From contig VOIU01000005.1 of assembly GCA_007896885.1 (NCBI GenBank), positions 1 through 64,000 on the forward strand: a stretch of DNA of 64,000 bases, in the 5' to 3' direction. Both the position numbers and the translations under genes were made by a program. Source of the stretch: Bacteroidaceae bacterium HV4-6-C5C. GTDB taxonomy: Bacteria > Bacteroidota > Bacteroidia > Bacteroidales > Bacteroidaceae. Positions within the stretch are counted from its first letter, which is position 1; each line of letters begins with the position of its first letter. This document shows positions 1 to 64,000 of this stretch, piece by piece. The notes under the pieces are model-generated. The model was not told the DNA's origin. It worked only from the letters and a program-made list of their open reading frames with translations, and did not search any database.

Positions 1-51
1 ACAAAGAACGAGACGACTCTAATGAGCCAAGTTTATTTTAATTTTAATAAC

Positions 52-70
52 GTCCCAATTTTAATGGGAC
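52..70 (-). terminator. Weak hairpin after the DUF3244 gene
   Basis: A 6-bp inverted repeat (GTCCCA at 52-57, TGGGAC at 65-70) sits directly after the stop codon of the minus-strand gene at 72-434. The stretch beyond it on the minus strand is A/T rich but lacks a clean run of T, so this is only a possible terminator. Confidence 0.35.
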
Positions 71-71
71 A

Positions 72-434
72 CTAGTGTTTTATTATATAAAAATAACCAT
101 ATAATGATTTGTTTTCATAGCTTAACTCAAGCATATACTCTCCGCTTTCCACATTGTTTAGTGCGAAAGCGTAAGGCTGGTTGTAGGATACAATGATAAC
201 GTTTGAGTAAACGGTATTGCCGGATAAGTCCTTTACTGTGACCTGTAAGTTGGTCAACAGATAGTCTTCGTAGTAGATATACAAGGCGTTGCCGTCATGA
301 GTAGCGGTAGGGGCAAAGGATAAGGAACGGGTTCCTGCCTCTTTCTCTTTTTTCTGAAGTTCAATATTAACTTCTTCCCCAAAAGCATTGATACAAACCA
401 ATGCGAATAGACATCCTAGTAAGAATGGTTTCAT
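72..434 (-). CDS. DUF3244-type small secreted protein
   Basis: A 120-residue protein with an N-terminal signal peptide (hydrophobic residues about 4-18, likely cleavage after the AFG at 17-19). The remainder is a small beta-rich domain with a pattern of the form LxVxVKDxxGNxVY...GEYxLELxYxxxxLYGYFxI, which I recognise as DUF3244, a short Bacteroidales-specific beta-sandwich family of unknown role. It probably resides in the periplasm. It lies downstream of, and on the same strand as, the TPR regulator at 554-2293, and has its own TAnnTTTG-like box (minus strand, 468-475), about 34 bases ahead of the ATG. Whether the two genes work together is unknown; I see no catalytic residues. Confidence 0.75.
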   Translation of the reverse strand: MKPFLLGCLFALVCINAFGEEVNIELQKKEKEAGTRSLSFAPTATHDGNALYIYYEDYLLTNLQVTVKDLSGNTVYSNVIIVSYNQPYAFALNNVESGEYMLELSYENKSLYGYFYIIKH

Positions 435-467
435 AATCGTACTTATTTTTTGTATTTGTTATGTCTA

Positions 468-475
468 CAAACTTA
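468..475 (-). promoter_or_regulatory. Bacteroides -7 box for the DUF3244 gene
   Basis: The minus strand reads TAAGTTTG, matching the Bacteroides TAnnTTTG -7 element. It would start transcription about 27 bases before the ATG at 434. No clear TTTG -33 element is visible at the right spacing. Confidence 0.45.
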
Positions 476-510
476 GAATACTTTTCCGGATTAGTTGCTA
501 TATTTTTGGA

Positions 511-543
511 CGGTTTTTGTGCGGTTTTTGTGCGGTTTTTGGA
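511..543. repeat. Three tandem 11-bp repeats
   Basis: CGGTTTTTGTG at 511-521 and again at 522-532, then CGGTTTTTGGA at 533-543, lie head to tail in the gap between the regulator stop (554) and the DUF3244 promoter region. The 11-bp unit is close to one helical turn, so the units face the same side of DNA. They sit just upstream of the -7 box at 468-475 on the minus strand. Confidence 0.85.
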
Positions 544-553
544 CGGCGGAGTG

Positions 554-2293
554 TTAAAGTGATGCGATGAATTCATCCCATTGCTCCGGTTTTCCCTTTG
601 TCCTATTTACTTTCTCGTACATCTTTTTTCGGGCTGAAGTAATGGTGGATTTGGTGCGTCCGGTGAGAGTGGCAATGCCGGTAACGGAAATACCGGCTTT
701 GAGCAAAAGGCAGATCTCCAATTCAATGGTACTGAAATGACGGAGTGCATGGAGACGGGAAGTGAAGTCTCTGTAGGTCGCATTGACGGCTTTGGCTAAT
801 TCCGTCCAGTCCTGTTCTGTCATATCTTCATTTCCATTACCGGCTTGATGAATATGTGCGTAAATACTGGATTCGTGGAAAAGCTTTTCGGCAAGTTCCC
901 TCTCTCGTTGGTCAATACCCGCCTGAGTGTTGCTTTGTTGGTATTGCTCTTTTTGGATATGCAGTAATTGAGATTCAATACTGTCTTTTTCGTGGGTAGC
1001 TTGCAATTGCTCTTCCAACTCCTTTATGCGCATGTTATTTTCTTCGATGAATCGGGAGGTCTTTTGCTTTTGTTCTTCTTTTATCTGTTCCAATTTTTTT
1101 AATTGTTCTTTCTCCCTCTCTCTTATCTGTTTGTTGTGTTGCATATAGATTACCACAAGGGCTATGACAATGATAAATGCCAATAATATGTATGCAATGA
1201 AAAGTTTTTGTTCTGCATTCTCTGTTTTCAACTTGTTGTTTTCTTTTTCACGAAGCTGGTAATTGTAGAGTGACTGCATCTTACGAATGCTTTCGGTATT
1301 GGTTATTTTCCGTATGGAGTCGGTGCATGCCGTGTACTGCTTTATCTGCTCTATTGCCGTTTGGCAATCTCCCTGTTTTTCGGCGATTTGCGCCAATGTC
1401 CAATAGGCCGCTTGTTTGGCATAAATGGTTCCGCAATCCAATACGCGATGGGCATAATATGCCGCAGAGTCCATGTTCCCGTTTTTGTAGAATAAATCGG
1501 AAGAGATGGAATAGATTGCACTCTGGTTTGATTTATCCGTATTATTGAGTGGTGATTGTAATGCTTCCCAAGCTTCATCGTATCTTTTGAGTTGAATGTA
1601 TAGCCCGGCTAATTTACCTTGTACAATAATCATCTGCCGCTGATTGTTGATCTTCTTAGCCAATACGTAAGCGGCTTTATAATAAAATAAGGAACTGTCT
1701 GCTTTGTTGAATGCGGTATAGTTCCAACCTATATCTTTTAGATTGGATACAAGTCCTATGCTGTCTTTTGCTAAAACATTATACTGATAAGCTTTTCGGT
1801 ATGCAGTGAGGGCATCGTCATAAATGTCTTGGAGCAACGACAGTTCCCCTATCTGGCTGTATATCCTGCTGATCACTCTGTAGTCCGTGTTGCCTTTGGA
1901 AGCGTCGACGGCTTTCTGGAAATAAGCCAATGCTTGCGGGGCATCGTTAAGATCGCTGTAAACGCGCCCGGCATAGTAGTAGGCTTCCATCAGGTGGTCT
2001 TTGTTGTTTTTCTCTTCGTAATACTTTACGATGGGAAGTATGAGGCTGTCCGAGGTATGGGTGATGTAGGCTTTATCGTTCGCTTTTATTTTTAGTAGGC
2101 GATAGTACATTTGTGTAGCTTCCGGCTCATTACTCATCTGCTTTTTCAAATTCTTGAGTAAAGTTATGGCACTATCCGGTTTGACATAAGTAAGACTGTC
2201 TACTGTCGCTAGAATACGTGGGCAAGGGCGATCTTTACAAGCGCAAAGGCTGAACAGAAAGAGGAACAATGCGATATTGACAAGTTGTTTCAT
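554..2293 (-). CDS. TPR membrane regulator with C-terminal HTH
   Basis: About 579 residues from the ATG at 2293. An in-frame ATG at 2317 exists, but a -7 box at 2320-2327 would place the transcript start downstream of it, and the shorter form begins with a cleaner lipoprotein-type signal (MKQLVN..., lipobox SLCAC, Cys19). Residues about 70-330 are TPR-like helical repeats (for example APQALAYFQKAV). A single membrane span (about 363-384, YILLAFIIVIALVVIYM) is followed by a charged coiled coil (about 385-450). The last about 60 residues form a LuxR-like HTH (LEICLLLKAGISVTGIATL...). This is the layout of Bacteroidales TPR transcriptional regulators such as SusR, with sensor outside and HTH inside the cell. 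The ligand is unknown. It is the nearest upstream gene to the DUF3244 gene. Confidence 0.8.
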   Translation of the reverse strand: MKQLVNIALFLFLFSLCACKDRPCPRILATVDSLTYVKPDSAITLLKNLKKQMSNEPEATQMYYRLLKIKANDKAYITHTSDSLILPIVKYYEEKNNKDHLMEAYYYAGRVYSDLNDAPQALAYFQKAVDASKGNTDYRVISRIYSQIGELSLLQDIYDDALTAYRKAYQYNVLAKDSIGLVSNLKDIGWNYTAFNKADSSLFYYKAAYVLAKKINNQRQMIIVQGKLAGLYIQLKRYDEAWEALQSPLNNTDKSNQSAIYSISSDLFYKNGNMDSAAYYAHRVLDCGTIYAKQAAYWTLAQIAEKQGDCQTAIEQIKQYTACTDSIRKITNTESIRKMQSLYNYQLREKENNKLKTENAEQKLFIAYILLAFIIVIALVVIYMQHNKQIREREKEQLKKLEQIKEEQKQKTSRFIEENNMRIKELEEQLQATHEKDSIESQLLHIQKEQYQQSNTQAGIDQRERELAEKLFHESSIYAHIHQAGNGNEDMTEQDWTELAKAVNATYRDFTSRLHALRHFSTIELEICLLLKAGISVTGIATLTGRTKSTITSARKKMYEKVNRTKGKPEQWDEFIASL

Positions 2294-2319
2294 GCTGTGT
2301 TGAATTAGTTTTGTCACGA

Positions 2320-2327
2320 CAAATATA
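2320..2327 (-). promoter_or_regulatory. Bacteroides -7 box for the TPR regulator
   Basis: The minus strand reads TATATTTG (TAnnTTTG). The predicted transcript start near 2313 lies inside the longest possible reading frame, which favours translation from the ATG at 2293 rather than 2317. No good -33 TTTG is seen. Confidence 0.45.
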
Positions 2328-2517
2328 CTTATATTTTAATATAAACGATGCTTTTATATTTTTTGTGTATAAAAAAATATTTTCTATTTATGTATATTTT
2401 GATAAATGAATTTATTATTGTGAAGATGTGCTTTTAATATATTGATATGACATTACGGCTGTAGTATAATTTGAGAGTAGCCTTTTCTTAAATGAACGGT
2501 AGCCTATTTCAAAGTTG

Positions 2518-2598
2518 TTCCTATAAGCGGTTATAACCATTCCCATTAGGGGGTACGGTCGTTCCCATTAGGAGAAACGAATGTTTCCTATATAGGAA
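2518..2598. repeat. Four phased TTCCYAT repeats, 22-bp period
   Basis: Related sites begin at 2518 (TTCCTATAAG), 2540 (TTCCCATTAGG), 2562 (TTCCCATTAGG) and 2585 (TTCCTATATAGG). The spacings of 22, 22 and 23 bases equal about two helical turns. The last copy extends into a perfect 14-bp palindrome (TTCCTATATAGGAA, 2585-2598). Phased short sites of this kind usually mark a multi-copy protein-binding array. The nearest start codon is that of the TPR regulator, about 225-305 bases away on the minus strand. Confidence 0.75.
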
Positions 2599-2736
2599 CG
2601 GTCTAAAAGTCTTAGAGTTGTTCGCGTAACTGAATAATTGGGATATTAAACGAAATAAAGGTGGAAAAAATGGAAAAAGAATCAGTATGTGGGGGAAAAA
2701 GAGGCTGTTTTTTAGATAAAAATAATGCCATGAATT

Positions 2737-2919
2737 TTTACTTGCACCCTGTCTCTGTGGCTATATCTCCTTGTCAGTCAATATGTAAACCGCATTGTTT
2801 GCTATTAAACAGCAGGGTGCAAGTAAATTTAATTGCACCTTGCTGTTTCGCTTAATTGCACCCTTGTATTTCGCTATATATCAATCGTTTAAATCGATTA
2901 GTGCAATTGGTGCAATTAA
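2737..2919. repeat. Inverted and tandem repeats around TTAATTGCACC
   Basis: A perfect 15-bp inverted repeat (TTTACTTGCACCCTG at 2737-2751, its complement at 2813-2827) is followed by two adjoining 23-bp direct copies beginning TTAATTGCACC (2829-2851 and 2852-2874, ending TTTCGC in both), and by an inverted copy GGTGCAATTAA (2909-2919). The shared core is TTGCACC. No transposase or coding frame goes with it. Confidence 0.8.
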
Positions 2920-2985
2920 AATACGCAAAAAAACTCCGGGAGAGTTTCTGATTTTATGAGTAATAGCTAAATTAGTTGTTTAGAA

Positions 2986-3312
2986 TCAGCCTTTTATCAT
3001 AGTGAGCAGCATCTTGAACGAATGCACAGCATGCAAAGCATGGGTGATGTTAGCCGGCATGATAATACTTTCGCCGGCTTTTACCATGTTGTCTTTACCA
3101 CCTATTGTGATGCGGGCTTCTCCTTCAAGTACCTGAACCATAGCATCAAACGGTGCGGTATGTTCGCTAAGCCCCTGTCCTTCATCGAATGAGAACAGGG
3201 TGATGTTGCCGGATTGATTCTTGAGTACCTGTTTGCTAATAACGCCTCCGGATGAATATTCTATCATCTCTTTCAAATTAAGGGCTGTCCCTTTACCAAA
3301 TGTTTCTTGCAT
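2986..3312 (-). CDS. Small single-domain cupin protein
   Basis: A 108-residue cytoplasmic protein made of one cupin_2 barrel. The two conserved cupin motifs are visible: EHTAPFDAMVQVLEGEARI (about 50-68), where only one His (51) of the usual HxH pair remains, and AGESIIMPANITHAL (about 79-93) with His91; His94 is close by. His51 and His91 with Glu63 could bind one metal. Such proteins can be sugar- or cofactor-binding sensors or small isomerases; the sequence does not say which. It is 82 bases downstream of the GH2 gene on the same strand, so the two could share a transcript. Confidence 0.8.
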   Translation of the reverse strand: MQETFGKGTALNLKEMIEYSSGGVISKQVLKNQSGNITLFSFDEGQGLSEHTAPFDAMVQVLEGEARITIGGKDNMVKAGESIIMPANITHALHAVHSFKMLLTMIKG

Positions 3313-3394
3313 AATATTGGGTTGTTTTAAGTGAGTACTTTTATACTAGAACGTTATATTGGCAAAACATGTTTACGCTTAATCAATTAATCTC

Positions 3395-5992
3395 TCAATA
3401 TTCGTCACTCAGCGAAACGATTTTCAGTTGTTTCTCCAAGTTGCCCTGTGGGAGTGAGGTCTGGATTTTTACCTTTACCGAACTGCCGGGCAGAATGTCG
3501 AAATAATTATCACTGAAAGTACAGTTAGCATCTCCTGTAGCAATAAAAACGGCACGTGCAAAATAGTCGCTGCTGAGAGTGAGTTCGTAGCCTCCTTTCG
3601 CGGGTTGTATTTTTTTGCTGATAGTTGCCTTAGGATAGTTCACATCTTTCTGCTTGACGAGAAAGTAGTTGTTAGCGTATGTTGACTTTCCTTTGTCTGC
3701 TGTGAATTCGGCATGAACGAAGACATCATTCTCCGAGATACCTTTTAAGGATTCTGCCAGATTGATGTTCAGGTATTTTCCACTGACATTTGGAGTGACT
3801 TTTATATTCTTGTGGAAAGAGGCGATTGTATTGCCGTTTAGTTGGCTGATAGTCACTTCGAGCATGCCATTGCATGAGGTAAGACGATCGGATATGATAT
3901 ATATACCTAACTGGCCGTTATCTCCTTTAATTGGCGATACCAGCAGGTCGCGATAGGCTTGGCGGGCAAAGTAATGTTGTGCTTTCCAACGTCCGTAATA
4001 ATCGCGACTTGCCCATGATGCTACCGGCCAGCAATCGTTGTGTTGCCAAAAGAGGGTTCCCATGCAATAAGGTTTATCGCGGCGGTGTGCCTCGATGGCT
4101 GTCTTGATAGCGTCACCCTGTAGTACGTGATTCATATAGAGGAATGCTTCGAAGTTCTTAGGTTTACGGTATTCATTCAGCAAATAAGTTTCAATGAGAC
4201 CGTTGGCATGCATACCGCCGCGCTGGTGAGCCATCATAACCTCCGAATAGATGTCCCAATCTCCCGGATTAGGTGCATAGCGTTTCACCGACTCGAATTC
4301 GGGGAACGATTGGAAGCCATATTCGCTGAAGAAACGGCTACGCTCTTTATTATAATCGGCAATGGGTACCTTACCATGCCATACACTCCAATAATGGCGG
4401 TCACCATTGCGATCGTCGCTACCTTTATCCGCACTGGCAAATGGAGAAGAAGGCCAGTAGAAACTTTCGGGATCATATTGCTTAATGACCTCGGGGAGAG
4501 TGACGTAGTATTGGTCGGTATACTGCTTCCATATCTTTTTTGCGTATTCGGGATTCTGTGCTTCATATTTCTTTTTCCATCCCCAGCCGAACCAGCCATC
4601 ATTACATTCGTTATTGCCGCACCATAAGGCGATACAGGGATGATTACGGAGACGTTTTACGTTGTCGATTGCTTCCTGCCGGATGTTCTCGAGGAATTCG
4701 CCTTCGGCGGGATACAAGCTGCATGCAAACATAAAGTCTTGCCAGACAAGTATGCCGTAACGGTCGCAAAGGTCATAAAACAAATCATTCTCGTAGATAC
4801 CACCTCCCCAAACACGCAACATGTTCATATTGGCATTTGCGGCATCGAGGATTGTTTTTTCATATTGTGCGGGTGTGACACGCGGCAGGAAATTATCTTG
4901 CGGTATGTAGTTGGCTCCTTTGGCAAATACAGGTACACCGTTTAACTCAACGTAGAAGGTGTGTCCATCTTGATCGGGATTGTGAATAATTTTTAATGAT
5001 CTTAACCCGGCTTTGGTTGCTTCACTGTCGACCGTTTCGTTGTTGAGCACCAATTCGGTGCGGAAGGTGTAAAGGTGAGCTTCTCCCAATCCGTTGCTCC
5101 ACCAAAGTTTTGGATTTTTGATGCTGAATGGTACGGATACAGTGTTTACCCCTTTCTTTAGCGTAACAACCGTATAGCCCAATTGCTTTCCGGTGCTGTC
5201 GTCGGCGACAGATACTTTAGCTTGATTAATATCTCTGTCGGCGTAGACTTCCACATTATTCGTAATGACAGCTTGCTTCTTGTCTACTTTCTGCTGATGA
5301 ATGAATACGTTCGAAATGCGTGCATCATCCCATGCTTCGATGTAGACCGGGCGCCAAATGCCGGAAGTAACAAGACGTGGTCCCCAATCCCATCCGTAAT
5401 GATAGCCTGCTTTACGTGCAAAGATGCTGACTTTTTTATCAAATACTCCACCATTCTCCGATTGATCATTCCCCGCTTCATACTGATAAGGCAATGCATC
5501 CCATTTGGGAATATCCATTTTGATAGGAGAATGAAAAAAAACTTTGAGTAAGTTATCTCCTTCTTTCAATTCCGATTTGATAGCTATCCTCCATTCGCGA
5601 AACATATTGTTCGCAGTCAATATCTTCTTATCGTTAAGGTAGACATCCGCGTATGTATCAAGTCCTTTGAAGATAAGGTCGATATTGCCTTTTTTCTGCA
5701 TGGTTGGGGTCAGGCTAAAGCTCATTTCATACACCCAGTCTTCTTTATCCACCCATTGAACTCCACGTTCGTTGAGGCGGAAGAATGGATCTTCGATGAT
5801 TTTATTCGCCATCAAATCGGTGTGTACAACTCCCGGTACGGTAGCCGGATACCAATTACTAAGGCGCGCTTGCCTGAACTTCCATCCTTCGTGAAGCTCT
5901 TTTCGGAGTGGGGTTGCCATAAGTGTAATGCAACTTAAGAGTAATGAGATGAATATAAAAGTTAGTCTCGGATTTGGTAATGATTTTCTCAT
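3395..5992 (-). CDS. Beta-mannosidase, glycoside hydrolase family 2
   Basis: An 865-residue exported enzyme with a signal peptide (residues about 8-26). The order is the GH2 sugar-binding jelly roll (about 30-220), immunoglobulin-like domain, TIM barrel (about 340-660) and C-terminal beta domains. The acid/base is Glu462 in WCGNNECN and the nucleophile is Glu557 in RFFSEYGFQSFPE; RVWGGGIYE (393-401) is also typical. Length and the position of the acid/base closely match the characterised B. thetaiotaomicron beta-mannosidase BtMan2A. It removes terminal beta-mannose from the non-reducing end of glycans, probably in the periplasm. There is no SusC/D pair next to it, so the substrate (host N-glycan core or plant mannan pieces) cannot be settled from context. 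Confidence 0.9.
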   Translation of the reverse strand: MRKSLPNPRLTFIFISLLLSCITLMATPLRKELHEGWKFRQARLSNWYPATVPGVVHTDLMANKIIEDPFFRLNERGVQWVDKEDWVYEMSFSLTPTMQKKGNIDLIFKGLDTYADVYLNDKKILTANNMFREWRIAIKSELKEGDNLLKVFFHSPIKMDIPKWDALPYQYEAGNDQSENGGVFDKKVSIFARKAGYHYGWDWGPRLVTSGIWRPVYIEAWDDARISNVFIHQQKVDKKQAVITNNVEVYADRDINQAKVSVADDSTGKQLGYTVVTLKKGVNTVSVPFSIKNPKLWWSNGLGEAHLYTFRTELVLNNETVDSEATKAGLRSLKIIHNPDQDGHTFYVELNGVPVFAKGANYIPQDNFLPRVTPAQYEKTILDAANANMNMLRVWGGGIYENDLFYDLCDRYGILVWQDFMFACSLYPAEGEFLENIRQEAIDNVKRLRNHPCIALWCGNNECNDGWFGWGWKKKYEAQNPEYAKKIWKQYTDQYYVTLPEVIKQYDPESFYWPSSPFASADKGSDDRNGDRHYWSVWHGKVPIADYNKERSRFFSEYGFQSFPEFESVKRYAPNPGDWDIYSEVMMAHQRGGMHANGLIETYLLNEYRKPKNFEAFLYMNHVLQGDAIKTAIEAHRRDKPYCMGTLFWQHNDCWPVASWASRDYYGRWKAQHYFARQAYRDLLVSPIKGDNGQLGIYIISDRLTSCNGMLEVTISQLNGNTIASFHKNIKVTPNVSGKYLNINLAESLKGISENDVFVHAEFTADKGKSTYANNYFLVKQKDVNYPKATISKKIQPAKGGYELTLSSDYFARAVFIATGDANCTFSDNYFDILPGSSVKVKIQTSLPQGNLEKQLKIVSLSDEY

Positions 5993-6155
5993 AATATGAA
6001 GATTTCAATTTAACTCTTTGGTATACAAGAATATGATTTATGTAAAAAACGCAATTTGATGATAAAAGTAAGGAAAAGTTTTGAGTTGGGTTGGTGTTAT
6101 TTTGTTCATTATCGATATTTTTATGAATTTTCATCCGTGTTGTGAACTTATGACT

Positions 6156-6163
6156 TACATTTG
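6156..6163 (+). promoter_or_regulatory. Bacteroides -7 box before the acyl-CoA synthetase
   Basis: TACATTTG matches TAnnTTTG and lies 38 bases ahead of the ATG at 6202. No clear -33 TTTG at the expected distance. Confidence 0.45.
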
Positions 6164-6201
6164 TGTATATTATCTGAATATCTAAACAAAAAGGACTAAA
6201 T

Positions 6202-8265
6202 ATGATAACGAGCCAACTACTCCATCCTGCCAGTATTGTCATTGTAGGTGCATCGAATAACATACATAAACCCGGCGGAGCTATTCTCCGTAATCTGATA
6301 GCCGGAGGATATACCGGAGAACTTTGCGCAGTCAATCCCAAGGAAGATATCGTTCAGGGTGTGAAGGCTTACCCGGATGTGACAGCTATTCCCGATACCG
6401 ATTTGGCAATTCTTGCTATTCCCGCTTCACTTTGTCCTGATGTGGTGGAAGTGTTAGCAAACCGAAAGCAGGTAAAAGCTTTTATCATACTTTCTGCGGG
6501 ATTTGGAGAAGAAACTCACGAAGGGGCATTGCTTGAAGATCGTATATTAGAGACTGTGAACCGTCACGGGGCTGCTTTGATTGGTCCCAATTGTATCGGT
6601 CTAATGAATACCTGGCATCACAGTGTATTTAGCCAGCCCATACCGGAACTAAATAGTAAAGGAGTGGATCTGATATCCAGTTCGGGAGCTACTGCGGTAT
6701 TCATTCTGGAGAGTGCTGTAACGAAAGGACTTCAATTCAATTCGGTATGGTCGGTGGGGAATGCCAAGCAAATCGGTGTGGAAGATGTGTTGGAATATAT
6801 GGACAACAACTTTCACATGGATAAGGACTCCAGAATAAAGCTGCTTTATATTGAGAATATAGCCGATCCCGACCGCCTATTGTTTCATGCTTCGTCGCTG
6901 ATAAGGAAAGGTTGTCGGATAGCAGCCATTAAAGCGGGGAGTAGTGAGAGCGGTAGTCGTGCGGCGTCTTCGCATACCGGTGCTATTGCTACTTCCGATT
7001 CTGCCGTAGAGGCTTTGTTCCGTAAAGCGGGTATTGTGCGTTGTTATTCGCGGGAAGAGCTGACTACAGCTGGTTGTATCTTTACACTGCCTGAATTGAA
7101 AGGAAAGAATTTTGCGATAGTCACTCATGCCGGAGGACCGGGAGTGATGCTGACCGATGCTCTTTGTAAAGGAGGGCTGAACGTCCCGAAGCTTGAGGGA
7201 GCGATAGCTGAGGAATTGAAAAGTAGACTTTTCCCCGGTGCATCTGTGGGCAATCCAATTGATATATTAGCTACCGGTACACCGGATCATCTTCGTCTTT
7301 GTCTGGATTATTGTGAGGAGAAGCTTGAGAATATTGATGCGGTGATGGCGATTTTTGGTACGCCGGGGTTGGTGACGATGTTCGAGATGTATGATGTGCT
7401 TCACGAGAAAATGCAGAGTTGCCGCAAACCGATATTTCCGGTTTTGCCTTCCATTAACACAGCTGGTGCAGAGGTGGCGGCTTTCTTAGCCAAAGGGCAT
7501 GTGAACTTTGCTGACGAGGTGACATTGGGGACGATGTTAGCCCGTATTGTGAATACGCCTAAACCTGCTGCAAATGAAATAGAATTATATGGTGTGGATG
7601 TGCCGCGTATCCGCCGTATTATCGATTCAATTCCCGAAAGCGGTTATATTGAACCTCATTATGTACAAGCTTTACTTCGTTCTGCAGGTATTCCGGTAGT
7701 AGAGGAATTTGTTTCCGGCAATAAGGAAGAAGTGCTCTCCTTTGCCCGGCGAACTGGTTTCCCGGTTGTGGCAAAGGTGGTCGGACCGGTTCATAAATCG
7801 GATGTTGGCGGTGTGGCGCTCAATATAAAGAGTGCCCAGCATTTGGCATTGGAATTTGATCGGATGATACAGATCCCCGATGTGACGGGAATATTGGTTC
7901 AGCCGATGCTGAAAGGTACGGAACTGTTTATAGGTGCCAAATATGAAGAAAAATTCGGTCATGTGGTACTTTGTGGGTTGGGGGGCATCTTTGTAGAAGT
8001 ACTGAAAGATGTTTCTTCCGGTTTGGCACCGCTGTCTTATGAAGAAGCTTACTCCATGATTCATTCATTGCGGGCTTATAAAATCATTAAGGGCACTCGT
8101 GGGCAGGAGGGGGTAAATGAAGATCGGTTTGCCGAGATCATTGTCCGTCTTTCCACTCTACTTCGCTTTGCTACAGAAATAAAAGAGATGGATATTAATC
8201 CGCTTTTGGCGACAAAAACTCATCTTATAGCAGTCGACGCACGTGTTAGAATTGAAAAAAGATAG
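6202..8265 (+). CDS. ADP-forming acetate/acyl-CoA synthetase, fused subunits
   Basis: A 687-residue cytoplasmic enzyme with alpha and beta parts in one chain. Residues about 5-130 are a CoA-binding Rossmann domain (SIVIVGASNN...GGAILRNL), about 150-450 the succinyl-CoA-ligase-like flavodoxin domains with the phosphohistidine His258 in RAASSHTGAIATS, and about 470-687 an ATP-grasp domain (VVAKVVGPVHKSDVGGV, FIGAKYEEKFGHVVLCGLGG). The family converts acyl-CoA, ADP and phosphate to acid, CoA and ATP, giving substrate-level phosphorylation in anaerobes. In a fermenter it could release acetate or branched-chain acids from amino-acid breakdown. It appears to be transcribed alone. The acyl chain preference cannot be read from sequence. 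Confidence 0.87.
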   Translation: MITSQLLHPASIVIVGASNNIHKPGGAILRNLIAGGYTGELCAVNPKEDIVQGVKAYPDVTAIPDTDLAILAIPASLCPDVVEVLANRKQVKAFIILSAGFGEETHEGALLEDRILETVNRHGAALIGPNCIGLMNTWHHSVFSQPIPELNSKGVDLISSSGATAVFILESAVTKGLQFNSVWSVGNAKQIGVEDVLEYMDNNFHMDKDSRIKLLYIENIADPDRLLFHASSLIRKGCRIAAIKAGSSESGSRAASSHTGAIATSDSAVEALFRKAGIVRCYSREELTTAGCIFTLPELKGKNFAIVTHAGGPGVMLTDALCKGGLNVPKLEGAIAEELKSRLFPGASVGNPIDILATGTPDHLRLCLDYCEEKLENIDAVMAIFGTPGLVTMFEMYDVLHEKMQSCRKPIFPVLPSINTAGAEVAAFLAKGHVNFADEVTLGTMLARIVNTPKPAANEIELYGVDVPRIRRIIDSIPESGYIEPHYVQALLRSAGIPVVEEFVSGNKEEVLSFARRTGFPVVAKVVGPVHKSDVGGVALNIKSAQHLALEFDRMIQIPDVTGILVQPMLKGTELFIGAKYEEKFGHVVLCGLGGIFVEVLKDVSSGLAPLSYEEAYSMIHSLRAYKIIKGTRGQEGVNEDRFAEIIVRLSTLLRFATEIKEMDINPLLATKTHLIAVDARVRIEKR

Positions 8266-8305
8266 GTTTATTGTAAAAAATATTGGGTTGATGCAGTAGT
8301 TTATA

Positions 8306-8313
8306 TATTTTTG
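8306..8313 (+). promoter_or_regulatory. Possible -7 box before the rSAM-linked lipoprotein
   Basis: TATTTTTG matches TAnnTTTG, 59 bases before the ATG at 8373. The upstream TTGG around 8283 is only a partial -33 match. Confidence 0.35.
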
Positions 8314-8372
8314 CATTTGTCAATTATAAATATAAGTGATTAATGATAACCGCTTAATATATAAATAATACT

Positions 8373-8813
8373 ATGGTTATTACGAAAAAAAGTAGAAGCC
8401 GATTATTACAGCTCTGCAACTGCTTATTGTCAGGAGTTCTGGTGTTATTAGGATTTTCTTCTTGTACACGAGAAGGTTCTGAAGAATATGGGATGCCTTA
8501 TGCCAAATATGAAATTAAGGGTAAGGTCACAAACGAACAAAAAGAGACGATACCAAAGGCTCAGGTCATTGTGAAACAATTGGATTCGAGTGGGAAGTCT
8601 TTTTATCGGGCAGATACTTTGAATGTAAATGGTTCTGGTGAGTACCAATATCTTACTGAGGGTTTTACAGAAAGCTACCGTGTGATTGCCGAAGAGCCAT
8701 CGGGGGTGTATAAGGCAGATTCTACAGATGTAAAGATGGAGCCTAAAGGTGGTAGCGGATGGTATGTCGGGAGTGATAGTAAAGAAGTGGATTTTGAATT
8801 GAAGAAGAATTAG
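8373..8813 (+). CDS. Radical SAM-associated putative lipoprotein
   Basis: A 146-residue protein with a lipoprotein-type signal (hydrophobic 17-28, lipobox FSSC, Cys31). After a short EYGMPYAKYEIKGKV stretch (38-52) comes a small carboxypeptidase-regulatory-like beta-sandwich (about 45-145: GKVTNEQKETIPKAQVIV...). The C-terminus has a Gly/aromatic run (GGSGWYVG, 126-133). I recognise this as the lipoprotein half of the Bacteroidales rSAM/lipoprotein system. The gene for the radical SAM enzyme starts 102 bases downstream on the same strand. It is probably the substrate, or a partner, of that enzyme and would end up lipid-anchored in the envelope. The modification and role are not known to me. 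Confidence 0.75.
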   Translation: MVITKKSRSRLLQLCNCLLSGVLVLLGFSSCTREGSEEYGMPYAKYEIKGKVTNEQKETIPKAQVIVKQLDSSGKSFYRADTLNVNGSGEYQYLTEGFTESYRVIAEEPSGVYKADSTDVKMEPKGGSGWYVGSDSKEVDFELKKN

Positions 8814-8915
8814 TTTCTAATACTCTAGGTGTTTTGGTCTCGTGTTTATTCGAGTTGTTTGAAGCATATATATGGTGTTTGATGTATATATAATAATTTC
8901 GTTCAGTGTAGCAAC

Positions 8916-9989
8916 ATGAGTGAGCTCTCAATAAGAAAACGTCTCGCATTGGAAATAGCGAGAAAAATACGGAATAACCGTAAAGAGTTACACCCGATTA
9001 AACAATTGTTTTGGGAGTCTACCTTGCGGTGTAATCTCCACTGTAAGCATTGCGGTAGCGACTGTAGACAAACATCTGATGTGAAAGACATGTCGGTGCC
9101 GGATTTTTTACGAGTGATTGATACAATTACCCCTCATGTTAATCCGCATGAAGTTAATATTATTATTACAGGTGGAGAACCCTTAGTTCGGCAAGATCTT
9201 GAAGAAGTGGGTCTGGCTTTGTATCGACGTGGATATTCTTGGGGGATTGTGTCAAATGGATTGCTGCTGACTGAACAGCGTTTACAAAGTCTTATGGGAG
9301 CGGGGCTGCATGCTATAACCATTAGCCTTGATGGTTTTCAATATGAACATAACTGGCTGCGTGGAGATTCTCGAAGTTATGATTGTGCATTTGGAGCGAT
9401 AAAAATGCTTGTGAATGAACCGGAGTTGGTCTGGGATGTAGTTACCTGTGTTAATCAGCGTAACTATAGGCATTTACAAGAGTTTAAAGATAATCTCTAT
9501 AATAATGGCGTCAGAGATTGGCGCTTGTTTACTATCTTCCCGGTTGGTCGTGCAGCTCTACTTCTTGATTTACAATTAAAGGATGAAGAGTTTATCGGCC
9601 TTATGGAATTTATAAAGCATGTTCGTAAGGAAGGAAAAATACATGTAAATTATGGTTGTGAAGGATTTTTAGGAAAGTATGAAGGAGAGGTTCGTGACTA
9701 CTTTTTCGGTTGTAATGCCGGGATTAGTGTCGCTTCCATACTTGCTGACGGGTCTATTTCTGCTTGTCCTAGCATTCGGAGTCATTTTTATCAAGGTAAT
9801 ATTTATCAAGATGATTTTATGGAAGTGTGGAATAAAGGCTTCCAACTTTATAGAGATCGCAAATGGATGAAAAAGGGGCTTTGCAGTGAATGTGGTTTCT
9901 TTCGCTACTGTGAGGGGAATGGTATGCATTTACGTGACGACAATGGCGATTTGCTTTTCTGTCATTTACACAGATTGCACGAACAGTAA
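8916..9989 (+). CDS. Radical SAM/SPASM maturase of the rSAM/lipoprotein system
   Basis: A 357-residue enzyme. The radical SAM cluster motif is CNLHCKHC (Cys39, 43, 46) with an extra Cys50, and the SAM-binding GGEP is at 86-89. The C-terminal SPASM region carries Cys248, 266, 284, 323, 326, 332 and 349, enough for two auxiliary Fe-S clusters (the CSECGFFRYC run at 323-332 is typical). SPASM enzymes usually modify peptides by forming thioether or C-C cross-links or by epimerisation. Pairing with the lipoprotein at 8373-8813 points to a peptide modification of that protein before export. No protease, transporter or RiPP recognition domain gene is adjacent. It ends 88 bases from the convergent yifB-like gene. 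Confidence 0.82.
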   Translation: MSELSIRKRLALEIARKIRNNRKELHPIKQLFWESTLRCNLHCKHCGSDCRQTSDVKDMSVPDFLRVIDTITPHVNPHEVNIIITGGEPLVRQDLEEVGLALYRRGYSWGIVSNGLLLTEQRLQSLMGAGLHAITISLDGFQYEHNWLRGDSRSYDCAFGAIKMLVNEPELVWDVVTCVNQRNYRHLQEFKDNLYNNGVRDWRLFTIFPVGRAALLLDLQLKDEEFIGLMEFIKHVRKEGKIHVNYGCEGFLGKYEGEVRDYFFGCNAGISVASILADGSISACPSIRSHFYQGNIYQDDFMEVWNKGFQLYRDRKWMKKGLCSECGFFRYCEGNGMHLRDDNGDLLFCHLHRLHEQ

Positions 9990-10077
9990 TATTACTCGTA
10001 CAATTAGTTTTTGATTTAGGACTTCCTTTATGTCGGTAGGTATAGTGCATAGGCTTGTTGATGTCTATTTTGAGCCT

Positions 10078-11616
10078 TTATCCTGCCCAGTCCTCACGGT
10101 CTAAATTGCGATAACCTATTGCTTCGGCTAAATGAGCCGGTTGTATTTGTTCGGAGCCGTCAAGATCGGCTATTGTACGTGATACTTTCAGAATACGGTC
10201 ATAAGCGCGTGCAGAAAGGTTGAGGCGTTGCATTGCATTTTTTAGTAGCATTAACCCAGCTTCGTTTGGGTGCCCGTATAATCCCAATAGTTTACTGTTC
10301 ATTTGGGCGTTACAGTATATACCTGGATATTCAGAGTAACGCTTCTCTTGTATTTGACGTGCGAAAATGACCCGCTGCCGTATTTCTGAACTAGGTTCGC
10401 TTGCGTGGTTGTCCGACATCTTTTCAAAAGGAACCGGAATGACTTCTATTTGGAGGTCTATTCGATCAAGCAAAGGTCCCGAAATTCGGTTGAGATATTT
10501 CTGTACCTGTCCGGGGCTGCATACACATGCCTTTGTCGGGTGATTGTAATAGCCGCAAGGACAAGGATTCATAGAAGCTACAAGCATAAAGCTTGCAGGG
10601 TATTCCACATTTCCTTTAATACGGGAGATTGTAATTTTTCGATCCTCCAGAGGTTGGCGGAGCACTTCGAGGACGTTACGGTTGAATTCCGGCAGTTCAT
10701 CGAGAAAAAGAACTCCGTTATGCGCCAAACTGATTTCGCCGGGTTGTGGATAACTGCCACCTCCGGTCATTGCTACATTCGAAATGGTGTGGTGTGGGTC
10801 ACGGAAAGGTCGCTTATTTATCAACCCGCTCCCTTCTTGTAGCTTACCCGCTACGGAGTGTATTTTGGTGGTTTCAAGACTTTCACCCAGAGATAGAGGA
10901 GGAAGAATGGAAGGAAGTCGTTTTGCCAGCATCGATTTGCCACTGCCTGGTGCTCCGATAAGCAAAATATTATGTCCTCCGGCAGCAGCTACCTCCAATG
11001 CGCGTTTTACATTCTCCTGTCCTTTTACATCTGCAAAATCGAGATCAAAATGACTCTGCTCTGCATAGAATTCTTCACGGGTGTCAATGTGGGTGGGTTG
11101 AAGTTCTTTAGATTGATTGAAGAATTCCACGACTTCTTTAATGTTACTTACTCCATACACAGTGAGCTTATTGACTACAGCAGCTTCACGTGCATTTTGC
11201 TTCGGAACAATTAAACCTTTAAATCCAAGCTCGCGTGCCTTTATTGCAATGGGAAGAGCTCCTTTTATTGGTTGTAAACTACCATCCAAACCAAGTTCCC
11301 CCATCATTAGATAGTTTTGCAATTCTGTGGAATGGATAACCTCACCGGCGGCCAGCATACCGATTGCCAATGGTAGATCGTACGATGATCCTTCCTTGCG
11401 GATGTCTGCGGGAGCCATGTTTATGACTATGTTACTGGTAGGCATTCGGTAGCCATTTACTTGCAACGCGGATATAATTCGTTGATGACTCTCTTTAACA
11501 GCTGAGTCGGGTAGACCCACCATGTAGAACATGCAGCCTCTCGAGCTGTTTACTTCGATAGTGATTAGAGTAGCATCGATTCCTTGTACAGCCGCTCCGA
11601 AAACTTTTATCAACAC
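10078..11616 (-). CDS. YifB/ComM family Mg-chelatase-like AAA+ ATPase
   Basis: A 512-residue cytoplasmic protein. The N-terminal S5-like/ChlI domain (1-170) is followed by the AAA+ module with Walker A GAPGSGKSMLAK (about 217-228), Walker B VLFLDELPEF and a cysteine cluster NPCPCGYYNH...CVCSPGQ. The C-terminal Mg_chelatase_C part ends with RAYDRILKVSRTIADL. Start is GTG at 11616 because an in-frame TAA lies just upstream. In naturally competent bacteria the homologue ComM is a hexameric helicase that helps branch migration during integration of taken-up DNA; in Bacteroides its role is not established. It is followed at a short distance on the other strand by the rSAM gene. Confidence 0.88.
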   Translation of the reverse strand: MLIKVFGAAVQGIDATLITIEVNSSRGCMFYMVGLPDSAVKESHQRIISALQVNGYRMPTSNIVINMAPADIRKEGSSYDLPLAIGMLAAGEVIHSTELQNYLMMGELGLDGSLQPIKGALPIAIKARELGFKGLIVPKQNAREAAVVNKLTVYGVSNIKEVVEFFNQSKELQPTHIDTREEFYAEQSHFDLDFADVKGQENVKRALEVAAAGGHNILLIGAPGSGKSMLAKRLPSILPPLSLGESLETTKIHSVAGKLQEGSGLINKRPFRDPHHTISNVAMTGGGSYPQPGEISLAHNGVLFLDELPEFNRNVLEVLRQPLEDRKITISRIKGNVEYPASFMLVASMNPCPCGYYNHPTKACVCSPGQVQKYLNRISGPLLDRIDLQIEVIPVPFEKMSDNHASEPSSEIRQRVIFARQIQEKRYSEYPGIYCNAQMNSKLLGLYGHPNEAGLMLLKNAMQRLNLSARAYDRILKVSRTIADLDGSEQIQPAHLAEAIGYRNLDREDWAG

Positions 11617-11680
11617 TGCTATTTAGTTTGAAGTTTGAAAAATGCAGCAGCTTGTGTTTGCGCAAGGGGCTGTTTGGATT

Positions 11681-12742
11681 TTAATGTTTGATATTCGCGG
11701 ATGATTTGTCCGTTGCTTGGCTTAGACCTTTTATTTGTCCTACTATTTTGCGTTGGATCGTATTTATATCTAAGTTCCGACCTTCAATTCTCCCGGATGG
11801 TCCGATAAGAATATTATATGGTATGTTTCCGATATTCAGTTGCTTTACAATTTCACTATTCCAACCTGCTAAATCACATACTTGTTCCCATTTCAGAGTA
11901 TCAGCTTTTGCGGCATCTTTCCATTCTTTTTTATCAGCATCAAGAGAAATACCCAATAAAGCAAAGCTTTTATTATTCTGTTCTTTCTTGTAGATATTTC
12001 GATAGATGCTGTTTGCCTTTCTGCTATTGGGGTCCCATGAAGCCCAGAAGTGGATGAGGACATATTGATGATTGAATTTGGATATGCTGATTTCCTTTCC
12101 TTCAAGATTACGAAGGTGGAAGTAAGGTATATTGCTTCTTGTTGGACTTGTCTCAAGACTTTGTATCTCATTCAAGAGGTTTTCCATATAGGGACGATCT
12201 TTTAGATCTCCAGTCATCTCTGCTGTTAAACTCTTTATTCTTCCAAGATCAGGTTGAGCGACCTGTATAAAATAGTGGTTGAGTAAATATGCGCTAACCA
12301 GGGAGTTTGAATGGTCTTTTATGAATGACGCAGCTTTTTCTTGAAGAACTTTCAAAGAAGGCTTCTTGTCTTTTATATCTTCATAAAATTCGGTCAAATC
12401 TTCGTTAGAGTTGTTCCCGGTGATATTTAAGGAGGAAAGCGCATCACTCGAACCTTTAATCTTAATTTTATCTCCTTTGTTGAGATAGACCGGATACTCA
12501 GTGCCATCTCTGAAGAGAAGTAATGTTTCGACTAACGTATCAACAGATAACTTTGCTGAAAACTTCCCTTTTTTGACAATGATGGTATCCGTGTGATTAT
12601 AAAGTCTATCTGCTCCATACAAATAGAGCGTGTCATTGCCCAATCCTTTGATTTCACCTTCTAAAATCGTGCTTCCTGAATTTTGGTTTCCACAAGCAGC
12701 AAGGATAAGTAACAAAAAATATAATGGAAAACAATTTTTCAT
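11681..12742 (-). CDS. DUF4369/thioredoxin-fold lipoprotein lacking CxxC
   Basis: 353 residues. A lipoprotein signal (Cys17 in LAACGN) is followed by an N-terminal DUF4369-like beta domain (about 25-110), a helical linker, and a C-terminal AhcC/TlpA-like thioredoxin fold (about 205-340). The place where family members have WCxxC reads WASWDPNSR (233-241): both cysteines are replaced (Asp237, Ser240), so it should not act as a disulfide oxidoreductase. The cis-proline loop region (NIPYNILIGPSGRI) is kept, so the fold looks intact. It may be a binding or scaffolding protein in the periplasm. No frameshift is seen. It has its own gene spacing of 64 bases from the yifB-like gene downstream. Confidence 0.78.
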   Translation of the reverse strand: MKNCFPLYFLLLILAACGNQNSGSTILEGEIKGLGNDTLYLYGADRLYNHTDTIIVKKGKFSAKLSVDTLVETLLLFRDGTEYPVYLNKGDKIKIKGSSDALSSLNITGNNSNEDLTEFYEDIKDKKPSLKVLQEKAASFIKDHSNSLVSAYLLNHYFIQVAQPDLGRIKSLTAEMTGDLKDRPYMENLLNEIQSLETSPTRSNIPYFHLRNLEGKEISISKFNHQYVLIHFWASWDPNSRKANSIYRNIYKKEQNNKSFALLGISLDADKKEWKDAAKADTLKWEQVCDLAGWNSEIVKQLNIGNIPYNILIGPSGRIEGRNLDINTIQRKIVGQIKGLSQATDKSSANIKH

Positions 12743-12789
12743 TTTTCAATACTTTGTGCGAAAGTACTTCTTTTGTTGGGAATATAAAA

Positions 12790-12823
12790 AGAAATGCCTG
12801 ACATTTTAGTGTCAGGCATTTCT
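12790..12823 (-). terminator. Rho-independent terminator of the TPR/OmpA-like gene
   Basis: A perfect 14-bp stem (AGAAATGCCTGACA at 12790-12803, complement at 12810-12823) with a 6-base loop; on the minus strand it runs into TTTTTATATT. It lies 28 bases after the stop codon of the gene at 12851-14542. Confidence 0.85.
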
Positions 12824-12850
12824 CTATAAGATTTATATAATATCACCTTC

Positions 12851-14542
12851 TTAGTGAAGGATACCCATAAAATCAGCATTAGTGAAATATTTAGCAAATT
12901 CCAAATCGGAAGCTGCTTTCTTTGCTAATGAAGAATCTTTGGCAATTGCATTTTTCAAGCTGCTTACAACCATTGAAGAGTTGTTTGTTCTAGCGCCTAA
13001 TACTGCCATCAAATAATCTGTATATGCATCAGGTTTCTGTACATTAGCCAATGTGCTTTTTGCTTTATTATAATCTTTAGCTAAGATTTGAGCTAATGCA
13101 GCACTGTTTGTTTTTGTATCACCAAAAGCGTTTACAGCTTTTTCATATTGACCCTGGGCTACATAGAGGTTACCAAGAGCTTCATTCAGTTCTTTTGTGC
13201 CAGATGCTTTGCTCAAATAAGATTCAGCAGCAGCTTTGTTGCCTTTAGCCAAAGAAACTAAACCTAAGTTCATGTTTGCTTCAGGGGCATCTTTTACAGA
13301 AAGAGATTTTTTCAAATAGCTTTCAGCTTTATCCAAATTACCAGCTTGGAAAGCAAGTTTGCCTAAGTTGTTGTATGCACGGTAATCGTTAGGATAGTTT
13401 TGAGTCGCTTTAGTGTATATATCCGCTTTTTTAGCTGGATCATTTGTTAACGTAGCTGCATAAAGCAGTTCTTCGATGTTCAATTGTTGAGCATCAGAAG
13501 CAGCTAATTTAGAAATTTCTTCATCTGATTTGCCAATAACGTCATAGTTCAAGGTCAAACGAGAACGACGCAATTGAGGCAAGATGTCTTCTGCAAGATT
13601 CTTGTATACAGAAGAGATGTTTTTGATTTCAGTTTCTCTTCTTTCAGGATCAGCATACATAGACAATACACGGAGGATTAACTCTTTGTCTTGGATATTT
13701 GATTTTGAAACCAATTCTTGGAATCCATCCCAATCTTGAGCTGTGTATTTCGTGTCAACAGCAGCATCAACTTTGGATTTTTTCAAGTTTTTACCAATAA
13801 GCTTAGCTGTATTGTTTTCACGATTTTCAGCTAATTTAGTGTTCAATTTAACACCACCGTCTGGAGAAGCATATGCAGAAATTTCTACGTTGCTGATCTT
13901 TTTGTTGGCAGCATCACTGACAGCTTTTGCTTCTTGGTTGAAAGCAGTTGCCTTTTTTAATTCAGTTGCGCGGATATTTGCTTGTTGGATTAAGAACATG
14001 ATGTCAGAATCATGTTTTTCTTTGATAATGCGTTGGAAAGCATCATCTCCATTAGCCGTATTTGCGCTTCCTAATGTCTGTCCAATAAGTTCAGATGTAG
14101 AAATTACACCATCTGCAACTTTAACAGAAGGAATTGTGATTGTCTTGTTTCCGATAGTTGCCTTGAACTCCAAATATAATTCGGATTTAGCCATTTCAGG
14201 AACATAATCAAAAGAAGTTCTTAAAGTGTAGTTACCACCCATCTTATAAGAGATGGCCTGATTGTTTCCTTCAACTTTCTCGCCTTGGAATACAGCGGGC
14301 TGTCCTTTAGCTTCACCACCATTCCATTTAAGAACCGGAGTAACTTCTACTACTGCCTTCTTGTTGAAATACTTTTCAGGGAATTTCCCGTTGATTGTAG
14401 CAGGTACTTTACCACCTACAGCTTCTAATACTTGGGGGGTCACCGTAAAATAGTCCGATGACAACTGCCCCATTTTGCTGCTACAAGATGAAAGAGCAAC
14501 AATTAATGCCATTAATAGAGGCAAATACAGTTTCTTAGTCAT
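12851..14542 (-). CDS. TPR lipoprotein with OmpA-like segment
   Basis: 563 residues with a lipoprotein signal (Cys20 in LSSCSS). Residues about 30-170 form a beta-rich domain; about 185-320 hold an OmpA-like stretch (VEISAYASPDGGVKLNTKLAENR...) resembling the peptidoglycan-binding OmpA fold, where ASPDGG replaces the usual GHTD-type loop; about 365-520 are TPR units (YRAYNNLGKLAFQAGNLDKAESYLKKSL and following). Likely an abundant envelope protein bridging outer membrane and periplasmic partners. A strong terminator follows it and its 5' gap of about 137 bases to xerD's stop side separates the transcripts. A specific function is not recognised. Confidence 0.7.
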   Translation of the reverse strand: MTKKLYLPLLMALIVALSSCSSKMGQLSSDYFTVTPQVLEAVGGKVPATINGKFPEKYFNKKAVVEVTPVLKWNGGEAKGQPAVFQGEKVEGNNQAISYKMGGNYTLRTSFDYVPEMAKSELYLEFKATIGNKTITIPSVKVADGVISTSELIGQTLGSANTANGDDAFQRIIKEKHDSDIMFLIQQANIRATELKKATAFNQEAKAVSDAANKKISNVEISAYASPDGGVKLNTKLAENRENNTAKLIGKNLKKSKVDAAVDTKYTAQDWDGFQELVSKSNIQDKELILRVLSMYADPERRETEIKNISSVYKNLAEDILPQLRRSRLTLNYDVIGKSDEEISKLAASDAQQLNIEELLYAATLTNDPAKKADIYTKATQNYPNDYRAYNNLGKLAFQAGNLDKAESYLKKSLSVKDAPEANMNLGLVSLAKGNKAAAESYLSKASGTKELNEALGNLYVAQGQYEKAVNAFGDTKTNSAALAQILAKDYNKAKSTLANVQKPDAYTDYLMAVLGARTNNSSMVVSSLKNAIAKDSSLAKKAASDLEFAKYFTNADFMGILH

Positions 14543-14679
14543 TTTAGGTATAAATTAGATGTTTGTAATATAAAATTGTCTATTCTTTTTCTTCTTTCTT
14601 CTTTAAAACAAACGAAAACATCACAAAGTTATCAAAACTACTCTCAAAACCGTGGCCTTAATGCTAATTTTATCATAAT

Positions 14680-15630
14680 TTAATGAAATGCTTTGTTTTC
14701 TCTATATTTGATATTTCGTGGATGATGTTCTATGATTTCACTTCGTAATAAATTACGATCAATATGTGTATATATCTCTGTGGTTGCAATTGACTCATGC
14801 CCAAGCATACATTGAATAGCTCTTAAATTAGCTCCTCCTTCCAAGAGATGTGTGGCAAAGGAATGGCGAAAAGTGTGTGGGCTTATACTTTTCATAATTC
14901 CGGCCTTTTGGGCGAGTTCTTTGATAAGGTGAAATACCATTATTCTTGAAATATTATTTCCCCACCGTGCTAAAAATACATAATCTTCAAAGCCCTTTTT
15001 AATTTTACCTAAGTTTCGGTCCGGCATCCAATTTTTAATCTCTTTAATAGCACGAGGAGATATGGGAACCAAGCGTTGCTTGCTACCTTTTCCCTCTACC
15101 TTTATAAAGCCTTCATCAAAATAAAGATCGGATATCTTTAGATTGCAGAGTTCTGAAACGCGTAATCCGCAACTATATAGCGTTTCCAATATGGCACGGT
15201 TTCTTTGCCCTTCTTTCTTACTCATATCTACGGATGCAATAATGGAATCAATTTCATTAATAGTAAGGACTTCCGGTATTTTGAATCCGATCTTTGGTGC
15301 ATCAAGGAGTTCACTGGGATCGTCTTCTCTGTAATCTGCAAGTGCCATAAAATGAAAAAAAGACTTTATGCCTGAAATAATTCGAGCTTGCGAACGAGGG
15401 TGGATGCCTATGTCATGTAGTCCTGCTGCAAACTGTTGCAAGTGGTCTAGTTGTGCTTCGAATGAATTTATGTTTTCTGATTTGAGAAAGTGCATAAGTT
15501 TGCTTAGGTCAGTGAGATATGCATCTAGCGTATTAATTGAAAATCCTTTTTCGAGCTTGAGATACTGCTGATATTTTCGGATAATCAACGCTTCTTTCTC
15601 CTTATTTCTGGTTTCTTCGTTTAAATTCAT
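14680..15630 (-). CDS. xerD: Site-specific tyrosine recombinase XerD
   Basis: A 316-residue recombinase. The N-terminal SAM-like core-binding domain (about 14-105, YQQYLKLEKGFSINTLDAYLTDL) is followed by the catalytic domain with all six active residues: Arg157 (SCGLRVSELC), Lys181, His252, Arg255 (HTFRHSFATHLLEGGA), His278 (LGHESIATTEIYTHID) and the nucleophile Tyr287. With a second Xer protein it resolves chromosome dimers at dif during division; the sequence fits XerD better than a mobile-element integrase, and no att repeats or phage genes are near. It is divergent from aroQ, with 65 bases between the two start codons. Confidence 0.88.
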   Translation of the reverse strand: MNLNEETRNKEKEALIIRKYQQYLKLEKGFSINTLDAYLTDLSKLMHFLKSENINSFEAQLDHLQQFAAGLHDIGIHPRSQARIISGIKSFFHFMALADYREDDPSELLDAPKIGFKIPEVLTINEIDSIIASVDMSKKEGQRNRAILETLYSCGLRVSELCNLKISDLYFDEGFIKVEGKGSKQRLVPISPRAIKEIKNWMPDRNLGKIKKGFEDYVFLARWGNNISRIMVFHLIKELAQKAGIMKSISPHTFRHSFATHLLEGGANLRAIQCMLGHESIATTEIYTHIDRNLLRSEIIEHHPRNIKYRENKAFH

Positions 15631-15640
15631 TTCTTTTTCC

Positions 15641-15648
15641 TACCTTTG
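15641..15648 (+). promoter_or_regulatory. Bacteroides -7 box for the aroQ-pyk operon
   Basis: TACCTTTG matches TAnnTTTG and lies 47 bases before the aroQ ATG at 15696, inside the xerD/aroQ divergent gap. No clear -33 TTTG. Confidence 0.5.
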
Positions 15649-15695
15649 CTCCTTGAAAATGATCATTGGGAGGCAAAGGTATAATTTTTTATGTT

Positions 15696-16124
15696 ATGAG
15701 GATACAAATTATTAATGGGCCGAATATAAATCTGTTGGGTAAGCGCGAACCTTCTATTTACGGGAGTGTTATTTTTGAAGAGTTTCTCTCTGATTTACGA
15801 AATGAATACGCTGATTTGCAGATAGATTACTTTCAATCCAATGTAGAGGGCGAGTTGATAAATGTAATCCAGAACACAGGTTTTGATGTTGATGGAATTA
15901 TCTTAAATGCTGCCGCCTACACTCATACATCTATTGCAATACTAGACGCAATTCGATCTGTGGCAGCTCCGGTGATAGAAGTGCATATATCAAATGTACA
16001 TGCGCGAGAATCTTTCCGACATGTTTCTATGATAGCTGCCGCTTGTAAAGGGGTGATTTGTGGCTTTGGATTGGACTCTTATAGATTGGCTTTGGAGGCT
16101 TTGTTGAAAATTAAATCTGTTTAA
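15696..16124 (+). CDS. aroQ: Type II 3-dehydroquinate dehydratase
   Basis: About 142 residues from the ATG at 15696; a longer frame from a TTG at 15666 adds residues with no family match. The protein opens with the type II signature RIQIINGPNINLLGKREPSIYG, which includes the catalytic Tyr, and has NAAAYTHTSIAILDAI and VIEVHISNVHARESFR with the catalytic His and Arg. It forms dodecamers and dehydrates 3-dehydroquinate to 3-dehydroshikimate in the shikimate route. First gene of a tight plus-strand run with pyk (22-base gap). Confidence 0.93.
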   Translation: MRIQIINGPNINLLGKREPSIYGSVIFEEFLSDLRNEYADLQIDYFQSNVEGELINVIQNTGFDVDGIILNAAAYTHTSIAILDAIRSVAAPVIEVHISNVHARESFRHVSMIAAACKGVICGFGLDSYRLALEALLKIKSV

Positions 16125-16146
16125 AATATAATCAAGACTGAAAATT

Positions 16147-17604
16147 ATGTTGTTGAAACAAACAAAAATAGTTGCAACGATTTCTGATAGACGTTGTGAT
16201 GTTGATTTCATTAAACAATTGTTTGAGAATGGAATGAATGTTGTTCGAATGAACACAGCCCATGCTACTCAAGAAGGGTTCGAAATTCTTATAGGAAACG
16301 TTCGTACAGTATCTAATCAGATCGGTATCTTAATGGATACTAAAGGTCCCGAAGTGAGAACAACGATTTGTAAAGAACCCATTTCCTTTAAGATGGGAGA
16401 CCGTGTAAAACTTGTTGGAAATCCTGAGCAGGAAACGACTCGTGAATGCATTTGTGTGTCGTATTCTCATTTTGTAGCTGATGTAAGCCTTGGCGTTCAC
16501 ATTCTTTTTGATGATGGTGATTTGGAAATGATTGTTGCAGAGAAGACAGATGAGTCATTGGTTTGTATTATCCAGAATGATGCTACTTTAGGAAGCCGTA
16601 AGAGTGTAAATGTGCCTGGAGTCCGTATAAATTTACCGTCGTTAACAGAAAAAGACCGTAACAATATTCTCTATGCAATAAAAAAAGATATTGATTTTAT
16701 AGCTCACTCTTTCGTTCGCAATAAACAAGATATCTTGGACATTAAGGAGATATTGGATGCCCATAACAGCGATATTCAGATTATAGCAAAAATTGAAAAT
16801 CAAGAGGGCGTTGATAATATTGATGAGATTCTTGAAGTAGCCGATGGTATTATGGTGGCTAGAGGTGATTTGGGTATAGAAGTTCCTCAAGAACGTATTC
16901 CTGGTATTCAACGTTTATTGATCCGTAAATCTATCCTTGCTAAAAAACCTGTAATTGTAGCAACTCAAATGCTTCACACAATGATTACTAATCCACGTCC
17001 GACTAGAGCCGAGGTTACTGATATTGCGAATGCTATTTATTACAGAACCGATGCTTTGATGCTTAGTGGTGAAACAGCTTACGGAAAGTATCCGGTAGAA
17101 GCGGTGAAGACAATGACGAAGATTGCATCTCAGGCTGAAAAAGATAAGATGGGTGAAGAAGATATCAGAATCCCATTGGATGAAAACAGTAATGATGTTA
17201 CCGCTTTCTTAGCAAAGCAAGCTGTTAAAGCAACTTCTAAACTTAAAATCAGGGCAATTATTACAGATAGCTTTAGTGGTCGTACTGCACGTAATCTGGC
17301 TGCATTCCGTGGTAAATATCCTGTTTTGGCTATTTGCTATAAGGAAAAGACAATGCGACATTTAGCCCTTTCATATGGAGTAGAGTCTATTTATATGCCT
17401 GAACTGGCCAATGGACAAGAGTATTACTTCGCAGCTCTTCGTCGTCTTCTTAAAGAAGGTCGTTTGAGCCCTACCGATATGGTTGGCTATTTAAGTAGTG
17501 GTAAGGCTGGGACTCAGACATCATTCCTTGAAATCAATGTTGTAGAAGATGCACTTAAGTATTCTGAAGATAGTGTACTTCCCAATAAGAATCGTTATCT
17601 CTAA
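16147..17604 (+). CDS. pyk: Pyruvate kinase
   Basis: 485 residues, usual length. It starts with the substrate-binding strand KQTKIVATISDRR and has MDTKGPEVRTT, the catalytic-lysine/metal region (IIAKIENQEGVDNIDEIL and IMVARGDLGIEVP) and PVIVATQMLHTMI, followed by the B domain (about 70-165) and the C-terminal regulatory domain. It converts PEP and ADP to pyruvate and ATP in glycolysis. The next gene begins right after its stop codon, so the two are cotranscribed. Confidence 0.95.
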   Translation: MLLKQTKIVATISDRRCDVDFIKQLFENGMNVVRMNTAHATQEGFEILIGNVRTVSNQIGILMDTKGPEVRTTICKEPISFKMGDRVKLVGNPEQETTRECICVSYSHFVADVSLGVHILFDDGDLEMIVAEKTDESLVCIIQNDATLGSRKSVNVPGVRINLPSLTEKDRNNILYAIKKDIDFIAHSFVRNKQDILDIKEILDAHNSDIQIIAKIENQEGVDNIDEILEVADGIMVARGDLGIEVPQERIPGIQRLLIRKSILAKKPVIVATQMLHTMITNPRPTRAEVTDIANAIYYRTDALMLSGETAYGKYPVEAVKTMTKIASQAEKDKMGEEDIRIPLDENSNDVTAFLAKQAVKATSKLKIRAIITDSFSGRTARNLAAFRGKYPVLAICYKEKTMRHLALSYGVESIYMPELANGQEYYFAALRRLLKEGRLSPTDMVGYLSSGKAGTQTSFLEINVVEDALKYSEDSVLPNKNRYL

Positions 17605-17610
17605 TTGAAG

Positions 17611-18276
17611 ATGTCGGAGGATAAGATGGGCCTTGAAGAGTATATTCTACACCATATTGATGGTGAAGGTGAATATCTGAATGAATTATATAGAGATACC
17701 CATCTTAAGCTTCTTTATCCTCGTATGGCTTCTGGACATCTTCAAGGGCGTATCTTGAAGATGCTTGTAAGAATGATAGCACCAAAAAGAATTCTTGAAA
17801 TAGGTACATACAGTGGATATTCTGCATTGTGTATGGCTGAAGGTCTTCCTGAAGGTGGCTTTATCTATACGTTCGAGATAAATGATGAGCAGGAAGAATT
17901 TACACGTCCTTGGTTTGAAAAATCAGCTTATGCCGATAGAATAAAATTCTATATTGGTGACGCTTTAGAAATAGTTCCTACACTTGATGTAAAGTTTGAT
18001 TTGGCTTTTATTGATGGCGATAAGCGACATTACATCGAATATTACGATATGGTTTTATCTCGTCTCGTCGAAGGTGGTTTTATACTAGTGGATAATACAT
18101 TGTGGGATGGGCATGTTTTGGAGGAGACAGTCCGTTCGAAAGATGTACAAACTTCCAGTATTAAAACTTTTAATGATTATGTGAGTCGGGATCCTCGGGT
18201 TGAAAAGGTAATTCTTCCTTTACGTGACGGTTTAACACTTATATATAAGAAGAAAAAAGAAAGAGACTTTGTTTAA
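17611..18276 (+). CDS. Class I SAM-dependent O-methyltransferase
   Basis: About 221 residues from the ATG at 17611; a TTG six bases upstream and an ATG at 17626 (preceded by GGAGG) are other options. The SAM-binding motif is ILEIGTYSGYSALCMAEG (about 52-69) and the metal/acid motif FDLAFIDGDKRHYIEYYD (about 130-147), with LVEGGFILVDNTLWDG after it. This is the catechol/caffeoyl-CoA O-methyltransferase type (family 3), which uses a divalent metal. The natural substrate in bacteria is generally unknown. It sits directly between pyk and rbfA. Confidence 0.85.
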   Translation: MSEDKMGLEEYILHHIDGEGEYLNELYRDTHLKLLYPRMASGHLQGRILKMLVRMIAPKRILEIGTYSGYSALCMAEGLPEGGFIYTFEINDEQEEFTRPWFEKSAYADRIKFYIGDALEIVPTLDVKFDLAFIDGDKRHYIEYYDMVLSRLVEGGFILVDNTLWDGHVLEETVRSKDVQTSSIKTFNDYVSRDPRVEKVILPLRDGLTLIYKKKKERDFV

Positions 18277-18308
18277 TGTTTCTTGATAATTAAAAATTTA
18301 GATTACAT

Positions 18309-18641
18309 ATGGAAACGACCAGACAAAATAAAATAGCTCGCTTACTTCAAAAGGAGTTAAGCGATATTTTTTTACTTCAAGCCAAATCAATGCCCGGTGT
18401 ACTGGTTTCGGTTAGCGCGGTTCGTATTAGTCCTGATTTGAGTGTGGCTCGTGCTTATTTGAGTGTTTTCCCTTCGGATAAAGGTGAAGAATTAATTAAG
18501 AATATCAATGGGAGTATGAAATCCATTCGATATGAGCTAGGTACCAGGGTACGCCACCAACTGCGCATAATCCCTGAATTGAAATTCTTTATTGACGACT
18601 CATTAGACTATCTTGAAAAAATAGATGCTTTGTTAAAGTGA
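18309..18641 (+). CDS. rbfA: Ribosome-binding factor A
   Basis: 110 residues, the standard RbfA KH-like fold: TTRQNKIARLLQKELSDIF at the start, VSVSAVRISPDLSVARAYLSVFP in the middle and ELGTRVRHQLRIIPELKFFIDDSLDY at the end. It helps 30S subunit maturation by acting near the 5' helix of 16S rRNA. Its stop codon overlaps the GTG start of the next gene by four bases (GTGA), indicating translational coupling. Confidence 0.93.
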   Translation: METTRQNKIARLLQKELSDIFLLQAKSMPGVLVSVSAVRISPDLSVARAYLSVFPSDKGEELIKNINGSMKSIRYELGTRVRHQLRIIPELKFFIDDSLDYLEKIDALLK

Positions 18642-19876
18642 ACTTCCCTTTTTACATAGCACGGAGATATCTTTTTTCTCCAAAAAAGCATAATGCGATT
18701 AACGTCATATCAGCTGTGTCGGTATGCGGAGTTGCTTTGGCTACAATGGCGTTGGTTTGTACTTTGTCTGTCTTTAATGGCTTTCAAGAAATGATTGCGG
18801 GATTTTTTACTTCATTCGATCCAGAATTGAAAATAGTCGTTCGTGAAGGAAAAGTTTTTGATCCCAATGAATCACGAATTCAACAGGTGCATAACCTAAA
18901 GGAAATTGCTGTATGGACTGCAACTCTTGAAGATAATGCTATGGTTCAGTATAAAGATAGACAAGCTATGGCTGTAATTAAAGGGGTTGATGATAGCTTT
19001 GAGAAGCTTACGTCTATAGATAGTCTGTTATATGGTACTGGTAAATTTGTTCTTAAAGATTCCATTGTGGATTATGGCTTTATGGGCGTAGAACTCGTTT
19101 CTCAGTTAGGAACAGGTATACAGTTTATCGATCCGTTATTGGTTTATGCTCCCAAGAGGAATGTCCGGGTTAATATTGCCAATCCTTCAACATCTTTTAA
19201 TCAGGAATTTTTATATTCACCGGGTGCAGTATTCATCGTAAAACAGCAAAAATATGATTCCCGTTACATATTGACTTCTCTGAGCTTCGCACGTCGTTTG
19301 TTTAATTATGATACGGAAGTTTCCGCAATTGAGTTAAAACTGAGAAAAGGAGCTGATATTGCAAATGTCCAAAAGAAAATTGCGAGAATATTAGGTGATC
19401 GTTTTATCGTGCAGAACCGTTATGAGCAACAAGCTGATGTCTTCCGAATTATGGAAATAGAAAAATTAATTTCCTATTTGTTCCTTACATTCATACTCGC
19501 TATTGCTTGTTTTAATGTGATAGGTTCCTTGTCTATGTTGATTTTGGATAAGCGTGAAGATGCCAATACTTTGCGAAATTTAGGAGCTGACGATCGCCTG
19601 ATTGGGCGTATTTTTTTATTTGAAGGTCGTTTGATCTCTGTTGCAGGTGCCATTTTGGGAATTGCTTTAGGTTTATTGCTTTGTTTTCTACAACAATATT
19701 ATGGTATTATCTCCTTAGGAGGAGGAAACGGTGATTTTGTTGTCAATGCTTATCCCGTAAGCGTGCATGCAACCGATATTCTTTTAATATTTGTCACAGT
19801 ATTGGTAGTTGGATTCTTATCAGTATGGTATCCAGTTCGCTATTTTACCCGTCGGTTATTGAGAAAAAATGAATAA
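18638..19876 (+). CDS. LolC/E-type ABC transporter permease
   Basis: 412 residues with the MacB/FtsX permease layout: one N-terminal span (about 22-46), a large periplasmic domain (about 47-270), and three C-terminal spans (about 275-300, 328-352, 375-397) containing the FtsX-like motif ANTLRNLGADDRLIGRIFLFEGRLISVAGAILG. It starts YIARRYLFSPKKHNAINVIS, typical of lipoprotein-releasing permeases. It likely works with a LolD ATPase, encoded elsewhere, to move lipoproteins out of the inner membrane. GTG start overlapping rbfA. Confidence 0.85.
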   Translation: MNFPFYIARRYLFSPKKHNAINVISAVSVCGVALATMALVCTLSVFNGFQEMIAGFFTSFDPELKIVVREGKVFDPNESRIQQVHNLKEIAVWTATLEDNAMVQYKDRQAMAVIKGVDDSFEKLTSIDSLLYGTGKFVLKDSIVDYGFMGVELVSQLGTGIQFIDPLLVYAPKRNVRVNIANPSTSFNQEFLYSPGAVFIVKQQKYDSRYILTSLSFARRLFNYDTEVSAIELKLRKGADIANVQKKIARILGDRFIVQNRYEQQADVFRIMEIEKLISYLFLTFILAIACFNVIGSLSMLILDKREDANTLRNLGADDRLIGRIFLFEGRLISVAGAILGIALGLLLCFLQQYYGIISLGGGNGDFVVNAYPVSVHATDILLIFVTVLVVGFLSVWYPVRYFTRRLLRKNE

Positions 19877-19945
19877 AGTACTTAATTGCTTTTAGCTTTA
19901 AGTAGAAAAAGATATATTTGCTCCGTGTAACTAAAATGAACCGTT

Positions 19946-21202
19946 ATGATAGTAGGGCTTCTGATCAGTGTGTTGCTGTTGGCTGTTATGATGTTTGGAT
20001 ATATATCAGAACAGAAAAATAAAAAGAAGCTATTGCGTCGGATAATGGTTGTGGAAAATGCTTCGAAGAATACGGAAAAGATCTTCAATGCCATATTACA
20101 GAATATACATGCTTTTGTCTTATATATTGATAAGGATTTCCAAGTTGTTTTCACAAATTATTATGCTATTACGGGAGATACCCAAACCGACAAAGCTATT
20201 CGCGTAGGAGATCTGCTCAAATGCAGTAATACTTCATCCTTTTCTAATGAATGTGGTGCTAGTGAGTTTTGCAAGAAATGCTCTATTAAAAATAAAATAA
20301 AAGAAGCATTTAACACAAAACAAAATTTTACTGATCTGGAAACTTCTTTGAACGTAAAAGACGCGAATGGAAATTTTTCTGAATGTTATGTGTATATATC
20401 CGGTGAATATTTGCAGAATGATGGAAAAGATTTCATGGTTGTTACAGTTCATGATATAACCCGCTTGAAGGTTATAGAAAATGAATTGCAAAAGGCCCGT
20501 GAGAAAGCTGAGAAAGCAGATCGTTTTAAATCAGAGTTTCTTGCCAATATGAGCCATGAAATTCGTACTCCACTGAATGCTATTGTCGGATTTTCGGAGT
20601 TGTTGGCTGTTGCAGAGCAAGACGAGGAAAGGAGTGAATATCTTGAAATAATTCGCTTAAACAATGATTTATTGCAGCAATTGGTCGCTGATATTTTGGA
20701 TATTTCAAAAATAGAGGCGGGTACTTTGGAATTCACTTATTCTGAAGTTGATGTGAATCAAATTATTCTTGATTTGGGGCAGTATTTCCAGTTAAAATCT
20801 GAGGAACAGAATACTCAAATTAATATTCTAATAGAAGTTCCGGAAATACATAACACTCTATATTCAGATAGAAACCGTTTGATGCAGGTTCTCTCTAATT
20901 TTATGACGAATGCTTTAAAATTTACTGAAAAGGGTAATGTAACTATTGGATATAAGAATTGCGATAAAAATCTTCATTTCTATGTAAGAGATACAGGAAA
21001 AGGAATTGCACCTAATAAATTAGAACTAATATTTAAGCGTTTTGTCAGATTGGATACCCAGAAAGTTGGAGCAGGCTTGGGACTTGCAATTTGTGAAAAG
21101 ATTGTCCATCGCTTGGGTGGCGAGATAGGTGTGGATTCAATAGAGGGGGAGGGATCAACATTCTGGTTCACAATCCCTGTAGATGAAAAGGAGTCATTAT
21201 AG
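19946..21202 (+). CDS. PAS sensor histidine kinase with Cys cluster
   Basis: 418 residues: one N-terminal membrane span (about 3-20), a PAS domain (about 45-170), HisKA with phospho-acceptor His204 in FLANMSHEIRTPLNAI, and an HATPase domain with N box (LMQVLSNFMTNALKF), G1 (DTGKGIAPNK) and G2 (GAGLGLAI). The PAS domain carries four cysteines, Cys93, 103, 109 and 112 (C-x9-C-x5-C-x2-C), a spacing seen in a subset of PAS kinases and suggestive of a metal or Fe-S site for redox sensing. No receiver domain and no response regulator gene lie next to it, so the partner is encoded elsewhere. It is 69 bases after the Lol-type permease. Confidence 0.85.
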   Translation: MIVGLLISVLLLAVMMFGYISEQKNKKKLLRRIMVVENASKNTEKIFNAILQNIHAFVLYIDKDFQVVFTNYYAITGDTQTDKAIRVGDLLKCSNTSSFSNECGASEFCKKCSIKNKIKEAFNTKQNFTDLETSLNVKDANGNFSECYVYISGEYLQNDGKDFMVVTVHDITRLKVIENELQKAREKAEKADRFKSEFLANMSHEIRTPLNAIVGFSELLAVAEQDEERSEYLEIIRLNNDLLQQLVADILDISKIEAGTLEFTYSEVDVNQIILDLGQYFQLKSEEQNTQINILIEVPEIHNTLYSDRNRLMQVLSNFMTNALKFTEKGNVTIGYKNCDKNLHFYVRDTGKGIAPNKLELIFKRFVRLDTQKVGAGLGLAICEKIVHRLGGEIGVDSIEGEGSTFWFTIPVDEKESL

Positions 21203-21236
21203 AATGGTTGTATTTTAAAAGATAGATTGTATTTAT

Positions 21237-23918
21237 ATGGATAAACAAAACATGGATTATTATCGTGTTGGTCTTACAGACGATGAAGTGATAGATAGAA
21301 GGAATAGGTATGGTTGGAATCTATTGACTCCTCCCAAACGGCCTTCGTTGTGGAAATTATATTTTGAAAAATTCCAAGACCCGGTAGTTCGGGTATTACT
21401 TGTCGCAGCTCTTTTTTCCCTAGGTATTTCTATTATAGAAAATGAATATGCTGAAACTATCGGTATAATAGCTGCCATCTTGTTGGCAACCGGAATAGGT
21501 TTCTTCTTCGAATATGATGCAAATAAAAAATTTGATTTGCTGAACGCAGTAAATGAAGAAACTTCTGTGAAGGTGATACGTAATGGAAGAGTTCAAGAAA
21601 TTCCTCGTAAAGAAGTTGTTGTAGATGATATCATCATATTGGAGACTGGGGAGGAAATTCCCGCTGATGGGGAACTTCTTGAAGCCGTTTCTCTACAAAT
21701 CAATGAATCTAACTTAACAGGAGAACCAATTGTTAATAAGACTGTTCGGAAAGAGGATTTTGATGATGAAGCTACTTATGCCTCTAATCAAGTGATGCGT
21801 GGTACTACAGTTGTTGACGGTCATGGTACTATGCGGGTCACTAGTATTGGTGATTCCACGGAAATAGGTAAAGTTGCGAAACAAAGTACAGAGCAAAGTG
21901 GAGAGCCAACACCTCTAAATATACAACTAACTAAACTGGCTAACATTATTGGAAAGGTTGGCTTTTCTGTGGCCGGAATTGCTTTTGTTGTTTTCTTCGT
22001 AAAGGATGTTTTATTGGTTTATGACTTTGCCTCTTTTTCTACTTTTTCTGATTGGCTTCCTGCTTTGGAGGATACCTTGCAATATTTTATGATGGCGGTA
22101 ACACTTATAGTGGTTGCTGTGCCCGAAGGTCTTCCTATGAGTGTTACTCTAAGCCTTGCCTTGAACATGAGGAGAATGTTGGCAACTAATAATCTTGTGA
22201 GGAAGATGCATGCTTGTGAGACAATGGGCGCTATTACTGTTATTTGTACAGATAAAACCGGTACATTGACTCAAAATTTAATGCAAGTATATGAGTCTAA
22301 ATTTTATGGGCTTACTAATAATTCAAGTCTGGGCGAAGATCAATTAAGCACACTTATTCAAGAAGGAATTAGTGTGAACTCTACTGCATTTTTGGAACAG
22401 GTAGGAGCAACTGAAAAACCGAAAGGTGTTGGTAATCCCACTGAAGTTGCTTTGTTGCTTTGGCTTGATCGACAAGGTAAAAACTATCTATGGTTGAGAG
22501 AACAGTCTCAGGTTATTGATCAGCTCACATTTTCTACTGAAAGAAAATTTATGGCTACTTTGGTACAATCTCCCTTGATCGGTAAAAGGGTTTTGTATAT
22601 AAAAGGAGCTCCTGAAATTGTGCTCGGTAAATGTAAAGAAGTCGTTATGAGCGATAAGAGTGTTGAATCATCCGAATATAGAACTGAGGTTGAGAAACAG
22701 TTATTTGCTTATCAAAATATGGCAATGCGGACTTTAGGGTTTGCTTATAAAATAGTTGATGAGGAGGATGGGAATGATTGTGCAGATTTAGTTGCAAAAG
22801 GAGACTTGTCCTTTCTTGGAATTGTGGCTATAAGTGATCCTGTACGTACTGATGTGCCAGCTGCTGTAGCCAAATGTGAATCTGCAGGTATTAATATTAA
22901 GATTGTAACAGGTGACACTCCTGGTACAGCCACTGAAATTGCTCGTCAAATAGGATTGTGGAAGTCTGAAGATACCGATCGTAACAGGATTACGGGGACT
23001 GAATTTACTGCATTGACTGATGAAGAAGCTCTAGATAGAGTGATGGATCTAAAAATTATGTCGCGAGCAAGACCTACAGATAAACAAAGGTTGGTACAAC
23101 TCCTCCAACAAAGAGGTGCTGTTGTAGCTGTAACCGGAGATGGGACAAACGATGCTCCGGCATTAAACCATGCTCAAGTTGGTCTTTCTATGGGTACGGG
23201 AACTTCTGTAGCTAAAGAAGCGAGTGACATTACTTTATTGGATGATTCTTTTAATAGTATTGGCACTGCAGTAATGTGGGGACGCTCCTTGTACAAAAAT
23301 ATACAGCGCTTTATTGTATTTCAGCTGACTATTAATTTTGTTGCACTTTTTATTGTCTTGATAGGTTCTTTTATTGGAACAGAATTGCCGTTAACGGTTA
23401 CTCAAATGTTGTGGGTAAATTTGATAATGGATACTTTTGCAGCTTTAGCTTTAGCCTCTATTCCGCCTAGTGAATCTGTCATGAATGAGAAACCTCGGAA
23501 GAGCGATGATTTTATTATAACTAAAGGAATGCAAAGAAATATTTATGGAGTGGGGATCCTATTTTTATTTGTTTTAATGGGAATGCTTCTCTATTTTGAC
23601 CATGCATTGAATGGAATGACTGTACAGCGTCTTACCATTTTCTTTACCACCTTTGTAATGCTTCAGTTTTGGAATCTTTTTAATGCTCGGGTATTTGGTA
23701 CCAATGATTCGGCTTTTAAGGGGATCTCTAAATCTTATGGTATGGAAGTAATAGCGTTAGCTATATTACTAGGCCAATTCCTCATTGTTCAGTTTGGAGG
23801 GGCCGTTTTTCGTACGGAGCCTTTAGATTTTTCCACTTGGATTATAATTTTGGCATCGACTTCTTTGGTATTATGGATGGGTGAAGGAATACGTTTAATC
23901 CGTCGCATTGCAAGATAA
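21237..23918 (+). CDS. Calcium-type P-type ATPase (P2B/PMCA-like)
   Basis: 893 residues. N-terminal cation ATPase domain, spans near 45-65 and 70-90, actuator domain with NLTGEP, large spans around 240-300, the phosphorylation motif ICTDKTGTLTQN with the catalytic Asp, the nucleotide domain with KGAPEIVLGKC, TGD(T)PGTA, and the hinge VAVTGDGTNDAPALN, then six C-terminal spans. PEGLP in the fourth span and the NLIMDTFAALALA span motif fit Ca2+ pumps of the PMCA type. It would export Ca2+ from the cytosol using ATP. The next gene (HAD) is 6 bases away. Confidence 0.88.
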   Translation: MDKQNMDYYRVGLTDDEVIDRRNRYGWNLLTPPKRPSLWKLYFEKFQDPVVRVLLVAALFSLGISIIENEYAETIGIIAAILLATGIGFFFEYDANKKFDLLNAVNEETSVKVIRNGRVQEIPRKEVVVDDIIILETGEEIPADGELLEAVSLQINESNLTGEPIVNKTVRKEDFDDEATYASNQVMRGTTVVDGHGTMRVTSIGDSTEIGKVAKQSTEQSGEPTPLNIQLTKLANIIGKVGFSVAGIAFVVFFVKDVLLVYDFASFSTFSDWLPALEDTLQYFMMAVTLIVVAVPEGLPMSVTLSLALNMRRMLATNNLVRKMHACETMGAITVICTDKTGTLTQNLMQVYESKFYGLTNNSSLGEDQLSTLIQEGISVNSTAFLEQVGATEKPKGVGNPTEVALLLWLDRQGKNYLWLREQSQVIDQLTFSTERKFMATLVQSPLIGKRVLYIKGAPEIVLGKCKEVVMSDKSVESSEYRTEVEKQLFAYQNMAMRTLGFAYKIVDEEDGNDCADLVAKGDLSFLGIVAISDPVRTDVPAAVAKCESAGINIKIVTGDTPGTATEIARQIGLWKSEDTDRNRITGTEFTALTDEEALDRVMDLKIMSRARPTDKQRLVQLLQQRGAVVAVTGDGTNDAPALNHAQVGLSMGTGTSVAKEASDITLLDDSFNSIGTAVMWGRSLYKNIQRFIVFQLTINFVALFIVLIGSFIGTELPLTVTQMLWVNLIMDTFAALALASIPPSESVMNEKPRKSDDFIITKGMQRNIYGVGILFLFVLMGMLLYFDHALNGMTVQRLTIFFTTFVMLQFWNLFNARVFGTNDSAFKGISKSYGMEVIALAILLGQFLIVQFGGAVFRTEPLDFSTWIIILASTSLVLWMGEGIRLIRRIAR

Positions 23919-23924
23919 TAACTT

Positions 23925-24578
23925 ATGAATAAAATAAAAAATCTTATAATTGATTTTGGCGGAGTATTAATTGATTTAGACCGCCAGAAGTGCGTTGATA
24001 ATTTTGCTAAACTTGGTTTATATGAAGTAAAAGCTATGCTTGACGTCTATCATCAACATGGGTTCTTTCTTCAGCATGAAAAGGGATTAATAACCAGTGC
24101 TGATTTTCGGGATGGGATAAGAAAAAGTGCCGACTTAGATGTTTCTGATGAACAGATTGATGCTGCTTGGAATAGTTTCTTGGTTGGTATTCCTAATAAC
24201 AAGCTGGAGCTATTGTTAGCATTGCGCAAAAATTACAATCTCTATCTATTAAGCAATACTAATGCGATACATTGGAAATGGTCGTGTGAAAATGCGTTTC
24301 TATATGATGGTTATCGTGTGGAAGATTTCTTTGATAAAATATATCTATCCTTTGAATTGAAAATGGCAAAACCTGATTTAGATATATTTCAATACGTCTT
24401 GGATGATATAAAGATAGATTCTTCGGAAACACTCTTTATTGACGATTCTGCTGACAATTGCCGTGTAGCAAATACACTTGGAATATCGACTTATGCTCCT
24501 TTGGCTTGTGAAGATTGGAGTCATTTATTTGATAATGGATTTTTGAAAGATAAGCTAAATGCAACTACTTCGATTTGA
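23925..24578 (+). CDS. HAD-superfamily hydrolase (subfamily IA)
   Basis: 217 residues with all four HAD motifs: I IIDFGGVLIDLD (nucleophile and acid/base Asp), II YLLSNTNAIH, III the Lys of ELKMAKPD and IV LFIDDSADN. A helical cap (about 20-90) makes it a phosphatase of class C1, similar to small sugar- or nucleotide-phosphate phosphatases; the substrate is not evident. It is placed between the Ca2+ pump and ribF and overlaps the ribF start by 20 bases, so it could serve as the flavin-pathway phosphatase for ARPP, but that is inference. Confidence 0.83.
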   Translation: MNKIKNLIIDFGGVLIDLDRQKCVDNFAKLGLYEVKAMLDVYHQHGFFLQHEKGLITSADFRDGIRKSADLDVSDEQIDAAWNSFLVGIPNNKLELLLALRKNYNLYLLSNTNAIHWKWSCENAFLYDGYRVEDFFDKIYLSFELKMAKPDLDIFQYVLDDIKIDSSETLFIDDSADNCRVANTLGISTYAPLACEDWSHLFDNGFLKDKLNATTSI

Positions 24579-25491
24579 ACATGATGAACTTCTTCAGCCA
24601 TGTGTAGCAACCATTGGTTTCTTTGATGGAATACATCTAGGACATCGTTATCTTATAAGGCAAGTTTGTGAAGTTGCTGACCAATGGGGTTATAAAGCGG
24701 CAGTCGTGACTTTTCCCGTGCATCCCCGGCAAATAGTTCGGTATAAACCGGACTTTAAGTTGCTAACGACTTGGGAAGAGAAATTGTCCATATTATCTGA
24801 TTCAGGTCTGGATTATTGCATAGCCTTGGATTTTACAGAAAAGCTTGCAGCTTTATCTGCAAAAGACTTCATGTTATTTCTCAAGAATGATTTCAATGTA
24901 AAAGTCTTATTGGTAGGGTATGATCATCGATTCGGACACAATAGAAGTGAAGGTTTCGCGGATTATGTGAAATATGGAGAAGAACTAGGTATTAAGGTTC
25001 TGCTGAACGAAGTTTATAAAACAGATGAAAATGAAGTAATAAGTTCTTCTCTTATTCGCAATTCTTTGCTGTTAGGAAAGGTTTCGGATGCTGCAAAATT
25101 ACTTGGATATAATTATTACTTGGAAGGTATTGTTGTAAGTGGACGCCAATTGGGGCGGCAAATCGGGTATCCTACTGCAAATTTAAAAGTGGATAGTCCC
25201 GATAAGATTATTCCCGCAGATGGAGTATATGCCGTTTGGGTTACTATCGATGGAAAGAGATACGGTGGAATGCTTAGTATAGGAGTTCGTCCCACTGTCA
25301 ACAATGGAACGGATCGTACTATAGAAACTCATATATTTAATTTTGATTCGGATATCTACGGCAAGATGATCCGTATTTCTTTTGTGAGCTATATTCGTCC
25401 TGAAGAGAAGTTTGGGACACTTGATGAATTAATTGCTCAGCTTCACAAAGATGCCGAAGTGACTACTCATATACTAGAACTGGCGACATAA
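24559..25491 (+). CDS. ribF: Bifunctional riboflavin kinase/FAD synthetase
   Basis: 310 residues. The N-terminal FMN adenylyltransferase part has ATIGFFDGIHLGHRYLI (nucleotidyl-transferase HxGH-type motif) and ISSSLIRNSLLLG; the C-terminal riboflavin kinase part has GYPTANLKV and YGGMLSIGVRPTVNNGTDRTIETHIFNFD. It makes FMN and FAD from riboflavin and ATP, feeding among others the flavoprotein subunit FrdA in this window. It overlaps the HAD gene by 20 bases. Confidence 0.93.
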   Translation: MQLLRFEHDELLQPCVATIGFFDGIHLGHRYLIRQVCEVADQWGYKAAVVTFPVHPRQIVRYKPDFKLLTTWEEKLSILSDSGLDYCIALDFTEKLAALSAKDFMLFLKNDFNVKVLLVGYDHRFGHNRSEGFADYVKYGEELGIKVLLNEVYKTDENEVISSSLIRNSLLLGKVSDAAKLLGYNYYLEGIVVSGRQLGRQIGYPTANLKVDSPDKIIPADGVYAVWVTIDGKRYGGMLSIGVRPTVNNGTDRTIETHIFNFDSDIYGKMIRISFVSYIRPEEKFGTLDELIAQLHKDAEVTTHILELAT

Positions 25492-25581
25492 AGTAGATAC
25501 AGAAAAAAATCTTTTTTTGAAGGCATGTCGTGATTGAAGAATATTATCCTGTATATTTGCGCCTATATTATTGATGAGAAT

Positions 25582-26718
25582 ATGACAATAGCAATTAAAA
25601 AGGTCTCTACGAAAAGAGATTTAAAAAAATTTATCCGTTTTAACTATCGTCTGTATAAAGACTGTGTTTATTCTGTCCCAGATCTTTATGATGATATGCT
25701 TAATACATTTAATAAAGAAAAAAATGCTGCATTTGAATTTTGTGAAGCTGATTATTTCTTAGCTTACATAGGAGAAGATATTGTCGGTCGGGTTGCTGCA
25801 ATTATTAATCATAAAGCAAACCAGACATGGAATAAAAAGGAAGTACGTTTTGGGTGGATTGATTTTATAGATGATTTTGAAGTTTCTGAAGCCTTGGTTC
25901 GCGCTGTTGAAGAGTGGGGTAAAGAGAGAGGAATGACCCACATCCTAGGCCCTTTGGGCTTTACCGATTTTGATGCTGAAGGTATGCTTGTAGAGGGATT
26001 TGATCAACTTAGTACTATGGCAACGACCTATAATTATTCCTATTACCCTAGTCATCTTGAGCGCATGGGGTTCGTGAAGGATGCTGATTGGGTGGAATTT
26101 AAGATTTATATACCTGAAGCCATTCCTGAAAAGCATCAACGGATTGCCGATCTGGTTCAAAGAAAATATAACCTGAAAATTAAAAAATATTCGTCTTCAA
26201 GAAAAATATCAAAAGACTATGGGCAAGCTATTTTTGAACTTATGAATGAAGCATATAGCCCTTTGTATGGATATTCAGCACTTTCTCAACGACAAATTGA
26301 TCAATATGTCAAGATGTATTTACCCATTGTGGATTTACGTATGGTTACGTTGATTACAGATGCTGAAGATAAGTTGGTAGGAGTAGGAATTTCAATGCCT
26401 TCACTATCGGTTGCTTTGCAAAAAGCTCACGGTCGATTATTACCTTTTGGCTGGTACTATTTACTTAAAGCTCTTTTCATGAAAAGGCGTTCTAAGATAC
26501 TTGATCTATTGCTCGTAGCAGTGAAACCTGAATATCAAAATAAAGGTGTTAATGCGTTGTTATTTTCTGATTTGATACCTGTTTATCAAAAATTAGGATT
26601 TATATTTGCGGAAAGTAATCCGGAATTAGAGCAAAATGGAAAAGTTCAAGCTCAATGGGAGTATTTTAAAACTGAGCAACATAAACGCCGGAGAGCTTTT
26701 ATAAGAGAAATCCAATAA
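25582..26718 (+). CDS. GNAT-like acyltransferase of unknown substrate
   Basis: 378 residues from the ATG at 25582; a longer frame begins with TTG at 25534 but adds an unlikely leader. The sequence starts TIAIKKVSTKRDLKKFIRFNYRLYKDC and continues with a GNAT-like acyl-CoA fold: FLAYIGEDIVGRVAAIINHKAN, and a second core toward the C-terminus (LVAVKPEYQNKGVNALLFSDLIPVYQKLGF). No membrane spans. Bacteroidetes carry many such large two-GNAT-domain proteins without known substrate. No operon partner is evident. Confidence 0.75.
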   Translation: MTIAIKKVSTKRDLKKFIRFNYRLYKDCVYSVPDLYDDMLNTFNKEKNAAFEFCEADYFLAYIGEDIVGRVAAIINHKANQTWNKKEVRFGWIDFIDDFEVSEALVRAVEEWGKERGMTHILGPLGFTDFDAEGMLVEGFDQLSTMATTYNYSYYPSHLERMGFVKDADWVEFKIYIPEAIPEKHQRIADLVQRKYNLKIKKYSSSRKISKDYGQAIFELMNEAYSPLYGYSALSQRQIDQYVKMYLPIVDLRMVTLITDAEDKLVGVGISMPSLSVALQKAHGRLLPFGWYYLLKALFMKRRSKILDLLLVAVKPEYQNKGVNALLFSDLIPVYQKLGFIFAESNPELEQNGKVQAQWEYFKTEQHKRRRAFIREIQ

Positions 26719-26774
26719 TCTAGTGTGTTGGGATTTATCTATATTATTATTTCTTGCAAATAAAATTTCTTAAG

Positions 26775-28646
26775 ATGGAAGATATCAATGGATTTACACC
26801 CGAAAGCAATGTAGAATATACCGAAGACAATATTCGCCATTTGGATGACATGGAGCATATTCGTGTTCGTTCAGGAATGTATATTGGACGTCTTGGTGAT
26901 GGCGCACAGGGGGATGATGGTATCTATGTGCTTTTGAAAGAGGTAATGGACAATAGCATAGATGAATTCAAGATGGGTGCTGGAAAACGAATTGAGATTA
27001 GCATCGAGGATAACCTTCGGGTAGCTGTTCGTGACTACGGAAGAGGGATTCCTCAAGGCAAGCTTGTAGATGCTGTTAGTAAGTTGAATACCGGTGGCAA
27101 ATATGATAGTAAGGCTTTCAAAAAGAGTGTTGGATTAAATGGAGTCGGTATTAAAGCCGTTAATGCGCTTAGTTGTTTATTTGAAGTGAGAAGTTTTCGT
27201 GACGGAAAAGTTCGTACTGTTATTTTTGAGAAGGGAATATTGAAGAGCGATACAACTGAAGAATCCGATGAAGAGACCGGGACATATATCTTTTTTGAAC
27301 CGGATAATTCATTGTTTTTGAATTATTCATTTCAAAATGCCTTTGTAGAAAATCTATTACGAAATTATACCTATCTGAATACAGGGCTTTCTATTATATA
27401 TAACGGGCAGCGTATAATTTCCCGTCATGGCTTGGAAGATCTTTTAAATGATAATATGACCGCTCAGGGTCTATATGACATTATTCATTTGAAAGGTGAA
27501 GATATTGAAATAGCTTTTACTCATACCAATCAATACGGAGAAGAGTACTATTCATTCGTCAATGGACAGCATACCACTCAGGGTGGAACTCATCAGAGTG
27601 CTCTAAAGGAGCATCTAGCTCGTACTATAAAAGAGTTTTATAATAAGAATCAAGACTATTCTGATATCCGTAACGGGATTGTTGCAGCTATAGCAATAAA
27701 TGTTGAAGAACCTCAGTTTGAAGGGCAAACTAAAACTAAACTTGGTTCTCCTTCAATGTCTCCCGGTGGAGTCAGTGTGAGTAAGTATATCGGTGATTTT
27801 ATTAAGACGGAAGTGGATAACTATCTGCATAAGAACCCTCTTGTTGCGGATGTAATGCTCCAAAAAATTCAGGATTCCGAGAAAGAACGAAAAGCAATTG
27901 CCGGGGTTACTAAATTGGCTCGTGAACGTGCCAAAAAAGCTAACTTGCATAATAGAAAGTTACGTGATTGCCGTTTTCATTTGAGTGATGCAAAAGGCAA
28001 AGACCTAGAAACGGATTCATGCATTTTTATAACTGAGGGCGATTCGGCTAGTGGCTCTATAACCAAAAGCCGCGATGTAAATACTCAAGCAGTGTTTAGC
28101 TTGCGTGGTAAACCGTTGAATTCTTTTGGCCTGACAAAGAAAATAGTCTATGAAAATGAAGAGTTTAATCTTTTACAGGCTGCATTAAACATTGAAGAAG
28201 GGATTGAAGGGCTTCGCTATAATAAGGTGATAGTAGCTACTGATGCTGATGTTGATGGTATGCATATCCGTCTGTTGCTTATTACTTTTTTCCTTCAGTT
28301 CTTCCCCGATTTAATAAAAAAAGGGCATGTTTATATTCTTCAGACTCCTCTTTTTCGTGTCCGTAATAAGAAAAAGACGAGTTATTGTTATACAGAGGAA
28401 GAGAGGATTAAAGCTATAAATGAGCTTGGCCCCAATCCGGAAATCACCCGATTTAAAGGATTGGGAGAGATTTCTCCAGACGAGTTTAAACACTTTATCG
28501 GAAAAGATATGCGTCTGGAGCAGGTTTCATTGCGTAAAACAGATCTGGTCAAAGAACTGTTGGAATTCTATATGGGAAAGAATACAATGGAACGCCAGAC
28601 TTTCATTATTAATAATTTGGTAATTGAAGAGGATATTGCATCATGA
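26775..28646 (+). CDS. parE: DNA topoisomerase IV subunit B (GyrB/ParE family)
   Basis: About 623 residues from the ATG at 26775 (an upstream TTG gives a longer frame). It has the GHKL ATPase domain ([34 protein letters not shown]), the transducer domain with QTKTKLGS, and the TOPRIM domain with ITEGDSASG and [15 protein letters not shown]. Length and the RGKPLNSFG signature fit the ParE-like subunit of Bacteroidetes better than GyrB. With ParC, which is not in this window, it would unlink daughter chromosomes. Its stop overlaps the coaD start (ATGA). Confidence 0.85.
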
Positions 28647-29095
28647 GAAGAGCGATTTTTCCGGGAACATTCGATCCGTTTACAATTGGACATTACTCTA
28701 TTGTAACTCGAGCTTTGAGTTTTATGGATGAAATTGTGATTGGTATAGGGGTTAATGAGAATAAAAACACATATTTTCCTATTGATAAACGGGTACAAAT
28801 GGTACGCGATTTCTATCAAAATGATCAACGGGTTAGTGTTGCTTCTTATGATTGCCTTACTATCGACTTTGCACGTAAGGTAGATGCAGAATTTATAATT
28901 CGAGGCATACGTACAGTGAAAGATTTTGAGTATGAAGAAACAATCGCAGATATTAATCGTAAACTTGCTGGAGTTGAAACAATCTTATTATTTACCGAGC
29001 CGGAGCTGACATGTATCAGCTCGACGATTGTGCGTGAACTGTTGCAATATGGTAAAGATATTGGTCGTTTTTTACCCGAGGGAATGAAAATCTAA
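28643..29095 (+). CDS. coaD: Phosphopantetheine adenylyltransferase
   Basis: 150 residues, typical length. Conserved motifs: [21 protein letters not shown] (nucleotidyltransferase GTFDPxTxGH), [14 protein letters not shown] and [13 protein letters not shown]. It makes dephospho-CoA from 4'-phosphopantetheine and ATP, the fourth step of CoA synthesis. The start overlaps the parE stop by four bases. Confidence 0.95.
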
Positions 29096-29150
29096 ACACA
29101 ATTAATCTCTCTTGTTTGTGAAATAACTAAAGAGCCTAAAATACACTTTG

Positions 29151-30791
29151 ATGAAAAAGCTTGTTCTACTTATTCTTTGTTTTTGTACTTTCAACCATTT
29201 ATTGGAAGCTCAGAATATTAATAATTTGTCTGCGCGCAAGCTCCAAATGGCGGAATTTGCAATCACAAATCTCTATGTCGATACGGTGAACGAAAGCCAA
29301 TTAGTGGAAGCTGCCATAATTAAAATGCTATCCCAGTTGGATCCTCATTCTACATATAGTGATGCTGAAGAGGTAAAGAAGATGAATGAGCCTTTGCAAG
29401 GTAATTTTGAAGGTATTGGGGTGCAGTTTCAGATGATGGAAGATACTCTTTTAGTCGTTCAGCCTGTTTCTAACGGACCATCTGAGAAGGTTGGAATATT
29501 GGCTGGAGATAGAATTGTCGCAGTGAATGATACTTCAATAGCGGGAGTAAAACTATCTACAGAAGATATTATGAGTCGCTTGCGAGGGCCAAAGGGATCT
29601 GACGTGAAGCTGACTGTTGTTCGCAGGGGAGTACATGATGTCTTGTTTTTTACGGTAAAACGTGATAAAATACCTATATTCAGTTTAGATGCATCTTATA
29701 TGATTCAACCGAAGATTGGGTATATCCGGATTAATAGGTTTGCCGCTACTACCGGAGAGGAATTTGTAAATGCACTAAAGGGGTTGCAAAAGAAAGGAAT
29801 GAAAGATTTAATCCTTGACTTGCAAGGTAACGGGGGAGGATATCTGAATGCTGCAATTGATCTGGCAAATGAATTTCTTGGACAAAAAGAACTCATTGTT
29901 TATACTCAGGGAAGAGCATCACAACGTAGTAATTTTTATGCTAAAGGCGTAGGAAACTTTAAAACAGGGAGGCTTATAGTACTAGTTGATGAATATTCAG
30001 CTTCTGCAAGTGAAATTGTAACAGGATCTATTCAAGATTGGGATAGAGGGCTTGTTATCGGTCGTCGTACTTTTGGAAAAGGCTTGGTACAACGCCCTAT
30101 TGATCTTCCTGACGGATCGATGATAAGATTAACTATTGCCCGTTATTATACGCCTTCCGGACGCTGCATTCAAAAACCTTATGACAGCACGGCAGATATG
30201 TCTTTAGCAAAGAAAGCGGATGCAAAGAACAATGAAGACGGGAATAATAAAGCTAAATATAATCAAGATTTGATTGATCGCTTCAACCGTGGTGAGATGA
30301 TGCATGCGGATAGCATTCATTTTGCAGACTCTTTAAAATGCTATACGAAGAAACTCAATCGAGTTGTTTATGGTGGTGGAGGTATAATGCCCGACTACTT
30401 TGTGCCTATTGATACAACGCAATACTCTGACTATCATCGAAATTTGGTTGCGAGAGGGGTTATTATTAGAGTCACAATGAAGTATATTGAGCGCCATCGA
30501 AAAGAACTGCAACAGACATTTCCAAAATTTGATTTGTTCAATTCCAAATTTGAAATTGGGGATGATATCTTGAGTGATATGAGAAGTGCTGCCGAAAAAG
30601 AAAATATTGTTTTTGATAAAAAGCAATACGAGCTTTCTTTGCCTTTGATAAAAATACAATTAAAAGCTTTGATTGCCCGTGATTTGTGGAATATGGATGA
30701 GTATTTTGAGATTATGAATCAAGCAAATAATAGTGTTATCAAAGCATTGGAAGTCTTAAATTCCGGTCAATATCAGAAACTCTTGAAATAA
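29151..30791 (+). CDS. S41 family C-terminal processing protease
   Basis: About 546 residues from the ATG at 29151 (a TTG precedes it by one codon). A signal peptide (1-20) is followed by an N-terminal helical region, a PDZ domain (about 88-170, FEGIGVQFQM...GILAGDRIVAVND) and the S41 domain with the catalytic Ser in DEYSASASEIV and Lys in TFGKGLVQRP. It would cleave periplasmic proteins at hydrophobic C-terminal ends, as Prc/CtpA does. The C-terminal 130 residues are an extension common in Bacteroidetes. It is 55 bases after coaD, so probably the same transcript. Confidence 0.88.
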   Translation: MKKLVLLILCFCTFNHLLEAQNINNLSARKLQMAEFAITNLYVDTVNESQLVEAAIIKMLSQLDPHSTYSDAEEVKKMNEPLQGNFEGIGVQFQMMEDTLLVVQPVSNGPSEKVGILAGDRIVAVNDTSIAGVKLSTEDIMSRLRGPKGSDVKLTVVRRGVHDVLFFTVKRDKIPIFSLDASYMIQPKIGYIRINRFAATTGEEFVNALKGLQKKGMKDLILDLQGNGGGYLNAAIDLANEFLGQKELIVYTQGRASQRSNFYAKGVGNFKTGRLIVLVDEYSASASEIVTGSIQDWDRGLVIGRRTFGKGLVQRPIDLPDGSMIRLTIARYYTPSGRCIQKPYDSTADMSLAKKADAKNNEDGNNKAKYNQDLIDRFNRGEMMHADSIHFADSLKCYTKKLNRVVYGGGGIMPDYFVPIDTTQYSDYHRNLVARGVIIRVTMKYIERHRKELQQTFPKFDLFNSKFEIGDDILSDMRSAAEKENIVFDKKQYELSLPLIKIQLKALIARDLWNMDEYFEIMNQANNSVIKALEVLNSGQYQKLLK

Positions 30792-30813
30792 TGATTTTAT
30801 AAATAGTAGATTC

Positions 30814-30969
30814 ATGCATATTTTTATTTCAATTCTCTTACTATCACTTCTTATTTATATCGGCTACAAAATATGGTATGATTTTGCTCATGAAAGAAAG
30901 ATTAATTTTTGGAGGGCAGTCTGGTTTATAGGTATTGCAATGTATCTTGTTATTTCCTATTTGTTATAA
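30814..30969 (+). CDS. 51-residue two-span small membrane protein
   Basis: ATG at 30814, TAA at 30967-30969. Two hydrophobic segments (residues about 3-18 and 35-50) flank a charged loop with WYDFAHERKINFWR. The gene begins 22 bases after the S41 protease stop on the same strand, so it likely ends that operon. Too short for ordinary gene finders; the codons are ordinary for the neighbourhood and there is no frameshift. The inverted-repeat-free gap after it is 46 bases to the convergent PAP2 gene. Function unknown; it could be a small partner of the protease. Confidence 0.55.
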   Translation: MHIFISILLLSLLIYIGYKIWYDFAHERKINFWRAVWFIGIAMYLVISYLL

Positions 30970-31015
30970 TCCTTGAGATTGTTATCTTATCCTCTCTTTT
31001 AATTATAGAGGGAAG

Positions 31016-31621
31016 CTAATTTACGCCTAGCAGTATTCTATTAAGCCAACGATTAATGTATATGTTTGCGATAGCACATCCTGCTCCGATAGCAGCACCT
31101 GCCATTACGTCGCTTGGATAATGAACGCCTTCGTTCATACGCGATATCCCTACGGAACAAGCCCATAGAGCTGAGGGTGCTATGATATACCATTTGGGAT
31201 ACTTTATAGAGATAGAAGTTGCCAATGCAAAAGCTGTAGCTGTATGACTGGAAGGAAAGGAAGGTGAATGTTCTTTACTGTATGGATAAACCTTTTCAGG
31301 ATAGCTTTCGTAAGGCCGTTCACGATTTATTAAATATTTAAGTCCATACGTGATAACTAAAGTACCTGCTACACTTGTCCCAATATATCCGGCATTTTTC
31401 ATCAAATTCTGATCATTATTTATCCATGCTATTGCAACCATTGAAATTGGGATTCCAATGGCAATATACGGCTCTGTTTGTGAAATTCCCTTGTTGTAAT
31501 TACGAATAAATTTGCTATTCCAGCTGTTTATTTGATGCAATGTATTAATGTCCCAATTTTGGGAATGAATATCCAATACAACAAATGATATAAATATTAC
31601 AAGTAGCATTCCTCGTTTCAT
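31016..31621 (-). CDS. PAP2 family membrane phosphatase
   Basis: 201 residues with an N-terminal signal-like span and several further membrane spans. All three PAP2 motifs are present: KYLINRERP (KX6RP form), PSFPSSHTATAFA and SRMNEGVHYPSDVMAG. Such enzymes remove phosphate from lipid phosphates (undecaprenyl pyrophosphate, phosphatidic acid, lipid A). Bacteroides use PAP2 enzymes of this size to remove the lipid A 4'-phosphate (LpxF); whether this gene does that cannot be told from sequence. Divergent from the AraC gene with shared promoter DNA. Confidence 0.85.
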   Translation of the reverse strand: MKRGMLLVIFISFVVLDIHSQNWDINTLHQINSWNSKFIRNYNKGISQTEPYIAIGIPISMVAIAWINNDQNLMKNAGYIGTSVAGTLVITYGLKYLINRERPYESYPEKVYPYSKEHSPSFPSSHTATAFALATSISIKYPKWYIIAPSALWACSVGISRMNEGVHYPSDVMAGAAIGAGCAIANIYINRWLNRILLGVN

Positions 31622-31663
31622 AATTTTCTATGCTTTGACACCTCACAAAGATAATTTAAATTC

Positions 31664-31694
31664 TTTGAGCGTACGAGAAAAAAAAATATCTTTG
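31664..31694 (+). promoter_or_regulatory. Full Bacteroides promoter of the AraC gene
   Basis: TTTG at 31664-31667, 19 bases, then TATCTTTG at 31687-31694: an exact match to the TTTG-N19-21-TAnnTTTG consensus. The ATG at 31738 lies about 43 bases downstream. On the other strand CAAAGATA (31646-31653) reads as TATCTTTG for the PAP2 gene, without a clear -33 partner. Confidence 0.75.
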
Positions 31695-31737
31695 TTCTCT
31701 GATTAATTTAGATTATTATATTATTTAAGGCAAAAAT

Positions 31738-32652
31738 ATGCAATGTGGTCGACGAATAGATTGTACTTCTTGTTCTCAAAAGAACGAAGGAATTTGGGGT
31801 TACCATCAGTATCCTAAAGGTCGTCATTTTGCAGCTGAAAAGAATACCCAAAACTGCATTATTTTCTTGCTGAAAGGTGAGTTATTAGTCAACAGTGAAG
31901 AATATCCAGGTACTACTCTTTTAGAGAGGCAATTCATATTACAAGCTATAGGGTCTAAAGTTGAATTATTGGCCCTTACCGATGTGGAATATATCCAATT
32001 TTGGTTTACTGAACTTCCTTTAATTTGTGAACTAAGCTATAAAGAAATTTTAGAGAATTCTGAGATGCCATTAGTTTATACTCCACTAACTCTTATCTCA
32101 AAGCTCAATATTATATTATCTGATGTTATTGATCACTTAAAAGAACAATCGATAGTTTGTGATAAGTATTTGTATTTGAAAGCTGAAGAATTGACGTATG
32201 TTCTCACAAACTATTATCCATTACCTCAAATTAGTCGTTTTTTCTATCCGATAAGTACTTATACTGAAAGCTTTCATTACTTTGTGATGCAGAATTATGA
32301 CAAAGTCAAGAATGTCGAAGATTTTGCGCATCTTGGCGGATATGCGACTACTACATTCCGTCGTCTATTCAAAAATTTGTATGGGGTACCTGTGTATGAG
32401 TGGATATTGGATAAAAAGCGTGAAGGTGTTTTAAATGACTTGCAGTTTACGAACATGCGTATATCTGCCATAAGTTCTAGATATGGCTTTGATTCTTTAT
32501 CCCATTTTGCTCATTTTTGTAAAGATTCATTTGGTGATACACCGCGTGCACTAAGGAAGCGGGCAGCAGGTGGAGAGAAATTGTCTGTCATAAAAAATAC
32601 TGTGACAGATAAAGCTAAGAATAATGAGGGATTGGATAATATTACCGAATAA
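31738..32652 (+). CDS. AraC family transcription regulator
   Basis: 304 residues. The N-terminal part (about 15-150) is a cupin-like sensor half (GKNTQNCIIFLLKGELLVNSEE...) opened by a Cys-rich tag CGRRIDCTSC (residues 3-12). The C-terminal part (about 190-290) has the double HTH: VEDFAHLGGYATTTFRRLFKNLYGVPVYEWI, then RISAISSRYGFDSLSHFAHFCKDSFGDTP. The signal is unknown; the four N-terminal cysteines (3, 9, 12 and further inside) could respond to redox or metal, but that is inference. It lies upstream of frdCAB on the same strand with its own 160-base gap, so it is not in that operon. Confidence 0.85.
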   Translation: MQCGRRIDCTSCSQKNEGIWGYHQYPKGRHFAAEKNTQNCIIFLLKGELLVNSEEYPGTTLLERQFILQAIGSKVELLALTDVEYIQFWFTELPLICELSYKEILENSEMPLVYTPLTLISKLNIILSDVIDHLKEQSIVCDKYLYLKAEELTYVLTNYYPLPQISRFFYPISTYTESFHYFVMQNYDKVKNVEDFAHLGGYATTTFRRLFKNLYGVPVYEWILDKKREGVLNDLQFTNMRISAISSRYGFDSLSHFAHFCKDSFGDTPRALRKRAAGGEKLSVIKNTVTDKAKNNEGLDNITE

Positions 32653-32732
32653 CCGCCTTTGAATGTAAAAAGAGTACGACTTCCATTACGGAATTATTTC
32701 TTTAATTCCTTGCTAAATCAAGCTATTTCTTC

Positions 32733-32740
32733 TATTTTTG
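32733..32740 (+). promoter_or_regulatory. Bacteroides -7 box of frdCAB
   Basis: TATTTTTG (TAnnTTTG) at 32733-32740 with a partial -33 (CTTG near 32709). The ATG of frdC is 71 bases downstream. Confidence 0.5.
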
Positions 32741-32811
32741 CCGGATAATAATGCTATGAACACTCCGTACGTAATTTTTGTAACTATTAAATAATTAAAA
32801 TTCAATCATTT

Positions 32812-33510
32812 ATGTGGTTAAGTAATTCATCTGTAGGAAGGAAAGTGGTGATGAGTATTACCGGCGTCGCCCTTGTCCTATTTCTAACGTTTCACATGGC
32901 GATGAATCTTGTTGCACTGGTATCAGAAGAAGGGTACAACTTGGTTTGTGAGTTTTTGGGAGCGAATTGGTATGCATTAGTAGCAACAGCTGGTTTGGCT
33001 GCTCTATTTGTGATCCATATTGTATATGCTTTTTGGCTGACTATGCAGAACCGTAAGGCGCGCGGAACCGAACGCTATGCAGTTGTTGAAAAGCCTAAAA
33101 CTGTAGAGTGGGCTTCACAAAACATGCTTGTTTTAGGTATTATTGTTTTTGTAGGTTTAGGCTTGCACCTTGTAAATTTTTGGGCTAAAATGCAATTACC
33201 TGAAATTATGTATAAATTAGGTGATGCCACTGTAGATACGACTTATGCAGCAGATGGTGTTTATCATATTAAGAACACATTCTCTAATCCTGTATTTGTT
33301 GTTTTGTATCTTGTTTGGCTTGCAGCTCTTTGGTTTCATTTAACTCACGGTTTTTGGAGTGCAATGCAGACTATTGGCTGGAATAATAAAATTTGGCTTA
33401 ACCGTTGGAAATGTATCTCTAATATTTATTCTACAATTATTGTTGTATGTTTTGCATTGGTTGTTATCGCCTTTTTCATAAAGTCATTATTGTGTAGCGG
33501 TGCTTGCTAA
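32812..33510 (+). CDS. frdC: Fumarate reductase/succinate dehydrogenase cytochrome b
   Basis: 232 residues with five membrane spans, the type-B diheme anchor. Candidate heme ligands by position are His28, His69, His119 and His176 or His179 (FHMAMN, IHIVYAF, LHLVNFW, FHLTHGFWS). It passes electrons between menaquinol and the FrdAB head. First gene of frdCAB, the usual order in Bacteroides. The role in anaerobic energy metabolism is fumarate reduction with menaquinol; the reverse reaction is possible. Confidence 0.9.
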   Translation: MWLSNSSVGRKVVMSITGVALVLFLTFHMAMNLVALVSEEGYNLVCEFLGANWYALVATAGLAALFVIHIVYAFWLTMQNRKARGTERYAVVEKPKTVEWASQNMLVLGIIVFVGLGLHLVNFWAKMQLPEIMYKLGDATVDTTYAADGVYHIKNTFSNPVFVVLYLVWLAALWFHLTHGFWSAMQTIGWNNKIWLNRWKCISNIYSTIIVVCFALVVIAFFIKSLLCSGAC

Positions 33511-33595
33511 TGCATAATATTGAGGAGAATAACCTATTTGCTATACAAATTTTGTTGATTACAACAATCGCCAATAAAATTAAAAATAAATTATT

Positions 33596-35542
33596 ATGAC
33601 TAATATAGATTCAAAAATCCCGGAAGGGCCGGTGGCAGAGAAATGGACTAACTATAAAGCTCATCAAAAATTAGTTAATCCTGCTAACAAGCGTCGTTTG
33701 GATATTATTGTAGTTGGTACTGGTTTAGCCGGTGCTTCTGCAGCTGCTTCTCTTGGAGAAATGGGCTTTAGAGTACTCAATTTCTGTATTCAAGATTCAC
33801 CTCGTCGCGCACACTCTATTGCAGCACAAGGTGGTATTAATGCTGCTAAGAATTACCAAAATGACGGTGACTCAGTTTATCGTCTTTTTTATGATACAGT
33901 AAAAGGTGGTGATTATCGCGCACGTGAAGCCAATGTTTATCGTCTTGCTGAGGTTTCCAATAGTATTATTGATCAATGTGTAGCTCAAGGTGTTCCTTTT
34001 GCTCGCGAATATGGCGGTACTTTAGATAACAGATCTTTTGGCGGTGCACAGGTTTCACGTACTTTTTATGCAAAGGGACAAACTGGTCAGCAATTACTTT
34101 TGGGAGCATATTCAGCATTAAGCCGTCAGGTTAATGCAGGGACAGTTAAGCTTTACACTCGTTATGAGATGGAAGATGTTGTTATTATCGACGGACGTGC
34201 TCGTGGTATTATTGCTAAAGATTTGGTAACTGGTAAATTGGAACGCTTTGCTGCTCATGCTGTTGTTATTGCTACAGGTGGTTACGGTAATGCTTATTTC
34301 TTGTCTACCAATGCAATGGCATGTAACTGTTCTGCTGCAATGGCATGTTATCGTAAGGGGGCATGGTTTGCGAATCCGGCATATGTGCAGATTCACCCGA
34401 CTTGTATTCCTGTTCACGGTGATAAGCAATCTAAATTGACTTTAATGTCCGAGTCACTCCGTAACGACGGTCGTATTTGGGTACCTAAGAAATTGGAAGA
34501 CGCAAAGAAATTACAAGCTGGCCAATTACAAGGGAAAGATATTCCTGAAGAAGATCGTGATTATTACTTGGAGCGTCGCTATCCTGCATTTGGTAACCTT
34601 GTCCCTCGTGACGTTGCCAGCCGTGCTGCAAAAGAACGTTGTGATAAAGGTTTTGGAGTAAACAATACGGGCCTTGCCGTATTTCTCGATTTCAGCGAAG
34701 CAATCAACCGCTTGGGTAAGGATGTCGTTGCACAACGTTATGGAAACTTGTTCGACATGTATGAAGAAATTACAGATGTAAGTCCATATGTTAATCCGAT
34801 GATGATTTATCCGGCCATTCACTATACGATGGGTGGTATTTGGGTTGATTATGAATTGATGACTTCGATCAACGGTCTGTTCGCAATAGGCGAATGTAAC
34901 TTCTCCGATCATGGAGCTAACCGTCTTGGTGCTTCTGCTTTAATGCAAGGTTTGGCTGACGGTTATTTTGTACTTCCTTATACCATTCAAAACTATTTGG
35001 CTGATCAAATCACAGTACCTCGTTTCTCTACCGATCTTCCTGAGTTTGTGGAAGCAGAAAATGCTATCCAAAGTAAGATAGATAAGCTGATGAATATTAA
35101 GGGTAAGGAATCTGTTGATTCTATCCATAAGAAACTCGGTCACGTAATGTGGGAATATGTCGGAATGGGGCGTACAGAAACAGGTTTGAAAGAAGGTTTG
35201 GCTAAGATGAAGGAAATTCGTAAAGAGTTTGAAACAAATCTATTTATACCGGGTGATAAAGAAGGTATGAATGTAGAATTAGATAAAGCCATTCGTCTAT
35301 ACGATTTTATAATTATGGGTGAGTTAATCGCTTATGATGCTTTGAACCGTAATGAAAGTTGTGGTGGTCACTTCCGTGAGGAATATCAGACAGAAGAAGG
35401 AGAGGCTAAGCGTGATGACGAAAACTTCTTCTATGTAGCTTGTTGGGAATATCAAGGATCTGATGAAAAAGCTCCGGTATTGCTGAAAGAGCCACTGGTT
35501 TATGAAGCGATTAAGGTACAGACACGTAACTATAAGAGCTAA
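33596..35542 (+). CDS. frdA: Fumarate reductase/succinate dehydrogenase flavoprotein
   Basis: 648 residues. The FAD-binding Rossmann start [21 protein letters not shown] is followed by [21 protein letters not shown] (the His that carries covalent FAD) and the substrate and catalytic region ([37 protein letters not shown]). Cytoplasmic side of the complex. It reduces fumarate to succinate in anaerobic respiration. It is 85 bases after frdC. Confidence 0.95.
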
Positions 35543-35576
35543 TCGGGAAGTTAAACATTAAAAGAATTAAAAGACA

Positions 35577-36332
35577 ATGGATAAAAATATAAGTTTCACG
35601 CTTAAAGTATGGCGTCAGAAAGGGCCGAAAGCTAAAGGCGCTTTTGAAACATACCAAATGAAAGATATTCCTGGCGATACTTCATTCCTTGAGATGCTGG
35701 ATATTCTTAATGAACAATTAATCAGCGAAGGTAAAGAACCTGTCGTTTTTGATCATGACTGTCGTGAAGGAATTTGTGGCATGTGCTCTCTTTATATTAA
35801 CGGGCATCCTCATGGCCCTGCTACCGGAGCTACTACGTGTCAAATTTATATGCGGCGCTTTCAAGATGGAGATACCATTACTGTAGAACCATGGCGTTCT
35901 GCCGGTTTCCCTGTCATTAAGGACTTGATGGTTGATCGTACTGCATTCGATAAGATTATGCAATCTGGTGGCTATGTGAGTGTTCGCACAGGCGCTCCTC
36001 AGGATGCCAATGCCATTCTTATCCCAAAACAAATTGCCGATGAAGCGATGGATGCTGCATCTTGCATCGGTTGTGGTGCTTGTGTTGCTGCATGTAAGAA
36101 TGGTTCCGCCATGTTATTTGTTTCTGCAAAAGTAAGTCAGTTAAATCTCTTACCTCAAGGTAAACCTGAAGCTTTACGCCGTGCTAAGGCTATGCTGAGC
36201 AAAATGGACGAATTAGGCTTTGGTAACTGTACCAATACTCGTGCTTGTGAAGCAGAGTGCCCTAAAAATATTTCGATTAGCAATATCGCACGTTTAAATC
36301 GTGATTTCATCGTTGCTAAATTGAAAGACTAA
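35577..36332 (+). CDS. frdB: Fumarate reductase/succinate dehydrogenase Fe-S subunit
   Basis: 251 residues. The N-terminal [2Fe-2S] ligands are in [15 protein letters not shown] and a later Cys; the C-terminal ferredoxin part has [14 protein letters not shown] and [15 protein letters not shown] for the 4Fe and 3Fe clusters. It carries electrons from the cytochrome b subunit to the FAD of FrdA. The hairpin at 36365-36397 follows its stop. Confidence 0.95.
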
Positions 36333-36364
36333 TCAGTCATTTGTTTTTTTTGATTAATATTATG

Positions 36365-36397
36365 ATGGGGCCATTCCAACGTTAGGAATAGCCCCAT
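36365..36397 (+). terminator. Rho-independent terminator of frdCAB
   Basis: A 13-bp stem (ATGGGGCCATTCC / GGAATAGCCCCAT, one mismatch) with a 7-base loop, followed by TTCTTTAG. It begins 33 bases after the frdB stop. Confidence 0.8.
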
Positions 36398-36550
36398 TTC
36401 TTTAGTTACTCTTTGTGTTATAATACCTCATATTTGCTGTCAAAAAGATACATGTGCGCGGAAACGATAAAAATATGTGAAATAAAAATAATTTAAATGT
36501 AAACTAGATGTTTTTCTTTGGCATATTTGATAAGACCTTTATATTTGCAT

Positions 36551-36618
36551 TGTGATTTTTTTCATAGTATTAGATTTAAGGTTAACAAAGGTTGGAGTAC
36601 AGCGGTACTCCTTTTTTT
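36551..36618 (+). ncRNA. Candidate small RNA with own promoter and terminator
   Basis: TATATTTG at 36541-36548 fits the Bacteroides -7 box, and a TTTG lies about 20 bases upstream (near 36518). A transcript from about 36555 would run some 60 bases into a perfect 7-bp stem (GGAGTAC at 36594-36600, GTACTCC at 36605-36611) with an AGCG loop and seven T residues to 36618. There is no open frame inside. It could equally be a decaying leader or a terminator for read-through. Confidence 0.4.
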
Positions 36619-36734
36619 ATTTATGCACTTTAAATGATTTTGCTGATTGAATCACTATTGCACTACTCAACTATCCCCTAAAAAATCACTAACTTCAGAT
36701 TTTGTCGATAAAAAAGTTTCTTTTGTAGATTTCT

Positions 36735-36766
36735 TTTGTTTAACCTATTTGTTCTTTATACTTTTG
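36735..36766 (+). promoter_or_regulatory. Full Bacteroides promoter of the His-rich protein gene
   Basis: TTTG at 36735-36738, 20 bases, then TACTTTTG at 36759-36766, matching both elements. The ATG at 36788 follows after about 21 bases. Confidence 0.7.
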
Positions 36767-36787
36767 TTGTGAAAAAGATAAAGCATT

Positions 36788-37330
36788 ATGCATATTCTAA
36801 AGAAAAGATATTTATTGTTGATCTACACACTTTTATATTTAATTGGTGCGCAAGCGCAGAACCCCGAAAAGAAACAGCTACCTCGTGAAGTTCCTTCTCC
36901 TGAAAGAGTTGCGACTAAGATGACGGATGAAATGAAAAGGGACTTGCAACTTTCGGAGAAGCAATATGATAAGATATATGATTTAAATTTGAAAGAGCAG
37001 AAAATTGTATTTGAGAATGTATTGAGCCATCCGACACTAGGTAATGAAGAGCGTCCTCAAATGGGAGAACATGAGCATTCACGGGAAAATGATGGTGGAG
37101 AGATGGGCCATGGCATGAGACGGAATCATTTTAATTCAAGTGAGAACTTTGGCCATCATTCCATGAATCAGGAAAATGCCGAAAGATTAAAAAAAGTAGC
37201 AGAATCTAATGAGAAGAAGTTCAAAAAGATTTTGACGAAAGAGCAATATGCAAAGTGGGAAGAAATAAAGAAGACTAAACATCCTGCTAAGCCTGAACCG
37301 ATTAATATAAATCCAAATAATAATTTATAA
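36788..37330 (+). CDS. His-rich periplasmic protein, DUF4890-like
   Basis: 180 residues with a signal peptide (about 1-22, cleavage after AQA). The first half is helical with a Spy/CpxP-like look (PSPERVATKMTDEMKRDLQLSEKQYDKIYDLNLKEQ). Residues about 94-125 form a His/Gly/Met-rich stretch (GEHEHSREND..GEMGHGMRRNHF..FGHHSMN) that could bind a metal such as Cu, Ni or Zn. The second half repeats a helical motif with KKFKKILTKEQYAKWEEIKK. This resembles the Bacteroidales DUF4890 family, related in style to Spy/CpxP periplasmic proteins. Role unknown; perhaps a periplasmic chaperone or metal buffer. Confidence 0.6.
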   Translation: MHILKKRYLLLIYTLLYLIGAQAQNPEKKQLPREVPSPERVATKMTDEMKRDLQLSEKQYDKIYDLNLKEQKIVFENVLSHPTLGNEERPQMGEHEHSRENDGGEMGHGMRRNHFNSSENFGHHSMNQENAERLKKVAESNEKKFKKILTKEQYAKWEEIKKTKHPAKPEPININPNNNL

Positions 37331-37396
37331 TACTCATACACACTAGAGACTCTCTCTAAATAGCGTTTTTTCATGTATTATTGACTGTTTGCCGTT

Positions 37397-37426
37397 CCAC
37401 CCCCGTGAGGGGAGGGGGCGGTTTTT
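37397..37426 (+). terminator. Rho-independent terminator of the His-rich protein gene
   Basis: CCACCCCC at 37397-37404 pairs with GGGGGCGG at 37414-37421 (one mismatch), followed by TTTTT. It lies 67 bases after the stop codon at 37330. Confidence 0.75.
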
Positions 37427-37480
37427 CTATTAATTAAGCTAGAGCTCTCAATTATTGTTTGTCTTCTTTCATAAAAGAGA

Positions 37481-37512
37481 GTGATAATATCACGAAAATG
37501 GGTGATCATCAC
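37481..37512. promoter_or_regulatory. Two GTGAT/ATCAC dyads upstream of the susR-like gene
   Basis: GTGATAATATCAC (37481-37493) and GTGATCATCAC (37502-37512) are each perfect odd-centred palindromes. Their starts are 21 bases apart (two helical turns), and they sit about 52 to 83 bases before the -7 box at 37564. They look like paired binding sites of a dimeric regulator. Confidence 0.55.
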
Positions 37513-37563
37513 TTTATGAGTAGCCTTTTCTTTCTTAGTATTTCTTTACTAAAAAAGAACTTA

Positions 37564-37571
37564 TATCTTTG
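37564..37571 (+). promoter_or_regulatory. Bacteroides -7 box of the susR-like gene
   Basis: TATCTTTG matches TAnnTTTG, 14 bases before the ATG at 37586 and 26 before the in-frame ATG at 37598. No exact -33 TTTG; a TTTC lies at 37541. Confidence 0.45.
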
Positions 37572-37585
37572 TAACATCTAATTAT

Positions 37586-39211
37586 ATGAAAGGGTCTATG
37601 AAGCGATATTTTTTGTTCTTCTATTTTTTATTGTTGACCGCAATATCGACTGTAGCCCGCCCTATGGTAGACTCTTTATTGATACAATTGGATAACACAA
37701 TTGCAAGCCGCTCCATATATGAGGCAGCCAAGATAAAACGAATAAATATAATAAAAGATAAACTTCATAAGCCTCACCTTTCTATTGAGCAGCGCTATCA
37801 AATTAACGACCTCTTGTTTCATGAATACGAATCGTATGTTTGTGATTCTGCCCGACGTTATGTTGATGCAAATATTAAGATTGCTTCTGGTTTAGGACGG
37901 CGGGAGTGGCTTACTGAAGCCTTACTCAAGAAGGCTCACATATTGGCCACATCGGGGTTATATGTTGAGGCAATGAAACTATTGGAATCTATTGACAAAG
38001 AACATTTGGAAAAAGAAACATTGGTCGATTATTATATCGCATTTGAAAATCTTTACCTATATCAGGCTGAGTATGCTAAGGGAGATGAATATATGCAGAC
38101 TTATCTTAAGGCAATGAATCTGTATCGTGACTCTGTTCTGTCTGTTGTTCCTGACAGATCATATCAGTACATTATCACAAAAGTTCCCGCGCTGGTTGAG
38201 CAGCAAAAGCTAAATGAAGCGGAACATCTCCTGCTATCTTATTTACCTCAGGTATCTACCGATACCCGTAATTATGCCGTGTTGACTTCGATTCTAGCAT
38301 TTGTTTATGAGTGTAGCGGACGTACAGAAGCTAGGAAAGAATACTTGATAAAGAGTGCTATCTCCGACGTTAAGGCTGTGGTGAAAGAGAATAATTCACT
38401 CAGAGCATTATCTGAACTTTTATATCAAGAAGGGCAGATAGAACGTGCCGATCATTATGTAAAGGTAAGCATGGAAGATGCCAACGTATATAATGCCAGA
38501 CTTCGTAATGTACAGGCTTCGAAGATGCTGCCTATAATCGATAAGGTATACCAATCCGAGAAAGAATATCAGCAACAAGTACTGCGCTGGATGTTAGGCA
38601 TTATAAGTATATTATCTTTTTTCCTTTTATTGGCTATTGTATATGTCATTGTGCAGATGAAGAAGCTGGCACGTGCTAATGAAAAGCAGCGGCAGACTAA
38701 TCATTCGTTGACAGAGGCAAATTGTATAAAGGAGGAATATATCGGGCGTTTTTTAAGTCTTTGTTCTGCATATATCGATAAATTAGAAGTGTATCGGCGT
38801 ATGTTGAATAAGAAAGCTTCTTCAGGCAAAACTGAAGAACTTTTCCGGACATTGAAATCGACGCAGTTTGTAGATGATGAATTGAAAGAGTTTTATCATA
38901 GCTTTGACACCTCATTTCTTAATATCTTCCCTGACTTTGTAGAGAGTTTTAATTCCTTATTACCTGAGAAAGAGCAAATCCATCCTAAGCAGGGAGAGAA
39001 ACTGACTACGGAACTTCGTATATTCGCTCTTATTCGTTTAGGAATTACCGATAGCTCTAAGATTGCAGATTTTCTTCGTTACTCAATAACCACAATTTAT
39101 ACCTATCGCTCCAAGCTTCGTAATAAATCTCTTTATAAAGATAGCTTTGAAGAAAGAGTGATGAAAATAGCTTCTTTTGATAATGCAGGTTCTGGTCATC
39201 AAATCCATTAA
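37586..39211 (+). CDS. susR: SusR-like membrane regulator of the starch locus
   Basis: 541 residues (ATG at 37586; an in-frame ATG at 37598 gives a cleaner signal). Signal peptide about 5-24; a helical TPR-like sensor region in the periplasm (about 40-325); one span (about 336-357, LGIISILSFFLLLAIVYVIV); a cytoplasmic region with a short coiled coil (about 358-380), then a C-terminal HTH (about 475-515, RIFALIRLGITDSSKIADFL...TIYTYRSKLRNK). This is the layout of SusR, which senses maltose and larger malto-oligosaccharides and activates the sus genes. The gene is divergent from nothing and lies just before susC on the same strand, separated by 277 bases with regulatory-looking DNA. The name rests on architecture and context. 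Confidence 0.82.
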   Translation: MKGSMKRYFLFFYFLLLTAISTVARPMVDSLLIQLDNTIASRSIYEAAKIKRINIIKDKLHKPHLSIEQRYQINDLLFHEYESYVCDSARRYVDANIKIASGLGRREWLTEALLKKAHILATSGLYVEAMKLLESIDKEHLEKETLVDYYIAFENLYLYQAEYAKGDEYMQTYLKAMNLYRDSVLSVVPDRSYQYIITKVPALVEQQKLNEAEHLLLSYLPQVSTDTRNYAVLTSILAFVYECSGRTEARKEYLIKSAISDVKAVVKENNSLRALSELLYQEGQIERADHYVKVSMEDANVYNARLRNVQASKMLPIIDKVYQSEKEYQQQVLRWMLGIISILSFFLLLAIVYVIVQMKKLARANEKQRQTNHSLTEANCIKEEYIGRFLSLCSAYIDKLEVYRRMLNKKASSGKTEELFRTLKSTQFVDDELKEFYHSFDTSFLNIFPDFVESFNSLLPEKEQIHPKQGEKLTTELRIFALIRLGITDSSKIADFLRYSITTIYTYRSKLRNKSLYKDSFEERVMKIASFDNAGSGHQIH

Positions 39212-39418
39212 TCACTCTCAGCTCCAACCTCACGAACTATCTAGGGTTTTGCATTAATAGTGTCTGATAATTAAAAAACGAGCTTTCTAAGTCCAGCATC
39301 TACTCTATTTCATTTAGTTTTTTGGCTTTGCGTATTTGGCTATTATATTTAAAATCAGAATATTGTCTCTATGGGCGTTTAGATTTTATCTAGTTGCTAT
39401 CTTTTTTTGAAAGTCTTT

Positions 39419-39446
39419 CACTGATATTTGCAAATGCGCTTCAGTG
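39419..39446. promoter_or_regulatory. Nested dyad upstream of susC
   Basis: Arms CACTGA (39419-39424) and TCAGTG (39441-39446) enclose a perfect 10-bp palindrome ATTTGCAAAT (39426-39435). A near -7 box GATATTTG (39423-39430) overlaps it. The site ends 42 bases before the susC ATG, so it could be an operator for SusR or simply the core promoter. Confidence 0.5.
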
Positions 39447-39488
39447 TGAGAAGCGATAAAACGAAAGTTAACGTAAAAATCTGAAATT

Positions 39489-42400
39489 ATGAAAGTCTCA
39501 AAAAAGAAGCAACGTTTCTACAAACAATTCCTTTTGTTGATAGGGCTATTCTTCTCCATTTGTGTGTCTGCACAAGTATCTACTATTCATGGAAAGGTCG
39601 TAGATTCTTCCGGGGAGCCTGTTATCGGTGCTAATATTCTTCTAAAAGGAACTTCAAACGGCACAATCACAGATATGAATGGCATATTTAGATTGTCGGG
39701 AGTATCTCGCGGAGATGTATTGGTTGTTACATTTATGGGTTATAAGGCGGTGGAGATCCCTTGCGCTGGGAAAACCAATTTTAATATTGTCATGCAGGAT
39801 GATACGCAGACGCTGAGTGAGGTTGTCGTCATAGGCTATGGGCAAGTACGTAAAAGTGACGCTACCGGATCTTTAACTTCTGTAAAAGCAGATCCTTCTG
39901 TCAGAGGATTGGCTCCTAATGCACAGGATATGCTCATTGGTAAGATAGCCGGTGTTAATATTACAACAGGAGGTGGATCTCCATCTTCCGGTGCAACGAT
40001 TCGTATTCGTGGAGGTTCTTCTCTTTCTGCTAGCAATGACCCTTTGCTGATTGTCGATGGTGTTCCGTTGGATAATACAGGTATAGGGGGAGTTGGGAAT
40101 TTACTTAGCACGGTGAATCCCACGGATATTGAAACTTTCACTGTATTGAAGGATGCTTCCGCTACAGCTATATACGGATCTCGCGCTTCCAATGGTGTCA
40201 TTATGATTACTACCAAAAAAGGAGCTAAGGGCAAACCCCATGTTACTTATGATGGCAATGTATCAGTCGGGATGCGGGTAAATCAAGTGGATGTACTTAG
40301 TGGAGATGAGTTTCGTAATTTTGTGACGGAAACATTTAAGGGATTAACCAATGAAGCTGAGGTCGTAGGAAAGCTAGGTAAAGAGAATACCGACTGGCAA
40401 GATGCGATTTTTAAAACGGCTGTCAGCACCGAGCATAATGTCAGTGTTTATGGAGCCATAAAGGATGTTGTTCCTTTCCGTGCTTCTGCAGGTTATATTA
40501 ATCTGAACGGTATCTTGAAGACTTCAAATATGGAGCGTTACACGGGGAGTCTTTCTCTAACTCCTTCTTTGTTCGACGATCACCTTAAACTGAATTTGAA
40601 TGGTAAGGGTATGTATATTAAAAATCGCTTTGCCAATCAATCGGCTATAGGTTCTGCCATAGCAATGGATCCTACTCAACCGGTCTATGATCCTAATAGT
40701 ATATTCGGAGGATATTATACTTGGACTGGAGCCGACGGTAATATTCTGAATGTGGCAACTAAAAACCCTCTTTCACTACTCGAAATGACAAATGATCATT
40801 CCGATGTCTTTAATTTCGTAGGGAGCGCACAGATGGATTATAAAGTTCATTTCTTACCCGATCTGCGTCTGACATTAAATCTTGGCTTGGACTATTCTAA
40901 AAGTACCGGTCATAAGTATATTTCGGAGTTCGCACCTTCCGATTATTTGAATGGGGGATATGATGGGAATTGGGATCAGAAAAGACGTAACAGTCTACTC
41001 GACTTTTATGCGCAATATTCTAAAGACTTCTCTTTCCTCAAAAGTCATTTTGATGTAATGGGTGGTTATTCCTGGCAACATTATTGGAGAGATGGAAGCA
41101 ACCATGATTATAGAATTTCCAAGTTGGATGCAAATGGAAATCCTGAGGTAGTGAGCATTAGCAGTTATGAGACAGAGAACTATCTGGTTTCTTTCTTCGG
41201 TCGTTTAAATTATAGCGTTCTCGATAAATATCTTCTGACTTTTACTATACGTGATGACGGTTCTTCACGCTTCCATAAAGATAATCGTTGGGGAATATTC
41301 CCTTCGGTGGCTCTGGCATGGCGGGTTATAAATGAAGGATTCCTTAAAGATCAGGATGTTTTAAGTGATTTAAAGCTTCGCTTAGGCTGGGGTATGACAG
41401 GTCAGCAAGATATTAATCAGGGTGATTATCCTTATATGGGCCGTTATGAACAAGCTGTAGGAACTCAAGCCAATTATATCGGTGGATATGTTAACGGTAC
41501 TCCGACATGGATTCCTGTCATTCGTCCGACGTCATTCAATCCCGATCTGAAGTGGGAATCGACGACTACCTATAATGTCGGCATGGATTATGGTTTCTTA
41601 AAGAATCGCATAAATGGTTCATTCGACTTCTATTATCGTAAGACCAAAGATCTTATTAATGCCGAAACAAAGGTTGCAGCTGGAACTAACTTTAGTGAAT
41701 ATGTCGTTGCCAATATCGGCTCTTTGAAGAATGTCGGTACAGAATTCTCTATTAATACCATTCCATTCACAAACAAAGATTGGCAATGGGAGTTGGGGGC
41801 CAATGTCGCTTACAATAAAAATGAAATTACCGAGTTAAGCTATGGTGATAATAAGAGTGCAATCCGACGCTATGGCACTACCGGCGGTGACGGAGGGTTT
41901 CAGTTGCTCGCCCATACTGTCGGTAATCCTGCCGGAATGTACTATGTGTACGAACAGATCTATGACACCAACGGAAAACCTATAGAAGGGATGTATAAAG
42001 ACCGTAACAGTGACGGACAGATCAACGAAAAAGATCTTTATCTATATCATAAACCTGCTCCCGACTGGACGTTCGGCTTGAATACAAAATTGACATGGCG
42101 TGCGTGGGATCTTTCTGTTGCAGGACATGGCAGCATTGGCAACTACAACTACAATGCCATAGCAGCAAATAATGCAGAGCTTGCTCCTGCCCGTGTATAT
42201 GCCAACGAGTTCTTGTCTAACCGTGTACAAAGTGCTTTTGATACTAATTTTCAGACAAAGAAAGTTCTTTCCGATTACTATGTGCAAAATGCATCTTTCT
42301 TCCGTATCGATAATATTACGCTAGGATGGTCTTTCGATCGCATTGCCCGTAGCCATATTAAGGGAAGAATTTACGGAACCGTTCAAAATCCTGTTGTCTT

Positions 42401-42503
42401 TACCGCATACAAGGGACTTGATCCGGAAGTAGCGGGTGGTGTGGATAATGATTTTTATCCAAGACCCTTGACGCTGATGCTTGGTATAAACTTAAACTTC
42501 TAA
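39489..42503 (+). CDS. susC: SusC-like TonB-dependent receptor
   Basis: 1004 residues, typical of SusC. A signal peptide (about 14-31) is followed by a carboxypeptidase-D-like domain (about 33-110, IHGKVVDSSGEPVIGANILLKGTSNGTITD...), the TonB box/plug (LSEVVVIGYGQVRKSDATGS), and the barrel with the conserved IYGSRASNGVIMITTKKG. The barrel ends in an aromatic residue (LNLNF). It forms the TonB-powered outer-membrane channel for malto-oligosaccharides together with SusD. It is the first gene of a colinear run with susD 17 bases after the stop. Confidence 0.93.
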   Translation: MKVSKKKQRFYKQFLLLIGLFFSICVSAQVSTIHGKVVDSSGEPVIGANILLKGTSNGTITDMNGIFRLSGVSRGDVLVVTFMGYKAVEIPCAGKTNFNIVMQDDTQTLSEVVVIGYGQVRKSDATGSLTSVKADPSVRGLAPNAQDMLIGKIAGVNITTGGGSPSSGATIRIRGGSSLSASNDPLLIVDGVPLDNTGIGGVGNLLSTVNPTDIETFTVLKDASATAIYGSRASNGVIMITTKKGAKGKPHVTYDGNVSVGMRVNQVDVLSGDEFRNFVTETFKGLTNEAEVVGKLGKENTDWQDAIFKTAVSTEHNVSVYGAIKDVVPFRASAGYINLNGILKTSNMERYTGSLSLTPSLFDDHLKLNLNGKGMYIKNRFANQSAIGSAIAMDPTQPVYDPNSIFGGYYTWTGADGNILNVATKNPLSLLEMTNDHSDVFNFVGSAQMDYKVHFLPDLRLTLNLGLDYSKSTGHKYISEFAPSDYLNGGYDGNWDQKRRNSLLDFYAQYSKDFSFLKSHFDVMGGYSWQHYWRDGSNHDYRISKLDANGNPEVVSISSYETENYLVSFFGRLNYSVLDKYLLTFTIRDDGSSRFHKDNRWGIFPSVALAWRVINEGFLKDQDVLSDLKLRLGWGMTGQQDINQGDYPYMGRYEQAVGTQANYIGGYVNGTPTWIPVIRPTSFNPDLKWESTTTYNVGMDYGFLKNRINGSFDFYYRKTKDLINAETKVAAGTNFSEYVVANIGSLKNVGTEFSINTIPFTNKDWQWELGANVAYNKNEITELSYGDNKSAIRRYGTTGGDGGFQLLAHTVGNPAGMYYVYEQIYDTNGKPIEGMYKDRNSDGQINEKDLYLYHKPAPDWTFGLNTKLTWRAWDLSVAGHGSIGNYNYNAIAANNAELAPARVYANEFLSNRVQSAFDTNFQTKKVLSDYYVQNASFFRIDNITLGWSFDRIARSHIKGRIYGTVQNPVVFTAYKGLDPEVAGGVDNDFYPRPLTLMLGINLNF

Positions 42504-42520
42504 TTCTAAATAAAGATAGC

Positions 42521-44092
42521 ATGAAAAATATATATAAAACTTTTTATACTCTGGTATGTGGAGTATTATTGGTCTCTTCTTGCATAAACGACCTTGATAC
42601 GGTGCCTCTTGCTGATAATGTGCTATTACCGGAAGCTGCATGGAGTGATACTCAGACCTACTCCAGCTTCTTAGCCAAGATTTATGCGGGCTTTTCAATC
42701 AGTGGTAATGAAGGACCTTCGGGTATGCCCGATATTGTAGGAAGCGATCAGGGTGAAGCAACATTCTTGCGTGCGTATTGGAACTTGCAGGAGCTCCCTA
42801 CGGATGAGGCTGCCATTGCATGGAGTGATGATGGATTGAATGGCTTACAGTTTGATCAATGGACTTCCAGCAATCGTTTTTGTGAACTGAACTATAACCG
42901 TATGCTACTCAATGTTGCATATTGTAATGAATATCTTCGTCAGACTGCTCCTGAAAAACTGGCTTCACGTGGAGTGGACGATGCATTAAAGACCCAAGTG
43001 GAGACTTATCGGTATGAGGTGCGTGCTTTGCGTGCATTAAACTACTATTTCTTGCTGGATCTTTATGCAAACGTTCCTTATATCACGGAAGGTGATGGTG
43101 TAGGCTCCTATCTCCCGGAACAAAAAGGCAGGGATTTCCTCTTCCCATGGATTGAGAGTGAACTAAAAGCCTGTGAGGGACATTTGCCTGCAAAGTCAAT
43201 GGCTAATTACGGCAGGGTGAATGATCCTACGGTATGGATGATTCTATCGAAGCTTTATCTTAATTCAGAAGTTTACATCAATGAAAAGCATTATACAGAA
43301 GCGTTGACTTACCTTAATAAAGTGCTGGGGGCGGGTTATGTACTCGATCCGACTTATAAGAACATGTTTGGTGCTGATAACCATTTGTCGACCGAAATCA
43401 TCTTCCCTATTGTATTTGATGGAAAGTCGGCTACATCTTATGGTGGCACGACTTATCTGATGGCTGCTGCCTACGGTTCGGATATGGACCCGGGTAAAAA
43501 CTTCGGTTTGGCACAATCATGGTCGGGTGTCCGTTCAACGCAAGCTCTTACCACTTTGTTTGGCGACAATGACAAACGTGCGCTTTTCTGGAAAGAAAAA
43601 CGGACTCAGGATGTCACTCAATGGAGTGATTATAATACAGGTTGGGCTGTTGTCAAATATACAAATATGAAGAGTGACGGCACTCCCGGATCGGACAATG
43701 TATTTCCTGACACAGACTTCCCGATGTATCGTTTGGCAGATGCTTACTTAATGTATGCTGAGGCTGTGTTAAGAGGGGGAACTGGTGGCGACAAGACTCT
43801 TGCGCTGGGATATGTCAACGACTTGCGCAGACGTGCCGGAGTTAGTGTGATTGGTGATTCTGATCTGACATTGGATTTCTTACTCAATGAACGGGCTCGT
43901 GAGCTTTATTGGGAAGGTCATCGTCGGACTGATTTGATCCGCTTCGGTAAGTTTACCAAAAACTATGCGTGGCCATGGAAGAACGGAGTATATGCAGGCA
44001 CAGCCAATATTGATGATAAGTATAAACTCTATCCGATACCGGCGGCTGAACTGGTAGCTAATCCTAATATTAAGCAAAATACGGGATTTTGA
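42521..44092 (+). CDS. susD: SusD-like surface glycan-binding lipoprotein
   Basis: 523 residues. A lipoprotein signal with Cys21 in VSSCIN; the N-terminal SusD-like part is TPR-like (for example ALRALNYYFLLDLYANVPYI), and the C-terminal part has the RagB/SusD pattern ERARELYWEGHRRTDLIRFGKF. It forms the lid on the SusC channel and binds the starch helix through aromatic residues. It lies between susC (17 bases) and the susE-like gene (75 bases to the chosen start). Confidence 0.92.
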   Translation: MKNIYKTFYTLVCGVLLVSSCINDLDTVPLADNVLLPEAAWSDTQTYSSFLAKIYAGFSISGNEGPSGMPDIVGSDQGEATFLRAYWNLQELPTDEAAIAWSDDGLNGLQFDQWTSSNRFCELNYNRMLLNVAYCNEYLRQTAPEKLASRGVDDALKTQVETYRYEVRALRALNYYFLLDLYANVPYITEGDGVGSYLPEQKGRDFLFPWIESELKACEGHLPAKSMANYGRVNDPTVWMILSKLYLNSEVYINEKHYTEALTYLNKVLGAGYVLDPTYKNMFGADNHLSTEIIFPIVFDGKSATSYGGTTYLMAAAYGSDMDPGKNFGLAQSWSGVRSTQALTTLFGDNDKRALFWKEKRTQDVTQWSDYNTGWAVVKYTNMKSDGTPGSDNVFPDTDFPMYRLADAYLMYAEAVLRGGTGGDKTLALGYVNDLRRRAGVSVIGDSDLTLDFLLNERARELYWEGHRRTDLIRFGKFTKNYAWPWKNGVYAGTANIDDKYKLYPIPAAELVANPNIKQNTGF

Positions 44093-44109
44093 TTCTGGAG
44101 ATCATCCAA

Positions 44110-44131
44110 GGGATAATTTAATGATTATCCC
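44110..44131 (+). promoter_or_regulatory. Intercistronic hairpin between susD and susE
   Basis: A perfect 8-bp stem (GGGATAAT at 44110-44117, ATTATCCC at 44124-44131) with a 6-base loop. It has no run of T after it, so it is more likely an mRNA stability or processing element than a terminator; it could lower downstream expression relative to susC/susD. Confidence 0.6.
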
Positions 44132-44167
44132 GACTTATTAATTATGAACTTTTTTAATCGTTTATAT

Positions 44168-45319
44168 ATGAAAAAGTACTTATTCCTTAGTGTTATTCTT
44201 GTCCTTCTCTTTGGTTCTTGTGCCGAAAGAGATAAGGAACCTATTCTGACCAAAGTCAATCCCAGTACTCTGAATAGCTTACCGTTTGAGTCGGCTTCTC
44301 TTAGCCAACCGGCCGAAGGCGCCAGTCCGTTGTTATGTACGGTAACTTGGAGTGCAACTCAGTTCTTTCTTGACGGTCAGGAAGAGTCATCGTCTGTCGG
44401 TCCGATATCATATACTCTTGAATTGGCAAAAGCGGGGACGGATTTCAGTAATCCTCAATCACTTGCCGTAACCTCGTCTCTCCATGCCGATATACTGACA
44501 AAGACTATCAACGATTTGCTGACTAAGACATTGAATGTCCAGCCTGGTGAAACGTTTGATGCGGAGTTGAGACTGACTGCGACTTACGGAGAGGGATTGC
44601 CTAAAACCGTAGCGTCGTCCAATCTTCTAAAGTTGACCCTTACGCCTTATGAAGAGGTGGTTGAAAACCAGTTGAAAGCTGTCTATATATGTGGTGATAT
44701 GAATGGATGGAATAATTCGAATACGGACTTTATCATGTTTCGTGATGATAGCGATCCGTCCAATCCGGTATATACGTATACGGGACGTATAGCTGCCAAC
44801 TGTTACTTTAAGTTCTGCCCGGAGGAAGCACTTGGCACTTATAAGATGTATTGCGACAAGGGTGACGGGCAGATGTCTTACGAGGAAAATGCAGGCGGCG
44901 CTTTCTACAATGCGACGGAAGGTTATAAGACCATAACCATCAATGCCAAGGATATGACCTATACCATCACTGATTTCGACATGACAAATGCCAAGACATG
45001 GGATATGGTGAACTTTGTAGGTGATTTCTGTGGCTGGGGGGCGAATAATGCTGATCCTGCCATGACTCCAAGTAGTTATGACCCACATATCTGGAGCCTG
45101 ACGGTTAATGTTGACAATCCGGGTTATGGAGTGAAGTTCCGCGTAGATCATAGCTGGGATAACAGATGGTGCCCGAAAGTTCCTTCAAACATACCTTATG
45201 GAGTAGCCGAATATAATCCTACAAGTCAGGATAATAATATCAGCATACAGGATTCGGGTGAATATAGTGTGAAGTTTAACGACCTTACAGGTCATTATGT
45301 AGTAATGTTGAAGAAATGA
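44168..45319 (+). CDS. susE: SusE/SusF-like outer-membrane starch-binding lipoprotein
   Basis: About 383 residues from the ATG at 44168, which begins a proper lipoprotein signal (MKKYLFLSVILVLLFGSC, Cys18); the ATG at 44144 would add eight residues. The N-terminal part (about 22-165) is a SusE-like domain (KVNPSTLNSLPFESASLSQP...), and the C-terminal part carries two starch-binding-type modules (about 175-280 and 285-383; AVYICGDMNGWNNSN..., MVNFVGDFCGWGANN...) with tryptophans in place. It would bind starch on the cell surface. Size is close to SusE; a separate SusF is missing. Its TGA overlaps the start of the GH13 gene (ATGA). Confidence 0.87.
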   Translation: MKKYLFLSVILVLLFGSCAERDKEPILTKVNPSTLNSLPFESASLSQPAEGASPLLCTVTWSATQFFLDGQEESSSVGPISYTLELAKAGTDFSNPQSLAVTSSLHADILTKTINDLLTKTLNVQPGETFDAELRLTATYGEGLPKTVASSNLLKLTLTPYEEVVENQLKAVYICGDMNGWNNSNTDFIMFRDDSDPSNPVYTYTGRIAANCYFKFCPEEALGTYKMYCDKGDGQMSYEENAGGAFYNATEGYKTITINAKDMTYTITDFDMTNAKTWDMVNFVGDFCGWGANNADPAMTPSSYDPHIWSLTVNVDNPGYGVKFRVDHSWDNRWCPKVPSNIPYGVAEYNPTSQDNNISIQDSGEYSVKFNDLTGHYVVMLKK

Positions 45320-46677
45320 AGTGCAAATTAATTGCTTTGTTGGCGGGAATTGCTTTGATTGGTTGCGGGGGGCATTCCGGTGCTGCCGGGCCTGATGAAC
45401 CTCTACCGGTAGTCCCTACAGAATTGGTTAGTCCTAATAATAGAGTGATATATGAAGTGAATGTCCGCAGCTATTCGGCTGCGGGCACATTCGCCGCCGT
45501 TAAAAACGATTTGACCCGGTTGAAAGAGCTGGGTGTTGATATCCTGTGGCTAATGCCTATTCATCCGGTAGGGCAGCAGAATCATAACGGAACTTTGGGA
45601 AGCCCATATTCCGTCAGAGATTATAAGGCGGTGAATCCTGCTTATGGCACATTGACCGATTTGAAGGGACTTGTGCAGGCTGCTCATGACAAGAAGATGG
45701 AGGTTTGGCTAGACTGGGTGGGTAATCACACTTCGTGGGATAATGCATGGGTTACCGAACATCCCGATTATTATGCCGAAAAAGATGGAGTGCGCCCATA
45801 CTCGCCTGAAGGGTGGAATGACGTAATACAGCTCGATTATAACAACGCCAATATGCGTGCCGCCATGATCGACGCGATGAGCTTTTGGGTTAAAGAAACC
45901 AATATTGACGGATTTCGCTGTGATGCGGCCAGTTATATTCCTCTTTCTTTTTGGCGTGAAGCGCGTGCGGCAATTAATCCGGTTAAGAATATTACTTGGC
46001 TTGCCGAAGGCGATAAGCCCGAGTATATGGATGTCTTTGATTACGATTATGCATGGGATTTCAACAATCGTCTGAATACTTTCGGCACGGATCGCAATGT
46101 GCAGGCTTTGTCGGATGCGTGTAAGTCACTCTTCAACAATACCGGCTATTCGACTAAGGGGCGCATGGTGTTTCTTACAAACCATGATTTGAATGCATAT
46201 AGCGGTACGGAGTTTACTCGCTACGGTACGGCTACTCTTCCGTTGACCGTATTGGAGTTTACCATATATGATATGCCACTGATCTATAACGGACAAGAGG
46301 TTGGAATGAATAAATCGATAGGCTTATTTGATAATGATAAAGTGGCTTGGACGCCTGTGAACCAAACTATGAGTACTCTAATAAAAAAGATGATTGCATT
46401 GAAGCGCTCTTCTCCGGCTCTTGAGAGTGGTAGTGGCAGGGGAACATTGAGTGTACTTGGAGTAAACAATTCTAATGTACTGGCATATTCGCGAAAGAAA
46501 GGAGACAGTGAGGTGGTTGTGTTGTTGAATTTTGGTTCTTCTCCTTTTGCGGTACGACTCAGTGGAAATTTGCCAACCGGAGAATTTACCGATTATTTAA
46601 AGGGTGGAAAGCTGACTTTCTCGGCCGATGCAATGATATCATTGCCTGCTAATGGCTATGCCGTATATACGAAATAG
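45316..46677 (+). CDS. susG: GH13 alpha-amylase lipoprotein, SusG-like
   Basis: 453 residues with a lipoprotein signal (Cys17 in LIGCGG). It contains the GH13 regions: I DWVGNHTSWD, II GFRCDAASY with nucleophile Asp203, III WLAEGDKPEYM with acid Glu231, IV FLTNHDLNAYSG with Asp291. It hydrolyses alpha-1,4 links of starch at the cell surface. It is much shorter than B. thetaiotaomicron SusG (about 690 residues) and appears to lack the inserted CBM58, so binding probably depends on the SusD/SusE-like partners. Region I has Trp in the second position where DVVxNH is common. It overlaps the susE stop by four bases. Confidence 0.87.
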   Translation: MKCKLIALLAGIALIGCGGHSGAAGPDEPLPVVPTELVSPNNRVIYEVNVRSYSAAGTFAAVKNDLTRLKELGVDILWLMPIHPVGQQNHNGTLGSPYSVRDYKAVNPAYGTLTDLKGLVQAAHDKKMEVWLDWVGNHTSWDNAWVTEHPDYYAEKDGVRPYSPEGWNDVIQLDYNNANMRAAMIDAMSFWVKETNIDGFRCDAASYIPLSFWREARAAINPVKNITWLAEGDKPEYMDVFDYDYAWDFNNRLNTFGTDRNVQALSDACKSLFNNTGYSTKGRMVFLTNHDLNAYSGTEFTRYGTATLPLTVLEFTIYDMPLIYNGQEVGMNKSIGLFDNDKVAWTPVNQTMSTLIKKMIALKRSSPALESGSGRGTLSVLGVNNSNVLAYSRKKGDSEVVVLLNFGSSPFAVRLSGNLPTGEFTDYLKGGKLTFSADAMISLPANGYAVYTK

Positions 46678-46815
46678 TTTTCGGGCAGTTGTGCATTAGA
46701 GGTTGTTTTCAATAGAGAAAAAAATAATATTATTCTCATGTTTATATTGTGATGATTCGGAGTATAAGTGTATTTCATCTCCTGTCCGATCCTATTTCTT
46801 CCTAGGACTAATTGT

Positions 46816-46880
46816 ATCATCAATGCCATTGATGATAGTTATCATCGGCATTGATGGTGGGCATCATTGGCATTGATGAT
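46816..46880. repeat. Repeated ATCATCAATGCC/GGCATTGATGAT dyads
   Basis: ATCATCAATGCCATTGATGAT (46816-46836) is a palindrome with one mismatched centre; then ATCATCGGCATTGATGG (46841-46857) and GGGCATCATTGGCATTGATGAT (46859-46880) repeat the same half-sites. GGCATTGATG (and its variant GCCATTGATG) occurs three times within 65 bases. Confidence 0.7.
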
Positions 46881-46931
46881 ATGAATTATTTATCTTGATT
46901 CTATATTCAACAATGGGATGAATAGAGTACG

Positions 46932-46955
46932 GTCTATGCCTCTTCTGGTATAGAC
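46932..46955 (+). repeat. Hairpin upstream of the GH97 gene
   Basis: GTCTATGCC (46932-46940) pairs with GGTATAGAC (46947-46955) apart from one mismatch, with a 6-base loop TCTTCT. It lies 62 bases before the ATG and may be an RNA or protein recognition element. Confidence 0.5.
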
Positions 46956-47017
46956 ACCCGATCATTGCATAATATTATGGGGGTAATCACTAAAAAAGAA
47001 AGAGTAAAAGAATAAAG

Positions 47018-49201
47018 ATGAATAAAGTAAGAATTAAGAAGAGTGTGATTTGGCTCTGTTTGCTGCTGTTTGTTTCCTTGAAACTTGCTGCACAGCAACA
47101 GGGCTTGCAAACCTCTAAAGAATTGTTTTCACCAGATAAGGTGTTGAATTTAAGCGTACAACTGAATGATGGTTCGCTTTATTATAGTTTGAAGTATAAG
47201 GGTAAGATTGTTATAGGGCTTAGTCGGTTGGGCTTAAAGGCGGATGAGGCTTCATTGACCGGAAACTTTGAGGTGGCAGATATGCAGTGTAGCTCGCACG
47301 ATGATACTTGGCACCCGGTATGGGGCGAGTATGCCACAGTCCGCGATCATTATAATGAATTGCTAGTTGCTTTGCGCCAGTCGGGCAGCGGGCATTCCCT
47401 CAATATTCGTTTCCGATTGTATAATGACGGACTTGGATTACGCTATGAATTGCCTGTGCAGAATTCGTTGAACTATCTGACAATAAATGATGAGTTGACT
47501 GAATTTGCTCTTACGGGTGACCATAAAGCTTTCTGTATACCGGGAGATTACGATACAAATGAATTTGCATATACAACGGCACCACTTTCCATGATTGCCT
47601 CGGATATGGAGAAAAAGATAAGCAAGAAGCCTTATGAGACTAAAGCCGAAGGGGGATTGACCGTACAAACTCCACTGATGATGAAAACCTCAGATGGCAT
47701 TTACTTGAATATTCATGAAGCAGCTTTGGTTAATTTTGGTGCTATGCTGCTGAATGTGGACGATCGGAAGTTCATGCTTTCGGCACATCTGACTCCCGAT
47801 AAGCTCGGTAAGAAAGGATATTTGCAATTGCCTTTTAGTTCACCTTGGCGTACGATCATTGTAAGCGATGATGCAAGGAATATCTTGGCTTCACAGCTCA
47901 TTTTAAACTTGAATGATCCGTGTACTTACACCGATACATCATGGATTAAGCCGATGAAATTTGTCGGAGTGTGGTGGGAGATGTTTACCGGAGGAGGGAA
48001 AACCTGGGCATATAGTGATAACTATAAGGCGAAGCCTGGGGTGACCGATTATACACAACTGAAACCGAACGGCCGCCATGCCGCCAATACCGCTCATGTA
48101 AAAGAGTATATTGATTTTGCAGCCGAGAATGGCATACAAGGTGTGCTGGTTGAGGGCTGGAATGAAGGATGGGAAGATTGGGCTTCTTATCGTAAAGATC
48201 GGCAGTTTCTTTTTAATAAACCTTATCCTGATTTCGATGTAGAGGAGCTTCAACGTTATGCTGCGTCCAAAGGCGTACAAATCATTATGCATCATGAGAC
48301 GTCTGCTAATGCCGCTGATTATGAAAGACAGTTGGACGAAGCCTTCTCACATATGCAAGATCATGGTTATCATGCCGTCAAGACGGGCTATGTAGGGTAT
48401 ATCATACCTCGAAGCGAATATCATTCCTCTCAATGGATGGTGAATCATTATATCCATGTGGCTCGTCGTGCCGCTGATTTTAAAATTATGGTCGACAGCC
48501 ATGAAGCTGTCCGTCCCACAGGCTTATGCCGTACTTATCCTAACTGGTTGGCACAAGAGTCGGCAAGGGGTGGAGAGTTTGAATCGATGGGAGGAAATGA
48601 TCCCGATCATACCTGTATTCTGCCATTTACCCGCCTGAAGGGTGGACCAATGGACTATACTCCGGGTATTTTCCAGACTCGTCTGGATTATTATAAAGGG
48701 GATAAACCGAATGAAAGGGTTCATACTACGTTGGTCAAGCAATTGGCTCTGTATGTGACGATGCCTTCTCCCATTCAAATGGCAGCTGATCTTCCTGCTA
48801 ACTATAAACGTTTTCCCGATGCCTTTCAGTTTATCAAGGATGTGGCAGTAGACTGGGCAGACAGTTGGTACTTAGAGGCCGAGCCGGGTGATTATATCAC
48901 GGTAGCCCGTCAGGCAAAAGGAAAACAAGAATGGTTTATCGGTGGAATAACCGATGAGAATTCGCGTACGGCTACTATACCTCTATCTTTCTTACCCCCC
49001 GGCGGTAAATATGTGGCAACCATTTATGCCGATGGGAAAGATGCTGATTGGGATACTCATCCTCAGAGCTATACCGTAAGAAGAATGATTGTCACTTCAA
49101 AAAATATATTGAAACCTTACCTGGCTCCCGGTGGAGGAGTTGCTATTAGTCTGCGTGAAGCTACCGAGCAGGACTTGAGGGATCTAAAGAGACTTAAATG
49201 A
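47018..49201 (+). CDS. susB: GH97 alpha-glucosidase, SusB-like
   Basis: 727 residues with a signal peptide (about 8-25, KLAAQQQ). The order is the GH97 N-terminal beta-sandwich, (beta/alpha)8 barrel (about 300-560) and C-terminal beta domain. The residues that define the inverting alpha-glucosidase branch are present: Glu182 (TNEFAY), Glu379 (LVEGW), Glu427 (HHETSAN), Glu496 (DSHEAVRP) and Glu520 (RGGEFES), each 12 positions from the equivalent in B. thetaiotaomicron SusB (194, 391, 439, 508, 532). It would release glucose from the non-reducing ends of malto-oligosaccharides in the periplasm and needs Ca2+. It is after susG, separated by 340 bases of repeat-bearing DNA. Confidence 0.9.
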   Translation: MNKVRIKKSVIWLCLLLFVSLKLAAQQQGLQTSKELFSPDKVLNLSVQLNDGSLYYSLKYKGKIVIGLSRLGLKADEASLTGNFEVADMQCSSHDDTWHPVWGEYATVRDHYNELLVALRQSGSGHSLNIRFRLYNDGLGLRYELPVQNSLNYLTINDELTEFALTGDHKAFCIPGDYDTNEFAYTTAPLSMIASDMEKKISKKPYETKAEGGLTVQTPLMMKTSDGIYLNIHEAALVNFGAMLLNVDDRKFMLSAHLTPDKLGKKGYLQLPFSSPWRTIIVSDDARNILASQLILNLNDPCTYTDTSWIKPMKFVGVWWEMFTGGGKTWAYSDNYKAKPGVTDYTQLKPNGRHAANTAHVKEYIDFAAENGIQGVLVEGWNEGWEDWASYRKDRQFLFNKPYPDFDVEELQRYAASKGVQIIMHHETSANAADYERQLDEAFSHMQDHGYHAVKTGYVGYIIPRSEYHSSQWMVNHYIHVARRAADFKIMVDSHEAVRPTGLCRTYPNWLAQESARGGEFESMGGNDPDHTCILPFTRLKGGPMDYTPGIFQTRLDYYKGDKPNERVHTTLVKQLALYVTMPSPIQMAADLPANYKRFPDAFQFIKDVAVDWADSWYLEAEPGDYITVARQAKGKQEWFIGGITDENSRTATIPLSFLPPGGKYVATIYADGKDADWDTHPQSYTVRRMIVTSKNILKPYLAPGGGVAISLREATEQDLRDLKRLK

Positions 49202-49266
49202 GGCGATGTAATAATCGGGTAAGTGGAACTTGCTTCCTGCATTTAAGAATTAAAGTTAACAAAAGG

Positions 49267-49295
49267 AAGGCACGGACCGTGAGGTTCGTGCCTTT
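49267..49295. terminator. Shared terminator of susB and yfhO-like gene
   Basis: AAGGCACGGACC (49267-49278) and GGTTCGTGCCTT (49283-49294) form a stem with a mismatch and a 4-base loop, with T/A on either side, between two convergent genes (susB stop 49201; yfhO-like stop 49340). Confidence 0.75.
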
Positions 49296-49339
49296 ATCAT
49301 ACTAAATGTTCAACTCGTTTTCTAGTATTCCATAGCGGC

Positions 49340-51856
49340 TTATTGAGCCGATTTGCGTCTTTTCTTTTGCTCGGCAAAGATAATGCCGGCTATTCCCAAG
49401 ATGATAAGAATCTGCCCTGCATAAGCAATGCCTTCGGTAACATGTAAGCTCTTCGGGTCAAAACTCATGTCAATGGTATGCTTTCCTGCAGGAACATACA
49501 TTGCCCGGAGAATATAGTTTGCACGGGCTATGGCTGCCGGTTTTCCGTCAATTGTAGCCGTCCATCCATGTGGATAGTAGATTTCCGAGAATACCGCAAC
49601 GCCGTCTTTAGCGTTATTTGTCTCATAAGTCAGATGATTCGGCTGATAGCTTTTCAGACTAATGCTTGAAAGTGTGTCTTTGAATGCCGTTGTTGCATTG
49701 TTTAAGCTAGTTTTGAACTTCTGATCTACCACAGCGGTTTTCGTCGGAATAATATCTTTCAGTGCATCAATCTCTTTATTCGCATTGTCTACATACTCCA
49801 CATCATTTACGAACCAGGCATTGCCATAGGCATAGGGGTTCATAATAGGAGCAGTCTGCCCTTGTGCTCCTGTAGGGAATATAAAGTATTTGGTATTGAG
49901 CATGTTGATTATACGGAACTTTGAAGCATCCACACTATCCATTCTGCCGTTTACCGCGGCAATAGACTGATAAGCCGTTTGCATTTCCGGTGCGATGTGA
50001 TGTTCAATCATCTCTTGATAACGGCGTAATTTAGCAGCGTGGTAACCTCCCACACTTTTATGCCAGTAAGAGGTATTGTTCTCATTAAAGGTGTTCGATG
50101 CAAAGTTCAATACACGATAGTCCTGACTCTTATCCTGAAGAATCAAATCATCGGTCTGGCTCTTTTTAAAAGTATCTACTTGTGCAGAACGCGATACAAA
50201 TTGTCCGTCATTAAGGTAGCGTTTGTTCACACCCCACATGTCTACAATACATAGGATTGCTATTCCACCAAGAGTAAGTGATTTAGCCAGTTTTCCGCGT
50301 GTATATAGCAAGAGAAGAGCACAACCGATGCCAATAATGAAGAAACTGCGTAATGCATCGGATGCTACCAAAGAAGAACGTACTTCTTTTAAATTGCCTA
50401 GTATTCCCGATAGCTCACTAGCCGGTATCATTTGCTGGTTGACGGCATTTTGCAACATTTGCACTTCTTGAGCAGGGACATAGGTCATTCCAATACTATC
50501 GGGGAATATGGCTACAAGTAATGCCACACCTGCAGTCAGTGCCACGCTCAGACCAATAGGTTTCTTCTCTGTTTTCAGTATTCCCGGTTCGTCGAGTAGC
50601 CGCTTCAATGCAAAAATGGCGAGTAGAGGAATGGTGAATTCGGCTATAACCAATATGGATGATACTGCTCTGAATTTATTGTACATCGGGATGTAATCAA
50701 TAAAGAAGTCGGTTAACGGCATAAAGTTTTTACCCCACGCCAATACAATGGAGAAGAATGTCGCACCGAAGAGAGCCCATTTTAAAGGTCCCTTTACTAT
50801 AAAGCAACCTAGAATGAAAAGGAACAGTACGAAAGCTCCGACATATACCGGACCGGATGTCATAGGCTGATCACCAAAATATTGGGGAAGTTGCTGGTAA
50901 AGAGTAGCATAATTCGGATCAGCCTTGTCCATGGCTGTCTTGTTTTGAGCAATGGGCACCGTCGCTCCTCCTTTAAAATTAGGTATCAACAGAGTGAGAG
51001 TTTCGTCTACACCGTAGCTCCATTGAGTGATGTAATCACGATCCAATCCGCTGCTGGTCTGCTTGGCTGCATCCCCTGTCTGTACAAGTTCGCTTTTGCC
51101 TCGCATAGTCTCTTTGCTGTACTGATAAGTATGATAGAGATTGGAGAGATTTATTGCCACTCCGACAAGTCCCGCGACGAACAACACGCCCGTAGCTTTA
51201 AAGAAATGTGGCATGCGTTTGTTTCTCCAAGCATCTTCCAGATATGCACCTACCACAAATAAGATTACAAACAAGAAGTAATAACTCATTTGCACGTGGT
51301 TGGACAGTATCTGTAAAGCGACAAAGATGGCTGTGACAATACCTCCCATAAGGTATTTACCTTTATAGGCGAGGACAATACCCGCAATTGTCGGTGGAAT
51401 ATAGGCAAGGGTAATGAACTTCCAAATATGCCCTGCCGAGATCAGTATAAAGAAATAAGATGAAAAAGCCCACATTACACCTCCCAGACCGGATAGCCAT
51501 GGTGATACTCCGAAGGCTCGGAGTAAGATGTAGAATCCCAGCATTAAGATGAAAGTCAGATTAATATATCCCGGTAGGAATAATTGATAAGCTTTCTGTA
51601 TCCATCTTAGTGGTGTGGTCGATTCATAACTTGGAGATATCTGATATGTCGGCATACCTCCGAATAAAGAGTTTGTCCAACGGGTATAATTACCTGTCTC
51701 TTCGTGATATTTTGCTGCTTCTTGTCCCGCTCCGGCACCTGCTGCAGTGTCATGCTGGAAAAGAATTCTATTCTCAATGTCGGCCGGAAAGAAATAGGCA
51801 AAAGAAAGCACTGCAAAAGTCAGAATGACTAATAAATCGGGAAGAAGCTTTTTCAT
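49340..51856 (-). CDS. YfhO family multi-span membrane protein
   Basis: About 838 residues from the ATG at 51856; a longer frame from 51895 begins with TTG and has no matching features. Many hydrophobic spans (roughly 12-14) with a large extracytoplasmic part in between, and the family opening YFFPADIENRILFQHDTAAGAGAGQEA. The C-terminal 200 residues form a beta-rich outer domain before a last span (IAYAGQILIILGIAGIIFA) ending in KKRRKSAQ. Related YfhO/CsbB-type proteins in Gram-positives glycosylate cell-wall polymers; in Bacteroidetes the substrate is unknown. Minus strand, separate from ahcY by a palindromic element. Confidence 0.8.
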   Translation of the reverse strand: MKKLLPDLLVILTFAVLSFAYFFPADIENRILFQHDTAAGAGAGQEAAKYHEETGNYTRWTNSLFGGMPTYQISPSYESTTPLRWIQKAYQLFLPGYINLTFILMLGFYILLRAFGVSPWLSGLGGVMWAFSSYFFILISAGHIWKFITLAYIPPTIAGIVLAYKGKYLMGGIVTAIFVALQILSNHVQMSYYFLFVILFVVGAYLEDAWRNKRMPHFFKATGVLFVAGLVGVAINLSNLYHTYQYSKETMRGKSELVQTGDAAKQTSSGLDRDYITQWSYGVDETLTLLIPNFKGGATVPIAQNKTAMDKADPNYATLYQQLPQYFGDQPMTSGPVYVGAFVLFLFILGCFIVKGPLKWALFGATFFSIVLAWGKNFMPLTDFFIDYIPMYNKFRAVSSILVIAEFTIPLLAIFALKRLLDEPGILKTEKKPIGLSVALTAGVALLVAIFPDSIGMTYVPAQEVQMLQNAVNQQMIPASELSGILGNLKEVRSSLVASDALRSFFIIGIGCALLLLYTRGKLAKSLTLGGIAILCIVDMWGVNKRYLNDGQFVSRSAQVDTFKKSQTDDLILQDKSQDYRVLNFASNTFNENNTSYWHKSVGGYHAAKLRRYQEMIEHHIAPEMQTAYQSIAAVNGRMDSVDASKFRIINMLNTKYFIFPTGAQGQTAPIMNPYAYGNAWFVNDVEYVDNANKEIDALKDIIPTKTAVVDQKFKTSLNNATTAFKDTLSSISLKSYQPNHLTYETNNAKDGVAVFSEIYYPHGWTATIDGKPAAIARANYILRAMYVPAGKHTIDMSFDPKSLHVTEGIAYAGQILIILGIAGIIFAEQKKRRKSAQ

Positions 51857-51872
51857 AAAATAAGATTTTATG

Positions 51873-51911
51873 AATTGAAAGTTGAAAATGGACAATTCTC
51901 AACTTTCAATT
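51873..51911. repeat. 13-bp perfect inverted repeat between ahcY and yfhO-like gene
   Basis: AATTGAAAGTTGA (51873-51885) and its exact complement TCAACTTTCAATT (51899-51911) with a 13-base loop, six bases before the ahcY stop codon at 51917. It has no T run on the minus strand, so it is not a clear terminator. Confidence 0.75.
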
Positions 51912-51916
51912 TATGA

Positions 51917-53335
51917 TTAATAACGATAATGTTCAGCTTTATAAGGACCATCTACACTAACACCAATGTATGCCGCTTGTGCAGGAGTTAACTGAGTCAA
52001 TTTCACGCCAATCTTTTCGAGGTGCAGACGAGCGACTTCTTCGTCAAGATGTTTAGGCAGGCGGTAAACGTCTGTTTCATATTTCTTGTTGAAAAGCTCA
52101 ATCTGTGCCAATGTCTGGTTGGTGAATGAGTTACTCATCACGAAAGACGGGTGTCCGGTAGCACAACCCAGGTTTACTAAGCGTCCGTCGGCTAATAAGA
52201 TGATGCTATGTCCATCCGGGAAATAATAACGATCTACCTGAGGCTTGATGTTTACACACTTGATACCATTGTAATGTTTGAGTGCATCCACTTGAATCTC
52301 ATTGTCGAAATGACCGATGTTACATACAATAGCTTGGTCTTTCATTTTCTCCATGTGGTCAATGCGGATAATGTCGATATTTCCGGTAGTCGTCACGAAT
52401 ATGTTACCTTGGCTGCAAGCATCCTCCATAGTGACCACTTCAAAGCCTTCCATCGCAGCTTGTAAAGCACAGATCGGATCGACTTCAGTAACTAATACGC
52501 GTGCACCATAAGAGCGCATTGAGTGCGAGCAACCCTTACCTACGTCGCCATAACCGCAGACTACAACAACTTTTCCGGCGATCATTACGTCGGTGGCACG
52601 CTTAATACCATCGGCAAGTGATTCGCGGCAACCGTAGAGGTTATCAAATTTTGATTTGGTTACGGAGTCGTTTACATTGAATGCAGGGAATAGCAACTTA
52701 CCTTCTTCTTGCATCTGGTAAAGACGGTGAACGCCAGTAGTGGTTTCTTCGGAAACACCGCGAACTTCGGGAGCAACACGGTGCCAGCGATTATTGTCTT
52801 CCGCCAAGACTTTCTTCAAGATGGCATTCAACTCTATTTCATCTTCGGCATGTACTTCCTTATCCAATATTTCGGGTTTGCTCTCGGCTTCATAACCAAC
52901 GTGGATCATCATAGTAGCATCACCTCCGTCATCAACAATTACTGTGGGACCTTTACCTCCGGCAAAGCTTAAAGCCTGGAGTGTACACCACCAATATTCA
53001 GCAAGAGTTTCACCTTTCCATGCAAAAACAGGTACACCACTTGCTGCTATTGCAGCGGCTGCATGATCTTGAGTGGAATATATATTGCAAGAGCACCAAC
53101 GGACTTCAGCACCCAACGCAACGAGGGTTTCTATAAGTACCGCTGTCTGTATGGTCATGTGAAGTGAACCCATAATGCGGGCACCTTTTAAAGGTTTTGT
53201 TTCTCCATACTTTTCGCGAAGAGCCATAAGGCCGGGCATTTCTTGTTCTGCCAGATCGATTTCCTTGCGACCAAAGTCAGCAAGAGTAATGTCTGCCACT
53301 TTATAGGGCAGTGTAGAGAATAATTCTTCAGACAT
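51917..53335 (-). CDS. ahcY: Adenosylhomocysteinase
   Basis: About 472 residues from the ATG at 53335 (a TTG nine bases upstream gives a longer frame). Conserved parts include [69 protein letters not shown] and the NAD fold [17 protein letters not shown], and the C-terminal [10 protein letters not shown] with Lys and Tyr. It splits S-adenosylhomocysteine into adenosine and homocysteine with NAD+ as a cofactor, keeping methylation going, for example for the O-methyltransferase at 17611-18276. Length and shape are standard; the NAFN form is written FPAFNVNDS here. Confidence 0.95.
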
Positions 53336-53401
53336 ATCTATCAATGATTTATAGTAAAGTAGCGCAAAGATAAAACATTCTGATTAGTAGGACAAAAGCT
53401 G

Positions 53402-53474
53402 AAGCTTTTTTTAAGGCTTTCAGGGCCTCTCCCCCAACTCCTCATCTGTAGAGGGAGAGCAAGGAAAAAAGCTT
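53402..53474. terminator. Nested hairpin between acyl-CoA ligase gene and ahcY
   Basis: An outer arm AAGCTTTTTT (53402-53411) and AAAAAAGCTT (53465-53474), with an inner 7-bp stem CTCTCCC (53427-53433)/GGGAGAG (53453-53459). It is about 96 bases after the stop of the acyl-CoA ligase gene, whose 3' end is at 53570. The outer T/A arms resemble a terminator, but the loop is long. Confidence 0.4.
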
Positions 53475-53569
53475 TTGATCAAGAGATGCTTTGCTCTGCA
53501 TAACTGTTTTATTAACACAGTCACAGTCTTTTTCTTCTTCTTGCGGGTGAGCTGTCATGAAAGAGGCTT

Positions 53570-55219
53570 TTAAATGACTTCTATGCCTTGCTCTTCGCAA
53601 AGCTTCAATCCCAACTCTTTCAATTTGAATTTCTGTATTTTACCACTTCCGGTCATAGGGAACTCTTTCACAAAAAAGATGTATTTAGGTACTTTATAGC
53701 GGGCTATCTGACCGTTACAAAAGTCGCGCACGTCCGATTCGTGCATCTTTGCTCCTTCTTTAAGAATGATGAATGCACCTACAGATTCGCCATATTTATC
53801 CGAAGGAATGCCGGCTACTTGTACATCTTTAATGCCTTCCATCCTGTAGAGAAACTCTTCGATTTCACGCGGATAAATGTTCTCGCCTCCACGTATGATC
53901 ATGTCTTTGATGCGTCCGGTGATTCGATAATTTCCGTTTTCATCCTTTATACCGAGGTCACCCGAGTGGAGATATCCGTTGGCATCAATTGCTTCGGCTG
54001 TTGCTTCGGCATTCTTATAATATCCCTTCATGTTGTTATAGCCTTTATTGCACATCTCTCCTTGAACACCTACAGGACATTCCTGCCCGCTTTCGGGATC
54101 GATAACTTTCACCTCGGTAAACTCGAAATCACGCCCCACGGTATTGCAACGAATGTCAAAAGAATCGTCAATACGAGTGGCTGTCATTCCGGGTGAAGTC
54201 TCCGTCAGCCCGTATACGCTGGTTACTTTCATAAACATCTTCTCCTGTACTTGCTTCATAAGCTCTACCGGACAGAGTGAACCTGCCATGATGCCGGTAC
54301 GCAGGCTCGACATATCGAACATGTCGAACATGGGATGGTGTAACTCGGCTATGAACATGGTGGGAACACCATATACAGCTGTACAACGTTCTTTATGTAT
54401 CGATGCCAATACGATCAATGGGTTGAAGCGTTCCACCATAACCTGGGTGCATCCGTGTGTCAGGCAGTTCATGGTGGCAAGTACCACACCAAAGCAGTGG
54501 AACAAAGGTACACAACAACATAATTTGTCGTCCGCCGTAAAACCCATGTGTTCTCCGGTGAGGTAACCGTTATTGGCAATGTTGTGATGTGTCAGCATCA
54601 CACCTTTAGGAAAACCGGTTGTGCCCGAAGTATATTGCATATTCACTACGTCGTGGCAATTCGTTTGGCTTTTCAACTTCTCCAGTCGCTTATCATCCAC
54701 ATTATTTCCCAATAACATGATTTCGGGGGTACTGTACATTCCGCGATGTTTTTCCTGACCGATATAGATCACGTTTCTCATGTGTGGGAAACGTTTGCTG
54801 CGTAGATGTCCACGTTCGCATGTTTTCAGTTCGGGCAGCATGTTATAGGTCATCTGTACGAAGTCACTGTCTTTTTCGCCGTTGATGATACACAGGGTGT
54901 GCATGTCGGAGTTCTCACACAAATATTCTACTTCGGCTTGTTTATAATTGGTGTTGACTGTGACGTAGATCGCTCCAATCTTGGCACACGCATATAAAAA
55001 TGTCAGCCAGTCGGGGACATTCGTCGCCCAGATACCTACGTGAGTACCTTTGCCTACACCGATGGCGATCAATCCCTTGGCTGCCTCGTCCACCCTCCGG
55101 TTAAACTGACTCCATGTAAATCGCAGATTGCGGTCGGCATATACAATATATTCTTTATCGGGCGTAGTCTCGGCCCAATGTTCAAGCCATTGCCCAAGTG
55201 TTCTGTCGTATAGTTGCAT
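53570..55219 (-). CDS. AMP-dependent acyl-CoA ligase
   Basis: 549 residues from the ATG at 55219 (the longer frame from 55312 is a TTG-like leader with no match). Motifs: P-loop [18 protein letters not shown], the AMP-binding [41 protein letters not shown] and the C-terminal Lys in [15 protein letters not shown]. It activates a fatty or aromatic acid to acyl-CoA with ATP; the size and sequence fit medium/long-chain fatty acids. It is cotranscribed with the upstream XRE-cupin regulator (119-base gap). Confidence 0.87.
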
Positions 55220-55338
55220 GTTTATAGTGGTGCTTTTATTAGTAAGCAATATGATGCCGATGATTAGTGATAAACAATTAGTGCTTAGTAATAAAGTCTT
55301 AAAGTAGAACAAAATAACTAACCACTAGCCTCTGATTA

Positions 55339-55914
55339 CTAGATTGGCGTATAGATTACAGCCAGTATTTTGGCAGCCTGTCCTTCGTATGCGTGTACAT
55401 GATGGGGGACAATTGAGTCGTAGTAGATACTGTCGCCCTCTTCAAGTAGGTATGTGTATTTGCCATAGCTAATCTCCATGGTACCTTCCATCACCATAAT
55501 AAACTCTTCTCCTTCATGTGAAGATAATACAAAGTCACTGTCACCGGTAGCAGCTACGTCAATAATGAAAGGCTCCATGTGGCGGTCGGCCTTCGATTTG
55601 CACAAGGAATGGTAAGCCATGTGTTTGCGGGATTGTATGGCATTATTTGAAAAGCTGATCGTGTCTGTAGCTTCCATCTTGCGACAGATTACCGGACCGC
55701 TTTCATCCTGATCGTCGAGAAATGTTCCAAGGCGTACGCCCAGAACACGTGCTATTTTGATGAGCGGTGCCAATGACGGCAAATCAATATTGTTTTCAAT
55801 GCGTTCTATTTGTTCAACAGCTAAACCCGAGCGTTCGGATAATTGCTCAATGCTAATTGACTGGCCTTCACGGAGTGATTTAATTTTTTCACCTACAATC
55901 TTGTTTGTATCCAT
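55339..55914 (-). CDS. XRE-cupin transcription regulator
   Basis: 191 residues. An N-terminal XRE HTH (about 10-64, IKSLREGQSISIEQLSERSGLAVEQIERIENN) and a C-terminal cupin (about 115-190, HEGEEFIMVMEGTMEIS... GDSIYYDSIVPHHVHAYEG). This is the MerR-like two-domain type that regulates small-molecule metabolism. It is in front of the acyl-CoA ligase and would regulate it in response to a ligand held in the cupin barrel. The full Bacteroides promoter is at 55935-55967. Confidence 0.9.
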   Translation of the reverse strand: MDTNKIVGEKIKSLREGQSISIEQLSERSGLAVEQIERIENNIDLPSLAPLIKIARVLGVRLGTFLDDQDESGPVICRKMEATDTISFSNNAIQSRKHMAYHSLCKSKADRHMEPFIIDVAATGDSDFVLSSHEGEEFIMVMEGTMEISYGKYTYLLEEGDSIYYDSIVPHHVHAYEGQAAKILAVIYTPI

Positions 55915-55934
55915 AGTTGTTGTTTTTCGATCGA

Positions 55935-55967
55935 CAAAAGTAAGAATTTATATTGTCAAGTAGCAAA
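55935..55967 (-). promoter_or_regulatory. Full Bacteroides promoter of the XRE-cupin gene
   Basis: On the minus strand TTTG (plus 55964-55967), 21 bases, then TACTTTTG (plus 55935-55942), matching both elements. The ATG at 55914 follows after 20 bases. Confidence 0.7.
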
Positions 55968-56280
55968 AATAAGAAAATCTTTAAGTAGAGCCAATGAATA
56001 TGGATGAAAAAGTTATCGTGTATGAATCTTTTCTTATCTCTTCTTCTTTTAAATATCGTTAAGTAGTGGATAGCCTGATATGAGGACTTTTGAATGGCTT
56101 TTAGCCAATAGCTCTCTGCAAATAATCTTCCGATATATCCACACTCTTAGGTATCTATGAAGTAAACGGACTATAACTCTATGATATATTTGAAATAGTA
56201 AAATACCACCCGAAGCTACTTCTTTCGGAGCGTGTGGTATCTTAATAGCAAACACTCTACTCCATTGCTTTATTTTCTCG

Positions 56281-56397
56281 TCGGCTTATAAGCCGATCAT
56301 TGTCGCTATGGATGCCGCCAATCATCGCTCTGCAAGGCGCTATTAGTCGCGTTGCAAAGCGATGATGCTAAGTCCGCCGGAGGAGTGGTATACCACT
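56281..56397. repeat. Cluster of perfect and near-perfect palindromes
   Basis: A 16-bp perfect palindrome TCGGCTTATAAGCCGA (56281-56296), a larger inverted repeat with 15-bp arms (ATCATCGCTCTGCAA at 56321-56335, TTGCAAAGCGATGAT at 56352-56366; one mismatch) and a perfect 14-bp palindrome AGTGGTATACCACT (56384-56397). The 117-base stretch is richer in G+C than its surroundings. Confidence 0.7.
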
Positions 56398-56469
56398 AGA
56401 GCTAAATGTTCTTTTTGCATAAGATTATAGAGATGTGATATCCTTCTTCTCCACAGGGCATATCCAGCT

Positions 56470-58839
56470 TTATAATCTTTGTAAATCCTCTTCAGAAACA
56501 TGAGTTCCTTTATAACTTTTAGTTGAACCATTGATGCGATAACTTATTTTCAATGAGATCTTTCGAGAGTCAGGGCGATTCCACTTTGTGTAGGTTAGCT
56601 TTTCACCAAAGAGCATGAAAGAGTTTCTACGTGTATTCCACAAGTCGGAGCAATCAATATTGACGGATAGTCGTTTGTTAAGAAAAGATTTACGTAAACC
56701 GAGGTCCATGCCCCAACAAGATAACTGTAGTGAGGTTTCGGCATTGCCTTCGTTTTGATAATCGGCATTGATTGATAATATAACCTCCCGGGGAAGTTGG
56801 AATGTATTATTCCAAGTAATATACAAATTACCTCTGTTCATATCCTTTGTCCCGCTGAGGCTATTTACCTTAAAGAAAGGTTGAGTAAAATAGACACCGA
56901 GCTCGGGTTTCCAATTGCCTATGGGCGGAGACAGAGTTAATGAAGCATTTAATCTTTCTGACTTACGGAAGTTACCGAAAGTAAATACTGCTACATCCGG
57001 ATTGCTCTCATAACCCTTTGCCATAAATTCGATAGCATTTCCAGTATATTGGTAGCTGAGGGAGAGTTGAATCCAACGGTAAAGAGTGGAGAATTGCAGG
57101 TCGTGATTGGTCTCGGGCGTCAGTAGCGGATTGCCGGCTTCGTAAATAAAGCGGTTGTTATAGCTGACACTACTGCGGAGTAACTGGAAAGACGGGCGAT
57201 TGGTTTTGACGGTATAGCTAAGAGATGTTTTTGCATTTCCAATGGGAAAGTCGACGGATAGGTTGGGACACCAGTTGTTGTATGTCCGACTTTGCTCCGG
57301 GACATAGGCTCCCTTTTCCCAATAAGGGGATGAGGTGTGTTCGAAACGCAATCCGGCTTTGGTACTTATTTTACCGAAGCTATGGACATACTCTGCAAAG
57401 CTTGCAAATTTCTTTTCATCAATGCGACTGTCCGTAATGGGGAGTGTCTCCTGCGGATTATCGAATTTATCTTTACGACGAATAAAGGAGTAATCGGTTC
57501 CACCTTTTAGTGTGCCTTTCCATAGCGGATAAGTGAGGATTAACTTGGCTGCATAAAGATCATTGTATGCGCGGGTGAAAGTGTTTATTCTGCGTACTCC
57601 TTCTGTTTGACTGATCTCTTCTGCATCCTGTCGGTCGTGGCTATCACCTTTCACTATATCTGCTGTGAAGTCGAGGTGAAGCTCTCCGATGCTTCCTTGA
57701 TAATAGAAGTTGAGGCGATGATCATTACTTTGCTGTAAGTCTTTTGACAGATAATTTGTCCGGTCATTCGGAACATTGTTTGCCTTTACCGTGTAGTTGG
57801 TCAGGCAATTATAATGAAATTCCGGAGTGCGGAAGTACTCATAAGATAATCCGATGCTGTGTTTTGGGTTAAAGTCATAAGCCGCACTGAAGTTTCCTCC
57901 AAAAAGTTGCCCGTTGCCGGAGAAACGACTGTTACTATTAATTAGCCATAATGTAGAGGATGACGGAACTTCATATTGTGTGTTCTGGCTGTGTTTACTC
58001 GCGTTATGATTATAATATAACATGCCTGAGAGTAGGAGTCCACCTTTATTATAATTCACATTGATCTGCTCATAATGAGTTGTCCGCCTTCCCTCAATAA
58101 TCCCGGCATTTAGGGTGGTGCTTACTCCTTCATCTTTGCTAAGGGTATAAATACGGATAACTGCTTTTACGTTTGCGTCATACTCCGCTCCCGGATTGTT
58201 GATCAGTTCGATCTTCTTAATATTATCTGCCGATAGACGGTCAAGTTCTGATAAATCCTGCAAACGGCGGTTGTTGACATAGATGACCGGGGTGCCTTTA
58301 CCGAAAACTGTGTAGCCGTCCTCCGTAAGCCGAATGCCCGGAATTTGTTTCAGTACTTCACAGGCATTGCTCAGCGTAGAAAGCAGACTCTGACTGACAT
58401 TCGTTTCCAATATTCCATTTTGTAGCTTATACACTGGACGTCGGGCCGTAACCGTTGCTTCATTCAATGCTATCGATTCCGGTGTGAGCACTTGTCGTAT
58501 TGCCGTTTTCGGGTCGCATGAGATGCAGGCGGTGTGATACCCTACATAAGACATCTGAAGTAGATATTTGCAGGGGGTGACGTTATCGAATAAAAATGTA
58601 CCGTTCGCTTTGGTGCATTTTCCCTCTACAAAAGTAGAGTCTGTCTTGAGAAGGGCTACATTGGCGAATTCGATAGGTTCACCCTTTTCATTAAGTACTA
58701 TGCCACGGATAGATATTTTCCCTTCTTGCGAGTAGGTTGGTGATTTGCTATGTAAAAAGCTACTACTCTTTTCTTGTGCCATGCCTATTCCCAATTGCCT
58801 ACTAAAGAGAATCATAAGACAAATTATAAACTTTTTCAT
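56470..58839 (-). CDS. TonB-dependent outer-membrane receptor (beta-barrel family)
   Basis: 789 residues. Signal peptide (about 1-21), carboxypeptidase-regulatory-like domain (about 42-125, SIRGIVLNEKGEPIEFANVALL), a plug-type domain (about 130-230, LNEATVTARRPVYKLQNGILE...VIYVNNRRL), then a long barrel (about 240-789). It is of the outer membrane beta-barrel type without a SusD partner, and the ligand could be a metal complex, peptide or vitamin. The lipoprotein gene starts 319 bases away on the other strand. Confidence 0.82.
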   Translation of the reverse strand: MKKFIICLMILFSRQLGIGMAQEKSSSFLHSKSPTYSQEGKISIRGIVLNEKGEPIEFANVALLKTDSTFVEGKCTKANGTFLFDNVTPCKYLLQMSYVGYHTACISCDPKTAIRQVLTPESIALNEATVTARRPVYKLQNGILETNVSQSLLSTLSNACEVLKQIPGIRLTEDGYTVFGKGTPVIYVNNRRLQDLSELDRLSADNIKKIELINNPGAEYDANVKAVIRIYTLSKDEGVSTTLNAGIIEGRRTTHYEQINVNYNKGGLLLSGMLYYNHNASKHSQNTQYEVPSSSTLWLINSNSRFSGNGQLFGGNFSAAYDFNPKHSIGLSYEYFRTPEFHYNCLTNYTVKANNVPNDRTNYLSKDLQQSNDHRLNFYYQGSIGELHLDFTADIVKGDSHDRQDAEEISQTEGVRRINTFTRAYNDLYAAKLILTYPLWKGTLKGGTDYSFIRRKDKFDNPQETLPITDSRIDEKKFASFAEYVHSFGKISTKAGLRFEHTSSPYWEKGAYVPEQSRTYNNWCPNLSVDFPIGNAKTSLSYTVKTNRPSFQLLRSSVSYNNRFIYEAGNPLLTPETNHDLQFSTLYRWIQLSLSYQYTGNAIEFMAKGYESNPDVAVFTFGNFRKSERLNASLTLSPPIGNWKPELGVYFTQPFFKVNSLSGTKDMNRGNLYITWNNTFQLPREVILSINADYQNEGNAETSLQLSCWGMDLGLRKSFLNKRLSVNIDCSDLWNTRRNSFMLFGEKLTYTKWNRPDSRKISLKISYRINGSTKSYKGTHVSEEDLQRL

Positions 58840-59158
58840 TGATCATTTTGATTTTAAGTCGCGAAGCTAGTGTCTCCTTATATTAATAATGGAAACTTTT
58901 TGCTAACAACTTCCTGACATTTGCCTGACATTGTAGTTCGCGGCGCCTTATGTTACTGTATAGATTGTTTGGTCGATCTATTGATGCTTTTGGAGATTGA
59001 TTTTTGGAGAGACTTTGGTACTATATCACATTACAGACCCAAAAGTAATAGGACTAAAGCATTAAGATCTACGTTAGTGTTTAATTCTCTGCAAATTATA
59101 ATGCAGTAAAACTATTGTTTTTGCGTTTCAATAAATGAACACATATATTCTATTAATT
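58840..59158. other. Divergent promoter region of receptor and lipoprotein
   Basis: 319 bases between start codons. It holds the 11-bp-spaced direct repeats at 58913-58932 and, on the minus strand, a near -7 box (TAGCTTCG at 58862-58869, one mismatch). The stretch 58940-59130 shows no further element or gene that I can defend. Confidence 0.6.
58913..58932 (-). promoter_or_regulatory. Direct repeat pair, candidate OmpR/PhoB-type operator
   Basis: CCTGACATT occurs at 58913-58921 and 58924-58932, 11 bases apart. Winged-helix regulators of the OmpR/PhoB class bind such direct repeats of one helical turn (the PhoB box is CTGTCAT repeated at 11). The sites lie about 75-93 bases before the receptor ATG, and a regulator with this fold is encoded at 59983-60864. 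Confidence 0.5.
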
Positions 59159-59971
59159 ATGAAACTACAGAATCTCTCAGGAAGTTTGTTACTAATTTTG
59201 CTGACGGTGGCCTTTACCGCGTGTAGCGACAATGAAAGAGAACCTTACTATTTAAGCCTTAGTGTGGATAAATGCGAGGCTCCTATTGGCCGAAATTCGT
59301 ACATTCCCATTCTTAGTGGAAATGGAGATTATGCAATAAAAGTAGCTAACAATGAAATAGTCGAAGCAAAAGCTGACTTTTCAACATATCCTAATATGGC
59401 TTTCGGGGTGATCCGTATACAATCTAAACAGAAAGGGGAGACTATAGTAACAGTGACGGACAATATAACACGTGACGTAAAGACGTTGAAAGTGAAAGTC
59501 ACTGATAATTTTGTTGGCTTTAGAATAACAGAAAGCGATCATCAAGCATTGTCTAAAGAACGTTGGGTTTATCTCGTCGATAATGAATGGAAAGACGCCT
59601 ATTTCTTTGAGAAAGGAAATAATGGAATTCGAGGTCTTTTAGCACACGGAAGTTATCAGTTTACCGTGGAAAGCAGCATTCCCTATCTGACTCTTTATTA
59701 CTCAGAAAGTAACGGACAATTTACCGATGCTACAATAGCACCTGTTCCGCATAAGTTTAATATTAAAGATAATAAGGAAGTGACTTTTAATTTATTAAGT
59801 TATATGTTGCATGTAGATTGGGGCACATTAGGAGCTTTCACAAAGATGCAATATACACGAACGTCCGTAACAGTGCCTGTTTATATGCGTATGAAAGCAG
59901 AAGGTACGGATAAAGTAGTCACGGCGGTTTACGATTATAATTATATTCCCCAAGGAGTATTACAAGATTAA
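59159..59971 (+). CDS. Unknown lipoprotein with Ig-like domain
   Basis: About 270 residues from the ATG at 59159, which gives a good lipoprotein signal (lipobox TACSDN, Cys22); the upstream ATG at 59135 adds 8 residues. The first 90 residues after the signal resemble a bacterial Ig-like (BIG) domain with IVEAKADF...GETIVTVTDN; the rest is beta-rich, and ends in TAVYDYNYIPQG. No family recognised. It lies opposite the TonB-dependent receptor and is convergent (11-base gap) with the membrane regulator, so the three probably form one unit. Confidence 0.6.
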   Translation: MKLQNLSGSLLLILLTVAFTACSDNEREPYYLSLSVDKCEAPIGRNSYIPILSGNGDYAIKVANNEIVEAKADFSTYPNMAFGVIRIQSKQKGETIVTVTDNITRDVKTLKVKVTDNFVGFRITESDHQALSKERWVYLVDNEWKDAYFFEKGNNGIRGLLAHGSYQFTVESSIPYLTLYYSESNGQFTDATIAPVPHKFNIKDNKEVTFNLLSYMLHVDWGTLGAFTKMQYTRTSVTVPVYMRMKAEGTDKVVTAVYDYNYIPQGVLQD

Positions 59972-59982
59972 TGGATTTCAAA

Positions 59983-60864
59983 TTAAGCCAATTCCAAAAT
60001 GTAAGCCCTTCCTCGTTCTGTGTTGATTTTTAGATTGGCATGCTCCTCAATAATGGGTTTCAATCGTCGTATGAGGGTGTAAAGCGTTTCATCTGCGTTA
60101 TCTTTGCCGGGCCAAAGTGATTGGCAGATATCGGATTTTAAAAGAACATGTGAAGGTGAGAGGTAGAACATCTCCATTAATGTGTATTGCATAGGAGTCA
60201 ATTTAAACCTTTCTTTATTTTCATTGTAGAAGCAACCTTCTTCGAGGGCGAGTGACAGACTCCCGAAATGGATTGTCTGATTTTTCCTCTCGTTATTGCT
60301 TATAGTTTTCTTTTTCTTACGTAAATAGAAGAGTGAAAATCCTCCCCAGAGCAGTGTAGCTAATAGTAATGATCCGGGGATGGATTGCTTCGACAGACTG
60401 AGAATCAGTCCTGTAGAACATCTGACATACCCCCTGAACGAGAGTGCCACTCCCGAACCTTCAACGTTTGTTGAAGCCCACACCAATGTGTCACTTGCCA
60501 AATATCCACCAGGGATATTGCTTGATAAGGCGGTTGGAGCACCTTTTTTAAGAATATGCAATGAAAGACCGGCTACTTTTCTCAATTCGGTGATCGATAA
60601 GGCCTCTTTGAAATCTTCGCTGGGACTGCTTACAGCTATGAAGCCTCCCATAGCACTCTGTAATTCTGAGTAAGCACGTATTGTATCGGCATTCAACCAC
60701 AAATCTCTGTTTTTTAGCACAGTCTGCCGCAATGCTCGGTTTAGATCTGACACAATATGCTGCTTTGCCTCCGAATAATTGCGATACCCGAAGCCAAATG
60801 ATAACATCAACAATACAAAGGTGAATGTTATGGATAAATTTGATGCAGTAGTATAATGCCTCAC
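59983..60864 (-). CDS. Membrane-anchored OmpR/PhoB-type winged-helix regulator
   Basis: 293 residues, GTG start at 60864. One N-terminal span (about 9-27), an extracytoplasmic domain (about 28-160), a second span (about 163-181) and a cytoplasmic C-terminal winged helix (about 195-290; LTPMQYTLMEMFYLSPSHVLLKSDICQSLWPGKDNADETLYTLIRRLKPIIEE). This is a one-component design with the DNA-binding domain C-terminal, opposite to ToxR, with the sensor domain outside. It would respond to an extracytoplasmic signal and regulate the receptor/lipoprotein genes. No kinase partner and no receiver domain is present. Confidence 0.75.
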   Translation of the reverse strand: MRHYTTASNLSITFTFVLLMLSFGFGYRNYSEAKQHIVSDLNRALRQTVLKNRDLWLNADTIRAYSELQSAMGGFIAVSSPSEDFKEALSITELRKVAGLSLHILKKGAPTALSSNIPGGYLASDTLVWASTNVEGSGVALSFRGYVRCSTGLILSLSKQSIPGSLLLATLLWGGFSLFYLRKKKKTISNNERKNQTIHFGSLSLALEEGCFYNENKERFKLTPMQYTLMEMFYLSPSHVLLKSDICQSLWPGKDNADETLYTLIRRLKPIIEEHANLKINTERGRAYILELA

Positions 60865-61057
60865 GCTGCAAAAATATAAAAAGTCCCTCGATTGGCAATC
60901 TCTTTACTCTAGAATTAAATTTGGTTCGATCTTTATACTTCCTTTGCTAGTTAAGCTTGGTCTGTATCGTTGCCTTTTCTTTCTGACTGAGACTTGCCGG
61001 TTATAAAGGCCTGATTGTATAACGTGAAACTTTGGGTTTGATACGTGCTTTATACAA

Positions 61058-61095
61058 TTAAAAAGGGAAGTTTCATGTGAAACTTCCCTTTTTAA
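61058..61095. terminator. Strong bidirectional terminator after rpsO
   Basis: A perfect 18-bp stem (TTAAAAAGGGAAGTTTCA at 61058-61075, its complement at 61078-61095) with a 2-base centre (a tight loop in practice) and A/T arms. It lies 22 bases after the rpsO stop and ends the minus-strand transcript. Confidence 0.85.
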
Positions 61096-61117
61096 TGTCT
61101 TTACCGTAAGTAATGGA

Positions 61118-61387
61118 TTACTTACGCAGACCAAGCTCTTTAATGATAGCACGATATCTTGCGATGTCGCGATCCTTCAGGTAGTTGAGTAAACGACGAC
61201 GTTTACCTACTAACATTGTTAAAGATCTTTCTGTAGTATAATCTTTTCTGTTGAGCTTCATATGCTCAGTCAGGTGGGCAATACGGTATGAAAACAATGC
61301 TATCTGAGATTCAGATGATCCAGTATCAGTGTTAGACTTTCCGTGCTTACCGAAGATTTCTTGCTTTTTAGCAGCGTCTAAATACAT
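61118..61387 (-). CDS. rpsO: 30S ribosomal protein S15
   Basis: 89 residues, the standard size and fold of S15: MYLDAAKKQEIFGKHGKSNTDTGSSESQIALFSYRI...HLTEHMKLNRKDYTTERSLTMLVGKRRRLLNYLKD...YRAIIKELGLRK. It binds 16S rRNA in the platform and aids 30S assembly. Single gene with its own terminator. Confidence 0.95.
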   Translation of the reverse strand: MYLDAAKKQEIFGKHGKSNTDTGSSESQIALFSYRIAHLTEHMKLNRKDYTTERSLTMLVGKRRRLLNYLKDRDIARYRAIIKELGLRK

Positions 61388-61505
61388 AACTTTAAATAAT
61401 TAAAAATAATATTTTACGAGGCTGCAAAGATAGATATAATCTTTCTATATAGCAATGATTTCTAATGTTTTTTCCTCTCGGTTCTTATATATAATCCAAA
61501 ATTCG

Positions 61506-61513
61506 TACCTTTG
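61506..61513 (+). promoter_or_regulatory. Bacteroides -7 box of typA
   Basis: TACCTTTG matches TAnnTTTG, 21 bases before the ATG at 61535. No clear -33 TTTG at the expected distance. Confidence 0.5.
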
Positions 61514-61534
61514 TAGCCAAATAATAGGTATTGT

Positions 61535-63334
61535 ATGCAAAATATTAGAAACATTGCAATTATAGCACACGTTGACCACGGTAAAACGACTTTGGTTGAT
61601 AAGATGCTTTTGGCTGGGAATTTATTCCGCAGTAACCAAAGTACCAGCGAGTTAATGCTGGACAATAACGATTTGGAACGTGAGCGAGGAATAACAATCC
61701 TTTCGAAAAACGTTTCTATTAATTATAAAGGAACTAAGATCAATATAATTGATACTCCGGGACATAGCGACTTTGGCGGTGAAGTGGAACGCGTCTTGAA
61801 CATGGCAGATGGTTGCTTACTGTTAGTGGATGCCTTTGAAGGCCCTATGCCTCAAACACGTTTTGTTTTACAGAAAGCCCTTCAAATAGGGTTGAAACCG
61901 ATTGTGGTGGTGAATAAGGTGGATAAACCCAACTGCCGTCCGGAAGAGGTTTATGAAATGGTATTTGATTTGATGTTCAGCCTGAATGCTACCGAAGATC
62001 AGCTTGATTTTCCGGTAATTTATGGTTCGGCTAAAAACGGCTGGATGAGCACCGATTGGCAACAGCCTACAGATAGTATAATTCCATTGTTGGATTGCAT
62101 TGTAGAGAATATTCCTGCTCCTCAACAACTTGATGGAACACCTCAGATGTTGGTTACTTCTTTGGATTACTCTTCATATACCGGTCGTATTGCTGTAGGA
62201 CGTGTACATCGTGGTACTTTGAAAGAAGGCATGAATGTATCGTTGGTCAAACGTAATGGTGATGTAACTAAGAGCAAGATAAAAGAACTTCATACTTTTG
62301 AAGGATTGGGAAGAGCGAAAGCGCAGGAGGTTTCTTCAGGCGATATTTGCGCATTGGTTGGAATTGATGGTTTTGAAATTGGCGATACTGTTTGTGATTA
62401 TGAAAATCCGGAAGCTTTGCCACCGATTGCTATTGATGAGCCTACCATGAGTATGTTGTTTGCCATTAATGATTCACCTTTCTTTGGTCGTGACGGTAAA
62501 TTTGTGACATCACGTCATATTCATGATCGATTAATGAAAGAATTGGATAAAAACTTGGCACTTAGGGTTCGCAAGAGTGAGGAGGATGGTAAATGGATTG
62601 TTTCCGGTCGTGGTGTACTTCATCTTTCGGTTTTAATAGAGACAATGCGTCGTGAGGGTTATGAACTGCAAGTAGGACAGCCTCAGGTTATCTTTAAAGA
62701 AATTAATGGTGTAAAGTGCGAGCCTATTGAAGAGCTGACGGTTAATGTGCCGGAAGACTATGCCAGCAAGATCATTGATATGGTGACAAAGCGTAAAGGT
62801 GAGATGACCAAGATGGAAACTGCCGGTGAACGTGTCAATGTTGAGTTTGATATGCCTTCACGCGGTATTATCGGTTTGCGTACCAATGTGTTGACAGCAT
62901 CTGCCGGTGAGGCGATTATGGCACATCGTTATAAAGAATACCAGCCTTATAAAGGAGAGATTGAGCGTCGCACCAATGGCTCTATGATTGCTATGGAAAC
63001 GGGAACTTCCTTTGCTTATGCTATTGACAAGCTGCAAGATAGAGGTCGCTTCTTTATCTTCCCACAGGATGATGTATATGCAGGACAAGTTGTAGGTGAG
63101 CATTCACACGATAATGATTTGGTGATTAATGTTACTAAATCGAAGAAGCTGACAAATATGCGTGCTTCTGGATCGGATGATAAGGTTCGCTTGATTCCTC
63201 CCGTTCAGTTCTCTTTGGAAGAAGCTTTGGAATATATTAAAGAAGATGAATACGTTGAGGTTACTCCCAAGGCAATGCGTATGCGTAAGGTAATTCTAGA
63301 TGAGAACGAGCGTAAACGTGCGAATAAACAATAA
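61535..63334 (+). CDS. typA: GTPase TypA/BipA
   Basis: 599 residues with an N-terminal GTPase domain: G1 [11 protein letters not shown]2 RGITI, G3 DTPGHSDF, G4 NKVDKP, then domains II, III, V and the BipA-specific C-terminal domain (about 500-599). It is a ribosome-associated GTPase involved in 50S assembly and stress adaptation. Single gene with its own promoter and a strong terminator (63384-63428). Confidence 0.95.
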
Positions 63335-63383
63335 TGCTTTTCTTTAATTTCATTTGAAATTAAGGAAGCTTTAAAATATCATT

Positions 63384-63427
63384 AAAGAATAGCCCTCGTT
63401 GCTGCATTGTAACGAGGGCTATTCTTT
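63384..63427. terminator. Rho-independent terminator after typA
   Basis: A perfect 17-bp stem (AAAGAATAGCCCTCGTT at 63384-63400, its complement at 63411-63427) with a 10-base loop, 50 bases after the typA stop; A/T flanks make it workable in both directions. Confidence 0.9.
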
Positions 63428-63508
63428 TCGTATATCTTCTCTGTTTCTAGATATTGGCAAGATATCTCTCTTTCTGCTTCTAAATAAAATTTGTAGGAAT
63501 ATGTGCAT

Positions 63509-63541
63509 AAAAAAAGGTGATCTATAAAGACCACCTTTTTT
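63509..63541 (-). terminator. Rho-independent terminator of pckA
   Basis: A stem of AAAAAGGTGATC and GACCACCTTTTT (one A-C mismatch) with a 6-base loop, 18 bases after the pckA stop codon on the minus strand, running into A/T. Confidence 0.75.
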
Positions 63542-63559
63542 ATATATAATCTAAAAAGA

Positions 63560-64000
63560 TTAGAGTTTAGGACCGGCAACAACCAATGCTTTACCAGCTT
63601 CTTTACCTTCGAACTTAGCAAAGTTCTTGATGAAGCGTGCAGCCAAATCTTTTGCTTTTTCTTCCCATTTGCAAGCGCATTCGTAAGTATCGCGAGGGTC
63701 AAGGATCTTAGGATCTACACCTGGCAATTCTGTAGGAACTACGAAATCGAAGAAAGGAATAACCTTTGTAGGAGCCTTGTCGATAGAACCGTCAAGGATA
63801 GCGTCAATGATACCACGAGTATCTTTGATAGAGATACGTTTGCCGCTACCATTCCAACCTGTGTTAACCAAGTATGCTTTAGCACCTGATTTTTCCATCT
63901 TCTTAACCAATTCTTCTCCGTATTTAGTTGGGTGTAAGCTCAAAAAAGCAGCACCGAAACAAGCAGAGAATGTAGGAGTTGGTTCAGTGATACCACGTTC
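63560..64000 (-). CDS. pckA: PEP carboxykinase (ATP), C-terminal part
   Basis: The 3' end of a minus-strand gene that continues past the window end; 146 codons are visible. The sequence [20 protein letters not shown], then [44 protein letters not shown] identifies the C-terminal domain of ATP-dependent PEP carboxykinase (LVNTGW and KRISIKDTR). The frame is open through base 64000, in phase. The enzyme interconverts PEP and oxaloacetate and, in rumen and gut Bacteroidetes, fixes CO2 in the direction that feeds malate, fumarate and then succinate via frdCAB. Confidence 0.93.

Follow-up and report, generated by a model that had tools for sequence, protein, structure and literature searches.

A lipoprotein and radical SAM/SPASM enzyme pair of Bacteroidales with a conserved xYGxP motif and a probable splicease-like chemistry

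Lipoprotein and enzyme genes in the window

In the window, the whole 64,000-nt stretch of the Bacteroidaceae bacterium HV4-6-C5C contig analysed here, a lipoprotein gene is followed after an intergenic gap of 102 nt by a gene for a radical SAM/SPASM enzyme (Table 1). ORF calls agreed exactly with an earlier note on this DNA in the positions of both frames, the length of the gap and the lipobox at Cys31; the CNLHCKHC sequence and the seven SPASM-region cysteines that it had read in the enzyme and GGSGWYVG in the lipoprotein were likewise all present. The lipoprotein scored 137.6 bits against the curated NCBIfam cut-off of 39.8 for TIGR04134 and the enzyme 589 bits against that of 425 for TIGR04133, of which the source genome held a single copy. 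The enzyme carries Cys39, Cys43 and Cys46 and seven C-terminal cysteines, with Pfam Radical_SAM and SPASM both over cut-off, and the lipoprotein was predicted from its sequence to have a signal peptide with the lipobox LLGFSSC. Neither a PlpY-like partner gene between or beside the pair nor a protease gene adjoining it was found in the window. An element at 8306-8313, TATTTTTG, 67 nt before the lipoprotein start, resembles the Bacteroides -7 promoter box, which is weak evidence.

The AlphaFold2 model of the lipoprotein comprises a signal helix, a low-confidence tether with EYGMP and a beta-sandwich whose Foldseek matches were prealbumin/CnaB-like folds, so that the folded domain previously attributed to the substrate was borne out. 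The GWYVG stretch is part of the last hairpin of this sandwich and was confidently modelled.

Table 1. Features of the lipoprotein/enzyme pair, in window coordinates
Feature	Coordinates	Strand	Remarks
Lipoprotein gene (TIGR04134), proposed substrate	8373..8813	+	146 aa; AlphaFold2 mean pLDDT 90.7
Signal peptide, residues 1-30, proposed also as leader/recognition element	8373..8462	+	LG[hydrophobic]xxC enrichment
LGF motif, Leu26-Gly27-Phe28	8448..8456	+	Gly27 invariant in 38 aligned relatives
Lipobox cysteine, Cys31	8463..8465	+	ORF translation, alignment
xYGxP motif, E38-Y39-G40-M41-P42, proposed splice/modification site	8484..8498	+	Alignment, neighbour counts, orphan loss
Beta-sandwich (prealbumin/CnaB-like) domain, residues 43-138	8499..8786	+	AlphaFold2, Foldseek, weak Pfam CarboxypepD_reg
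GGSGWYVG, residues 126-133, beta hairpin	8748..8771	+	Judged mostly structural
Radical SAM/SPASM enzyme gene (TIGR04133), proposed splicease-like maturase	8916..9989	+	357 aa
CNLHCKHCGS, radical SAM cluster motif with Gly-Ser common to the TIGR04103 group	9030..9059	+	
SPASM region, auxiliary-cluster C248, C266, C284, C323, C326, C332, C349	9657..9962	+	

Pairing of the two families across genomes

We applied the NCBIfam cut-offs to an even draw of 393 genomes from the order, where the lipoprotein was found in 58, the enzyme in 87 and both in 53 (Fisher p = 2e-36). Since 53 of the 58 lipoprotein genomes also held the enzyme, the pairing is not due to chance, and the reading of the two genes as a maturation pair was upheld. 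In two further genomes of the sample, an enzyme scoring below the cut-off adjoins the lipoprotein. Among the fetched loci, nearly every enzyme gene is directly preceded by one to three lipoprotein genes, often overlapping the enzyme start codon, and in two genomes a single open frame holds both, with the enzyme first in L234 (722-2323) and the lipoprotein first in L235 (1049-2569).

The pair is plasmid-borne in one Treponema and one Parabacteroides. On the Treponema saccharophilum plasmid pTS1 (L154:4797-7089), it lies next to the gene of an Mpi-family invertase, which hints at transfer and perhaps phase variation. Several Bacteroides copies appear to have decayed, with a split enzyme frame in L115 (5992-7061) and truncated lipoprotein frames in L062 (5782-5973) and L116 (5826-6008).

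A Tyr-Gly motif near the lipid anchor

The window lipoprotein contains an Xaa-Tyr-Gly sequence of the PlpX substrate type, EYGMP, about 8 residues past its lipid cysteine. An alignment of 38 long lipoproteins showed Tyr39 and Gly40 to be invariant and Pro42 nearly so; the EYGxPYA segment, earlier singled out for such a comparison, thus proved to hold a conserved site. Among 109 distinct lipoproteins adjoining TIGR04133 enzymes, YG was present in the mature part of 108 and YGxP in 101, at a median of 10 residues past the lipid cysteine. The position before Tyr is unconstrained, being occupied by E, M, A, L, G, C, S, V or H, and the residue following YG can be G or P. Of 88 TIGR04133 genes sampled evenly, 81 adjoin a lipobox ORF with YG and 76 one with xYGxP, and manual reading of the leftover loci added two more, a CYGTP protein at a contig edge and a secreted QYGS protein. 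The motif was found in 48 of 56 enzyme-adjacent lipobox ORFs and in 0 of 74 elsewhere in the loci, this control having been drawn from the flanks of the same loci and not from whole-genome lipoprotein sets.

The motif is also kept by neighbours outside TIGR04134, namely L058 (VYGSP), L061 (three copies), L185, L189 and L195 (three copies). Unrelated substrates, including coiled-coil or disordered proteins, share only the lipobox and xYGxP, some with two or three motif copies, and in short substrates these are the sole features retained. Set against the RiPP scheme of leader, core and proteolytic release of a small product, some short substrates are lipopeptide-like at 45-51 aa, but most substrates keep a folded domain. 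From these comparisons, the Tyr-Gly motif by the lipid anchor, xYGxP, is strongly supported as the enzyme's putative target.

We also found a subclass in which the lipobox cysteine directly precedes YG (QACYGTx; L204:1315-1776, L210:1346-1750, L219:1390-1776, L215:3-302 and L154:5613-6002). Because this cysteine is the residue before Tyr, splicing there would alter the lipid-bearing residue itself.

The signal peptide has a motif of its own. LG[hydrophobic]xxC, in which Leu-Gly-Phe occupies positions -5 to -3 relative to the cysteine, was found in 45 of 51 paired lipoproteins compared with 7 of 167 background lipobox ORFs, from which we infer that the signal peptide probably doubles as the enzyme's recognition leader. 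Four of the five orphan lipoproteins described below lack it.

Lipoproteins in genomes without the enzyme

A lipoprotein homologue without a TIGR04133 enzyme was found in five genomes, and YG was lost in all five, each time by a different change. EYGTPYAK has turned into ENCTSYAK in L229, the site has become GNGSP in L222, NKTP in L223 and EHGTP in L232, and no motif is left in L230. YG was thus kept in 108 of 109 lipoproteins with the enzyme versus 0 of 5 without it (p = 4e-8). The orphans were detected with a family profile that itself covers the motif columns, a bias working against this outcome.

Three loci were excluded from the orphan count. L231 retains EYGTP, and a run of N starts directly behind the gene, at the place expected for the enzyme, which may therefore lie in an assembly gap. 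L233 is an orphan paralogue without YG whose genome has the enzyme elsewhere. The sole contrary case is L224, a secreted relative that is not a lipoprotein and keeps QYGA, with no enzyme found in its genome. The earlier note had regarded frequent occurrence of the lipoprotein without the radical SAM gene as evidence against the pairing; orphans were rare and had lost YG, which strengthened it. Dependence of the putative site on the enzyme is strongly supported by this pattern of loss.

Kinship of the enzyme

The enzyme model (pLDDT 91) had SkfB, SuiB and anSME as its closest solved structures, neighbours that did not decide the chemistry. In a maximum-likelihood tree, a branch with 100/100 support separated TIGR04133 and the TIGR04103/GDL group, taken together, from the other SPASM enzymes, against a small outgroup most of whose rows had been fetched by the CNLHCKHC pattern. 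E34, G47, S48, W202 and G250 are conserved in both the TIGR04133 and TIGR04103 groups and rare outside them. TIGR04103 corresponds to what we take to be IPR026482, and membership of the window enzyme in it was rejected at 123.3 bits against a cut-off of 725.

In Nostoc, the gene beside that of a bona fide TIGR04103 enzyme encodes a Nif11 precursor that has the core ALYGLPPELF and ends in GSIALYGLPPELF. Some members of the TIGR04103 group (L145, L147, L150 and L160) have no adjoining YG peptide, so that kinship alone leaves the chemistry unfixed. Considering the missed TIGR04103 cut-off, the lack of PlpY and these YG-less neighbours, we describe the enzyme as one that works like a splicease and is no TIGR04103 member.

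In the genus of the window, we also detected different TIGR04103-like enzymes of intermediate similarity (L146:1468-3599, L240:580-2756 and L241:394-2569). Their neighbours are proteins of 214-229 aa that carry six or seven (K/L)YGYP repeats, five to seven of them of the form (K/L)YGYPC, and look like multi-site substrates; the one in L146 had no Pfam or NCBIfam match.

Proposed reaction and alternatives

PlpX spliceases remove tyramine at Xaa-Tyr-Gly sites and reseal the backbone so that an alpha-keto amide is left (PMC11002830); their natural sites are MYG and LYG, a PlpA2-derived tag is PIRPLYGLPI, and they are active within folded proteins (PMC10533398). Judging from kinship and motif, tyramine excision is the most likely chemistry for the present pair, and we consider it probable, though well short of certain, that the enzyme is splicease-like and makes alpha-keto-beta-amino-acid lipoproteins. 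The lipoprotein precursor would be recognised in the cytoplasm ahead of export, probably via LGFxxC of the signal peptide and xYGxP just past the lipobox. Radical chemistry at Tyr39-Gly40 would then cut the tyrosine remnant (tyramine) from the backbone and rejoin the ends, and the edited protein would be lipidated at Cys31, leaving an electrophilic keto-amide on the tether with the membrane anchor on one side and the beta-sandwich domain on the other. If tyramine is excised, the tryptic peptide EGSEEYGMPYAK should shift from MH+ 1360.573 to 1225.504 (-135.068 Da).

Less probable is a different reaction at the same Tyr-Gly site: cleavage of Tyr between C-alpha and C-beta, an epimerisation or oxidation, or the cross-linking of Tyr to a nearby residue. 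SkfB, SuiB, anSME and PqqE, the structural and sequence neighbours, are chemically diverse, TIGR04133 is a separate subfamily without a PlpY partner, and the Pro conserved in most sites has no obvious role in splicing. A cross-link, however, would call for a partner, and no conserved one was seen, with the residue before Tyr free and that after Gly open to G or P; moreover, YG alone is near-invariant, as with PlpX, and XYG(xP) is common to bona fide TIGR04103 systems. It seems very improbable that the two genes are merely linked in an operon, with the lipoprotein as an accessory and the enzyme working in a different pathway: 5-6 of 88 enzymes have no recognisable adjoining YG lipoprotein, but the motif is common to unrelated neighbours and lost in orphans, and tandem substrate copies and gene fusions tie the genes together.

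We give equally little credence to the C-terminal GWYVG run, which the earlier note had proposed as the modification site. W130 and G133 are nearly invariant among long relatives, and the W motif is less frequent in orphans (2/5) than in paired long lipoproteins (80/86). Some paired lipoproteins, however, do not have it, among them every one of the 23 short substrates, nor do unrelated substrates; it also sits in the confidently modelled hairpin and is kept without the enzyme in the orphans L222 and L232, so that it is probably not the target.

This widespread pair thereby gains a site, a proposed chemistry and a one-peptide mass prediction. If tyramine excision is correct, backbone editing to beta-amino acids would extend beyond small secreted peptides to exported structural lipoproteins of gut bacteria, the signal peptide would act as a maturase leader, and compact PlpY-free spliceases for short tags would be useful in protein labelling. 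Spliceotides have been described as protease inhibitors (PMC11117315, PMC10373908), and a membrane-anchored ketoamide that follows Glu or Met might likewise serve as an inhibitor, of a covalent and reversible type. We put forward only tentatively, as possible but rather doubtful, the wider proposal that many Bacteroidales edit lipoprotein backbones, producing alpha-keto-beta-amino acids ahead of export and using the Sec signal peptide as the maturase's leader, and that the products are anchored covalent protease inhibitors whose specificity depends on which residue, usually Glu or Met, precedes Tyr.

Comparison with known systems

Scott et al. 2022 (Chem 8:2659) is said to be a survey of splicease distribution, and part of the present splicease picture may already be known from it. 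In the literature text that we searched, outside which this main survey lies, no mention of TIGR04133 or TIGR04134 came up, nor any splicease from Bacteroidetes. The Bacteroides SPASM loci described in a graspetide survey (PMC8939145) are different ones, and YGxP was not seen there.

The PlpXY splicease of Pleurocapsa resembles the window system in its radical SAM/SPASM enzyme, XYG target, LYGLP-type motif and CxxxCxxCGS signature, and resembles the relatives studied here in having multiple sites per precursor and, through TIGR04103, a common clade with TIGR04133. Unlike PlpXY, the window enzyme falls below the TIGR04103 cut-off and has neither PlpY nor a Nif11/NHLP leader; its substrates are predicted exported lipoproteins in which the signal peptide apparently serves as leader, with no sign of proteolytic core release.

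The GDL/DUF1843 (TIGR03913) systems have sister enzymes, adjoining tandem small-protein genes and N-terminal xYG-like motifs, but their small proteins are cytosolic and at times have Tyr without Gly (MYAAS, MYMAT); no product was described for them in the literature searched. DUF1843 proteins with N-terminal xY(G/A/M) were seen adjoining sister-clade enzymes (L142:828-1251, L157:2201-2914 and L158:2094-2794) and are a candidate substrate family.

Bufferins, MNIO-modified RiPPs, likewise have precursors bearing signal peptides, and Sec or lipoprotein signal peptides form part of their recognition (PMC12452194), but the enzyme class is different and the chemistry is on cysteine. Both window genes are full members of the TIGR04133/TIGR04134 pair itself. 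NCBI lists them as hypothetical equivalogs, naming the pair without site, chemistry or function, in keeping with the earlier view that the product is undescribed, and the present analysis adds to them a site and a proposed chemistry.

Follow-up and report, generated by a model that had tools for sequence, protein, structure and literature searches.

We identified, in a stretch of 64,000 nucleotides of Bacteroidaceae DNA (hereafter, the window), a gene pair consisting of a winged-helix regulator and an outer-membrane receptor. The regulator is probably a membrane-anchored, one-component activator of the receptor gene that acts via an array of TGTCAG direct repeats, and this arrangement appears to be specific to Bacteroidales. 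The original prediction, in contrast, was that regulator, receptor and an intervening lipoprotein gene form one unit. The features that we discuss are given in Table 1.

Table 1. Features of the locus, in coordinates of the window
Feature	Position	Strand	Basis or remark
Outer-membrane receptor, CarboxypepD_reg + OMP_b-brl_3 (PF14905), 789 aa	56470..58839	-	Pfam; conserved partner of the regulator
Receptor -7 promoter box (putative), TAGCTTCG	58862..58869	-	Conserved offset; 33 nt past the last operator copy
Putative operator array ATGTCAG, ATGTCAG, TTGTTAG, start-to-start 11 nt	58903..58931	-	Conserved in relatives
Lipoprotein gene, located between the regulator and receptor genes	59159..59971 (start 59135 possible)	+	Judged a bystander
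Winged-helix regulator, predicted membrane-anchored, 293 aa	59983..60864	-	Pfam and AlphaFold model
Regulator, PhoB-type winged helix, residues 194-293	59986..60285	-	VIA-align Z 12.9 to 1gxp
Regulator, predicted periplasmic domain, residues 30-161	60382..60777	-	Structure models

The regulator gene starts with GTG and is the single match of its kind in the window's genome (G000). Its product has one Pfam match, Trans_reg_C (PF00486) at residues 218-290 (1.1e-9, above the gathering score), and no receiver domain was found. In the AlphaFold model (pLDDT 81.4), a helix at residues 2-51 is followed by an alpha/beta domain on the outside, another helix (161-193, containing RKKKK) and the winged helix (197-292). 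The predicted topology therefore has two hydrophobic helices (within 2-51 and 161-193) that flank an outside domain of ~130 residues. Two spans, an outside domain and a C-terminal PhoB-type winged helix had been proposed from the sequence; the winged helix is present according to Pfam, and the model agrees as to the spans and topology. The winged helix (residues 194-293) aligns with that of PhoB in complex with the Pho box (1gxp) with a Z score of 12.9 over 98 residues at 2.2 A (VIA), and its fold matches domains of PhoB, PhoP and SaeR with Z scores of 10-13 (VIA).

The outside domain is harder to classify. When modeled by itself (pLDDT 82.7), it has no Foldseek match below E 0.001, and its best VIA match (Z 6.2) is to an unrelated enzyme. 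Neither Foldseek nor VIA yielded a usable fold match to this domain within the full regulator model, and Pfam had no match to it. The domain may nevertheless have a fold of the PAS or Cache type, as in known periplasmic sensors. Because the domain has no recognized fold, our argument for periplasmic sensing comes from the topology alone, and we somewhat favor it on that basis. The signal would probably be either the cargo of the receptor or the state of the envelope; the narrower proposal that it is the cargo is possible but doubtful.

The receptor combines CarboxypepD_reg domains, at its N terminus, with a PF14905 barrel (2.1e-61, Pfam), and in profile comparisons its plug region is matched by chains of SusC and of the colicin I receptor. 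It was expected to have no SusD partner, and indeed the ORF on its far side encodes a cupin/HTH protein. We analyzed 67 regulator loci, which comprise 63 non-redundant loci after removal of four duplicates (L043, L044, L188 and L189). A homologous receptor is encoded at most 1.5 kb from the regulator in 47 of the 63, so the proposal that regulator and receptor belong together is well supported. These partners are downstream on the same strand in 41 loci (often with a gap of less than 150 bp), divergent in 5 and convergent in 1. With a total of 21 PF14905 matches in the genome of the window, such adjacency would rarely arise by chance. Moreover, distances between regulators correlate with distances between receptors (r 0.77, a value not reached in 999 permutations; based on 45 of the 47 pairs, after exclusion of receptor fragments below 450 aa), a statistic that ignores the species tree.

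Two groups can be distinguished among the partner receptors. Members of the first have CarboxypepD_reg and PF14905, whereas the second is made up of proteins of ~690 residues that Pfam does not match. The second group accounts for 6 of the 8 partner receptors scanned, and its label as receptors calls for some caution. An iterated profile connected this group to the receptor of the window, and profile-profile comparison (probability 99.1, E 1.5e-18, 614 columns) indicates that the two groups are homologous along plug and barrel. No solved relative of the ~690-residue group was found. Among the 16 loci without a receptor-profile partner, several instead adjoin a large TMEM260-like gene, recognized as PF11028 by Pfam in L055, L060 and L077 and by length alone in L057, L062 and L063. 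Also among these loci are L071, where Pfam detects a PF14905 gene next door, three truncated regulators that have neither a receptor nor a TGTCAG site (L042, L194 and L196), and two loci at contig ends (L059 and L079).

The regulator is patchily distributed and limited to Bacteroidales in the genomes sampled. Matches were found in 39 of the 151 genomes sampled from the family and in 12 of the 80 sampled from the genus. Broader searches found it in 6 of 294 genomes at the level of the order (profile search) and 4 of 394 at the level of the phylum, and all of these matches are within the window's order. Twelve loci come from named genome records, including Bacteroides rodentium, B. heparinolyticus and Parabacteroides faecis. 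Bacteroides species are the nearest named relatives of the window's genome.

A two-copy direct repeat had been noticed in the DNA upstream of the receptor. Two exact copies of CCTGACATT are indeed present at 58913-58932 on the + strand with a start-to-start distance of 11. Two points needed correction: the coding strand of the receptor reads ATGTCAG-GCAA-ATGTCAG, and a third, weaker copy (TTGTTAG) lies one period farther downstream, so that the window has three copies. With 3 mismatches allowed, the CCTGACATT pair has a single match in the 64 kb, where 0.01 is expected. By comparison, a looser 3-mismatch scan of the window performed at chance level (21 found versus 17.7 expected), and only the near-exact array is therefore informative. 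A general repeat search of the intergenic region gave another pair, of 9 nt, rather than the CCTGACATT pair, which was shown by direct matching.

The repeat is conserved across genomes. Exact direct repeats of at least 6 nt with a period of 11 occur in 33 of 37 receptor upstream regions. Each other period from 7 to 30 is found in 1-7 of the 37, except for period 22 (13 of 37), and shuffles have a mean of 2.3 and a maximum of 7. The pattern TGTCAG-N5-TGTCAG, with at least 11 of 12 bases matching, is found near the regulator (from -400 to +1300) in 53 of the 63 loci, as compared to 5 sites in 486 kb of flanking DNA outside the loci. The repeat unit is TGTCAG, preceded by A or T in most copies, and arrays have two (17 loci), three (28 loci) or four copies (8 loci). 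Columns of the half-site are identical in 143-147 of 150 copies, these having been picked for their resemblance. By sequence comparison, the repeat is a phylogenetic footprint.

Ten loci have no site at this threshold. L041 and L051 have arrays matching 10 of 12 bases with correct phasing, in L078 the site is at a receptor of opposite orientation, and the two loci at contig ends and the three truncated regulators mentioned above also belong here. This leaves L171 and L193 as unexplained exceptions. An operator with a period of ~11 bp fits OmpR/PhoB-type proteins, and we consider the array a putative binding site that the regulator very likely binds.

The location of the repeat upstream of the receptor, which was part of the original prediction, can be stated more precisely, as the array is phased to the receptor's promoter. 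The -7 consensus of sigma-ABfr is TAnnTTTG (PMC7366714), and the window's TAGCTTCG is one base off this consensus. Relative to the last copy of the array, TAnnTT[TC]G starts after 31 nt in 1 locus, 32 in 17, 33 in 22 and 22 in 1, i.e., in 41 of the 53 loci. Besides these offsets, only 4 was observed, and each of the three loci concerned also has the box at 32. When a longer tail was searched, a -7 box was found at 44, one period farther, in L031, L032, L033, L038 and L077. A scan for promoters of the sigma-70 type gave results at chance level, as expected for this phylum. Among loci with both genes on the same strand, no array is located upstream of the regulator, except for one match of 11/12 bases at a distance of 531 bp in L075. 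Self-regulation is therefore probably absent. The operator is located in the DNA that separates the two genes, with none in front of the regulator, so that the receptor alone would be switched.

We infer the following mechanism. Two spans in the inner membrane would surround a periplasmic domain of ~130 residues and leave the PhoB-type winged helix, at the C terminus, on the cytoplasmic side. Copies of this domain would line up head-to-tail on the TGTCAG half-sites with their 11-bp period, and the last half-site would end 32-33 nt upstream of the -7 box (TAnnTT[T/C]G) of the receptor. Once its periplasmic domain is active, the regulator would recruit RNA polymerase containing sigma-ABfr and thus turn the receptor on. 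This switch would be limited to the receptor, with the regulator gene itself outside its control.

The direction of regulation is likely activation. The regulator could instead bind the array as a repressor that releases the receptor when the outside domain is engaged; the evidence for binding would be identical, and sequence alone does not fix the sign. However, the array is kept at a fixed 32-33 nt before the -7 box, with its helical phase maintained across loci, which makes a repressor unlikely. Moreover, OmpR/PhoB activators are usually positioned upstream of the promoter box and not over the start site, and the array has this usual activator position.

The association of site and regulator, which had been proposed for this one locus, also holds genome by genome. 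Among 151 Bacteroidaceae genomes, WTGTCAG-N4-WTGTCAG is present in 36 of the 39 that have the regulator versus 15 of the 112 that lack it (Fisher p 2.4e-19). Where a TMEM260-like neighbor takes the place of the receptor, the motif is still beside the regulator. In these comparisons, the motif tracks the regulator, not the receptor.

This result is relevant to a different explanation, namely that ordinary PhoB binds the repeat as a Pho box, that the receptor is a phosphate-starvation gene and that the membrane regulator is unrelated to both. The E. coli Pho box consists of TGTCA-type direct repeats with an 11-bp period, which our repeat resembles, and the window's genome has a PhoB above the NCBIfam cut-off. 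In Flavobacterium johnsoniae, one report (PMC8115612) describes a PF14905 TonB transporter, Fjoh_0545, in the PhoBR operon beside PhoB, and its strong induction upon phosphate depletion. However, a Pho box should not track the membrane regulator so closely, or remain with it where the receptor is replaced. In addition, the region before pstC in G000 has no TGTCAG pair (best 8/12); the 11-bp repeat there is another one, ATTACAA (TTGTAAT when read on the opposite strand). The recognition-helix sequence of this genome's PhoB also differs (DRTIDVNITRLRKK versus DETLYTLIRRLKPI). The 3.83-Mb genome contains a single exact copy of the 12-base motif, and its other exact TGTCA-N6-TGTCA pairs are inside ORFs, according to our own ORF calls. 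Judged against the pst operon and the genome-wide association, a Pho box is quite unlikely, and we retain the membrane-anchored regulator as the protein that would bind the array.

The lipoprotein gene is located as described, divergent from the receptor and between it and the convergent regulator. The hydrophobic stretch at its N terminus ends in LTVAFTAC-S, and the protein matches no Pfam or NCBIfam family. Relatives occur in 8 of 151 genomes of the family, including the window's own. The best four (33-39% identity) are away from regulator genes, and those in L164 and L165 are at most ~1.5 kb from an ORF that, by eye, resembles a mobilization gene. None of the other regulator loci that we examined has the lipoprotein beside the regulator. 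The contents of the slot between the regulator and receptor genes vary: in B. rodentium (L031), L185 and L186 it is occupied by a DUF4251 gene on the same strand as the regulator. Moreover, the lipoprotein's start is more than 200 bp from the operator, which is on the receptor side. We therefore rejected the lipoprotein as a member, as no other locus examined has it and the phasing serves the receptor only; of the proposed trio, the regulator-receptor pair is conserved, while the three-gene unit is not. From these comparisons, we regard the lipoprotein gene as a species-specific insertion and a bystander. That all three genes are one unit under the repeat is suggested by their adjacency in the window, but is very unlikely given the rarity of lipoprotein relatives, the DUF4251 genes in the slot and a promoter phasing that fits the receptor only.

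The best reading of the regulator, by analogy, is an arrangement like an inverted ToxR with a Pho-box-like operator. As in ToxR and CadC, a PhoB/OmpR-type winged helix is combined with a membrane anchor and a periplasmic domain (here as predicted topology), with neither a receiver domain nor a kinase. Structural matches of the regulator include the DNA-binding domains of CadC (5ju7, VIA Z 10.7) and ToxR (8b4b, Foldseek). However, ToxR and CadC have an N-terminal winged helix and one span, whereas the regulator has two predicted spans first and the winged helix last (197-292 of 293), and we saw no partner resembling ToxS. With PhoB and its Pho box (1gxp), the system shares the winged-helix fold (Z 12.9), TGTCA-type direct half-sites and the 11-bp period. 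Unlike PhoB, the regulator has no receiver and is predicted to be membrane-anchored, and its half-site ends in CAG and tracks the regulator, not the pst operon.

Bacteroides hybrid two-component systems have a periplasmic sensor, spans and a DNA-binding domain in a single polypeptide. The regulator has the same single-polypeptide plan, but without a histidine kinase or receiver, and with a winged helix instead of an AraC-type domain. ECF sigma/anti-sigma systems of the FecA type likewise link an outer-membrane receptor gene to an inner-membrane protein across the envelope. However, the window's receptor has no STN signaling domain among its Pfam matches up to E 10, and we recognized no sigma or anti-sigma gene next to the pair in the window. 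A PF14905 receptor similarly adjoins a PhoB-type regulator gene in the PhoBR operon of F. johnsoniae, but there the regulator is a soluble two-component PhoB with PhoR (PMC8115612).

The individual parts, i.e., the winged helix, the TonB receptor and one-component membrane regulators, are already known. In open-license PMC literature, we found no description of the domain order, the lineage-wide operator or the pairing, although one may exist elsewhere. To our knowledge, no regulator is known for many of the outer-membrane receptors of Bacteroidales. Our analysis provides a family of regulators together with a putative operator sequence and a promoter geometry, which lend themselves to genome scans and to tests; receptors or other genes that carry this array are then candidates for a shared response. 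It also points to a possible path from the envelope to a promoter that needs neither sigma/anti-sigma pairs nor a phosphorelay. In the original prediction, the regulator would take the place of ECF sigma/anti-sigma or hybrid two-component control.

Sites also occur away from the regulator, and we inspected 20 of these from a longer list. Sites in L139, L143, L144, L145, L146 and L147 lead into receptor-profile ORFs, and that in L153 into a PF14905 protein. L137 precedes a TMEM260-like protein, as L138 and L141 appear to do by eye, and L140 and L148 precede thioredoxin-like proteins; the rest are within coding DNA or ambiguous. These sites suggest that there may be a small regulon in what we guess to be Prevotella-like genomes.

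A broader reading is tentative, and we rate it at slightly under an even chance. The regulator would represent a trans-envelope class restricted to Bacteroidales, in which a phosphorylation-free protein with sensor, span and winged helix acts on a TGTCAG-N5 array, as a one-gene switch in Bacteroides and also on a regulon in trans in Prevotella-like genomes. This regulon would include receptors, thioredoxin-like genes and TMEM260-like genes. If this is true, the tight spacing of regulator, operator and receptor may allow the tethered protein to reach its site during co-translational insertion. The array is usually just past the regulator's own stop codon.

Direct repeats of TGTCAG with an 11-bp period, the candidate operator of the regulator, are also present at some distance from any regulator gene (loci L139-L148 and L153). 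Many of these arrays precede further receptors or thioredoxin-like genes, and it is possible that together they constitute a regulon. In a regulator subfamily that adjoins a gene of roughly 1000 aa (L055, L057, L060, L062, L063 and L077), the array also lies between the two genes. The neighbor is PF11028 TMEM260-like in L055, L060 and L077, the three that were scanned.

The open reading frames of three regulators (L042, L194 and L196) are only 142-144 aa, retaining the winged helix and lacking the outside domain. Neither receptor nor site was found in their neighborhoods, and these cases look like joint decay of the whole regulator-receptor-site unit.

The proximity of the -7-like box to the regulator's GTG suggests either a leaderless transcript or a start codon located further on. 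The hairpin, which was not among the results of the terminator scan, may set the regulator apart from the ribosomal-protein gene rpsO.

Features upstream of the regulator in the window
Feature	Position	Strand	Remarks
-7-like box TATTTTTG	60869-60876	(-)	ends only a few bases 5' of regulator GTG start
Hairpin, T/A runs on flanks	61060-61100		after rpsO, upstream of regulator; by eye

Elsewhere in the window's genome, the intergenic region before pstC (L204:2936-3205) contains an ATTACAA repeat, likewise of 11-bp period, which is a candidate Bacteroides Pho box. In genome G131, TTGTCAGCAACTTGTCAG occurs in four identical copies (contigs C3, C6, C8 and C27; one within L156), which probably belong to a repeated element.
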